DNA of 36,795 bases, taken from Paracoccaceae bacterium. GTDB lineage: Bacteria > Pseudomonadota > Alphaproteobacteria > Rhodobacterales > Rhodobacteraceae. Positions within the stretch are counted from its first letter, which is position 1. Every line of letters starts with the position of its first letter. A model generated the notes under the pieces. The model saw only the letters and a list, made by a program, of their open reading frames with translations. It was not told where the DNA came from and did not search any database. Below, one piece after another: positions 1-36,795 of the stretch. The position numbers were made by a program, and so were the translations under genes. The stretch lies in the NCBI GenBank assembly GCA_013139635.1, contig WTAL01000093.1, positions 1 through 36,795 of the forward strand, given 5' to 3'.

Positions 1-1
1 A

Positions 2-88
2 AACATGCCAGAACTTAGAAAGAAAGTGGCTCACCACTACGGGAAGCAAGCTTTACTATTCGGTGTTTATGACAGTGAGGAGGGTTAG
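2..88 (+). CDS. 3' end of an unidentified gene (left edge)
   Basis: An open frame enters from the left edge and ends at TAG (86-88), giving about 28 residues that finish in YDSEEG. It could be the C-terminus of a longer gene or begin at the ATG at position 5. No domain is recognisable in such a short stretch and there is no clear ribosome binding site for the internal ATG. Being open to the edge is the only support, so this is tentative. Confidence 0.3.
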   Translation, partial: NMPELRKKVAHHYGKQALLFGVYDSEEG

Positions 89-293
89 CTTCGCTGCCCT
101 AATGGCTAGTTAAGTATATAAGTCCCAACCAGTTTAGTGGTATCAGTGCGCAAGGTCGAATACATAATAAAAAGCTTGGATTGTCGAACCCGCGCCGATA
201 GGCATGGTACATAACACTATACGCGTGCGGCTGGGCATGATTAATTGCGATGGTTGCCGCATGATGCACAAGAACGTGGAGGCTTGGATATAA
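89..293. other. Intergenic stretch, no gene seen
   Basis: No supported coding frame, tRNA or strong terminator is visible here. The only useful element is GTGGAGG at 276-282, a good Shine-Dalgarno match placed to serve the SUMF1-family frame that opens at 294. Confidence 0.4.
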
Positions 294-1239
294 ATTATCT
301 CTCTGACAAAACACTTTTTACCCGCCATTCTGTTATGGCTGGCTACGGCCACAACAGCGGAACAGCACCAAGTATTTACCGATGGCGATGATCTTGCGCC
401 GCTGGAGATGTTTCAGGAATGCGCAGACTGCCCTGAAATGATCGTTTTGCCCTCGGGTAGCTTCACCATGGGCGCCCCCTTGGAGGAGTCCGCAGCCGCA
501 TTTCGGCTTTTGAGAAAACCAGAGCTGGGGGTCCCTGACGGTCATCCGCATGAAGGCCCCGAGCATGAGGTCACCATTGATATCCACATCGCCATGGGGC
601 GCAATGAGGTGACCTATGCTGAATTTTTGGCTTGTGTTGAGGATGGCGGCTGCACTCACAGCCCTGATCCCGGCATTCTCACACTGACCGGCTTTGTCTA
701 TGCCGATGATCCCCGTAGCCCGGTGATTGATGTCTCTTATATAGATGTGTTGGAATATGTCGCGTGGCTGAACCACATAACCGATACGGATGCCTACCGC
801 CTGCCCACCGAGGCCGAGTGGGAATATGGTGCTTATGGCGGAGCCGATACCAAATTCGACCAAGGCGACAGCCTGACCACAGAGCAAGCCAATTTTGGGA
901 TTTTCCACCATCGAGATGGTGGGTTTTTTCCCGACCGAAATAACCGCCGCATGCCTGTTCCGGTAGATATGCTAGACGCCGCCAATGCCTGGGGCCTGCG
1001 CCATATGGCGGGCAATGTTTTGGAAAAAAACCATGTCTTGCCTAGCCCAGCGCCATCTTGGCCTTCCCACCTCCAGCGCCTATTTAGCTGATGCGCAGCA
1101 AGCGGACGGCTGCAACCATGTTGTAAAAGGGGGGCGGTACGCGGCAAGTGTTGAATATGCGCCGCCTGCAAATAGAGGGATTGAGAAAGAATCCACCCGA
1201 TCCAGAAGTGTCGGGTTTCGTGTTGTTAGAGAAATGTAG
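294..1239 (+). pseudogene. Frameshifted SUMF1/formylglycine-generating-enzyme-family gene
   Basis: The reading frame from 294 has a hydrophobic leader (LPAILLWLATATTA) and then typical FGE-sulfatase-domain sequence: CPEMIVLPSGSFTMGAP, GPEHEVTI, NEVTYAEF, YRLPTEAEWEYGAYGG and WGLRHMAGNV. At 1017-1021 the frame must shift: as written it runs on as LEKNHV and stops at 1091, while removing one T of TTTT (1018-1021) gives GNVW and joins the other frame, which ends in the expected GFRVVREM at 1239. Restored length is 314 residues. No ATG opens the leader; an ATT or CTG start behind GTGGAGG (276-282), or the internal ATG at 408, would be needed. The restored C-terminal part lacks an obvious catalytic cysteine pair, so a true FGE activity is doubtful. 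Whether the shift is a real mutation or a base-calling error beside T4 and A7 runs cannot be told from here. Confidence 0.75.
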
Positions 1240-1295
1240 GAGAGGAAAAAAGCAGGTATTCAGGCTTTGGGCGTTTCGCGCTCTGCCTCAAGGGC

Positions 1296-1324
1296 TTGCA
1301 CTTTCGCCCATCAGTGCGTATCTG
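1296..1324 (+). promoter_or_regulatory. Candidate sigma-70 promoter for secE-nusG
   Basis: TTGCAC (1296-1301), a 17-base spacer and TATCTG (1319-1324) lie 37 bases before secE. The -10 is weak, so this is a candidate only. Confidence 0.35.
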
Positions 1325-1360
1325 TGAGCAAATCCTATTTACCCGATTCAGGAGCCAAGT

Positions 1361-1561
1361 ATGGCAAAGGCAAATCCGTTCCAGTTTATCCAGCAAGTGC
1401 GCTCGGAAGTTTCCAAGGTTGTGTGGCCCACGCGGCGCGAAACCCTGCTGACCACCGCCATGGTTTTCGCCATGGCCTTTTTCGCAGCGATCTTTTTCTT
1501 CTTTGTGGACTGGATCATTCGCTTGGGCTTGGAAGGCGTTTTGGCCGCCGCTTCCTCTTGA
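1361..1561 (+). CDS. secE: Preprotein translocase subunit SecE
   Basis: SecE is the small essential subunit that clamps SecY in the inner-membrane Sec translocon. The 66-residue product is the short single-span form usual in alphaproteobacteria. It has the conserved amphipathic N-terminal segment with EVSKVVWPTRRE (residues 16-27), followed by one hydrophobic helix (about 30-52, AMVFAMAFFAAIFFFFVDW). AGGAG at 1350-1354 supports the ATG at 1361. It sits directly before nusG, the nearly universal bacterial arrangement; its partner secY is at 33242 in the same window. Confidence 0.96.
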   Translation: MAKANPFQFIQQVRSEVSKVVWPTRRETLLTTAMVFAMAFFAAIFFFFVDWIIRLGLEGVLAAASS

Positions 1562-1600
1562 TCTAGGGTGCTTTTCCCGTTATAGGCAAGGCTCTTACCT

Positions 1601-1636
1601 ACAAACTGCGCGCTTCGATTCGTCGGCGCGCTTTGT
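1601..1636 (+). promoter_or_regulatory. Hairpin in secE-nusG gap, terminator/attenuator-like
   Basis: GCGCGC (1608-1613) pairs with GCGCGC (1626-1631) across a 12-base loop, and ACAAA (1601-1605) pairs with TTTGT (1632-1636) past a two-base bulge. The T-rich stretch that follows (TTTGTTTTGTTG) makes it resemble a weak intrinsic terminator. It could adjust nusG expression relative to secE. Confidence 0.4.
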
Positions 1637-1683
1637 TTTGTTGGGAACGCGGGGCGCAAGCCCTTGAAAGAATTATATAAATC

Positions 1684-1697
1684 GTAGCGCAAGCTAC
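1684..1697 (+). promoter_or_regulatory. Small GCAA-tetraloop hairpin before nusG
   Basis: GTAGC-GCAA-GCTAC is a perfect 5-base-pair stem with a GNRA tetraloop, 22 bases before the nusG start and just before its ribosome binding site (GAAGG, 1704-1708). The position suggests an mRNA structural role, but no function can be assigned. Confidence 0.3.
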
Positions 1698-1719
1698 AGC
1701 ATTGAAGGCACTGATAAAA

Positions 1720-2253
1720 ATGGCGAAACGCTGGTATTCGGTAAGCGTCCTTTCGAATTTCGAAAAGAAAATCGCGGAAGCGATTGAAGAGGCTATTGTG
1801 CAAAAGGGCCTTGAGGACGAAATCGAGCAGGTTTTGGTGCCTACAGAAGAAGTTCTGGAGATGCGCCGCGGCAAGAAAGTAACGCGCGAGCGCCGCTTTA
1901 TGCCGGGTTATGTGCTGGTCAAAATGGAAATGACTGACCGCGCTTACCACGCGATTAACAACATTAACCGCGTCACGGGTTTCCTTGGTGCGCAAAACAC
2001 GCCTTCCCCGATGCGCGACGCCGAAGTGGCGCGCATATTGAATCAGGTAGACGAGAGCGCCGATGCGCCGCGTAACCTGATCTTCTTTGATATCGGCGAG
2101 CAAGTTAACGTGATCGACGGCCCGTTTGAAGGCTTCTCGGGCATGGTTGAGGATGTGGATCAAGAAAACGCCCGCCTTAAAGTGACCGTATCAATTTTTG
2201 GCCGGGCAACCCCGGTTGAACTCGAATTCACTCAGGTGTCTAAACCCACCTAG
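1720..2253 (+). CDS. nusG: Transcription termination/antitermination factor NusG
   Basis: NusG binds RNA polymerase at the beta' clamp helices, raises processivity and couples transcription to Rho or to the ribosome. The 177-residue protein begins MAKRWYSVSVLSNFEKK, the start of the NGN domain, with RRFMPGYVLVKM near residues 58-71; a KOW domain follows (about 124-177, FDIGEQVNVIDGPFEGFSGMVEDVD). The ATG at 1720 is chosen over an upstream in-frame TTG at 1702 because family members begin MAKRWY and GAAGG (1704-1708) is correctly spaced. It lies between secE and the L11 operon. Confidence 0.96.
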   Translation: MAKRWYSVSVLSNFEKKIAEAIEEAIVQKGLEDEIEQVLVPTEEVLEMRRGKKVTRERRFMPGYVLVKMEMTDRAYHAINNINRVTGFLGAQNTPSPMRDAEVARILNQVDESADAPRNLIFFDIGEQVNVIDGPFEGFSGMVEDVDQENARLKVTVSIFGRATPVELEFTQVSKPT

Positions 2254-2263
2254 TGTTAACCCC

Positions 2264-2296
2264 GGTGGGAGGTTGGGCTACGGCTACAACCGCACC
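2264..2296 (+). promoter_or_regulatory. Candidate L1-binding leader of rplKA
   Basis: GGTG (2264-2267) pairs with CACC (2293-2296) and GGTTG (2271-2275) with CAACC (2287-2291), separated by an asymmetric internal loop (GGA opposite G). The GTGGGAGG strand resembles the conserved strand of L1 targets in 23S rRNA and in L11-L1 leaders, where excess L1 represses its own operon. GATGATGAACAAAGGAGG downstream leads into the rplK start. Identification is by motif memory, not alignment. Confidence 0.5.
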
Positions 2297-2344
2297 ACTA
2301 TACCATGCCGCACTCGGCGGCGATGATGAACAAAGGAGGCCAAC

Positions 2345-2773
2345 ATGGCCAAGAAAATTGCTGGCACTATGAAGTTGCAAGTGCCTGCCGGTAAGGCAAA
2401 CCCATCTCCACCCGTAGGCCCAGCATTGGGTCAACGCGGCTTGAACATCATGGAGTTTTGTAAAGCGTTTAACGCCAAAACCCAAGAGATGGAATCTGGC
2501 GCGCCATGCCCAACGATTATCACCTATTACGTTGATAAATCTTTCACCATGGAAATTAAGACGCCACCGGCTTCTTATATGCTGAAAAAAGCTGCCAAGG
2601 TAAAATCTGGTGCCGCTACGCCTTCGCGCGAAGTTGTTGGCTCAGTGACCGTGAAGCAGGTTAAAGAGATCGCCGAAGCCAAGATGAAAGACCTGAATGC
2701 GGTTGACATCGAGGGCGCTGTGAAAATCATCATGGGCTCTGCCCGTTCGATGGGTATCGAGGTTAAAGGCTAG
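2345..2773 (+). CDS. rplK: 50S ribosomal protein L11
   Basis: L11 binds the GTPase-associated centre of 23S rRNA together with L10/L12 and takes part in factor binding and in the stringent response. The 142-residue sequence shows the N-terminal domain with the proline-rich [27 protein letters not shown] (about 18-44) and the C-terminal rRNA-binding domain ending [18 protein letters not shown] at 2334-2339 gives an excellent ribosome binding site. Three bases separate it from rplA, so the two are translationally linked. Confidence 0.98.
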
Positions 2774-2776
2774 ATC

Positions 2777-3475
2777 ATGGCAAACGTAGGAAAACGCTTT
2801 GCAGCTGCGAAAGCTGCATTTGAAGGCAAGTCAGAGGTTTCTGTTGAGGAAGCCGTTGCGCTGGTTAAGGGCAATGCCAACGCCAAGTTTGACGAAACCG
2901 TAGACATCGTGTTTGCACTGGGTGTTGACCCGCGCCACGCTGACCAAATGGTGCGCGGTGTTGTGGCTTTGCCAAACGGCACTGGCAAAAACGTTCGTGT
3001 GGCTGTGTTTGCGCGTGATGCAAAAGCTGAAGAAGCGACAGCCGCTGGTGCGGATATCGTAGGCGCGGAAGACCTGATGGAAAGCATCCAGCAGGGCAAC
3101 CTTGATTTTGACCGTTGTATTGCAACGCCAGACATGATGCCAATCGTTGGCCGTCTGGGCAAAATCCTTGGCCCACGTAACCTGATGCCAAACCCGCGGG
3201 TTGGCACGGTAACAATGGACATCAAGGCTGCTGTTGAAGCTGCCAAAGGCGGCGAAGTGCAATTTAAGGCTGAGAAAGCCGGCGTTGTGCATGCAGGCAT
3301 TGGTAAAGCCTCCTTTACCGAGGCTGCCTTGGTTGAGAACGTTAAGTCGATCATCAACGCTGTAGCCAAAGCCCGCCCAACCGGCGCCAAAGGCACATAT
3401 ATCAACAAGATCGCACTGAGCTCCACAATGGGCCCGGGCGTAACGCTTGATATTTCGGCAGCAACTGCTGAATAA
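2777..3475 (+). CDS. rplA: 50S ribosomal protein L1
   Basis: L1 forms the mobile stalk of the 50S subunit near the E site and helps release deacylated tRNA; in many bacteria it also represses its own operon by binding the leader. The 232-residue sequence is standard in length, begins [15 protein letters not shown] and holds [17 protein letters not shown]-type sequence ([21 protein letters not shown], residues about 124-144), the family signature. There is no strong ribosome binding site, consistent with coupling to rplK three bases upstream. Confidence 0.98.
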
Positions 3476-3480
3476 GAGAT

Positions 3481-3519
3481 CCCCGCAAGGGGTTTGGGTG
3501 GGCAGAAATGCCCGCCTTT
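3481..3519 (+). promoter_or_regulatory. Two overlapping hairpins at start of rplA-rplJ gap
   Basis: CCCC-GCAA-GGGG (3481-3492) is followed by GGTGGGCA (3497-3504), a GAAA loop and TGCCCGCC (3509-3516), then TTT. Both loops are GNRA tetraloops, and only one of the two structures can form fully because they are so close. The second resembles an intrinsic terminator with a short T run, suggesting attenuation or processing between L1 and L10. Confidence 0.5.
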
Positions 3520-3529
3520 CGTCCGAGAT

Positions 3530-3690
3530 AGTGGGTGCCGCAAGGCTTAATTACCTGCTTGAGATGGAAGCAAAAAAAATCAAAAGGCTTCGGCCCGGAG
3601 GTTTTGGCTGGTTCCGTAAGGACCAAGACGCTAGCGCAAACGTGTTAGTGAAATTGAGCCGGAGGGGGTAACCCTTCCATATAATGGAGC
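3530..3690 (+). promoter_or_regulatory. L10 leader (autoregulatory mRNA structure)
   Basis: The roughly 220-base gap between rplA and rplJ holds CCGCAAGGCTTAATTACCTG and then TGAGATGG, which match my memory of conserved L10-leader sequence. Further on are paired blocks such as GGTTCCGTAAGGACC and CGCTAGCG. In this family of leaders the L10(L12) complex binds a kink-turn-containing structure and represses translation of rplJ and rplL. The exact fold was not computed. Confidence 0.65.
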
Positions 3691-3696
3691 AAATCT

Positions 3697-4212
3697 GTGG
3701 ATAGAGCCCAAAAAGAAGCAGTGATCGGTGAACTCGGTCAAATCTTCACGGACTCTGGTGTTGTCGTGGTTTCACGTTACACCGGTCTAACAGTTGCAGA
3801 GATGACAGACTACCGCCTTCGGATGACCGAAGCTGGTGGTGTTGTTCGTGTCGCCAAAAACAGGCTCGCCAAAATCGCCCTGAAAGATACTCAATGTGAA
3901 AGCATTGGTGATCTTTTGTCAGGTATGGTTGTGTTTGCATATTCCGAGGATCCGGTAGCGGCGGCGAAAGCCACGCAAGCCTTTGCTAAAGATAACGAAA
4001 AGCTCGTTGTTCTTGGCGGTTCCATGGGTGACACAATACTTGACGCAGCCGGTGTTAAAGCTGTGGCCGCTATGCCAAGCCGTGAAGAGGTTCTTGCCTC
4101 TATTGCTGCTTGTCTTGGCGCTCCTGCCTCTGACATTGCTGGCGCGATTGGCGCACCTGCCTCTAATATCGCTGGTATACTTTCTACCATCGAAGAAGCG
4201 GCAACGGCGTAA
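3697..4212 (+). CDS. rplJ: 50S ribosomal protein L10
   Basis: L10 is the base of the flexible stalk: its N-terminal domain binds 23S rRNA beside L11 and its C-terminal helix carries L7/L12 dimers. The 171-residue product starts [17 protein letters not shown], contains [12 protein letters not shown] (about 54-65), and ends in an alanine-rich helix (residues 128-170) suited to holding L12 dimers. The start codon is GTG, preceded by GGAG (3686-3689). It follows the L10 leader and is co-transcribed with rplL. Confidence 0.97.
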
Positions 4213-4229
4213 TCTCTACGACTTAAAAG

Positions 4230-4264
4230 ACCGGATTAATGTGAACTATTTCATACCGGATTAA
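4230..4264 (+). repeat. Direct repeat ACCGGATTAA in rplJ-rplL gap
   Basis: ACCGGATTAA occurs at 4230-4239 and again at 4255-4264, 25 bases apart, in the 81-base gap. The gap is otherwise AT-rich and unstructured. No function is known to me; it could be chance. Confidence 0.5.
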
Positions 4265-4293
4265 AATTGAAACTAAAACGGAAAGCATAAAAA

Positions 4294-4662
4294 ATGGCTG
4301 ATCTGAAAAAACTTGCTGATGAGATTGTTGCACTGACACTTCTCGAAGCTGTAGAACTAAAAAATATCCTCAAAGACGAGCACGGCATTGAGCCAGCTGC
4401 TGGTGGCGCTGTTGTAATGGCCGCCGCTGAAGGTGGCGCTGCTGAAGAAGAAAAAGACGAGTTCGACATCGTTCTCGTTTCTGCTGGCGACAAGAAAATC
4501 GGCGTGATCAAAGAAGTGCGCGCGATTACGGGTCTTGGCCTGAAAGAAGCCAAAGCTGTGGTTGATGCTGGCGGCAAAGTTAAAGAAGGCGTTTCTAAAG
4601 CTGAAGCTGAAGAGATTAAAGCCAAGCTCGAAGCTGCTGGTGCAACTGTTGAGATGAAGTAA
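4294..4662 (+). CDS. rplL: 50S ribosomal protein L7/L12
   Basis: L7/L12 is the multicopy acidic stalk protein that recruits EF-Tu, EF-G and other GTPases. The 122-residue protein has the N-terminal dimerisation and L10-binding helices ([20 protein letters not shown]), an Ala/Gly-rich hinge (about 36-52) and the globular C-terminal domain with [21 protein letters not shown] and [12 protein letters not shown]. Its ribosome binding site is weak (GGAAAG, 4280-4285). It ends just before a cluster of hairpins preceding rpoB. Confidence 0.98.
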
Positions 4663-4663
4663 T

Positions 4664-4732
4664 TTGGTGCGGTTTAGGCCGCAACCAAGCTAAAAAAGCT
4701 GGATCCGCTAGAATTGGTGGGTCCAGCATTTT
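4664..4732 (+). promoter_or_regulatory. Two hairpins after rplL, second terminator-like
   Basis: The first stem pairs TTGGT and GCGG (4664-4672) with CCGC and ACCAA (4679-4688), with one bulged A. The second pairs CTGGATCC (4699-4706) with GGGTCCAG (4719-4726), eight pairs including one wobble, and is followed by CATTTT. Such a structure between rplL and rpoB can act as a partial terminator, letting ribosomal stalk proteins be made in excess over RNA polymerase as in enterobacteria. Confidence 0.5.
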
Positions 4733-4736
4733 GCGT

Positions 4737-4769
4737 CTTTCAGGCCGCCCGCGCTGGGCCGCCTGAAAG
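4737..4769 (+). promoter_or_regulatory. Long hairpin before rpoB, possible RNase III site
   Basis: CTTTCAGGC (4737-4745) pairs perfectly with GCCTGAAAG (4761-4769); inside, after a C-C mismatch, GCCC (4747-4750) pairs with GGGC (4756-4759). The total of 13 pairs has no T tract after it, which fits a processing stem better than a terminator. In Escherichia coli an RNase III site lies in the same rplL-rpoB gap. Confidence 0.5.
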
Positions 4770-4887
4770 GTGCAAGCCGACCGGAAGCGAGACGTGGGAA
4801 TTTCGCAAGAATGGGTCGGCCCAACCGCAGGGCTTTAGGTGCATGTTCCCAATCATGTGTCGGGCGTTGAAAAAGGTGAATAAGAGC

Positions 4888-7800
4888 ATGGCTCAGACAT
4901 TTTCAGGTCGCAAACGTATCCGTAAATTTTACGGCCACATTGAAGAAATCGCTAAAATGCCAAACCTGATCGAGGTGCAGAAAAGCTCCTACGATCTATT
5001 TTTGGATTCCGGCGAAAAAGGTATGCCGTTGGACGACAAAGGCATCAATGCCGTGTTCAACTCGGTATTTCCGATCAAAGATTTTAACGACACTGCCAGC
5101 ATTGAGTATGTAAAATACGAGCTGGAAGAGCCGAAATATGACGTAGAGGAATGCCAGCAGCGCGATATGACATATAGCGCGCCGCTTAAGGTGACCCTCC
5201 GTTTGATCGTGTTTGATGTGGACGAAGACACTGGTGCGCGCACCGTGAAAGACATCAAAGAGCAAGAAGTTTTCATGGGGGATATGCCCCTCATGACAGA
5301 CATCGGCACGTTTATCGTAAACGGCACCGAGCGGGTCATCGTTTCCCAGATGCACCGTTCGCCGGGCGTGTTCTTTGACCACGACAAAGGCAAAACCCAT
5401 GCTTCAGGCAAGCTGCTTTTCACCAGCCGTATTATCCCCTATCGCGGCTCATGGTTGGATTTCGAGTTTGACGCTAAAGACAATGTTTACACCCGTATTG
5501 ACCGCCGCCGGAAGCTGCCGGTTACCACGCTGCTTTATGCGCTGGGCCTCGACCAAGAGGGCATCATGGATGCCTATTATGATACGGTTGATTATAAGCT
5601 CAACAAAAAGAAAAAGGGCTGGGCGACTAAGTTCTTCCCTGAGCGGATCAAAGGCACCAAGCCTGATTTTGACATCATCGATGCCAAAACCGGTGAAGTG
5701 ATCGCAGAAGCCGGCAAAAAAGTTACGCCGCGCACCGTTAAAAAGCTGATTGATTCAGGTGATGTGACCGAAGTTTTGATGCCAATGGACAACATCCTTG
5801 GTCGTTTTTCGGCGAAAGACATCATCGACGAGGAAACCGGCGAGATCTGGATCGAAGCTGGTGGCGAGATCACCGAAGAGCTGGATAAAGAGGGCAACGT
5901 CATTGGCGGCACCCTGCTGACCCTGCTTGATAACGGCGTTACCAAGATCCCGACGCTCGACATTGATAACATCAATGTTGGCCCTTACATGCGCAACACC
6001 ATGGCGCTGGATAAAAACCTGAATCGCAACACCGCGTTGATGGATATTTACCGCGTAATGCGCCCGGGCGAGCCGCCCACCGTTGATGCGGCGTCTACCA
6101 TGTTTGACGCAATGTTCTTTGAATCAGATCGCTTTGATCTTTCCACCGTTGGCCGTGTTAAAATGAACATGCGCCTTGAGCTTGATGCGCCGGACACCCA
6201 GCGCACCTTGCGTAAGGAAGACATCATTGCCGTGGTTAAAGGCCTCGTTGATTTGCGTGATGGCAAAGGCTCGGTCGATGATATTGACCACCTTGGCAAC
6301 CGTCGTGTGCGCTCTGTTGGCGAGCTGATGGAAAACCAGTATCGCGTTGGCCTGCTGCGCATGGAGCGCGCCATTCGTGAGCGCATGTCATCCGTTGAAA
6401 TTGACAACGTGATGCCGCAAGACCTGATTAACGCCAAGCCTGCGGCCGCTGCCGTGCGCGAGTTCTTCGGCTCTTCGCAGCTCTCGCAATTCATGGACCA
6501 AAACAACCCGCTTTCAGAGGTCACGCACAAGCGTCGCCTTTCAGCGCTTGGGCCTGGTGGCCTAACGCGTGAGCGGGCCGGCTTTGAGGTGCGCGACGTG
6601 CACCCAACCCACTACGGCCGTCTTTGCCCGATTGAAACACCGGAGGGGCCAAATATTGGTCTGATCAACTCCTTGGCGTCTTACGCGCGGGTTAACAAAT
6701 ATGGCTTCATCGAAACACCGTATCGCACGGTTAAAGATGGGCAAGTAACGGATGAAGTCCGTTACATGTCAGCTACCGAAGAAATGCGCTACACTGTGGC
6801 GCAGGCCAATGCGGACCTAGATGAAGAGGGTCGTTTCACCAATGACCTGATCTCCACCCGCCAAGCAGGTGAGCACATGCTCAACCCACCAGAGAACATT
6901 GACCTGATCGACGTTTCACCAAAGCAGTTGGTATCCGTTGCGGCTTCGCTGATTCCTTTCCTTGAGAACGATGACGCCAACCGCGCGCTTATGGGTTCAA
7001 ACATGCAACGCCAAGCGGTGCCACTGGTTAAGGCCGAAGCGCCTTACGTGGGCACCGGCATTGAAGAGATTGTAGCACGGGATTCCGGCGCTGCGATTGT
7101 GGCCAAGCGTGGTGGTATTGTTGACCAAGTAGACGCGATGCGCATTGTTGTGCGTGCGACCGAGGACCTCGAAGTGGGTGATCCGGGCGTAGACATCTAC
7201 CGTCTGCGTAAGTTCCAACGCTCGAACCAAAACACCTGTATCAACCAGCGCCCGCTGGTGAAGGTGGGTGACAAAGTGCACAAAGCCGAGGTTATTGCTG
7301 ACGGACCAAGCACTGATTTGGGTGAATTGGCTCTGGGTAAAAACGTGCTCGTGGCCTTTATGCCATGGCAGGGCTACAACTATGAGGACTCGATCCTGAT
7401 CTCTGAGCGCATCGTTAAAGACGACGTGTTTACCTCGATCCATATCGAGGAATTTGAGGTTGCCGCGCGTGATACCAAGCTTGGGCCTGAAGAAATTACC
7501 CGCGATATTCCGAATGTAGGCGAGGAAGCTTTGCGCAACCTCGACGAAGCGGGCATCGTTTATATTGGCGCCGAAGTTGGGCCTGCTGACATTTTGGTGG
7601 GTAAAATCACGCCAAAGGGCGAAAGCGCAATGACACCGGAGGAGAAACTCCTGCGGGCGATCTTTGGCGAGAAGGCAAGCGATGTGCGTGACACATCCCT
7701 CCGCCTGAAGCCGGGTGACTTTGGCACCGTTGTGGACGTGCGCGTTTTCAATCGCCACGGCATTGATAAAGACGAGCGCGCGATTCAGATCGAGCGTGAA

Positions 7801-9024
7801 GAAGTTGAACGCCTGTCGCGTGACCGCGACGACGAGATCACCATTTTGGAGCGGAATACTTATGGCCGCCTCAAGGGTATGATCTTGGGCAAAAAGGCTG
7901 TGAAAGGCCCGAAGGGCGTGAAGGCTGGCTCGGAAATTACCGAAGAGCTGCTGGATAGCCTGAGCAAAGGCCAGTGGTGGCAGCTTGCTTTGTCGGAAGA
8001 CGACGACGCGGCGCATGTGGAAGCTTTGAACGCACAGTTTGAAGCCAACAAGCGCACAATGACCGCTCGTTTTGACGACAAGGTGGAGAAAGTCCGCCGT
8101 GGGGATGACCTACCACCGGGTGCGATGAAGATCGTTAAGGTGTTTGTAGCGGTGAAGCGTAAGCTGCAACCGGGCGACAAAATGGCGGGTCGTCACGGCA
8201 ACAAAGGGGTTATCTCCAAAGTTGTTCCACAAGAGGACATGCCGTTCCTTGCCGACGGTACGCCAGTTGATGTGGTGTTGAACCCACTTGGTGTGCCTTC
8301 ACGTATGAACGTTGGGCAAATCCTTGAAACCCACATGGGTTGGGCTGCGCATAATCTTGGCCGCTCCATTGAGGATGCTCTGGCGGAATACAAACGCTCA
8401 GGCGATATGACACCAGTAACCGACGCTATGAAAATCGCTTATGGCGAAGATACATATGCTGAAGCGACCGCTGATATGGACGAGGATAACATCCTTGAAG
8501 CTGCGAGCAATGTGACCCGTGGTGTGCCTATCGCAACGCCTGTTTTTGACGGTGCCAAAGAGGCAGACGTGAATGACGCGCTGATGCGTGCGGGCTTGGA
8601 TACTTCTGGGCAAAGCACTGTGTTTGATGGCCGTACAGGTGAGCAATTTGCCCGCCCTGTTACTGTGGGCATGAAGTATATCCTCAAGCTCCACCACCTC
8701 GTGGACGAGAAAATCCACGCGCGTTCAACAGGGCCTTACAGCCTTGTGACCCAGCAACCATTGGGTGGTAAAGCCCAGTTTGGTGGTCAGCGCTTTGGTG
8801 AGATGGAAGTTTGGGCGCTTGAAGCTTATGGCGCGGCTTACACCTTGCAGGAAATGCTCACCGTTAAATCGGATGACGTGGCAGGCCGGACCAAGGTTTA
8901 TGAAAGCATCGTCAAGGGCGAGGACAATTTCGAGGCTGGCGTGCCAGAATCGTTTAATGTGCTTGTCAAAGAAGTTCGCGGCCTCGGGCTGAATATGGAA
9001 CTTCGGGACTCGGAGGCGGAGTAG
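4888..9024 (+). CDS. rpoB: DNA-directed RNA polymerase subunit beta
   Basis: RpoB forms one pincer and half of the active centre of RNA polymerase. The 1378-residue length is typical for alphaproteobacteria. The start at 4888 ([21 protein letters not shown]) matches the family; the frame stays open further upstream to 4714 and a GTG at 4876 is possible, but AAGG (4873-4876) suits the chosen ATG. The rifampicin pocket, about residues 526-560, reads [23 protein letters not shown] then SALGPGGL in separate blocks, all wild-type. [10 protein letters not shown], at residues 1098-1107, is an active-centre signature. The C-terminus ends [14 protein letters not shown]. It is followed 46 bases later by rpoC. 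Confidence 0.98.
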
Positions 9025-9070
9025 GGCGTTCGCGCCCACTTCCAACTGAAAAGAGATTGAGGATCACAAA

Positions 9071-12000
9071 ATGAATCAAGAAATCACAAACCCGTTTAAC
9101 CCGGCCCAACCGCAAAAAACCTTTGACGAAATCAAAATCTCGCTCTCCTCACCAGAGCGGATTTTGAGCTGGTCATTTGGCGAGATCAAGAAGCCAGAAA
9201 CCATCAACTATCGGACATTTAAGCCCGAGCGTGATGGCCTTTTCTGTGCGCGAATTTTTGGCCCGATCAAAGATTATGAGTGCCTGTGCGGTAAATATAA
9301 GCGCATGAAATATCGCGGCGTGACCTGCGAGAAATGTGGTGTGGAAGTTACGCTGCAAAAAGTGCGCCGTGAGCGCATGGGCCACATCGATTTGGCCGCA
9401 CCTGTGGCGCATATCTGGTTCCTCAAGTCCTTGCCGTCGCGCATTGGCTTGATGCTGGACATGACGCTCCGCGACCTTGAGCGCATCTTGTATTTTGAGC
9501 AATATGTGGTGATCGAGCCAGGCCTAACGGACCTGACCCAAGGCCAGCTTCTGACCGAAGAAGAGTTCCTGGATGCCGAAGACCAGTTTGGCGCAGACGC
9601 GTTTACGGCGGGCATTGGTGCGGAAGCTATCCGCGAAATGCTGGCCGCGATTGACCTTGAAGCCGAAGCCACGCGCCTGCGCGAAGATCTGGCTGAAGCC
9701 ACGGGTGAACTGAAGCCTAAGAAGATCATCAAACGCCTTAAGCTGGTTGAAAACTTCCGCGAGTCGGGCAACCGCCCTGAGTGGATGATTTTGACTGTGA
9801 TTCCGGTTATTCCGCCAGAGCTGCGCCCACTGGTGCCGCTTGATGGTGGCCGTTTCGCGACCTCAGATCTTAACGATCTTTATCGCCGCGTGATCAACCG
9901 GAACAACCGCCTGAAGCGCCTGATTGAGCTGCGCGCGCCTGATATCATCGTGCGTAACGAGAAGCGCATGCTGCAAGAATCAGTTGATGCGTTGTTTGAC
10001 AACGGCCGCCGTGGCCGCGTGATTACAGGTGGCAACAAGCGCCCGCTGAAATCGCTTTCAGACATGCTTAAAGGTAAGCAAGGCCGTTTCCGCCAAAACT
10101 TGCTCGGTAAGCGCGTAGACTTCTCTGGCCGTTCCGTGATTGTGACCGGCCCAGAGCTAAAGCTGCACCAGTGTGGCCTGCCTAAGAAAATGGCGCTCGA
10201 GCTGTTTAAACCGTTTATTTACAGCCGTTTGGAGGCCAAAGGCCTTTCAAGCACCGTAAAGCAAGCCAAGAAATTGGTGGAAAAAGAACGCGCTGAGGTT
10301 TGGGATATCCTTGATGAGGTTATCCGTGAGCACCCCGTTATGCTTAACCGCGCGCCCACGCTTCACCGCCTCGGCATCCAAGCGTTTGAGCCGGTTTTGA
10401 TCGAGGGTAAAGCCATCCAGCTGCACCCGCTCGTTTGCTCGGCCTTTAACGCTGACTTTGACGGTGACCAAATGGCCGTGCACGTACCGCTGAGCCTTGA
10501 GGCCCAGCTTGAGTGCCGCGTGCTTATGATGTCCACCAACAACGTGCTTTCCCCTTCAAACGGGCAGCCGATTATCGTGCCGTCACAGGATATGATCTTG
10601 GGCCTTTATTACGTTACGCTAATGCGTAAAGGTATGAAGGGTGAGGGCATGGTCTTTGCTGACATGGACGAGATTGACCACGCGCTGGAAACCGGCACCG
10701 TGCACCTGCACGCCAAGGTAACCGCCCGCGTTGAGCAGATCGACGAAGAGGGCAACAGCTATATGGAGCGGTTTGAAACCACGCCGGGCCGTGTACGCCT
10801 TGCGCAGCTTCTGCCGAAAAACCATAAAGCACCGTTTAGCATCGTGAACCGCCTCATTCGTAAGAAAGAAGTGGGCGAGGTGATTGACATCGTTTACCGC
10901 CATTGTGGCCAGAAAGAATCCGTTATCTTCTGTGACCAGATCATGACGCTTGGCTTTGCCGAGGCCTTCAAGGCCGGTATTTCCTTTGGTAAAGATGACA
11001 TGCTCATCCCAGACACCAAATGGCCGGTGGTTGATGGTGTGCGTGCCAAGGTTAAGGAATTCGAGCAGCAGTATATGGACGGGCTTATCACCAAGCTTGA
11101 GAAGTATAACAAAGCTGTGGATGTTTGGTCTAAGTGTTCGGACGATGTGGCCGAAGGCATGATGGGTGAGATTTCCAAAATGCGCTTTGACGAAGAGGGC
11201 AACGAAGAAGAGCCTAATTCGGTTTACATGATGAGCCACTCCGGTGCGCGTGGCTCCCCTGCCCAGATGAAGCAGCTGGGCGGTATGCGCGGCTTGATGG
11301 CCAAGCCAAACGGCGACATCATCGAGACGCCGATTGTGTCTAACTTTAAAGAAGGCCTGACCGTGCTTGAGTACTTTAACTCAACCCACGGTGCGCGTAA
11401 GGGCCTTGCCGATACGGCGCTTAAAACCGCGAACTCCGGTTACCTCACCCGCCGTTTGGTGGATGTGGCGCAGGATTGTATCGTGCGCGAAGATGATTGT
11501 GGCACCGAGATTTCGATCAGGGTTGCGGCTGCGGTAAATGACGGCACGGTTGTGTCGTCGCTTTCCGAGCGCATTTTGGGCCGTGTTATGGCTGAAGATG
11601 TGATCAAGCCGGGCACCGACGAAGTGCTGGCCACCCGCAACATGATCTTGGACGAGAAGCTGGCTGACGAGATTGATGCCGCTGGCGTGCTTTCGGTTCA
11701 GGCGCGTAGCCCACTGACATGTGAAGCCGAAGATGGCATCTGTGCGCAGTGTTATGGCCGTGATTTGGCACGGGGTTCAAAAGTGAACCCGGGCGAAGCT
11801 GTGGGCATTATCGCGGCGCAGTCAATTGGTGAGCCGGGTACACAGCTCACCATGCGGACATTCCACATTGGCGGCATTGCTCAAGGTGGTTCGCAAACAT
11901 CGCAAGACGCGATTGCCGACGGTAAGATCGAGCTGCGCAAAACCTCCATTTTGGAGAACGCAGACGGTGAGACCGTGGTTATGGACCGCCACATGGAGCT

Positions 12001-13291
12001 GGCTCTGATTGACAAAAACGGCGTTGAGCTTTCCAACTATAAGCTGGGCTTTGGCTCTAAGCTGATGGTGAAAGACAAAGCCAAGGTCAAGCAAGGCACC
12101 AAGCTTTATGAATGGGACCCGTTCACCATGCCGATCATCACCGAAAAGCCCGGTGTTGCTAAGTTTGTTGACCTCGTGGTTGGCATTTCGGTGCGCGACG
12201 AGACCGATGACGCGACCGGCCTGAGCCAAAAAGTGGTTTCAGATTGGCGTGCAACGGCAAAAGGCGGAGACCTTAAGCCAGCGATCATCGTGATGGACCC
12301 TGAAACCGGCGAGCCTATGCGCATGGAAAATGGCAACCCTGCCGTTTATAACATGTCGATTGATGCGGTACTTGGTGTGGAAGATGGCCAAGAGATCGCT
12401 CCGGGTGATGTGCTTGCGCGTATTCCGCGTGAGGGCACTAAAGTGAAAGACATCACCGGTGGTTTGCCGCGTGTTGCCGAGCTGTTTGAAGCCCGTCGCC
12501 CGAAAGATCACGCGATTATCGCGGAAATCGACGGCCATGTGCGCTTTGGGAAAGACTACAAGAACAAGCGCCGTATTGCGATTGAGCCTGTAGACGATAC
12601 CATGGAGAAGGTAGAATATATGGTGCCTAAGGGCCGCCATATTCCGGTGCAGGAAGGCGACTTCATCCAGAAGGGCGAATATATCATGGACGGCAACCCT
12701 GCCCCACATGACATTTTGCAAATCATGGGTGTGGAGGCTTTGGCTGAATATATGGTCAACGAAGTGCAGGCTGTTTACCGTCTGCAAGGCGTGAAGATCA
12801 ACGATAAGCATATCGAAGTGATCGTGCGCCAAATGCTGCAAAAATGGGAAGTGTCTGACTCCGGTGGCACCATCTTGCTCAAAGGCGAGCAAGTGGATAA
12901 AGCCGAGTTCCTTGAGGCCTGTGAAAAGGCCGTGGCTGGTGGGCGCGAGCCTGCTAAAGGTGGGCCGGTGTTGCTTGGTATTACCAAAGCATCGCTGTCT
13001 ACCCGCTCGTTTATCTCTGCGGCGTCTTTCCAGGAGACAACGCGTGTGCTGACCGAGGCGTCTACCCAAGGTAAGCGCGACAAGCTGATCGGCTTGAAGG
13101 AAAACGTGATTGTTGGGCGCTTGATCCCGGCAGGCACGGGTGGGGCAACCCATGACCTTAAGCGCGTGGCGCAAGAGCGTGACCAGCTGATCATCGAGCA
13201 GCGGCAAGCTGAAGCGGCGATTGTGGCTGAATTGGCCAAGCCCGCCGAGGAAGCCGCTGCTGAAGAGCAGCCTGCGGCGACCGAGGAATAA
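9071..13291 (+). CDS. rpoC: DNA-directed RNA polymerase subunit beta'
   Basis: RpoC carries the catalytic magnesium site of RNA polymerase. The 1406-residue product has an intact N-terminal zinc site (C71, C73, C86, C89), the invariant NADFDGD motif with its three aspartates at residues 462, 464 and 466, and the second zinc site (C810, C884, C891, C894). The bridge-helix/trigger-loop region and a clamp-like C-terminus follow, ending in an Ala/Glu-rich tail (about 1384-1406). GAGG at 9059-9062 supports the ATG. A strong terminator begins 21 bases after the stop, so this ends the rpoBC transcript. Confidence 0.98.
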
Positions 13292-13308
13292 TCGGACAAT
13301 AGACTTAG

Positions 13309-13337
13309 AAAAGCCCGCCTATATGGCGGGCTTTTTT
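13309..13337 (+). terminator. Intrinsic terminator after rpoC
   Basis: GCCCGCC (13313-13319), loop TATAT, GGCGGGC (13325-13331) and six Ts (13332-13337), with A residues at 13309-13312 able to extend the stem. This is a textbook Rho-independent terminator. Confidence 0.93.
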
Positions 13338-13348
13338 GTGGGGGAAAC

Positions 13349-13852
13349 ATGGTTGATTTCACATCAGATTGCCAGAACTGCGCCGCGCTGTGCTGCGTGG
13401 CGCTGGCCTTTGATAAGGGTGACATGTTTGCCTTTGATAAGCCCGCTGGCGTGCCCTGCCAGCACCTCAACGGCCCCCTGTGTAACATTCATACCAAGCT
13501 GGAAGCCGAGAGCTTGAAGGGCTGTGTGCAATACCAGTGCGATGGCGCGGGCCAGCGCGTGGTGCAAGAGGTTTTTGCAGGCCAAAGCTGGCAGGATACC
13601 TCCGCGCTATTACCGCCGATGCTTGAGGCCTTTGCCCAGATGCGGCAAGTGCATGCGCTGCTTCTGCTGCTGAACTCGGCCAAGGCGCTGCCTTTGCCCG
13701 AAGCGCAGCTGGCAGAGCTAAAAAACCTGACGCTCCAGCTTTCTCCGGAGGCGTGGACACCTGAGTCACTCGCCAGCTTTGAACGCTCTAATTTGCCTCA
13801 AACTGTTCGCGCGTTTTTTCAGAGTCTAAAAAACTTTTTGCCTCAGCGGTAA
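13349..13852 (+). CDS. YkgJ-like cysteine-rich (CxxCxxxCC) protein
   Basis: The 167-residue protein has eight cysteines in its first 64 residues: C8, C11, C15, C16, C37, C45, C59 and C64. The spacing CxxCxxxCC followed by PC, LCNIH and GCVQYQC matches the YkgJ/UPF0153-type zinc- or iron-chelating domain often annotated beside pentapeptide-repeat proteins in Rhodobacterales. The remainder is a helical region (about 85-167) with LLLLL. No enzymatic role is established. The ATG is preceded by GGGGG (13339-13344) and lies only 11 bases after the rpoC terminator. Its last 23 codons are partly duplicated at 14466-14531. Confidence 0.75.
   Translation: MVDFTSDCQNCAALCCVALAFDKGDMFAFDKPAGVPCQHLNGPLCNIHTKLEAESLKGCVQYQCDGAGQRVVQEVFAGQSWQDTSALLPPMLEAFAQMRQVHALLLLLNSAKALPLPEAQLAELKNLTLQLSPEAWTPESLASFERSNLPQTVRAFFQSLKNFLPQR
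13781..13852 (+). repeat. Duplicated gene 3' end, copy 1 (intact)
   Basis: These last codons of the YkgJ-like gene (encoding ERSNLPQTVRAFFQSLKNFLP and two more residues) recur in diverged form at 14466-14531. By hand alignment about four bases in five match. The two copies flank the LprI-like gene. Confidence 0.8.
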
Positions 13853-13931
13853 TTACTACTTTTCCGTGCATTGCCACAAAGCCGCCACAATGAGCTGCCA
13901 TCAAAAACCCACAAAACAAACGAGGCATAAA

Positions 13932-14444
13932 ATGAAAAACTATTTGGTTGGCGCTATTCTTGCCCTCACTTGGTGTGCAGCGGCACAGGCTGATAGTGTT
14001 CCTGACGCCAGAGATATTATCCGCCTTGAGACGTGCTTTGATACTTTTAACAACGCACAGCTTGGCACATGCGTTGAAATAGAAATTGATAGGTGTTGGT
14101 ATGCAACGGGGCGAGCCAATATTTCGAGCGGTCAATGTATGTCTGAGGCCTTTCGCCAAGCAGATAGCCTGCTAAATTCGTATTATCAGCGGCTTGTGCC
14201 AGCGGTGCGCCTCGCGGCTGGTCAACTGGTCGGGTCTGCTTATGAGCTTACGGGGAACCCGCTTCGGGAGTCTCAAAGAGCGTGGCTGGCCGTGCGGGAT
14301 ACGACGTGCAATTTGAGTGTAGTTTATGCTGCAACAGGTCCTGGCCGTGAAAGCCATATTGAAGGCTGCAAAGCGCGCCTTACCATGCAGAGAATTGGAG
14401 ACCTAGATACCGAGCTAGGCCGATTTCTGGATTCGTCAAACTAA
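13932..14444 (+). CDS. Secreted LprI-like (DUF1311) protein
   Basis: The 170-residue protein has a signal peptide (KNYLVGAILALTWCAAAQA, likely cut after A20). The mature part holds a DUF1311/LprI N-terminal-type pattern: C69 then MSEAFRQADSLLNSYYQRL, SQRAWLAVRDTTC (to C126) and C146 followed by RLTMQR. Family members include periplasmic proteins and the mycobacterial lysozyme inhibitor LprI; six cysteines here could form disulfides. Lysozyme inhibition is not demonstrated for most homologues. GAGG (13922-13925) supports the ATG at 13932. The gene lies between two copies of the 3' end of the preceding gene, suggesting later insertion. Confidence 0.72.
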   Translation: MKNYLVGAILALTWCAAAQADSVPDARDIIRLETCFDTFNNAQLGTCVEIEIDRCWYATGRANISSGQCMSEAFRQADSLLNSYYQRLVPAVRLAAGQLVGSAYELTGNPLRESQRAWLAVRDTTCNLSVVYAATGPGRESHIEGCKARLTMQRIGDLDTELGRFLDSSN

Positions 14445-14465
14445 GCCTAAACGCGCGCCGTTGTT

Positions 14466-14531
14466 GAGCGCCCCAATTTGCCTAAAACTGTCCGCGCCCT
14501 TTTACGGAGTCTAAAGGCCTTTCTGCCCTAA
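14466..14531 (+). pseudogene. Diverged 3'-end remnant of the YkgJ-like gene (copy 2)
   Basis: Read in the matching frame this encodes ERPNLPKTVRALLRSLKAF plus LP and then TAA, closely similar to the C-terminus of the 13349-13852 protein (ERSNLPQTVRAFFQSLKNF). It has no start and no upstream part, so it is a leftover or imported gene end rather than a gene. About 79 percent of aligned bases agree by hand count. The remnant sits 92 bases before the rhamnosyltransferase-like gene. Confidence 0.8.
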
Positions 14532-14623
14532 TGGCTGCATAAGAATCGGGTGGGCTGGTTCGAGAATTGGGGGCGGCTGTGTTTCACGAGCCAATACTTG
14601 CGGGGGAATCGCTGAGCGATCTG

Positions 14624-15409
14624 GTGCAGATCGCGGGGCTGGTGCGGTTTTCCTACCCGTGTGATGGCGGGTTTCAGAGAAAGCATGCGTCCCGCGCGGC
14701 GCAACTCGCCTATCTCTACGCTCCCGCCCGCATGGAAGAGCGCTTTCGCTATTTCGAAGCCCTGTGCCTGCATAGTCTCAAGGTCCAAACCGATAAGGGT
14801 TTTTCGGTTGGGCTGCTTATTGGCGATGACATGCCTGCCAGATACAAAGCGCGCCTTGAGGTCTTGCTCGCAGGGCTGCCGCAAGCAGCACTGATTGCTT
14901 TGCCATACCTGCCCTATGCCGAGGCCATGCAGCAAGCCTATGCTCGCCTTTTCACCAGCCGCGCGCCCCTGCAGCTCAGCTTCCGGCTGGACGATGATGA
15001 CGCGCTGGCGGTTGATTTTATCGCCGAAGTCCGCGCCCGCTTGCCGCAGGTTTACGGCATGTCTGGCGGGTTGGACGCGGCGGGGCTGTCTTTTTTGCAG
15101 GGGCTAACACTGATTAACGGAGAGATTGTGCCTTCAATAGATGCCCGCCCATTGGGGCTGGGTCTATGCGTAATGGCACCGGCGGGGCGGCAGGTTAGCG
15201 CGCTGCGTTATGAGCACCAGAAATTGCACCAAAATATGCCGGTGATGATGGACCCGCACCCGTTGATGAACCTACGCGCTTTTCATGGCAGTAATGATTC
15301 TCCGGTGGCGCTGCCTGCGGGGCGGCGGCCAGCTATGAGCGGCCCAGAAATTCGCGCCGTTTTGCAGCGTAGGTTTGCGCTGGATATGGATAAGGTTTTA
15401 GCGTTATAA
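14624..15409 (+). CDS. Putative rhamnosyltransferase-family protein
   Basis: The 261-residue protein from GTG at 14624 begins MQIAGLVRFSYPCDGGF, has YAPARMEERFRYFEALCLHSLKVQTDKGF and then FRLDDDDALAVDF (about residues 120-132). This DDDD block resembles the nucleotide-sugar and metal-binding acidic motif of family-2-like glycosyltransferases; the whole pattern fits the Rhamno_transf family common in Rhodobacterales. The GTG start is chosen by similarity to the family start; there is no good ribosome binding site, and a TTG at 14567 would add 19 residues. Substrate is unknown. It would act in the cytoplasm on surface polysaccharide precursors. Confidence 0.72.
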   Translation: MQIAGLVRFSYPCDGGFQRKHASRAAQLAYLYAPARMEERFRYFEALCLHSLKVQTDKGFSVGLLIGDDMPARYKARLEVLLAGLPQAALIALPYLPYAEAMQQAYARLFTSRAPLQLSFRLDDDDALAVDFIAEVRARLPQVYGMSGGLDAAGLSFLQGLTLINGEIVPSIDARPLGLGLCVMAPAGRQVSALRYEHQKLHQNMPVMMDPHPLMNLRAFHGSNDSPVALPAGRRPAMSGPEIRAVLQRRFALDMDKVLAL

Positions 15410-15461
15410 AGCCCACAACACCTCATTGATTAGCCCCAAATTTTCTTTTCAAAATTGGTTG

Positions 15462-15490
15462 TTGACTTATCCCCATAACATTCCTATTTT
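15462..15490 (+). promoter_or_regulatory. Promoter of the str operon
   Basis: TTGACT (15462-15467), 17-base spacer, TATTTT (15485-15490). It lies in the 278-base gap upstream of rpsL and would give a leader of roughly 190 bases. Confidence 0.6.
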
Positions 15491-15585
15491 CCGCCCGCTC
15501 GGGAGAGGTAACTATACTGATTCCGATACAAGCCAAAATTAGGCAATCATGAGCCGGGTTCACACCTCGCTCCTCTGGAATTCCA

Positions 15586-15618
15586 CCGCGCCGGACGGCA
15601 ACCATAGTCCGCGGGCGG
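15586..15618 (+). promoter_or_regulatory. GC-rich hairpin in the rpsL leader
   Basis: CGGAC (15592-15596) pairs with GTCCG (15607-15611), and CCGC (15586-15589) with GCGG (15615-15618), around a small internal loop. It lies about 70 bases before rpsL and may be part of an autoregulatory or stability element of the str mRNA. Confidence 0.4.
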
Positions 15619-15687
15619 TATTTGGCATTTTGTGCATTCGGCACAAGGTGCTGTAAGTATTGAAACGGGTGAACGGGGTTTAACTGT

Positions 15688-16059
15688 ATGCCAACGATCC
15701 AACAGCTTATCCGCAAACCGCGGAAGCCAAAAGTAAAGCGTCAAAAGTCGATGCACCTTCAGGCATGCCCGCAAAAGCGCGGCGTGTGCACACGTGTTTA
15801 CACAACAACACCGAAAAAGCCGAACTCGGCTATGCGTAAGGTTGCCAAAGTGCGCCTGACCAACGGTTTTGAAGTGATTTCCTACATCGGCGGCGAGAGC
15901 CACAACCTGCAAGAGCACTCGGTTGTGTTGATCCGCGGCGGTCGCGTAAAAGACCTTCCCGGCGTTCGTTACCACATCCTTCGCGGTGTTTTGGATACGC
16001 AAGGCGTTAAAGACCGCCGTCAGCGTCGTTCGAAATATGGCGCCAAGCGTCCTAAATAG
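15688..16059 (+). CDS. rpsL: 30S ribosomal protein S12
   Basis: S12 lies at the decoding centre and affects fidelity and streptomycin response. The 123-residue protein has the conserved [20 protein letters not shown] then PNSAMRK block and [13 protein letters not shown]. The two lysines that mutate to streptomycin resistance elsewhere are wild-type (in TPKKPNS near 43 and in GRVKDLP near 88). The ribosome binding site is weak (ACGGGG, 15673-15678). It heads the str operon rpsL-rpsG-fusA-tuf. Confidence 0.98.
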
Positions 16060-16067
16060 GAGACTAA

Positions 16068-16541
<474 letters not shown>

Positions 16542-16552
16542 GACTTAAGAAA

Positions 16553-18670
16553 ATGGCTCGCGAGTATCCCCTAGAACGTTACCGTAACTTTGGTATCATG
16601 GCGCACATTGATGCAGGTAAAACCACCTGCACCGAGCGTATCTTGTACTATACCGGCAAATCCCACAACATTGGTGAGGTGCATGATGGTGCCGCAACAA
16701 TGGACTGGATGGAGCAGGAGCAAGAGCGCGGTATTACTATTACCTCCGCTGCGACGACTACCTTCTGGGAGCGCACAGTAGACGGCACAACGCCGTTGAC
16801 TGAAAAGCACCGGATGAACATCATCGACACCCCTGGCCACGTTGACTTCACCATTGAAGTTGAGCGTTCCTTGGCCGTGCTCGATGGCGCGGTTGCGCTT
16901 TTGGATGCAAACGCGGGTGTTGAGCCGCAAACTGAAACTGTTTGGCGTCAAGCTGACCGTTACAGCGTGCCTCGCATTGTTTTTGTAAACAAGATGGACA
17001 AAATCGGCGCAGACTTCTTTAACTGCGTTGAGATGATCAAAACCCGTGTTGGCGGCAATCCTTTGCCTGTTCAACTTCCGATTGGTGCAGAGACTGAGCT
17101 GGAAGGCTCGATCGACCTGATCACCATGAAGGAATGGGTATACGAGGGCGAAGACCTCGGTGCGTCTTGGGAGCTTCGCGAAATTCGCGATAGCCTAAAA
17201 GACAAGGCCGCAGAGATGCGTGCCGAGATGATCGAAATGGCTGTTGAGCTGGACGATGACGTGATGGAAGCGTATTTGGAAGGCACTGAGCCTGACGAAG
17301 AAACTTTGATCCGCCTGATCCGCAAGGGCACCATGGAAATGATCTTTGTGCCGATCCTTGCTGGTTCTGCGTTCAAAAACAAAGGTGTTCAGCAGCTGCT
17401 TAACGCTGTGATCGATTTCTTGCCGAGCCCGCTCGACGTTAAAGATTACATGGGCTTTGAGCCAGGCGACGAAGAAGAAACGCGTAACATCCCCCGCCGT
17501 GCGGATGATGAAATGCCGTTCTCTGGTCTTGCGTTCAAAATCATGAACGACCCGTTTGTGGGCACTTTAACCTTTACGCGGATTTACTCCGGCACGCTTG
17601 CTAAGGGCGACGCCATTGTGAACTCCACTAAAGGCCGTAAAGAGCGCGTTGGTCGCATGATGATGATGCACTCTTCTGAGCAGGTGCCTATCGAAGAAGC
17701 ATTCGCGGGCGACATTATTGCGCTGGCCGGCCTGAAGCAAACCACCACAGGTGATACGCTTTGTGCCGCCTCTGATCAGGTTGTTCTTGAAACCATGACT
17801 TTCCCCGATCCTGTGATCGAGATTGCTGTGGAGCCAAAGACTAAAGCCGACCAAGAAAAAATGTCTACGGGCCTTGCTCGTTTGGCTGCTGAGGATCCAT
17901 CCTTCCGTGTTGAGACTGACCAAGAATCTGGCCAGACCATCATGAAGGGCATGGGCGAATTGCACCTCGACATTTTGGTTGACCGTCTGAAGCGGGAATT
18001 CAAGGTTGAAGCGAACATTGGTGAGCCACAAGTGGCCTACCGTGAGACCATCGGCCACGAAGCTGAAATTGACTATACCCACAAGAAACAATCTGGTGGT
18101 TCTGGCCAATTCGCGCGCATCAAAATGGTTATTCTTCCAACCGAAGTGGGCGAGGGTTATTCGTTCGAATCTAAGGTTGTTGGCGGTAACGTGCCTAAGG
18201 AATACATTCCGGGCGTTGAAAAAGGCATCCAATCAGTTATGGATAGCGGCCCCTTGGCTGGCTTCCCCGTGATTGACTTCAAGGTTATCTTGATGGACGG
18301 CGCTTACCACGATGTGGACTCCAGCGTTCTGGCATTTGAAATTGCGGCACGGGCCGGCATGCGTGAGGGCCTTAAGAAGGCTGGCGCGAAGCTGCTTGAG
18401 CCGATTATGAAGGTGGAAGTAGTTACACCTGAAGAGTATACCGGTGGCATCATCGGTGATCTGACTTCGCGCCGTGGTATGGTTCGTGGGCAGGAAGCAC
18501 GGGGCAACGCTATCGCAATTGATGCAAATGTTCCGCTGGCCAACATGTTTGGCTATATCAATACGCTGCGTTCCATGTCTTCGGGCCGCGCTAACTTCAC
18601 TATGCAGTTTGGTCACTACGATGCTGTTCCGGCAGCAATCTCGAAAGAGATTCAAGAGAAATTTAACTAA
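16553..18670 (+). CDS. fusA: Elongation factor G
   Basis: EF-G is the GTPase that drives translocation and, with ribosome recycling factor, subunit splitting. The 705-residue protein has the P-loop AHIDAGKTT (17-25), the switch region [17 protein letters not shown] and NKMD for guanine recognition, then domains II-V with the domain [18 protein letters not shown] segment. It ends KEIQEKFN. Length and motifs are those of the canonical housekeeping EF-G. It follows rpsG by 11 bases and precedes tuf by 42. Confidence 0.98.
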
Positions 18671-18712
18671 CGCGTGGCATGAGCCACTCCACAGATACAC
18701 AGGAGGCCTATT

Positions 18713-19888
18713 ATGGGTAAGGAAAAGTTTGAACGTAATAAAACCCACGTAAACGTTGGCACAATCGGCCACGTTGACCACGGGAAAACCACGCTGACCG
18801 CAGCGATCACCAAGCAATTTGGTGACTTCATGGACTATGATGCGATTGACGCAGCGCCAGAAGAAAAAGCACGCGGCATCACCATTTCGACAGCCCACGT
18901 TGAGTATGAGACAGAGAACCGTCACTACGCTCACGTTGACTGCCCAGGCCACGCCGACTATGTGAAAAACATGATCACCGGTGCTGCCCAGATGGACGGC
19001 GCAATCTTGGTTGTTAACGCTGCTGATGGCCCTATGCCACAGACTCGTGAGCACATCCTTTTGGGCCGCCAGGTTGGCATCCCATACATGGTTGTTTTCA
19101 TGAACAAAGTTGACCAAGTAGACGATGACGAGCTTCTTGAGCTGGTTGAAATGGAAATTCGTGAGCTTCTGACCGAGTACGGTTACCCGGGCGACGACAT
19201 TCCTGTGATTTCCGGTTCAGCTTTGGCTGCACTTGAAGGCCGTGATCCAGAAATTGGCGAAACAAAAATTGCTGAGCTGATGGCTGCGGTTGACGCATAC
19301 ATTCCAGACCCTGAGCGCGATGTTGACAAGCCGTTCTTGCTGCCTATCGAGGACGTGTTCTCGATCTCTGGTCGCGGTACTGTTGTAACTGGCCGTATCG
19401 AGCGTGGCGTTGTTAATGTTGGTGACAGCATTGAGATCGTTGGTATTCGTGATACAACAACAACCACCTGTACCGGTGTTGAAATGTTCCGCAAGCTGCT
19501 TGATCGCGGTGAAGCTGGTGACAACGTTGGTGTTCTTCTTCGCGGTATTGACCGTGACGGCGTTGAGCGTGGCCAAGTTTTGGTTAAGCCTGGTTCGGTT
19601 AACCCGCACACCAAGTTTGAGTGCGAAGTATACATCTTGACGAAAGAAGAGGGTGGTCGTCACACACCATTCTTCAAAAACTATCGTCCACAGTTCTACT
19701 TCCGTACAACGGACGTAACCGGCACTGTTGAGCTGCCCGAAGGCACCGAAATGGTTATGCCAGGCGACAACTTGAAGTTCACCGTTGAACTGATCGCGCC
19801 TATCGCCATGGAAGAAGGCCTTCGCTTTGCTATCCGTGAAGGTGGCCGGACTGTTGGTTCGGGCGTTGTGTCCAAGATCATCGCCTAA
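18713..19888 (+). CDS. tuf: Elongation factor Tu
   Basis: EF-Tu delivers aminoacyl-tRNA to the ribosome as a GTP complex. The 391-residue product is the usual alphaproteobacterial length and has GHVDHGKT (19-26), [14 protein letters not shown] with its catalytic histidine, and the NKVD guanine motif, followed by beta-barrel domains II and III ending [16 protein letters not shown] at 18701-18706 is a strong ribosome binding site. Many related genomes carry a second tuf near secE; none is seen in the 1.3 kb left of secE here. An intrinsic terminator follows the stop. Confidence 0.98.
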
Positions 19889-19904
19889 GCGATAAACCTA
19901 CACC

Positions 19905-19938
19905 GTAGCCGGGGTATTCTCTCCGGCTACACTTTTTT
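19905..19938 (+). terminator. Intrinsic terminator/attenuator between tuf and rpsJ
   Basis: GTAGCCGG (19905-19912), a 10-base loop, CCGGCTAC (19923-19930), then AC and six Ts (19933-19938). It separates the str and S10 units. Only 31 bases remain before rpsJ and no promoter is seen there, so read-through must feed the S10 genes unless a promoter lies inside tuf. Confidence 0.85.
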
Positions 19939-19969
19939 GAACCTGCTAGCCCAAGAGAGGCGTTTTCTA

Positions 19970-20278
19970 ATGCAGAGCCAAAATATACGCATCCGGCTGA
20001 AGGCATTCGATTTCCGTGTGTTGGACGCCAGCACAGCCGAGATCGTTTCGACTGCCAAACGGACAGGCGCGCAAGTGCGTGGCCCGATCCCGTTGCCAAA
20101 TAAAATCGAGAAATTCACTGTTCTTCGTGGTCCACACGTGGACAAGAAGAGCCGTGAGCAATTTGAAATCCGCACGCATAAACGCCTGCTAGATATCGTT
20201 GATCCGACCCCCCAGACAGTAGACGCGCTGATGAAGCTCGACCTAGCTGCTGGTGTGGATGTCGAGATCAAGCTTTAG
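19970..20278 (+). CDS. rpsJ: 30S ribosomal protein S10
   Basis: S10 belongs to the 30S head and, as NusE, partners NusB and NusG in antitermination. The 102-residue protein begins [19 protein letters not shown] and has [20 protein letters not shown] and [14 protein letters not shown], all family signatures. The ATG at 19970 is preceded by AGAGAGG (19954-19960); an in-frame extension to 19937 is rejected because it begins within the terminator T tract. It opens the S10 operon without the long L4-binding leader seen in enterobacteria. Confidence 0.97.
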
Positions 20279-20290
20279 GGGGCTGAGACT

Positions 20291-21016
20291 ATGCGTTCTG
20301 GAGTAATTGCAAAGAAGTTGGGGATGACCCGCTTGTTTATGGAAGACGGCGCACAAATACCTGTGACTGTTCTTCAAATGGAAAACGTGCAGGTTGTATC
20401 GCAACGCACCGCTGACCGTGACGGCTATACAGCTGTTCAGCTCGGCGCTGGCGTGGCGAAAGCCAAGCGCACTAGCAAAGCTATGCGGGGGCATTTTGCC
20501 GTCGCAAAGGTTGAGCCTAAGCGTAAAATCGCGGAATTCCGTGTATCGGCTGATAACCTCATTGAGGTTGGTGCTGAAATCACGGCGGACCATTACCTCG
20601 AAGGGCAATATGTAGATATTGCAGGTACTTCGATTGGTAAAGGTTTCCAAGGTGCTATGAAGCGTCACAACTTTGGGGGCCTTCGCGCTACTCACGGTGT
20701 GTCTGTTTCGCACCGTTCGCACGGTTCGACTGGCCAGTGTCAGGATCCGGGTAAGGTTTTTAAAGGCAAGAAAATGGCGGGCCACATGGGCGCTGTTCGG
20801 GTTACGACCCAAAACTTGCAGGTTATTAAAACTGACTCCGAACGTGGCTTGCTGATGATCAAGGGCGCTGTTCCTGGATCAAAAGGCGGTTGGGTGACTG
20901 TTAAGGATTCGGTTAAGAGAGCCGCACCTGAAGGTCTGCCAATGCCAGCGGCTATCCGCGCTGCCGCATCTGAAGCACCTGCTGCTGAAGCACAAGAAGG
21001 GGGCGCAGACGAATGA
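20291..21016 (+). CDS. rplC: 50S ribosomal protein L3
   Basis: L3 binds near the peptidyl transferase centre and nucleates 50S assembly. The 241-residue product starts [16 protein letters not shown] and holds the signature [20 protein letters not shown] and [14 protein letters not shown]. Its C-terminal extension (about 215-241) is rich in Ala and Glu, as often in alphaproteobacteria. The stop overlaps the rplD start by four bases (ATGA), so the two are translationally coupled. Confidence 0.98.
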
Positions 21017-21633
21017 AAACTGACGTCATCAAACTAGACGCTGGCAAGGCCGGTTCCATCGACTTGAACGATGCGATCTTTGGTCTTGAGCCACGCGCCG
21101 ACATTTTGCACCGTGTTGTGCGCTATCAGCTGGCCAAGCGCCAGCAGGGCACACACTCTGTAAAAACACGCAGCGACAGCACCTATTCAACCAAGAAGAT
21201 CTATCGCCAAAAAGGCACGGGTGGCGCTCGCCACGGTGCGCGCTCGGCCCCGATCTTCCGCGGTGGTGGTGTATACAAAGGCCCGACCACGCGCTCACAC
21301 GCGCATGATCTGACCAAAAAGTTCCGCGCGCTTGGTATGAAGCACGCTCTTAGCTCCAAACTTGGTGCTGGTGAGCTTGTGATTGTTGAGAACGCTGAAG
21401 TGGAAAACGGCAAAACAAGTGCCCTCGCGAACACCATTAAGGCGCTCGGTTGGACCAAGGTTTTGTTGATTGATGGTGCTGAAGTGAACGCAAACTTTGC
21501 GCTCGCAGCCCGTAACATTGATGGTGTTAATGTTTTGCCAAGCATGGGTGCGAATGTTTATGACATTCTTAAATCCGGTACGCTTGTGCTGACAAAATCC
21601 GCCGTTGAAGCACTGGAGGCTCGCCTGTCATGA
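21013..21633 (+). CDS. rplD: 50S ribosomal protein L4
   Basis: L4 lines part of the peptide exit tunnel and in enterobacteria represses the S10 operon. The 206-residue sequence contains [20 protein letters not shown] (about 65-84), the tunnel-loop signature, and ends [15 protein letters not shown]. It overlaps rplC upstream and rplW downstream by ATGA. With almost no leader before rpsJ, the classical L4 attenuation mechanism seems absent. Confidence 0.98.
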
Positions 21634-21926
21634 GCACTAAAGCTGAACAGTACGACGTGGTTCGTCGCCCGATCATCACCGAGAAAGCCACAATGGCGTC
21701 TGAAAATGGCGCTGTGGTATTCGAAGTGGCGATTGAAGCCAACAAGCCACAGATTAAAGAAGCTGTAGAAAGCCTCTTTAACGTCAAGGTGAAAGCGGTT
21801 AACACCCTGATCACCAAAGGCAAAACCAAGCGTTTTAAGGGGCAACTCGGCAAGCGCAAAGACGTGAAAAAAGCCTATGTCACACTCGAAGAGGGTAACA
21901 CCATCGACGTGACAACCGGCCTTTAA
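21630..21926 (+). CDS. rplW: 50S ribosomal protein L23
   Basis: L23 sits at the exit-tunnel opening and is the docking site for trigger factor and SRP. The 98-residue protein has [14 protein letters not shown] at its start and the [20 protein letters not shown] and [20 protein letters not shown] blocks. It overlaps rplD by four bases. Unlike the usual order, rplB does not follow directly: a terminator and two unrelated genes intervene. Confidence 0.98.
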
Positions 21927-21945
21927 GCGACGGGTTAAAGCAATT

Positions 21946-21978
21946 AAAAGGCCCTCGGATACACTCCGGGGGCCTTTT
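21946..21978. terminator. Terminator between rplW and tetR (likely bidirectional)
   Basis: GGCCCTCGGA (21950-21959), loop TACAC, TCCGGGGGCC (21965-21974), with AAAA before (21946-21949) and TTTT after (21975-21978). One T-G wobble is present. It sits between the converging rplW and TetR genes and can serve both strands. Confidence 0.9.
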
Positions 21979-21979
21979 G

Positions 21980-22633
21980 CTATGGGGCGTCGCGCCAGCG
22001 CTTTAGCCCGTCAATTATCAGCTCTAGCCCAAAGCTGAACTGGGTCATGCCGTCATAGGTGCCGTCCACAATTTGCACAGCGGCCTCGTGCATAAACGGG
22101 TAGTCCGCTTTAGAAATCATCGGCAGGTATTGCGCCGCCGCCGTTTGGTAAGCCTCTGGGCTTACGGGGTAATTCAGCTCTTGTAACGTATAGCCATAAA
22201 CATGGCTATCAAGGGCATTGCGCGCCCAATCGGCCTGCGCATAGGTAAAGCCCTGCGTCACCAAGCAGCCCAGTGTGGCGTCAATGTTGCGCAGGCTGGC
22301 CGCGCCCATGGTGATGGTTGAAATGAGCAACGGTGGCACCCAGCGGTGCCGCAGCAGGGCCGCCCGCATCGAGTGTGCGCGCTGCCGCATTGTTTCCTCC
22401 CAATCACCACTAATGTCTGGCGTTACAATCTCGGCGGCCACGCGTTCCAGCATGAGCTCCAGCAGCGCGTCCTTATTGGCGACATGATTGTAGAGCGACA
22501 TCGCGGTTGACCCAAGCGCGCCCGCGAGCTTGCGCATAGAAAGGGCTTCAAACCCCTGCGCGTCGGCGATTTCCAGCGCTTTATCGACAATTTTGTCAGG
22601 GGTCAGGCTTTTGCGTGTGTAGGGTGTTGACAT
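21980..22633 (-). CDS. TetR-family transcriptional regulator
   Basis: The 217-residue protein has an N-terminal TetR_N helix-turn-helix (about residues 13-58; FEALSMRKLAGALGSTAMSLYNHVANKDALLELM) and a C-terminal ligand domain of the TetR_C type with DWEETMRQRAHSMRAALLRH and a GLELIIDGL ending. Such repressors release DNA on binding a small ligand. It diverges from a DUF6326 membrane protein across an 79-base gap holding a perfect palindrome, the expected arrangement for a repressor controlling itself and its neighbour. The ligand is unknown. It lies inside a ribosomal operon, an unusual location. Confidence 0.9.
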   Translation of the reverse strand: MSTPYTRKSLTPDKIVDKALEIADAQGFEALSMRKLAGALGSTAMSLYNHVANKDALLELMLERVAAEIVTPDISGDWEETMRQRAHSMRAALLRHRWVPPLLISTITMGAASLRNIDATLGCLVTQGFTYAQADWARNALDSHVYGYTLQELNYPVSPEAYQTAAAQYLPMISKADYPFMHEAAVQIVDGTYDGMTQFSFGLELIIDGLKRWRDAP

Positions 22634-22655
22634 ATATACACCGTATATTTATACG
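22627..22655 (+). promoter_or_regulatory. Promoter of the DUF6326 gene
   Basis: TTGACA (22627-22632), 17-base spacer, TATACG (22650-22655). The -35 overlaps the start codon of the divergent tetR gene (CAT at 22631-22633 on this strand), and the palindromic operator covers the -10, so bound repressor should block initiation. Confidence 0.65.
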
Positions 22656-22656
22656 G
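22641..22656. promoter_or_regulatory. Palindromic TetR operator
   Basis: CCGTATA-TT-TATACGG is a perfect inverted repeat of two 7-base half-sites. It lies between the divergent tetR and DUF6326 genes. Related partial sites, TATACACCGTA at 22635-22645 and TATACAGCGTA at 22670-22680, may be secondary sites. Confidence 0.75.
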
Positions 22657-22712
22657 GGATAATGTCAAGTATACAGCGTAAGTCAAAAATACATTACATT
22701 AGGAGAGCTAAA

Positions 22713-23093
22713 ATGAATACAGCCACCAAAATATCGACCCTTTGGATTGTCGTTATGATCAACATGGGCTTTGCCGATATCCTTGGATTCATGTATCCGG
22801 GCTTTTTGGCCGAGATCGGCACCGGCACGGTTGACGGCATAACCATTACGCCCGAATTCTTACTACTGGCGGCGGTGTTTATCGAGATCGGGATCATGAT
22901 GATCTTCCTCACCCGCGCCCTAAAGCGCCCTGTTAGTCGTGTCCTAAACCTGATAGCGGTAATCCTTACCATTGCCTTTGTTATTGGCGGCGGCGCGCTC
23001 ACGCTGCACTATATTTTCTTCGCGACGGTCGAGGTGCTTTGCATGGCATACATAGCCGTGCTGGCTTGGGGCTGGTCGGATGACCACGCCTGA
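22713..23093 (+). CDS. DUF6326-family four-helix membrane protein
   Basis: The 126-residue protein has four hydrophobic segments (about 9-32, 48-69, 76-96 and 97-118) and the pattern STLWIVVMINMGFADILGF, GTVDGITITPEFLL and LHYIFFATVEVLCMAYI, which I recognise as the DUF6326 family of small membrane proteins. Its function is unknown. AGGAG (22701-22705) supports the ATG. It is divergent from, and probably repressed by, the TetR gene, so it may answer the same small ligand. A 12-pair hairpin follows its stop. Confidence 0.75.
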   Translation: MNTATKISTLWIVVMINMGFADILGFMYPGFLAEIGTGTVDGITITPEFLLLAAVFIEIGIMMIFLTRALKRPVSRVLNLIAVILTIAFVIGGGALTLHYIFFATVEVLCMAYIAVLAWGWSDDHA

Positions 23094-23106
23094 TAGGGGT
23101 GCGCGA

Positions 23107-23136
23107 GGCAAGGCTGCCAAAATAGGCGGCCTTGCC
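23107..23136 (+). terminator. Hairpin after the DUF6326 gene
   Basis: GGCAAGGCTGCC (23107-23118), loop AAAATA, GGCGGCCTTGCC (23125-23136): 12 pairs with one wobble. There is no T tract, so it may be a processing/stability stem or a weak terminator. Confidence 0.5.
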
Positions 23137-23159
23137 AAGGTGTAAATGCAAACCAGCCC

Positions 23160-23189
23160 TTGCGACTCCCCCCTGAACCCTGCTATATC
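23160..23189 (+). promoter_or_regulatory. Promoter driving rplB-rplP
   Basis: TTGCGA (23160-23165), an 18-base spacer containing CCCCCC, TATATC (23184-23189). It resembles strong alphaproteobacterial housekeeping promoters and restores transcription of the ribosomal genes after the inserted pair. The leader to rplB would be about 130 bases. Confidence 0.7.
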
Positions 23190-23267
23190 GCGCAAGCTTG
23201 TAGGCCTCGGATTCGCTCTGTGGCCGCTGAGCCATTGAATTTTGGGCCCTTAAAGCCCTGCAAGACC

Positions 23268-23302
23268 GGCTCGAAAGAGCCAAAAAGTGGGCAATTTTGC
23301 CC
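23268..23302 (+). promoter_or_regulatory. Two tetraloop hairpins in the rplB leader
   Basis: GGCTC-GAAA-GAGCC (23268-23281) and GGGCA-ATTT-TGCCC (23289-23302) lie 24 to 58 bases before rplB. Such tandem stems may stabilise or regulate the mRNA; no ligand is known to me. Confidence 0.45.
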
Positions 23303-23325
23303 TTAACCAAACGGAAGACAGTAAG

Positions 23326-24165
23326 ATGGCATTGAAGTCGTATAAGCCGACAACGCCAGGCCAGCGTGGGCTGGTTCTGATCGACCGTTCGGAACTTTGG
23401 AAAGGCCGCCCGGTCAAATCCCTCACTGAGGGTTTGAGCAAACACGGCGGCCGGAACAACACCGGACGGATAACCATGCGCCGCAAAGGCGGCGGGGCCA
23501 AGCGCCTTTACCGGATCGTGGATTTCAAGCGCAATAAGCTTGATATCAAAGCGACTGTAGAGCGCATTGAGTATGACCCGAACCGGACAGCCTTTATTGC
23601 GCTGATCAAGTATGAAGACGGTACACAAGCCTATATCCTCGCGCCACAGCGCTTGGCGATTGGTGACAGCATTATTGCTTCGGCAAAATGTGACGTGAAG
23701 CCGGGTAATGCTATGCCTTTCTCCGGTATGCCAATTGGCACAATCATCCACAACATTGAGATGAAGCAAGGCAAAGGCGGGCAGATCGCTCGTGCTGCCG
23801 GCACTTACGCTCAGTTTGTTGGCCGTGATGGTGGTTACGCGCAGATCCGCCTGAAATCAGGCGAGCTTCGCTTGGTGCGCCAAGAGTGCATGGCAACCGT
23901 TGGTGCGGTGTCTAACCCAGACCACGGCAACCAAAACCTTGGTAAAGCTGGCCGTAACCGCCACAAGGGCATCCGCCCCTCTGTGCGTGGTGTGGTTATG
24001 AACCCGGTCGATCACCCCCACGGTGGTGGTGAAGGTCGGACATCCGGTGGTCGTCACCCAGTGACGCCATGGGGCAAGCCAACCAAGGGTGCAAAAACCC
24101 GTTCGAATAAAACGACGGATAAATATATCCTGCGTTCCCGCCACGCCAAGAAGAAGGGACGCTAG
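23326..24165 (+). CDS. rplB: 50S ribosomal protein L2
   Basis: L2 is a primary 23S rRNA-binding protein needed for subunit joining and peptidyl transferase function. The 279-residue product starts [16 protein letters not shown] and has [19 protein letters not shown] and the invariant [17 protein letters not shown] (from residue 226). The ATG at 23326 with GGAAG (23313-23317) is chosen over a longer frame from 23287, which would start inside a leader hairpin. It begins a sub-operon separated from rplW by 1.4 kb. Confidence 0.98.
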
Positions 24166-24168
24166 AGT

Positions 24169-24447
24169 ATGGCTCGTTCTATATGGAAAGGCCCGTTTGT
24201 TGATGGCTATGTGCTTAAGAAAGCCGAAGCCAGCCGCGAATCAGGCCGTAATGAAGTAATCAAAATCTGGTCGCGTCGTTCGACTATTCTGCCACAATTT
24301 GTGGGTCTGACTTTCGGCGTTTATAACGGCCGCAAGCACATTCCTGTAAATGTGTCAGAAGACATGATCGGCCAGAAGTTTGGCGAATACGCTCCTACGC
24401 GCACCTTTTACGGGCACGCTGCGGACAAAAAAGCGAAGCGGAGCTAG
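24169..24447 (+). CDS. rpsS: 30S ribosomal protein S19
   Basis: S19 binds 16S rRNA in the 30S head together with S13 and contacts the A-site finger. The 92-residue protein begins [18 protein letters not shown] and contains [19 protein letters not shown] and the C-terminal [20 protein letters not shown]. Only three bases separate it from rplB and from rplV, so coupling is likely. Confidence 0.98.
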
Positions 24448-24450
24448 ATC

Positions 24451-24840
24451 ATGGGACAAAAGAAAAACGCCCGCCGTTTGCCTGAGGGCTCGGTAATGGC
24501 CAAAACCAAAATGATGCGGACCTCCGGGATTAAGCTCAATTTGGTTGCTGCGATGATCCGCAACAAGCCAGTTGATAAAGCTTTGACTGACCTGACGTTT
24601 TCTAAAAAGCGTATCTCTGGTGACGTGAAAAAATGCCTGCAATCGGCGATTGCCAATGCAGAAAATAACCACGGTTTGGACGTAGACGAGCTTTACGTTT
24701 CCGAAGCGTTTGTTGGCAAAAACATCACCCTGAAGCGCGGGCGTCCTCGTGCGCGTGGCCGTTTTGGCAAGATCTTGAAGCCGTTTTCAGAGCTGACGAT
24801 CATCGTGCGTGAAAAGCAACAATCTGAGGAGCAAGCGTAA
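24451..24840 (+). CDS. rplV: 50S ribosomal protein L22
   Basis: L22 lines the exit tunnel with an extended hairpin; changes there can give macrolide resistance. The 129-residue product contains [24 protein letters not shown] and the hairpin with [17 protein letters not shown] (about 91-107). Its stop TAA shares a base with the rpsC ATG. Confidence 0.97.
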
Positions 24841-25541
24841 TGGGACATAAGATTAACCCAATTGGCCTGCGGATGCAGATCAACCGCACATGGGAAAGCC
24901 GCTGGTATGCGGAAGGTAACGAGTACGGCAAATTGCTGCACGAAGACCTTGCGATCCGTGGTTATGTGAAGAAAAATGCAGCCCAAGCCGGCATTAGCCG
25001 CGTGATCATTGAGCGTCCGCACCGCAAGTGCCGCGTAACAATCCACGCAGCCCGTCCTGGTGTGATCATTGGCAAAAAAGGCGCCGATATCGAAGTGCTT
25101 CGTAAGAAGCTGGCCGCGTTCACAGATAGCGAGCTACACCTCAACATCGTTGAAGTGCGCAAGCCTGACATGGACGCAGCTCTTGTGGCTGAAAACATCG
25201 CGCAGCAGCTTGAGCGTCGGGTTTCTTTCCGCCGCGCCATGAAGCGCTCGGTGCAAAACTCAATGCGTATGGGTGCCCTCGGCATTCGTATTAACATTGC
25301 TGGCCGTCTTGGTGGTGCTGAAATCGCACGGACCGAATGGTATGCCGAAGGCCGCGTGCCTCGCCACACCCTTCGCGCCGACATCGACTACGCGCACGCA
25401 GAGAGCCTGACCGCTTATGGTATCATTGGTATCAAGGTCTGGATCTTTAAAGGCGAGATCATGGAACATGATCCAGCCGCCCGTGACCGTCGTTTGGCTG
25501 AAATGCAGCAAGGTGGAGGCCCACGTCAACAGCGCCGCTAA
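24840..25541 (+). CDS. rpsC: 30S ribosomal protein S3
   Basis: S3 forms part of the mRNA entry channel and has helicase-related activity with S4 and S5. The 233-residue protein begins [18 protein letters not shown], has a KH domain with [11 protein letters not shown] (about 75-85) and the C-terminal domain with [20 protein letters not shown]. The start overlaps the rplV stop by one base. Confidence 0.98.
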
Positions 25542-25571
25542 TGACGTAGCCTCTCGTAAGGAGAATATATT

Positions 25572-25985
25572 ATGCTTTCACCAAAGCGCACACGATTTCG
25601 CAAGCAGTTTAAAGGTCGTATCCACGGCCAAGCTAAAGGCGGAACAGACCTAAACTTCGGCACATATGGCCTAAAAGCTGTTGAGCCGGAGCGGGTAACC
25701 GCACGTCAGATCGAATCTGCCCGTCGCGCCATGACCCGTCACATGAAACGCCAAGGCCGTGTATGGATCCGCATCTTCCCTGATGTGCCCGTAACCGCCA
25801 AGCCTATCGAAGTTCGGATGGGTAAGGGTAAAGGCTCTGTTGACCGTTGGGTCTGCAAAGTGAAGCCCGGCCGGATGATGTTTGAGATCGACGGTGTTTC
25901 TGAAGAAGTTGCTAAAGAGGCCCTGCGTCTTGCCGCAATGAAACTGCCAGTAAAAACCCGCACGATTACGCGCGAAGACTGGTAA
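25572..25985 (+). CDS. rplP: 50S ribosomal protein L16
   Basis: L16 binds near the A site of the peptidyl transferase centre and helps tRNA positioning. The 137-residue protein starts [19 protein letters not shown] and contains [37 protein letters not shown] and a C-terminus of [16 protein letters not shown] at 25558-25563 supports the ATG. In most bacteria rpmC follows immediately; here a strong terminator and a fic gene come next. Confidence 0.98.
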
Positions 25986-26009
25986 ACGGCTTTAGCTGTC
26001 AAGAATTAG

Positions 26010-26041
26010 AAAACCCCCAGCCGAAAGGCTGGGGGTTTTTT
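26010..26041 (+). terminator. Intrinsic terminator after rplP
   Basis: CCCCCAGCC (26014-26022), GAAA tetraloop, GGCTGGGGG (26027-26035), six Ts (26036-26041), with AAAA before the stem. It is very strong and ends the rplB-rplP unit inside what is normally one operon. Confidence 0.95.
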
Positions 26042-26093
26042 GGTTTGATTTGATGCAACTTGGTTGTGTTTCAAATTTGACGAGATTGTTTTC

Positions 26094-26107
26094 ACAACGG
26101 TCGTTGT
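26094..26107. promoter_or_regulatory. Inverted repeat upstream of fic
   Basis: ACAACG-GT-CGTTGT is a perfect 6-base inverted repeat. It lies in the AT-rich 230-base gap between the rplP terminator and fic and may be a regulator site. Confidence 0.4.
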
Positions 26108-26159
26108 ATGAGTTTCATGTCGCGCAAAGCCTGTTGTGTCGCACGAAACTGGAAAAGCC

Positions 26160-26238
26160 TTACACAAATTAGTTTGTAGCAGAAAAAAATACCACAAACC
26201 GATTAGTGTTGCAAAATATTGTAAAAACGTTACACAAA
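26160..26238 (+). promoter_or_regulatory. Repeated TTACACAAA boxes upstream of fic
   Basis: TTACACAAA occurs at 26160-26168 and 26230-26238, 70 bases apart, with a related ACCACAAA at 26191-26198. TTGCAA (26209-26214), 16 bases and TACACA (26231-26236) could form a weak promoter overlapping the last box. The boxes look like operator half-sites, perhaps for autoregulation by the winged-helix domain of Fic. Confidence 0.4.
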
Positions 26239-26271
26239 GCGCAGGATGTTAACTGATGCAGGGCAAATTAA

Positions 26272-27405
26272 ATGGCGAGAAGTATGGAAAGCTACGATCA
26301 CAGCAATGTCGTCGATTATCACTACGGCTGTTTTCCTCCTAGTGACCTAGACTTTAGTCGTTTGATTGAGCCTTTAGCAAGAGCGCAGGATGCTATTTCC
26401 CGCTATGATCAAATGCTTTTATCGCTCCCCAACAGCGAATTGCTTCTGGCACCTTTGCGCCAGAACGAAGCCGTCATTTCATCTCGAATGGAAGGAACGA
26501 TTTCGACGGTTGACGAAGTGATGATTTACGAAGCTGAGAGTGAAGATGACTCAGCACCTAAGCGCGCAAGAGTTGATACTATCGAAGTCGCGCTCTATAG
26601 CGCAGTACTTCGCCGCGCTCAGGTTGCCGTTGATGAAGGTGAGCCTATTAACGAAGGACTTATAAGAAATGCACATCGTATATTGCTAAGTTTTGGGAGG
26701 GGCGCAAGTAAATCTCCAGGCCAGTATAAAGTCGAGCAAAATTATATTGGCGATGATCTCCGCAAAGTCATTTATTTCAAACCAATCAGCCCAATACATT
26801 TGCAACCCGCAATGCAAGATTTGATGGGATTTATTGGGTCTTCGGAGATGCTACATTTGTTTAAGGTTGCAATCGCCCATGTCGAATTTGAAGCTTTGCA
26901 CCCGTTCAACGATGGCAACGGTAGAATTGGACGGTTATTGATTACATTACTTTTGTGGAAATACGGCCTAATACACAAACCTCACTTTTATATCAGTGCA
27001 TTTTTTGAAAGTAATAAGGAGGAGTATATAGAGTTGATGCGGGCGGTATCAAGGGATGACGACTGGACAAGTTGGACGGCATTTTTCTTAACGGCCATCG
27101 CCGAGCAAGCAGAAAGCAATCTGCATACAGCCCAAAGGATCACCGCTCTATATGATGAAATGAAGGAGCCTTTTAGGGAGATGTCGGGATCAAAGTGGCA
27201 CATTGCAGCTCAAGACAGTATTTTTGAAAATCCCGTTTTCAAAAACAGGCAGCTAATCAAGCGCTCTGGGATGCCTAAACATGTAGCAACGAGAATCACA
27301 AAGCTACTACATGAGGGCGGATTATTGCGAGAGCTTAGCCCAGCAAGTGGTCGACGTGGTGCATTGTATATGTTCGAACCGCTTATGGAAATCGTAAGGG
27401 CGTAA
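26272..27405 (+). CDS. Class II Fic family protein (probable AMP-transferase)
   Basis: Fic enzymes transfer AMP (less often another phosphate group) to hydroxyl side chains of target proteins. The 377-residue protein has an N-terminal helical region with the inhibitory motif SxxxEG (S70-G75, E74), the flap around GQYKVEQNYIG (150-160) and the full active-site motif HPFNDGNGRIGR (210-221, H210 catalytic). A C-terminal winged-helix-like region (about 310-377) has RQLIKRSGMPKHVATRITKLL. It therefore fits the Fic/DUF4172-free, self-inhibited class II type. Codon use and base composition look more AT-rich than the neighbours, which suggests transfer. Start may be ATG 26272 or 26284; neither has a strong ribosome binding site. 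No separate antitoxin gene is adjacent, consistent with built-in inhibition. Confidence 0.9.
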   Translation: MARSMESYDHSNVVDYHYGCFPPSDLDFSRLIEPLARAQDAISRYDQMLLSLPNSELLLAPLRQNEAVISSRMEGTISTVDEVMIYEAESEDDSAPKRARVDTIEVALYSAVLRRAQVAVDEGEPINEGLIRNAHRILLSFGRGASKSPGQYKVEQNYIGDDLRKVIYFKPISPIHLQPAMQDLMGFIGSSEMLHLFKVAIAHVEFEALHPFNDGNGRIGRLLITLLLWKYGLIHKPHFYISAFFESNKEEYIELMRAVSRDDDWTSWTAFFLTAIAEQAESNLHTAQRITALYDEMKEPFREMSGSKWHIAAQDSIFENPVFKNRQLIKRSGMPKHVATRITKLLHEGGLLRELSPASGRRGALYMFEPLMEIVRA

Positions 27406-27424
27406 GCCACCTCAACATCCCCCC

Positions 27425-27453
27425 TTGCCAACCCCCCGAATCGAGCCTATAGA
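27425..27453 (+). promoter_or_regulatory. Promoter driving rpmC and the spc genes
   Basis: TTGCCA (27425-27430), a 17-base spacer with CCCCCC, TATAGA (27448-27453). It lies 20 bases after the fic stop and 84 before rpmC. Its C-rich spacer resembles that of the rplB promoter. Confidence 0.65.
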
Positions 27454-27536
27454 AGCGACTTCGAAGTCTGACTCCACTGGAATCGGGGTGACCTCTATGG
27501 GGCCTGCCAGTGATGTTGAAAAAAGGAAAATAGGCA

Positions 27537-27740
27537 ATGAACGCCACTGATTTACGGGCTAAGACGCCCGAAGAGCTTAAAACTGAGCTTGAAACGTTGA
27601 AGAAAGAATCCTTCAACTTGCGTTTTCAGGGGGCCACTGGCCAGCTGGAAAACACTTCGCGTATGCGCACGGTTCGCCGCGCCGCTGCCCGTGTAAAAAC
27701 CATTTTGAACGAAAAGGCCGCGCAAGCGGCTGCTGAATAG
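27537..27740 (+). CDS. rpmC: 50S ribosomal protein L29
   Basis: L29 lies by the exit-tunnel opening next to L23. The 67-residue protein is a two-helix hairpin with [20 protein letters not shown] and [20 protein letters not shown], the family signature. AAAGGA (27523-27528) serves the ATG. The gap to rpsQ is nine bases. It starts a new transcription unit here because fic separates it from rplP. Confidence 0.97.
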
Positions 27741-27749
27741 GAGCATATC

Positions 27750-27980
27750 ATGCCAAAGCGTATTTTGCAGGGCACTGTGACCTCCACAGCGAACACTCAA
27801 ACGGTAACCGTTGCTGTTGAGCGCCGCTTTTTGCACCCAATGTACAAAAAGCCTATCCGCTCAACCAAGAAATATCGGGCTCATGATGAGGCCGAGAAAT
27901 TCAATGTTGGTGACAAAATTCGCATCGTCGAATGCGCGCCAATATCGAAGACCAAACGCTGGACCGTGCTAGCTGACTAG
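27750..27980 (+). CDS. rpsQ: 30S ribosomal protein S17
   Basis: S17 is a small OB-fold protein that binds 16S rRNA early in 30S assembly. The 76-residue product begins [20 protein letters not shown] and has [19 protein letters not shown] and [18 protein letters not shown], the conserved S17 signature. TAGGAG (27738-27743) overlaps the rpmC stop and provides the ribosome binding site. Confidence 0.98.
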
Positions 27981-28044
27981 CACACCAGTTTAATCGAAAC
28001 CGTGGGGCCAAAACTGCAAGGTTCCACAGGTCGGGAGTAAAATT

Positions 28045-28413
28045 ATGATCCAGATGCAGACAAACCTTGAGGTAGCTGACAACAGCGGCGCACGCCGTGT
28101 TCAGTGTATCAAGGTTCTGGGTGGCTCGAAGCGTCGTTACGCTTCTGTCGGCGACATTATTGTCGTATCGGTAAAAGAGGCCATCCCGCGCGGCCGCGTG
28201 AAAAAAGGCGATGTGCGTAAAGCTGTTGTTGTACGCACTAAAAAAGCGATCCAGCGCCCTGACGGCACTGCGATCCAGTTTGACGGCAACGCCGCCGTAA
28301 TTCTGAACACTGCGGGCGAGCCTATGGGCACCCGTATTTTTGGCCCAGTGTGCCGTGAGCTTCGTGGAAAGAACTTCATGAAGATCATTTCACTTGCGCC
28401 GGAGGTGCTGTAA
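28045..28413 (+). CDS. rplN: 50S ribosomal protein L14
   Basis: L14 lies at the subunit interface and is the binding site of the silencing factor RsfS. The 122-residue protein starts [20 protein letters not shown] and has [19 protein letters not shown] and [24 protein letters not shown] (28033-28037) supports the ATG. It follows rpsQ after 64 bases and precedes rplX by one base. Confidence 0.98.
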
Positions 28414-28414
28414 A

Positions 28415-28729
28415 ATGGCTGCTAAACTCCGCAAAGGTGACAAGGTCATCGTGCTGGCTGGCAAGGATAAAGGCAAAGAGGGTGAGATCACCCAAATGCT
28501 GACAACCGCTGGCAAGGCGCTGGTTTCCGGTGTAAACACCGTGATCCGCCACACAAAGCAAAGCCAAACCGCACAAGGTGGCCGCGTGCCACAGGAAGCC
28601 CCAATTCAGCTTTCTAACCTTGCTCTGGTAGACCCTAAAGATGGCGGCGCTACACGCGTTGGCTTCAAAACGGTTGAAGGTAAAAAAGTTCGTTTCGCTA
28701 AAAAATCGGGGGAAGTTATCAATGGCTGA
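28415..28729 (+). CDS. rplX: 50S ribosomal protein L24
   Basis: L24 is one of the initiator proteins of 50S assembly and carries a KOW fold. The 104-residue protein begins [20 protein letters not shown] with the KOW core at about 8-35, and has [11 protein letters not shown] in its middle. The ATG at 28415 follows GGAGG (28401-28405) at the end of rplN; an upstream in-frame extension to 28394 is not supported. The 3' end overlaps the rplE start by eight bases. Confidence 0.97.
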
Positions 28730-29273
28730 TTATACACCTCGCTATAAAGCTCTTTACGCTGACAGCATTCGTGCTGCCATGAAAGAAGAGTTTGCGTATA
28801 AAAACGACATGATGATCCCTAAGCTCGAGAAAATCGTGCTGAACATGGGTGTTGGTGAAGCTGTTGCAGACAGCAAGAAAATCCGCTCGGCAGTAACCGA
28901 CATGGGTTTGATTGCAGGTCAGCAGCCGGTTATCAATAAAGCGCGCAACTCGATCGCTGGCTTTAAGGTTCGCGAAGACATGCCTTTGGGCTGTAAAGTG
29001 ACCTTGCGTGGCGACCGGATGTTCGAATTTATGGATCGCCTGACCACCGTGGCTATGCCACGTATCCGCGACTTTCGCGGCAGCAACCCCAAGAGCTTCG
29101 ATGGCCGTGGCAACTTCGCCATGGGTTTGAAAGAGCACATCGTATTCCCTGAGATCGACTTTGATAAAGTTGATGTCATGTGGGGCATGGATATCATCAT
29201 TTGCACCACCGCTAAGACCGACGGTGAAGCACGCGCATTGCTGAAGCATTTCAGCATGCCGTTCACCGAATAG
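28722..29273 (+). CDS. rplE: 50S ribosomal protein L5
   Basis: L5 binds 5S rRNA and bridges to S13. The 183-residue product starts [20 protein letters not shown] and contains [38 protein letters not shown] and [10 protein letters not shown] near the C-terminus. The ATG at 28722 lies inside the last codons of rplX (overlap 28722-28729) and has GGGGGAAG just upstream, a coupled start; longer upstream frames are shadows of rplX. Confidence 0.97.
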
Positions 29274-29288
29274 GCGGGAGGAGAGACA

Positions 29289-29594
29289 ATGGCAAAAACA
29301 TCAATGGTCCAGCGTCAACTAAAGCGCGAGCGTCTTGTAGCAAAATTTGCTGCTAAACGCGCCGAGCTGAAGGAAACGTCACGGAACCAAGAGCTGCCAA
29401 TGGAAGAGCGCTTCAAAGCGGTTCTTGCACTGGCTAAACTTCCACGTGATAGCTCGGCTACACGCTTGCACAGCCGCTGTTTGATCAGCGGTCGGCCTAA
29501 GGCCTACTACCGCAAGTTTCGTATGTCGCGTATTGCACTCCGTGATCTGGCCTCAAAGGGCGAGATTCCGGGCATGGTTAAATCTAGCTGGTAA
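29289..29594 (+). CDS. rpsN: 30S ribosomal protein S14 (zinc-independent form)
   Basis: S14 is a late-binding 30S head protein. The 101-residue length and only one cysteine (in [15 protein letters not shown]) show the long, zinc-free form instead of the short CxxC form. It begins [20 protein letters not shown] and ends [19 protein letters not shown] (29276-29283) is a strong ribosome binding site. Confidence 0.98.
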
Positions 29595-29607
29595 GGGAGG
29601 CTGAACA

Positions 29608-30006
29608 ATGAATTTGAATGATCCGTTGGGCGACATGCTCACCCGTATCCGTAATGCTCAGATGCGTAACAAATCCACCTGCAAGACCCCGGCTTCCAAG
29701 CTGCGCGGTTGGGTGCTCGATGTGCTGGAATCCGAAGGCTACATCCGCGGCTACGAAGCCGGGATGGACTCTGAAGGTAAACCAGAGATCGAAATTTCGT
29801 TGAAGTATTTCGACGGCGAGCCAGTTATCAAGGAGCTGAAACGTGTTTCTACTCCCGGCCGCCGCGTTTACACCAACGTAAATGGTATTCCTAAAGTCCG
29901 TCAGGGCCTCGGAATCGCGATTGTATCCACGCCGAAAGGCGTAATGTCCGATGCACAGGCTCGTACCGACAATGTCGGTGGCGAAGTCCTCTGCACCGTA
30001 TTTTAG
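29608..30006 (+). CDS. rpsH: 30S ribosomal protein S8
   Basis: S8 binds the central domain of 16S rRNA and in enterobacteria represses the spc operon from a site at rplE. The 132-residue protein begins [20 protein letters not shown] and ends with [18 protein letters not shown], which carries the conserved RNA-binding region. GGGAGG (29594-29599) serves the ATG. Ten bases separate its stop from rplF. Confidence 0.98.
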
Positions 30007-30015
30007 GAGGTTTTC

Positions 30016-30549
30016 ATGTCAAGAATTGGTAAAAAACCTGTTGAAATGCCAGCGGGCGTATCGGCTGCATTGTCAGGCCAAAGCATTGAAGTTAAGGGGC
30101 CTAAGGGCACGCTTGGCTTTAAGGCGACTGACGATGTGACCATCACTGTTGAAGACAACGTGATTTGGGTTAAGCCTCGCGGCAACTCAAAGCGCGCGCG
30201 TCAACAGTGGGGCATGAGCCGTACTTGCATCTCTAACTTGGTGCAGGGCGTAACTGCTGGCTTCAAGAAAGAACTTGAGATCAACGGTATTGGTTATCGT
30301 GCGGCGCTTCAGGGCAACGTGCTTAAGCTTAGCTTGGGTTACTCGCATGATGTGCTTTTTGATATTCCGGCTGGTGTAACCATCACCTGCCCGAAAAACA
30401 CTGTAATCATCGTTGAAGGTATCAACGCCCAGCAAGTGGGCCAGGTAGCTGCAAACATTCGCGCTTGGCGCAAACCCGAACCTTACAAAGGTAAAGGCAT
30501 CAAATATAAAGATGAATTTATCTTCCGTAAGGAAGGCAAGAAGAAATAA
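30016..30549 (+). CDS. rplF: 50S ribosomal protein L6
   Basis: L6 lies near the sarcin-ricin loop and the factor-binding site. The 177-residue protein has two L6 repeats, starts [20 protein letters not shown] and ends with [20 protein letters not shown] and a lysine tail, the family signature. AGGAGG (30006-30011) gives a strong ribosome binding site. Confidence 0.98.
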
Positions 30550-30560
30550 GGAGCGCGATA

Positions 30561-30920
30561 ATGGCAAACACAAAACGACAGTTGTTTCTAAAACGCCGCA
30601 TGCGCGTTCGGAACAAACTACGCAAGATGGCCAATGGCCGTCCGCGTTTGAGCGTCCATCGCTCGGGCAAAAACATGTCCGTGCAAATCATCGACGATCT
30701 CAATGGCGTTACTTTGGCTTCGGCCTCGACGCTGGAGAAATCACTCGGTGTGGTGGGCATAAACAATATCGAAGCATCATCCAAAGTGGGCGCGGCTATT
30801 GCCGAGCGTGCTAAAAAGGCCGGTGTTGAAGATGTTTATTTTGATCGCGGAGGCTTCCTGTTTCACGGGAAAGTCAAAGCGCTCGCAGATGCTGCCCGTG
30901 AGGGCGGCCTTAAATTCTAG
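30561..30920 (+). CDS. rplR: 50S ribosomal protein L18
   Basis: L18 binds 5S rRNA in the central protuberance. The 119-residue protein starts [20 protein letters not shown], has [20 protein letters not shown] and ends [20 protein letters not shown] then REGGLKF, typical of the family. AAGGAG (30548-30553) supports the ATG. Confidence 0.98.
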
Positions 30921-30929
30921 GAGAGCGAT

Positions 30930-31517
30930 ATGGCAAGAGAAGACAATAATCGCCGGGGTAAACGTCGCGATCGCGATGAAACACCGGAATTTGCCGATCG
31001 CTTGGTAGCGATCAACCGCGTGTCGAAAACGGTAAAGGGCGGTAAGCGCTTCGGATTTGCGGCATTGGTGGTTGTAGGTGATCAGAAAGGCCGCGTGGGC
31101 TTTGGTAAAGGTAAAGCAAAAGAGGTTCCTGAAGCAATTCGGAAAGCCACTGAGCAAGCCAAGCGCCAGATGATCCGCGTGCCACTACGTGAGGGTCGGA
31201 CCCTGCACCACGACATGTTCGGCCGCCACGGCGCCGGCAATGTAGTGATGCGGACAGCCCCTGCGGGTACTGGCATTATTGCTGGTGGCCCAATGCGTGC
31301 GGTTTTTGAAATGCTTGGTTTGCAGGACGTGGTGGCAAAATCCATCGGTTCGCAAAACCCGTATAACATGATCCGCGCCACTATGGACGGCCTGAAAAAG
31401 ATGGGTAGCCCGCGCAACGTAGCGCAGCGTCGTGGTAAGAAGGTCTCTGACATTCTGCCCGCCCGTAACGAAACCCCAGCAGCTGCTTCGGAAGAAGCCG
31501 CACCAGCTGAAGCTTAA
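30930..31517 (+). CDS. rpsE: 30S ribosomal protein S5
   Basis: S5 contributes to mRNA entry and decoding fidelity. The 195-residue protein has a charged N-terminus, the S5 double-stranded-RNA-binding fold (about 20-85, [20 protein letters not shown] and [20 protein letters not shown]), then [19 protein letters not shown]. Its tail is Ala/Glu-rich, a few residues longer than usual. AGGAG (30920-30924) supports the ATG. Confidence 0.98.
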
Positions 31518-31528
31518 GGAGCAACACC

Positions 31529-31717
31529 ATGGCAAAAACCATCGTTGTAAAGCAGATTGGCTCGCCAATTCGCCGCCCAAAAGACCAGCTGGCTACGCTA
31601 AAAGGTCTGGGCCTCAACAAGATGCACAAAACCCGTGAGCTTGAAGACACACCGTCAGTACGCGGCATGGTCAGCAAGATTTCACACATGGTTGTGATTA
31701 TTGAAGAGAAGGGCTAG
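31529..31717 (+). CDS. rpmD: 50S ribosomal protein L30
   Basis: L30 is a small 50S protein. The 62-residue product begins [20 protein letters not shown] and has [20 protein letters not shown], the family core. AAGGAG (31516-31521) serves the ATG. In most bacteria rplO follows directly; here two hairpins, a strong terminator and an unrelated gene come between. Confidence 0.97.
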
Positions 31718-31725
31718 CGCCTTTT

Positions 31726-31744
31726 GGTGGGGTAAAACCCCACC
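31726..31744 (+). promoter_or_regulatory. Hairpin directly after rpmD
   Basis: GGTGGGG (31726-31732), loop TAAAA, CCCCACC (31738-31744). It precedes the main terminator and may stabilise the 3' end of the upstream mRNA. Confidence 0.5.
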
Positions 31745-31758
31745 CTACGAAATTGAAA

Positions 31759-31791
31759 ACGCCTCGAGGGAAACCTCGGGGCGTTTTTTTT
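31759..31791 (+). terminator. Intrinsic terminator after rpmD
   Basis: ACGCCTCGAGG (31759-31769), GAAA tetraloop, CCTCGGGGCGT (31774-31784) with one T-G wobble, followed by eight Ts (31784-31791). It ends the spc transcript before rplO. Confidence 0.95.
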
Positions 31792-31868
31792 GTTTGCACT
31801 ATGCTTTTTCTTTTCACTGGCTTACCTTTGCTTCGATTTTTTTACGAGATTGAAGTAAGGAGCAGATA

Positions 31869-32501
31869 GTGACAATTCCAACTAAGTATTCGAACATATT
31901 TATCCCGGTCAAAAGCTTTTTGAATTCTTACCGCGCGCTTTCCGACGGAAGGAGAGCAATTATGCTACTTGAAGCACACACCAACGAGTCATCGTTCCTA
32001 TTTTCAGATTGGAAAATTAATTGGATTGCAGCCTGCACCCTTTTACGATCTTCGATTGATTTGTTTCAACAAGATCAGGCTTCGTGCCTAGATGCAAAAA
32101 TTCGTGATGAAATACGGAATGAATGGCACGCGATAAAAAGAGATAAGGAGAACCATTCAATATTCTGGGATTTCCTGAAGAAAGAGCGAGATAGTATTAT
32201 TCACCATTATGAATGGCCTGCCTATGAGGTCTGGATGGACGAAAATGAGCAATACCGCCCCGCAAGAATTAGTATTGCGGACCTTAGACTTGAAAATGAG
32301 AAAAACGTATTGTTGATGAAATCGGGGCGTTTCGAGGGGGAAGACTCAGTGGAATTACTCGGAAGCGCGGGCGCATGGGTGGAGGATAGAATTTTTTCGG
32401 CAATCCGGCGGGCTGGCTATTCCCCTGATGAGGAAAGAAATATCGTAAATTTTTCAAAGAGACCGAAAGCCGGACCTACTTTGTTGAGTGGAAAGATATG
32501 A
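31869..32501 (+). CDS. Hypothetical protein with R-x4-H (HEPN-like) motif
   Basis: I do not recognise this 210-residue protein. It starts at GTG with a good ribosome binding site (AAGGAG, 31857-31862). The sequence looks alpha-helical and soluble, with no signal or membrane segment. A stretch WDFLKKERDSIIHHYEW (100-116) contains R107-x4-H112, the spacing of the catalytic motif of HEPN ribonucleases, and follows WIAACTLLRSSIDLFQ (52-67). Such an F-x-x-ERD-x-I-H-Y pattern also occurs in unrelated uncharacterised proteins, so this is only a hint. Its base composition is clearly more AT-rich than the ribosomal genes around it, suggesting recent arrival. No partner gene is adjacent. Confidence is for a real gene, not a function. 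Confidence 0.75.
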   Translation: MTIPTKYSNIFIPVKSFLNSYRALSDGRRAIMLLEAHTNESSFLFSDWKINWIAACTLLRSSIDLFQQDQASCLDAKIRDEIRNEWHAIKRDKENHSIFWDFLKKERDSIIHHYEWPAYEVWMDENEQYRPARISIADLRLENEKNVLLMKSGRFEGEDSVELLGSAGAWVEDRIFSAIRRAGYSPDEERNIVNFSKRPKAGPTLLSGKI

Positions 32502-32536
32502 GTGCTTGACTGAAACTACATGGGCCCCGTTTAGGC

Positions 32537-32565
32537 TTGATCATATGGGGATACACGTCTATATG
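32537..32565 (+). promoter_or_regulatory. Promoter driving rplO-secY-adk
   Basis: TTGATC (32537-32542), 17-base spacer, TATATG (32560-32565). It lies 99 bases before rplO and follows the inserted gene. Confidence 0.6.
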
Positions 32566-32664
32566 CCCCAAGTGGATTTCAAAAACCCACAGAATCATAT
32601 CAACGCCGTGTTGCTCTTGGGTTGACGCTCATCAGGGGACTTCCGGCAAATTAGGAGAAGCGTC

Positions 32665-33120
32665 ATGAAATTGTTTGAACTACACGATAACCCCGGTGCA
32701 ACTAAATCCAAGAAACGCAAAGCGCGTGGTCCGGGTTCGGGCAAGGGTAAAATGGCTGGCCGTGGTATCAAGGGTCAGAAGTCTCGCTCGGGTGTGGCGA
32801 TTAATGGCTACGAGGGTGGCCAGATGCCACTTTACCAACGCCTGCCAAAGCGCGGCTTTAACATGCGCAACCCTAACAAATATGCGGTTGTAAACTTCCT
32901 CGTGCTGCAAAAGTTCATTGATGCTGGCAAGATCGACGCCTCTAAGCCAATCACCGAAGACGTGATGCTCGCGTGTGGCCTTGTGCGCCGCAAGCAGCAA
33001 GGCGTGCGCCTGCTGGCCAAAGGTGAGCTGACGTCTAAGCTCGACATCACGGTAACTGGCGCCTCTAAGGGTGCGGTTGAGGCTGTTGAAAAAGCTGGCG
33101 GCAAGATCACGCTTGCGTAA
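32665..33120 (+). CDS. rplO: 50S ribosomal protein L15
   Basis: L15 is a late-assembly 50S protein. The 151-residue protein starts [20 protein letters not shown] and has [20 protein letters not shown] and [18 protein letters not shown]-like sequence ([18 protein letters not shown]). TAGGAG (32652-32657) supports the ATG. It now heads a transcript with secY and adk. Confidence 0.97.
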
Positions 33121-33142
33121 ATTGCGGCACTGAGGACTTGTG

Positions 33143-33161
33143 AAGCCGCGCATTGCGGCTT
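33143..33161 (+). promoter_or_regulatory. Hairpin after rplO
   Basis: AAGCCGC (33143-33149), loop GCATT, GCGGCTT (33155-33161), with no T tract. Possible processing or stability stem between rplO and secY. Confidence 0.45.
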
Positions 33162-33184
33162 ACATCAGTAACAGAGATTTAATT

Positions 33185-33224
33185 GCGCCGCTGTGAGCCG
33201 TTAATCGGGTCAAAGCGGCGCTTT
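33185..33224 (+). promoter_or_regulatory. Long-loop hairpin before secY
   Basis: GCGCCGCT (33185-33192) pairs perfectly with AGCGGCGC (33214-33221), enclosing 21 bases, followed by TTT. It ends 18 bases before secY, so it may attenuate transcription or control access to the ribosome binding site. Confidence 0.5.
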
Positions 33225-33241
33225 CAGTTAAGGGGCCACAC

Positions 33242-34597
33242 ATGGCATCTGCAGCAGAACAAATGGCATCGAATATGAGCTGGGGCGGGCTGGGCAAAGC
33301 TAAAGAGCTTCGCCAGCGTATTCTCTTCGCGCTTGGGCTTCTTATCGTTTATCGCGTTGGCACCTATGTGCCCATTCCGGGGATCGATTCCGCGCAGCTT
33401 GCGTCCTTCTTTGAAGGCCAACAGGGCGGCATTGGCGGCATATTGAATATGTTCACGGGTGGGGCGATCAGCCGGATGGCTATCTTTACCCTTGGCATTA
33501 TGCCCTATATTTCGGCCTCGATCATCGTGCAGCTGCTTACGTCTATGGTGCCCTCGCTTGAGGCGCTTAAGAAAGACGGCGAGCAAGGTCGCAAGAAGAT
33601 CAACCAATATACGCGTTATGGCACCGTGGCTTTGGCCTTTGCGCAGTCTTACGGCATTGCTGTGGGCCTTGAGGGGCAGGGGCTGGCCACAGAGGCTGGC
33701 ATGTTCTTCCGCGCCTCTACCGTAATTACGCTTGTAGGCGGCACCATGTTCCTGATGTGGCTGGGTGAGCAGATCACCTCGCGCGGCATTGGCAACGGCA
33801 TTTCGCTGATTATCTTTGTGGGCATCGTTGCGGGCCTGCCGGGCGCTACGGCGCAATTCTTTGAAGCTGGTCGCGCTGGTACTATTTCAACCGCGCTGAT
33901 CCTTGGTGTGATCGTTATGGTGATTGTGGTGCTTGGGCTGGTGGTGTTTGTGGAGCGCGCTTTGCGAAAAATCCACATCCAGTACCCCAAGCGGCAAGTG
34001 GGCATGAAGATGTATGGCGGCGAAAGCTCGCATCTGCCGGTTAAGCTTAATCCGGCTGGCGTGATCCCTGCGATCTTTGCCTCGTCGCTTCTGCTTTTGC
34101 CAACGACAATTACGGCTTTTGCTGACCCGAATGCCACTGGCTTTATGGCGACCGTCTCGGCCTATATGGGCCGTGGGCAGCCGCTTTATATGCTGATGAC
34201 CGCCGCGCTGGTTATTTTCTTTGCTTACTTCTACACCCATAACGTTGCGTTTAAGGTGGATGACGTGGCCGATAACCTTAAGAAGCAAGGTGGCTTTGTG
34301 CCGGGCATTCGCCCCGGGGTTAAAACTGCCGAGTATCTTGAATACGTGATGAACCGCCTTCTGGTGCTTGGTGGCCTCTACCTTGCGGCCGTTGTGCTGT
34401 TGCCTGAGCTGCTCATCGCCAAAACCAGCATTCCGTTTTACTTCGGCGGCACGTCGGTTTTGATTGTGGTTTCGGTGACAATGGATACAATCAACCAAGT
34501 TCAGTCTCACATGATGGCCCAACAATATGAGAGCTTGATCGAAAAATCGAAAATGCGGGGTAAAAACCGCAGTAAAGCGCGGAGACGTCGTAAATGA
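33242..34597 (+). CDS. secY: Preprotein translocase subunit SecY
   Basis: SecY forms the protein-conducting channel of the inner membrane with SecE and SecG. The 451-residue protein has ten predicted membrane spans, with [24 protein letters not shown]-type sequence in the first (residues about 22-42), [15 protein letters not shown] in span 2, and the conserved cytoplasmic loop [13 protein letters not shown] (about 347-359). It ends in a basic tail. AAGGGG (33231-33236) supports the ATG. The stop overlaps the adk start (ATGA), a common alphaproteobacterial secY-adk pairing. Confidence 0.97.
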
Positions 34598-35241
34598 ACA
34601 TAATCCTGCTTGGGCCGCCTGGAGCGGGTAAGGGAACACAAGCGCATCGGTTAGTAGCCGAGCGCGGTATGGTGCAGCTATCTACTGGTGATATGCTGCG
34701 CGCTGCCCGCACGTCGGGCACCGAGATGGGCAAACAAGTGGCGGCTGTAATGGATGCCGGTAAGCTGGTAACCGACGAGATTGTTATTGGCCTGATCGCC
34801 GAGCAGCTTGATAGCGCCACCGACGCAGGGTTTATTTTTGACGGCTTCCCCCGCACTTTGGCTCAGGCCGATGCATTGGGCGAGTTGCTTGAAAGCAAAG
34901 GCGCAAGCCTTGAGGCCGTGGTTGAAATGCAGGTGGATGATGAGGCGCTCGTAGCGCGCATCACGGGCCGCTTTACCTGCGGGGAATGTGGCGAGGGCTA
35001 CCACGATACCTTCAAAACCCCTGCTGTTGAAAACACCTGTGATAACTGTGGCAGCGTCGGCAGCTTCAAGCGCCGCGCCGATGATAACGAGGACGCCCTG
35101 CGCACCCGTCTGATGGCTTACTATAAAGATACCTCGCCGCTGATCGGCTATTACTACGCCAAAAACATGCTGAAGCGCATTGATGGTTTGGGTGAAATTG
35201 ACGAGGTTGCAGGGCGCATATCTGGTGCACTTGACGGTTGA
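34594..35241 (+). CDS. adk: Adenylate kinase (zinc-binding lid form)
   Basis: Adenylate kinase interconverts ATP plus AMP and two ADP in the cytosol. The 215-residue long-form enzyme has the P-loop GPPGAGKGT (7-15), the AMP-binding GDMLRAA (32-38), FDGFPRT (82-88) and an insert lid with four cysteines C129, C132, C149 and C152, which should bind zinc. It is coupled to secY by a four-base overlap. A good promoter follows the gene, so it ends this transcript. Confidence 0.98.
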
Positions 35242-35253
35242 TCATTTGAGGGC

Positions 35254-35281
35254 TTGACGGTGGCAACTTCTTGCCTATAAT
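35254..35281 (+). promoter_or_regulatory. Strong promoter for rpsM-rpsK-rpoA
   Basis: TTGACG (35254-35259), 16-base spacer, TATAAT (35276-35281), the best -10 in the window. It lies 149 bases before rpsM. Confidence 0.8.
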
Positions 35282-35305
35282 CCGCGCTCTCTTGGTCGCT
35301 TATGC

Positions 35306-35406
35306 CTGATTTCCGAATCAGTTCCAGTAGGTTGAAAAAGAGTTAACCCACCGGCGGAATGGCGGTGGGTTTTGGTTGTGAAAAAAGGGTCCGGAGCTAC
35401 GGACCC
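35306..35406 (+). promoter_or_regulatory. Structured rpsM leader with terminator-like hairpin
   Basis: Three hairpins follow the promoter: CTGATT/AATCAG (35306-35321); ACCCACCG (35346-35353) with CGGTGGGT (35363-35370) followed by TTTTGG; and GGGTCCG (35387-35393) with CGGACCC (35400-35406). The second resembles an intrinsic terminator, so transcription may be attenuated before rpsM. In enterobacteria S4 represses the alpha operon; whether this leader is an S4 target here is not known. Confidence 0.55.
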
Positions 35407-35429
35407 GCAAACAAGAACGGAGAGCCACT

Positions 35430-35798
35430 TTGGCACGTATCGCAGGGGTTAACATCCCAACACACAAGCAGGTGCAGATCGCCCTGTCTTATATCCACGG
35501 CATTGGCCGGGATTCCGCCGTAAAAATTTGTGAAGCCACTGGCATTGAGGGCACGCGCCGCGTGAACGAACTCTCAGACGCCGATGTGCTGAAAATTCGC
35601 GAGCATATTGATGGTAACTTCATGGTAGAAGGCGATTTGCGCCGTGATACCCAGATGAACATCAAGCGCTTGATGGACCTTGGTTGCTACCGCGGCCTGC
35701 GTCATCGTCGTAAATTGCCTGTGCGCGGCCAGCGTACCCACACCAACGCACGTACTCGCAAGGGCCCAGCCCGCGCGATTGCCGGCAAGAAGAAATAG
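35430..35798 (+). CDS. rpsM: 30S ribosomal protein S13
   Basis: S13 forms the 30S head and bridges to L5. The 122-residue protein reads [20 protein letters not shown] with helix-two-turn-helix and ends with [20 protein letters not shown], the tRNA-contacting tail. The start codon is TTG, unusual for a ribosomal protein; GGAGAG (35419-35424) is correctly spaced and the product begins exactly like its family. It precedes rpsK by 12 bases. Confidence 0.97.
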
Positions 35799-35810
35799 GG
35801 GAGCAGGTAA

Positions 35811-36200
35811 ATGGCACGCGAAAAAGCTAAAACAAAGCGTAAAGTTCGGAAGAATATTTCTTCGGGCATTGCTCACATCAATTCCAGCTTCAACAACACC
35901 AAGATTTTGATCTCCGATGCCCAAGGCAACGCGATTTCTTGGTCTTCTGCTGGCACAATGGGCTTCAAAGGCTCGCGTAAATCTACGCCCTATGCGGCGC
36001 AGATGGCGGCTGAGGATGCAGCGACAAAAGCACAAGAGCACGGCATGAAAACTGTTGAAGTTCAGGTGCAAGGCCCCGGTTCGGGCCGTGAAAGCGCACT
36101 TCGTGCTTTGGCTGCAATTGGCTTGATTGTGACTTCAATCCGCGACGTAACGCCGATGGCCCATAATGGTTGCCGTCCGCCTAAGCGCCGCCGCGTTTAA
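35811..36200 (+). CDS. rpsK: 30S ribosomal protein S11
   Basis: S11 lines the platform and the mRNA exit. The 129-residue protein begins [20 protein letters not shown] and has [20 protein letters not shown] and the C-terminal [15 protein letters not shown], all family signatures. GGGGAG (35798-35803) supports the ATG. Two hairpins separate it from rpoA; the usual rpsD is not here. Confidence 0.98.
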
Positions 36201-36212
36201 CGCACATTATTA

Positions 36213-36283
36213 TGAGCTGTGCCTAAACGGGCGCAGCTCACCGAATTTCCCTCGGGCGTTTGCAGCACCGGATCCGCTGCAAA
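36213..36283 (+). promoter_or_regulatory. Two hairpins between rpsK and rpoA
   Basis: TGAGCTGTGC (36213-36222) pairs with GCGCAGCTCA (36231-36240), ten pairs with one wobble; TTTGCAGC (36259-36266) pairs with GCTGCAAA (36276-36283). Neither has a T tract. They may set processing or rpoA translation relative to the ribosomal proteins. Confidence 0.55.
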
Positions 36284-36301
36284 CTAGTATGGAGGCCAAA
36301 T

Positions 36302-36795
36302 ATGATCCATAAAAACTGGCAAGAACTCATTCGTCCAACACAGCTAGACGTAAAGCCGGGTGCAGACCCGCTGCGCATGGCTGTGGCTGTGGCAGAACCG
36401 CTTGAGCGTGGCTTTGGCCTTACGCTTGGCAACGCGCTTCGCCGCGTTCTGCTCGGCTCGCTGCAAGGGGCTGCGATCACTTCGGTGCAAATTGATAACG
36501 TGCTGCATGAGTTCTCAAGCGTGGTTGGTGTGCGTGAAGACGTAACCGACATCGTGCTGAACCTCAAAGGCGTGGCCATCAACATGGAAGTTGAAGGCCC
36601 TAAGCGCGTGGCGATTAATGCCAAAGGCCCTGGTGTTGTTACCGCAGGTGACATCGTTGAGACCAACGGCATTGAGATCATGAATAAAGACCACGTGATC
36701 TGCCATCTTGATGAAGGCGCTTCGGTATTCATGGAGCTGACGGTTGAAACCGGCAAAGGCTATGTGCCAGCTGACAAAAACCGTCCAGAAGATGC
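36302..36795 (+). CDS. rpoA: RNA polymerase subunit alpha (5' part)
   Basis: RpoA dimers start RNA polymerase assembly and the C-terminal domain binds promoter UP elements. Only the first 164 codons are in the window. The N-terminal domain starts [20 protein letters not shown] and contains [17 protein letters not shown] (about 36-52), the dimerisation signature, then [21 protein letters not shown] (36291-36295) supports the ATG. The window ends inside the N-terminal domain, so the C-terminal domain cannot be judged. Confidence 0.97.

What the first reader, a model, noticed from the sequence alone, without database searches (positions are those of the whole stretch)
25986..27536. Class II Fic gene splitting rplP from rpmC
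A full-length Fic protein with intact catalytic and inhibitory motifs sits where rplP and rpmC normally touch. It is preceded by the strongest terminator in the area and followed within 20 bases by a new promoter. The gene and its upstream region look AT-rich beside the flanking genes, pointing to transfer. Fic relatives (for example Doc) can act on translation factors, so a link with the surrounding genes is possible but not shown.
Basis: partly seen in the sequence, partly recalled or inferred. Interest (0 to 1): 0.7.

Follow-up and report, generated by a model that had tools for sequence, protein, structure and literature searches.

The report
Portable Fic gene with operator array
A foreign toxin-like enzyme gene, carrying its own row of evenly spaced DNA-binding sites, has settled into a variable slot inside an otherwise rigid cluster of ribosomal-protein genes; the row of sites suggests that the enzyme switches its own gene off.

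Summary
Confirmed: an intact 377-aa SoFic-type Fic gene (26272-27405), AT-rich, lies between rplP and rpmC, after a strong hairpin and 19 bases before a promoter-like site. These frame a slot found across the family: rplP-rpmC spans 93-17,424 bp in 76 genomes, while three neighbouring junctions hardly vary. The three genus genomes with a whole slot hold this Fic, an unrelated Fic, and a Panacea-type antitoxin. Codon use and 79-87% identical relatives elsewhere support transfer; no recombinase was noticed. A link to ribosomal genes is not supported.

New here: this Fic subfamily carries an upstream array of CAA-N6-TTG palindromes spaced alternately 30 and 40 bp, in 43 of 48 relatives examined above about 47% identity (also a Bacteroidota plasmid and provirus contigs) and in 0 of 10 at 45% or below. 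A search by array alone in 295 genomes hit 12, all at this Fic. Half-sites tend to change with the C-terminal winged helix. Best reading: Fic represses itself through the array, a new variant of the CccR precedent. Binding, repression and enzyme activity were not tested. Side finding: a covarying rpmC leader RNA, not in Rfam.

The parts
25572..25985 (+). rplP (L16), left flank of the slot
   Evidence: Pfam Ribosomal_L16 179 bits
26010..26039 (+). terminator-like hairpin after rplP, the left edge of the slot
   Evidence: 13-pair stem, listed by the scan on the minus strand; T-run after the GC stem on the plus strand; similar hairpins follow rplP in relatives by eye; genus-level DNA similarity ends at about 26047
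26048..27409 (+). variable segment (approximate borders): operator-like array plus fic
   Evidence: genus-level blastn similarity stops at about 26047 and resumes at 27407 to 27413; the Thalassovita copy matches 26090-27408
26093..26108 (+). operator-like palindrome 1 (CAA starts at 26095, -177)
   Evidence: CACAA-N6-TTGTG with 1 mismatch, CAA-N6-TTG exact
26123..26138 (+). operator-like palindrome 2 (-147)
   Evidence: 1 mismatch, CAA-N6-TTG exact; 30 bp after site 1
26163..26178 (+). operator-like palindrome 3 (-107)
   Evidence: 1 mismatch, CAA-N6-TTG exact; 40 bp after site 2
26193..26208 (+). operator-like palindrome 4, degenerate (-77)
   Evidence: 1 mismatch that breaks the CAA-N6-TTG core; 30 bp after site 3
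26233..26248 (+). possible fifth site, left half only (-37)
   Evidence: CACAA 40 bp after site 4, right half not recognisable; weak
26272..27405 (+). fic: class II SoFic-type Fic protein, 377 aa
26479..26496 (+). inhibitory helix motif S70-S-R-M-E74-G75
   Evidence: S70, S71, E74 and G75 invariant in 30 aligned sequences
26899..26934 (+). Fic catalytic motif HPFNDGNGRIGR (210-221)
   Evidence: ten of twelve letters invariant in 30 sequences
27199..27399 (+). C-terminal winged helix (residues 310-376), proposed operator-binding domain
   Evidence: AF2 model mean pLDDT 92.3, helix-strand-helix-helix-strand-strand at 310-368; weak MarR_2 hit below cut-off; DNA binding inferred
27424..27452 (+). 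rpmC promoter-like CTTGCC-N17-CTATAG, right edge of the slot
   Evidence: in the sequence, recurs by eye in relatives; not scored, not transcript-mapped; consensus recalled
27455..27536 (+). structured rpmC leader RNA; hairpin core 27475-27512
   Evidence: 12 pairs, 98.4% of 838 cells paired, 7 pairs with changes on both sides in 70 sequences; no Rfam family
27537..27740 (+). rpmC (L29), right flank of the slot
   Evidence: Pfam Ribosomal_L29 85.8 bits

Best explanation
A horizontally acquired cassette, made of an operator-like array and one SoFic-type class II Fic gene, sits in an insulated slot of the ribosomal-protein cluster. The slot is framed by the rplP terminator and by rpmC's own promoter and leader, so inserts there should not disturb either ribosomal unit. 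The Fic protein is inferred to bind the evenly spaced CAA-N6-TTG palindromes with its C-terminal winged helix, as dimers that fill the array cooperatively, and so to repress its own gene. This would keep a potentially toxic AMP-transferase low until a trigger, perhaps phage infection, frees or activates it. Shown by sequence: the intact gene, its motifs and predicted fold, the variable slot, the foreign composition, and the array with its tight link to this subfamily. Inferred: that Fic itself binds the array, that binding represses, AMP transfer, its target, and the defence role.
For: Array statistics: 88 exact sites in 28 upstream regions against 5.1 simulated (maximum 15), and 85 pairs at 30, 40 or 70 bp against 0.008 (maximum 1). 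Search by array alone: 12 of 295 family genomes hit, all 12 directly upstream of a Fic, reversed control 0 of 295. In viral contigs 12 of 21 array hits lie directly upstream of such a Fic, one of them known only from a 23-residue piece at a contig edge. Protein-first: 23 of 28, 16 of 16 at 50% identity or more (12 of these contigs are also), and 4 of 4 at 48% or more, including a Bacteroidota plasmid. Absent in 10 of 10 relatives at 45% or below and in 9 of 9 more distant Fics. Outer half-site letters differ between two winged-helix types: CA in 48 of 64 half-sites, against AT or GT in 39 of 62. Fold: full-length match to SoFic 3zcn, Z 40.2, 350 residues, 2.3 A; PADLOC SoFic 333 bits. Slot. 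Transfer. Precedent: CccR binds and represses its own promoter (PMC9755527, abstract and passages).
Against: No binding, repression, AMP transfer or phage protection was measured. In the window's own copy all four sites are imperfect: three keep CAA-N6-TTG but miss one outer letter, the fourth breaks the core. Five of 28 relatives show no 30/40/70 pair, and the exact three-site pattern finds only 12 of the 22 family genomes that carry a Fic of 47% or more. The half-site to winged-helix correspondence is incomplete: a third, mixed group of ten relatives has CA in only 15 of 50 half-sites, and members such as L043 and L044 have CACAA sites with a different helix; it also follows phylogeny. CccR's operator is different: two 10-bp boxes 26 bp apart. 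A 2023 paper says that DNA binding by SoFic had not been shown (PMC10628234, passage). The NCBIfam SoFic model scores 139 bits against a cut-off of 550. The route of entry is unexplained: no target-site duplication was noticed by eye.
Confidence: 0.63

Rival explanations
1. The array is bound by another regulator of the host or of a mobile element, and Fic is only the regulated gene.
For: Many toxin genes are controlled by separate regulators (general knowledge). Nothing here identifies the binder, and half-site type and winged helix correspond only in part.
Against: The array accompanies this Fic in Rhodobacteraceae, a Shinella replicon, a Bacteroidota plasmid and provirus contigs, and the three-site pattern appears nowhere else in 295 family genomes. 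Eight of 21 viral-contig hits have no Fic in the DNA held, and one lies at the 3' side of a 39% Fic.
Confidence: 0.2
2. The array is not an operator but a recombination or maintenance element (iteron-like or att-like) that moves the cassette.
For: Regular repeats occur in replication and partition sites (general knowledge). The cassette occurs on plasmids and provirus contigs.
Against: Sites keep similar distances from the start codon (about -177/-147/-107/-77 or -141/-111/-71/-41). Nothing resembling a recombinase gene lies between the array and rpmC.
Confidence: 0.07
3. Fic belongs functionally to the ribosomal cluster and modifies a ribosomal protein or translation factor.
For: Location; Doc, a distant relative, acts on EF-Tu (recalled, no call). 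A second, unrelated Fic sits in the same slot in G006.
Against: Slot cargo is miscellaneous: 71 Pfam families in 86 scanned proteins. Close relatives of this Fic have no tested ribosomal gene in the flanks held. Composition is foreign.
Confidence: 0.05
4. The slot cargo, Fic included, is inserted by a dedicated site-specific recombinase that targets the rplP-rpmC junction.
For: Strong variability at this one of four junctions compared; sharp borders in the genus.
Against: No integrase is among the 25 best-represented Pfam families of 71 found in 86 cargo proteins (the other 46 were not shown and 23 larger proteins were not scanned). GC of the gap is close to that of the flanking ribosomal genes in many genomes, more like turnover by recombination between conserved flanks.
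Confidence: 0.1

Closest known systems
SoFic, protein adenylyltransferase SoFic (PDB 3eqx, 3zcn, 3zec; PADLOC SoFic)
   Same: Fic core with C-terminal winged helix and N-terminal inhibitory motif; full-length fold, Z 40.2 over 350 residues; PADLOC SoFic 333 bits. Sofic is reported as anti-phage and toxic (PMC12249575, passages).
   Different: 22-23% identical to the solved SoFic chains and below the NCBIfam cut-off. No array upstream of nine more distant Fic relatives in the family sample. The E. coli Sofic has a small partner gene, AS1, just downstream; here only 131 bases separate fic from rpmC and they hold rpmC's promoter and leader.
CccR of Yersinia pseudotuberculosis (PMC9755527)
   Same: Class II Fic with C-terminal HTH that represses its own gene by binding its promoter (abstract and passages).
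   Different: CccR binds two 10-bp inverted boxes with a 26-bp spacer. Here there are usually 3 to 5 palindromes, up to 14 or more, with 6-bp spacers in a 30/40-bp rhythm. Nothing here suggests secretion; not tested.
CbFic2 of Coxiella burnetii (PDB 8cil, PMC10628234)
   Same: Fic with N-terminal inhibitory motif and C-terminal HTH whose DNA binding changes its activity (abstract and passages); structural match Z 26.9 with rmsd 9.2.
   Different: Tested with random DNA; DUF4172 N-domain; acts on a eukaryotic host protein.
Doc/Phd and FicT/FicA toxin-antitoxin pairs
   Same: Fic fold (5jff, EcFicT with EcFicA, Z 13.0; Doc recalled).
   Different: Separate antitoxin gene there; here the inhibitory motif is in the same protein, and one search shows no second gene on the plus strand in the segment (one 63-aa minus-strand ORF, 26006-26197, spans the hairpin and array and is probably not a gene).

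Membership tests
Class II Fic protein | Fic motif HPFx(D/E)GNGRxxR | tested here: met
   HPFNDGNGRIGR at 210-221
Class II Fic protein | inhibitory (S/T)xxxE(G/N) helix N-terminal to the Fic core | tested here: met
   S70-S-R-M-E74-G75, S70, E74 and G75 invariant in 30 sequences; definition recalled
Class II Fic protein | AMP transfer to a protein | not testable with these tools
   needs a bench assay
SoFic | full-length fold with C-terminal winged helix | tested here: met
   3zcn Z 40.2, rmsd 2.3, 350 aligned
SoFic | curated NCBIfam equivalog score (NF046030) | tested here: not met
   139.2 bits against a cut-off of 550; so not filed as a SoFic equivalog, only as SoFic-type
SoFic | PADLOC SoFic model | tested here: met
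   333 bits, residues 16-375 of 377; the model carries no cut-off in this tool
SoFic anti-phage system | protection against phage | not testable with these tools
   needs a bench assay
Self-repressing Fic (CccR kind) | inverted repeats in its own promoter region | tested here: met
   promoter position itself not mapped
Self-repressing Fic (CccR kind) | the protein binds these repeats and represses | not testable with these tools
   only partial half-site and winged-helix correspondence seen
Self-repressing Fic (CccR kind) | CccR's operator, two 10-bp boxes with N26 | tested here: not met
   the repeats here are CAA-N6-TTG at 30/40 bp
Ribosomal-protein leader RNA (rpmC) | conserved, covarying structure before a ribosomal gene | tested here: met
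Ribosomal-protein leader RNA (rpmC) | binding of a ribosomal protein and feedback | not testable with these tools
   not measured

The most novel reading that the evidence does not exclude
This Fic subfamily is a one-gene switch. Fic dimers assembled on the 30/40-bp array form a cooperative repressor that is also held catalytically off (or in a deAMPylating state, as proposed for DNA-bound CbFic2), and release from the array turns the same molecules into active AMP-transferases. The array would act both as operator and as a molecular safety store for the toxin; arrays of 14 or more sites would be larger stores.
Probability: 0.2. Interest if true: 0.8.

Novelty: new variant of a known kind. Interest (0 to 1): 0.58.

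Why it matters
SoFic-type Fics are an anti-phage and toxin group whose regulation was called elusive in 2025 by a paper that proposes a small partner protein, AS1 (PMC12249575, abstract start, passages); a 2023 paper states that DNA binding by SoFic had not been shown (PMC10628234, passage). A conserved operator-like array that travels with the gene makes both points directly testable. Separately, a family-wide cargo slot inside the S10-spc ribosomal cluster, framed by a terminator and an rpmC leader RNA that Rfam does not hold, shows how a supposedly rigid gene cluster can host foreign genes.

Tried and rejected
Rfam: no family at gathering score in the window. In the permissive scan of 25950-27600, 19 of 21 hits fall on or around the terminator hairpin and all are far below their gathering scores; taken as hairpin noise. 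No hit covers the rpmC leader.

RNA folding of 25986-26271 gave z -5.07, but that stretch includes the terminator and DNA palindromes also fold; the parts were not separated and it was not used as evidence. Folding 27406-27536 alone gave z -0.20; only the alignment showed structure in the rpmC leader, and the structure tested was derived from the same alignment.

The first AF2 model, from 10 sequences, was poor (pLDDT 55) and was dropped for the 30-sequence one.

'Defence island' reading of the slot: rejected for the family as a whole. Of 109 representative cargo proteins of 130 aa or more, 86 were scanned; the 23 left out are from the two 17-kb gaps (one of them was scanned), and shorter ORFs were left out. 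Pfam cargo is miscellaneous. PADLOC at 1e-10 matched 29 models, many of them several models of one system. Pfam reports Fic in 3 of the 86, but a motif search of all 229 cargo ORFs found the catalytic motif in only 2, the window and G006; the third was not traced.

In viral contigs, 8 of 21 array hits have no Fic in the DNA held and one lies at the 3' side of a 39% Fic; chance or contig ends, not resolved. Of the 21 relatives, L212 (37 residues) was left out. Of nine plasmid hits, four were fetched. Phage records hold five matches, of 27 to 29% identity.

Literature, search listings: rplP-rpmC insertion, Fic autoregulation, rpmC leader, S10-operon hotspot. Only the CccR and CbFic2 papers bear on the array, and nothing on the slot or leader was recognised in those listings; most subscription journals and all bioRxiv preprints are outside that library. 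Papers opened, abstract or passages only: PMC9755527, PMC12249575, PMC10628234.

Full report
1. What is there. The ORF 26272-27405 encodes 377 aa. Pfam finds Fic_N and Fic above cut-off. The inhibitory motif (S70, S71, E74, G75) and the catalytic motif (210-221) are intact and nearly wholly invariant in 30 aligned relatives. rplP ends at 25985 and rpmC starts at 27537. A 13-pair hairpin lies at 26010-26039; the scan lists it on the minus strand, and on the plus strand a T-run follows its GC stem. A stronger one lies at 31755-31788. A promoter-like CTTGCC-N17-CTATAG starts 19 bases after the fic stop codon.

2. Foreign origin. Among 192 ORFs of at least 150 aa from 20 stretches of the same genome (236,881 bases), Fic has GC 45.1% (4.7th percentile), GC3 43.8% (2.6th) and a codon score at the 1.0 percentile; 26046-26271 is 38% GC. 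The ORF list is mechanical and may hold false ORFs. In the other 12 genus genomes no full-length match exceeds 33% identity; the best pieces are 55% over the C-terminal 164 residues in G005 and two short ones (50% over 38 and 39% over 41 residues) in G008 and G007. The G005 piece is not on the contig that holds its rplP, and no rpmC was found in G005, so its place relative to the slot is unknown. Relatives of 79-87% identity occur in eight records of the public genome set, among them Thalassovita and a MAG named Hoeflea; none has any of the window's ribosomal genes tested in the flanks held. DNA similarity to the Thalassovita copy runs from 26090 to 27408, that is, the array and the gene.

3. 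The slot. In the family sample (295 genomes) rplP was found in 267 and rpmC in 276. Only the best-scoring 150 places of each were listed, which favours nearer relatives; 88 genomes were in both lists, and in 75 both genes lay on one contig (13 of 88 were split between contigs). With G003 added, 76 gaps were read: 93 to 17,424 bp, 62 of them at least 750 bp. Control junctions in the same DNA: rpsC-rplP 2 to 31 bp, rpmC-rpsQ -1 to 15 bp, rpsQ-rplN 51 to 137 bp with one of 418 and one not readable. Three genus genomes have the whole slot on one contig: the window; G006, with an unrelated 460-aa Fic on the opposite strand; and G003, with a SocA/Panacea protein and a small ORF. Hairpins after rplP and promoter-like sites before the leader recur by eye (not scored). 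The leader is present in 71 of the 76 gaps (70 aligned, and L076 found by model) and absent from the five shortest, L071 to L075; hairpin-like sequence does follow rplP in several of those five. Genus-level similarity stops at about 26047 and resumes at 27407 to 27413, so the variable piece in the window is the array plus fic. The most frequent cargo family is in 34 of 62 gaps; its scanned member is a 2OG-Fe(II) oxygenase, on either strand (17 minus and 13 plus of the 30 listed).

4. The array. Upstream of fic and its close relatives are CACAA-N6-TTGTG palindromes at similar distances from the start codon. Reading only CAA-N6-TTG, the wider subfamily has the same 30/40/30 rhythm with other outer letters. 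In 28 upstream regions of 260 bp there are 88 exact sites against 5.1 in first-order simulations (maximum 15 in 1000 runs), and 85 pairs at 30, 40 or 70 bp against 0.008 (maximum 1); 23 of 28 have at least one such pair; nine more distant Fics have one site and no pair. Of the five without a pair, L037 and L044 miss by one base, L033 keeps two sites 100 bp apart, L045 has one site and L030 none. A pattern of three sites alone, searched in 295 genomes, hit 12, each directly upstream of a Fic listed; the reversed control hit none. It thereby finds 12 of the 22 sampled genomes with a Fic of 47% identity or more. In viral contigs the same pattern hit 21 stretches: 12 directly upstream of such a Fic (one seen only as a 23-residue piece at a contig edge), one at the 3' side of a 39% Fic, eight without a Fic in the DNA held. 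A protein-first scan of viral contigs gave 20 usable relatives: all 16 at 50% identity or more have the array, one with 14 sites in strict 30/40 alternation, and the four at 39-44% have none; 12 of the 16 are contigs also found by the array pattern. Shinella, Paracoccus and Riemerella copies from the plasmid collection and one genome of the phylum outside the class have it (Riemerella with 40/29/40); six further relatives at 41-45% have none. Together 43 of 48 above about 47% identity and 0 of 10 at 45% or below; these are sequences, not independent events. In the window's own copy all sites are imperfect.

5. Who binds. Residues 310-376 form a winged helix in a confident model (mean pLDDT 92.3), and the whole model fits SoFic 3zcn with Z 40.2. 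The close group, with helices like KNSQLIKRSGMPKHVA, has CA-CAA half-sites (48 of 64); the group with RNDRFVERSGIP has AT- or GT-CAA (39 of 62); but a mixed third group has CA in 15 of 50, and L043 and L044 have CACAA sites with a different helix. The correspondence also follows phylogeny, so it supports but does not prove that Fic is the binder. CccR, a class II Fic with an HTH, represses itself through its promoter (PMC9755527, abstract and passages). CbFic2 is proposed to change from AMPylation to deAMPylation on DNA binding (PMC10628234, abstract and passages). Sofic is toxic when leaky (PMC12249575, passages). From these I infer an autorepressed AMP-transferase cassette with a probable defence or toxin role.

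6. The rpmC leader. In 70 leaders, 12 pairs form in 98.4% of 838 cells, 7 pairs show changes on both sides, and 70 cells carry double changes against 16.1 in shuffles; slid versions drop to 41-61% paired. The structure came from the same alignment. A covariance model finds the leader in all eight genus genomes in which rpmC was found. In 190 genomes drawn from the class, searched with strict filters, 3 hit, once each, all of this family. Rfam has no matching family. Its role, perhaps feedback by a ribosomal protein, is inferred.

7. Verdict.

Noticed in passing
window 27455-27536: Covarying leader RNA before rpmC, found only in this family among 190 class genomes and not in Rfam.
   Followed up: yes
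window 31517-32665: A second AT-rich insert in the same cluster: terminator-like 31755-31788, then a 210-aa ORF (31869-32501) of GC 43%, no Pfam, NCBIfam or PADLOC match, no match in the other 12 genus genomes.
   Followed up: partly
L087-L139, rplP-rpmC gaps: A protein family whose scanned member is a 2OG-Fe(II) oxygenase (PF13759) sits in 34 of 62 gaps near rplP, on either strand. E. coli has a 2OG oxygenase that hydroxylates L16 (recalled), so a ribosomal target is a thought to test.
   Followed up: partly
G006 = L107:1435-2814 -: An unrelated 460-aa Fic occupies the same slot in another species of the genus.
   Followed up: partly
L182 and L202 (same provirus contig): Array of at least 14 palindromes in strict 30/40 alternation upstream of a Fic.
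   Followed up: partly
own genome, G000:C213 and C184: Three further Fic-domain matches in the same genome, two of them about 0.7 kb apart.
   Followed up: no
L077, L091, L093, L098, L102, L114, L127 just after rplP: Short palindromes ending in C(G/A)CCCTAC, REP-like, right after rplP in several gaps (by eye).
   Followed up: no
G001, G002, G004, G005, G012: Contigs end within 0.2 to 1.2 kb downstream of rplP in five genus genomes, which would fit strain variation at the slot.
   Followed up: no
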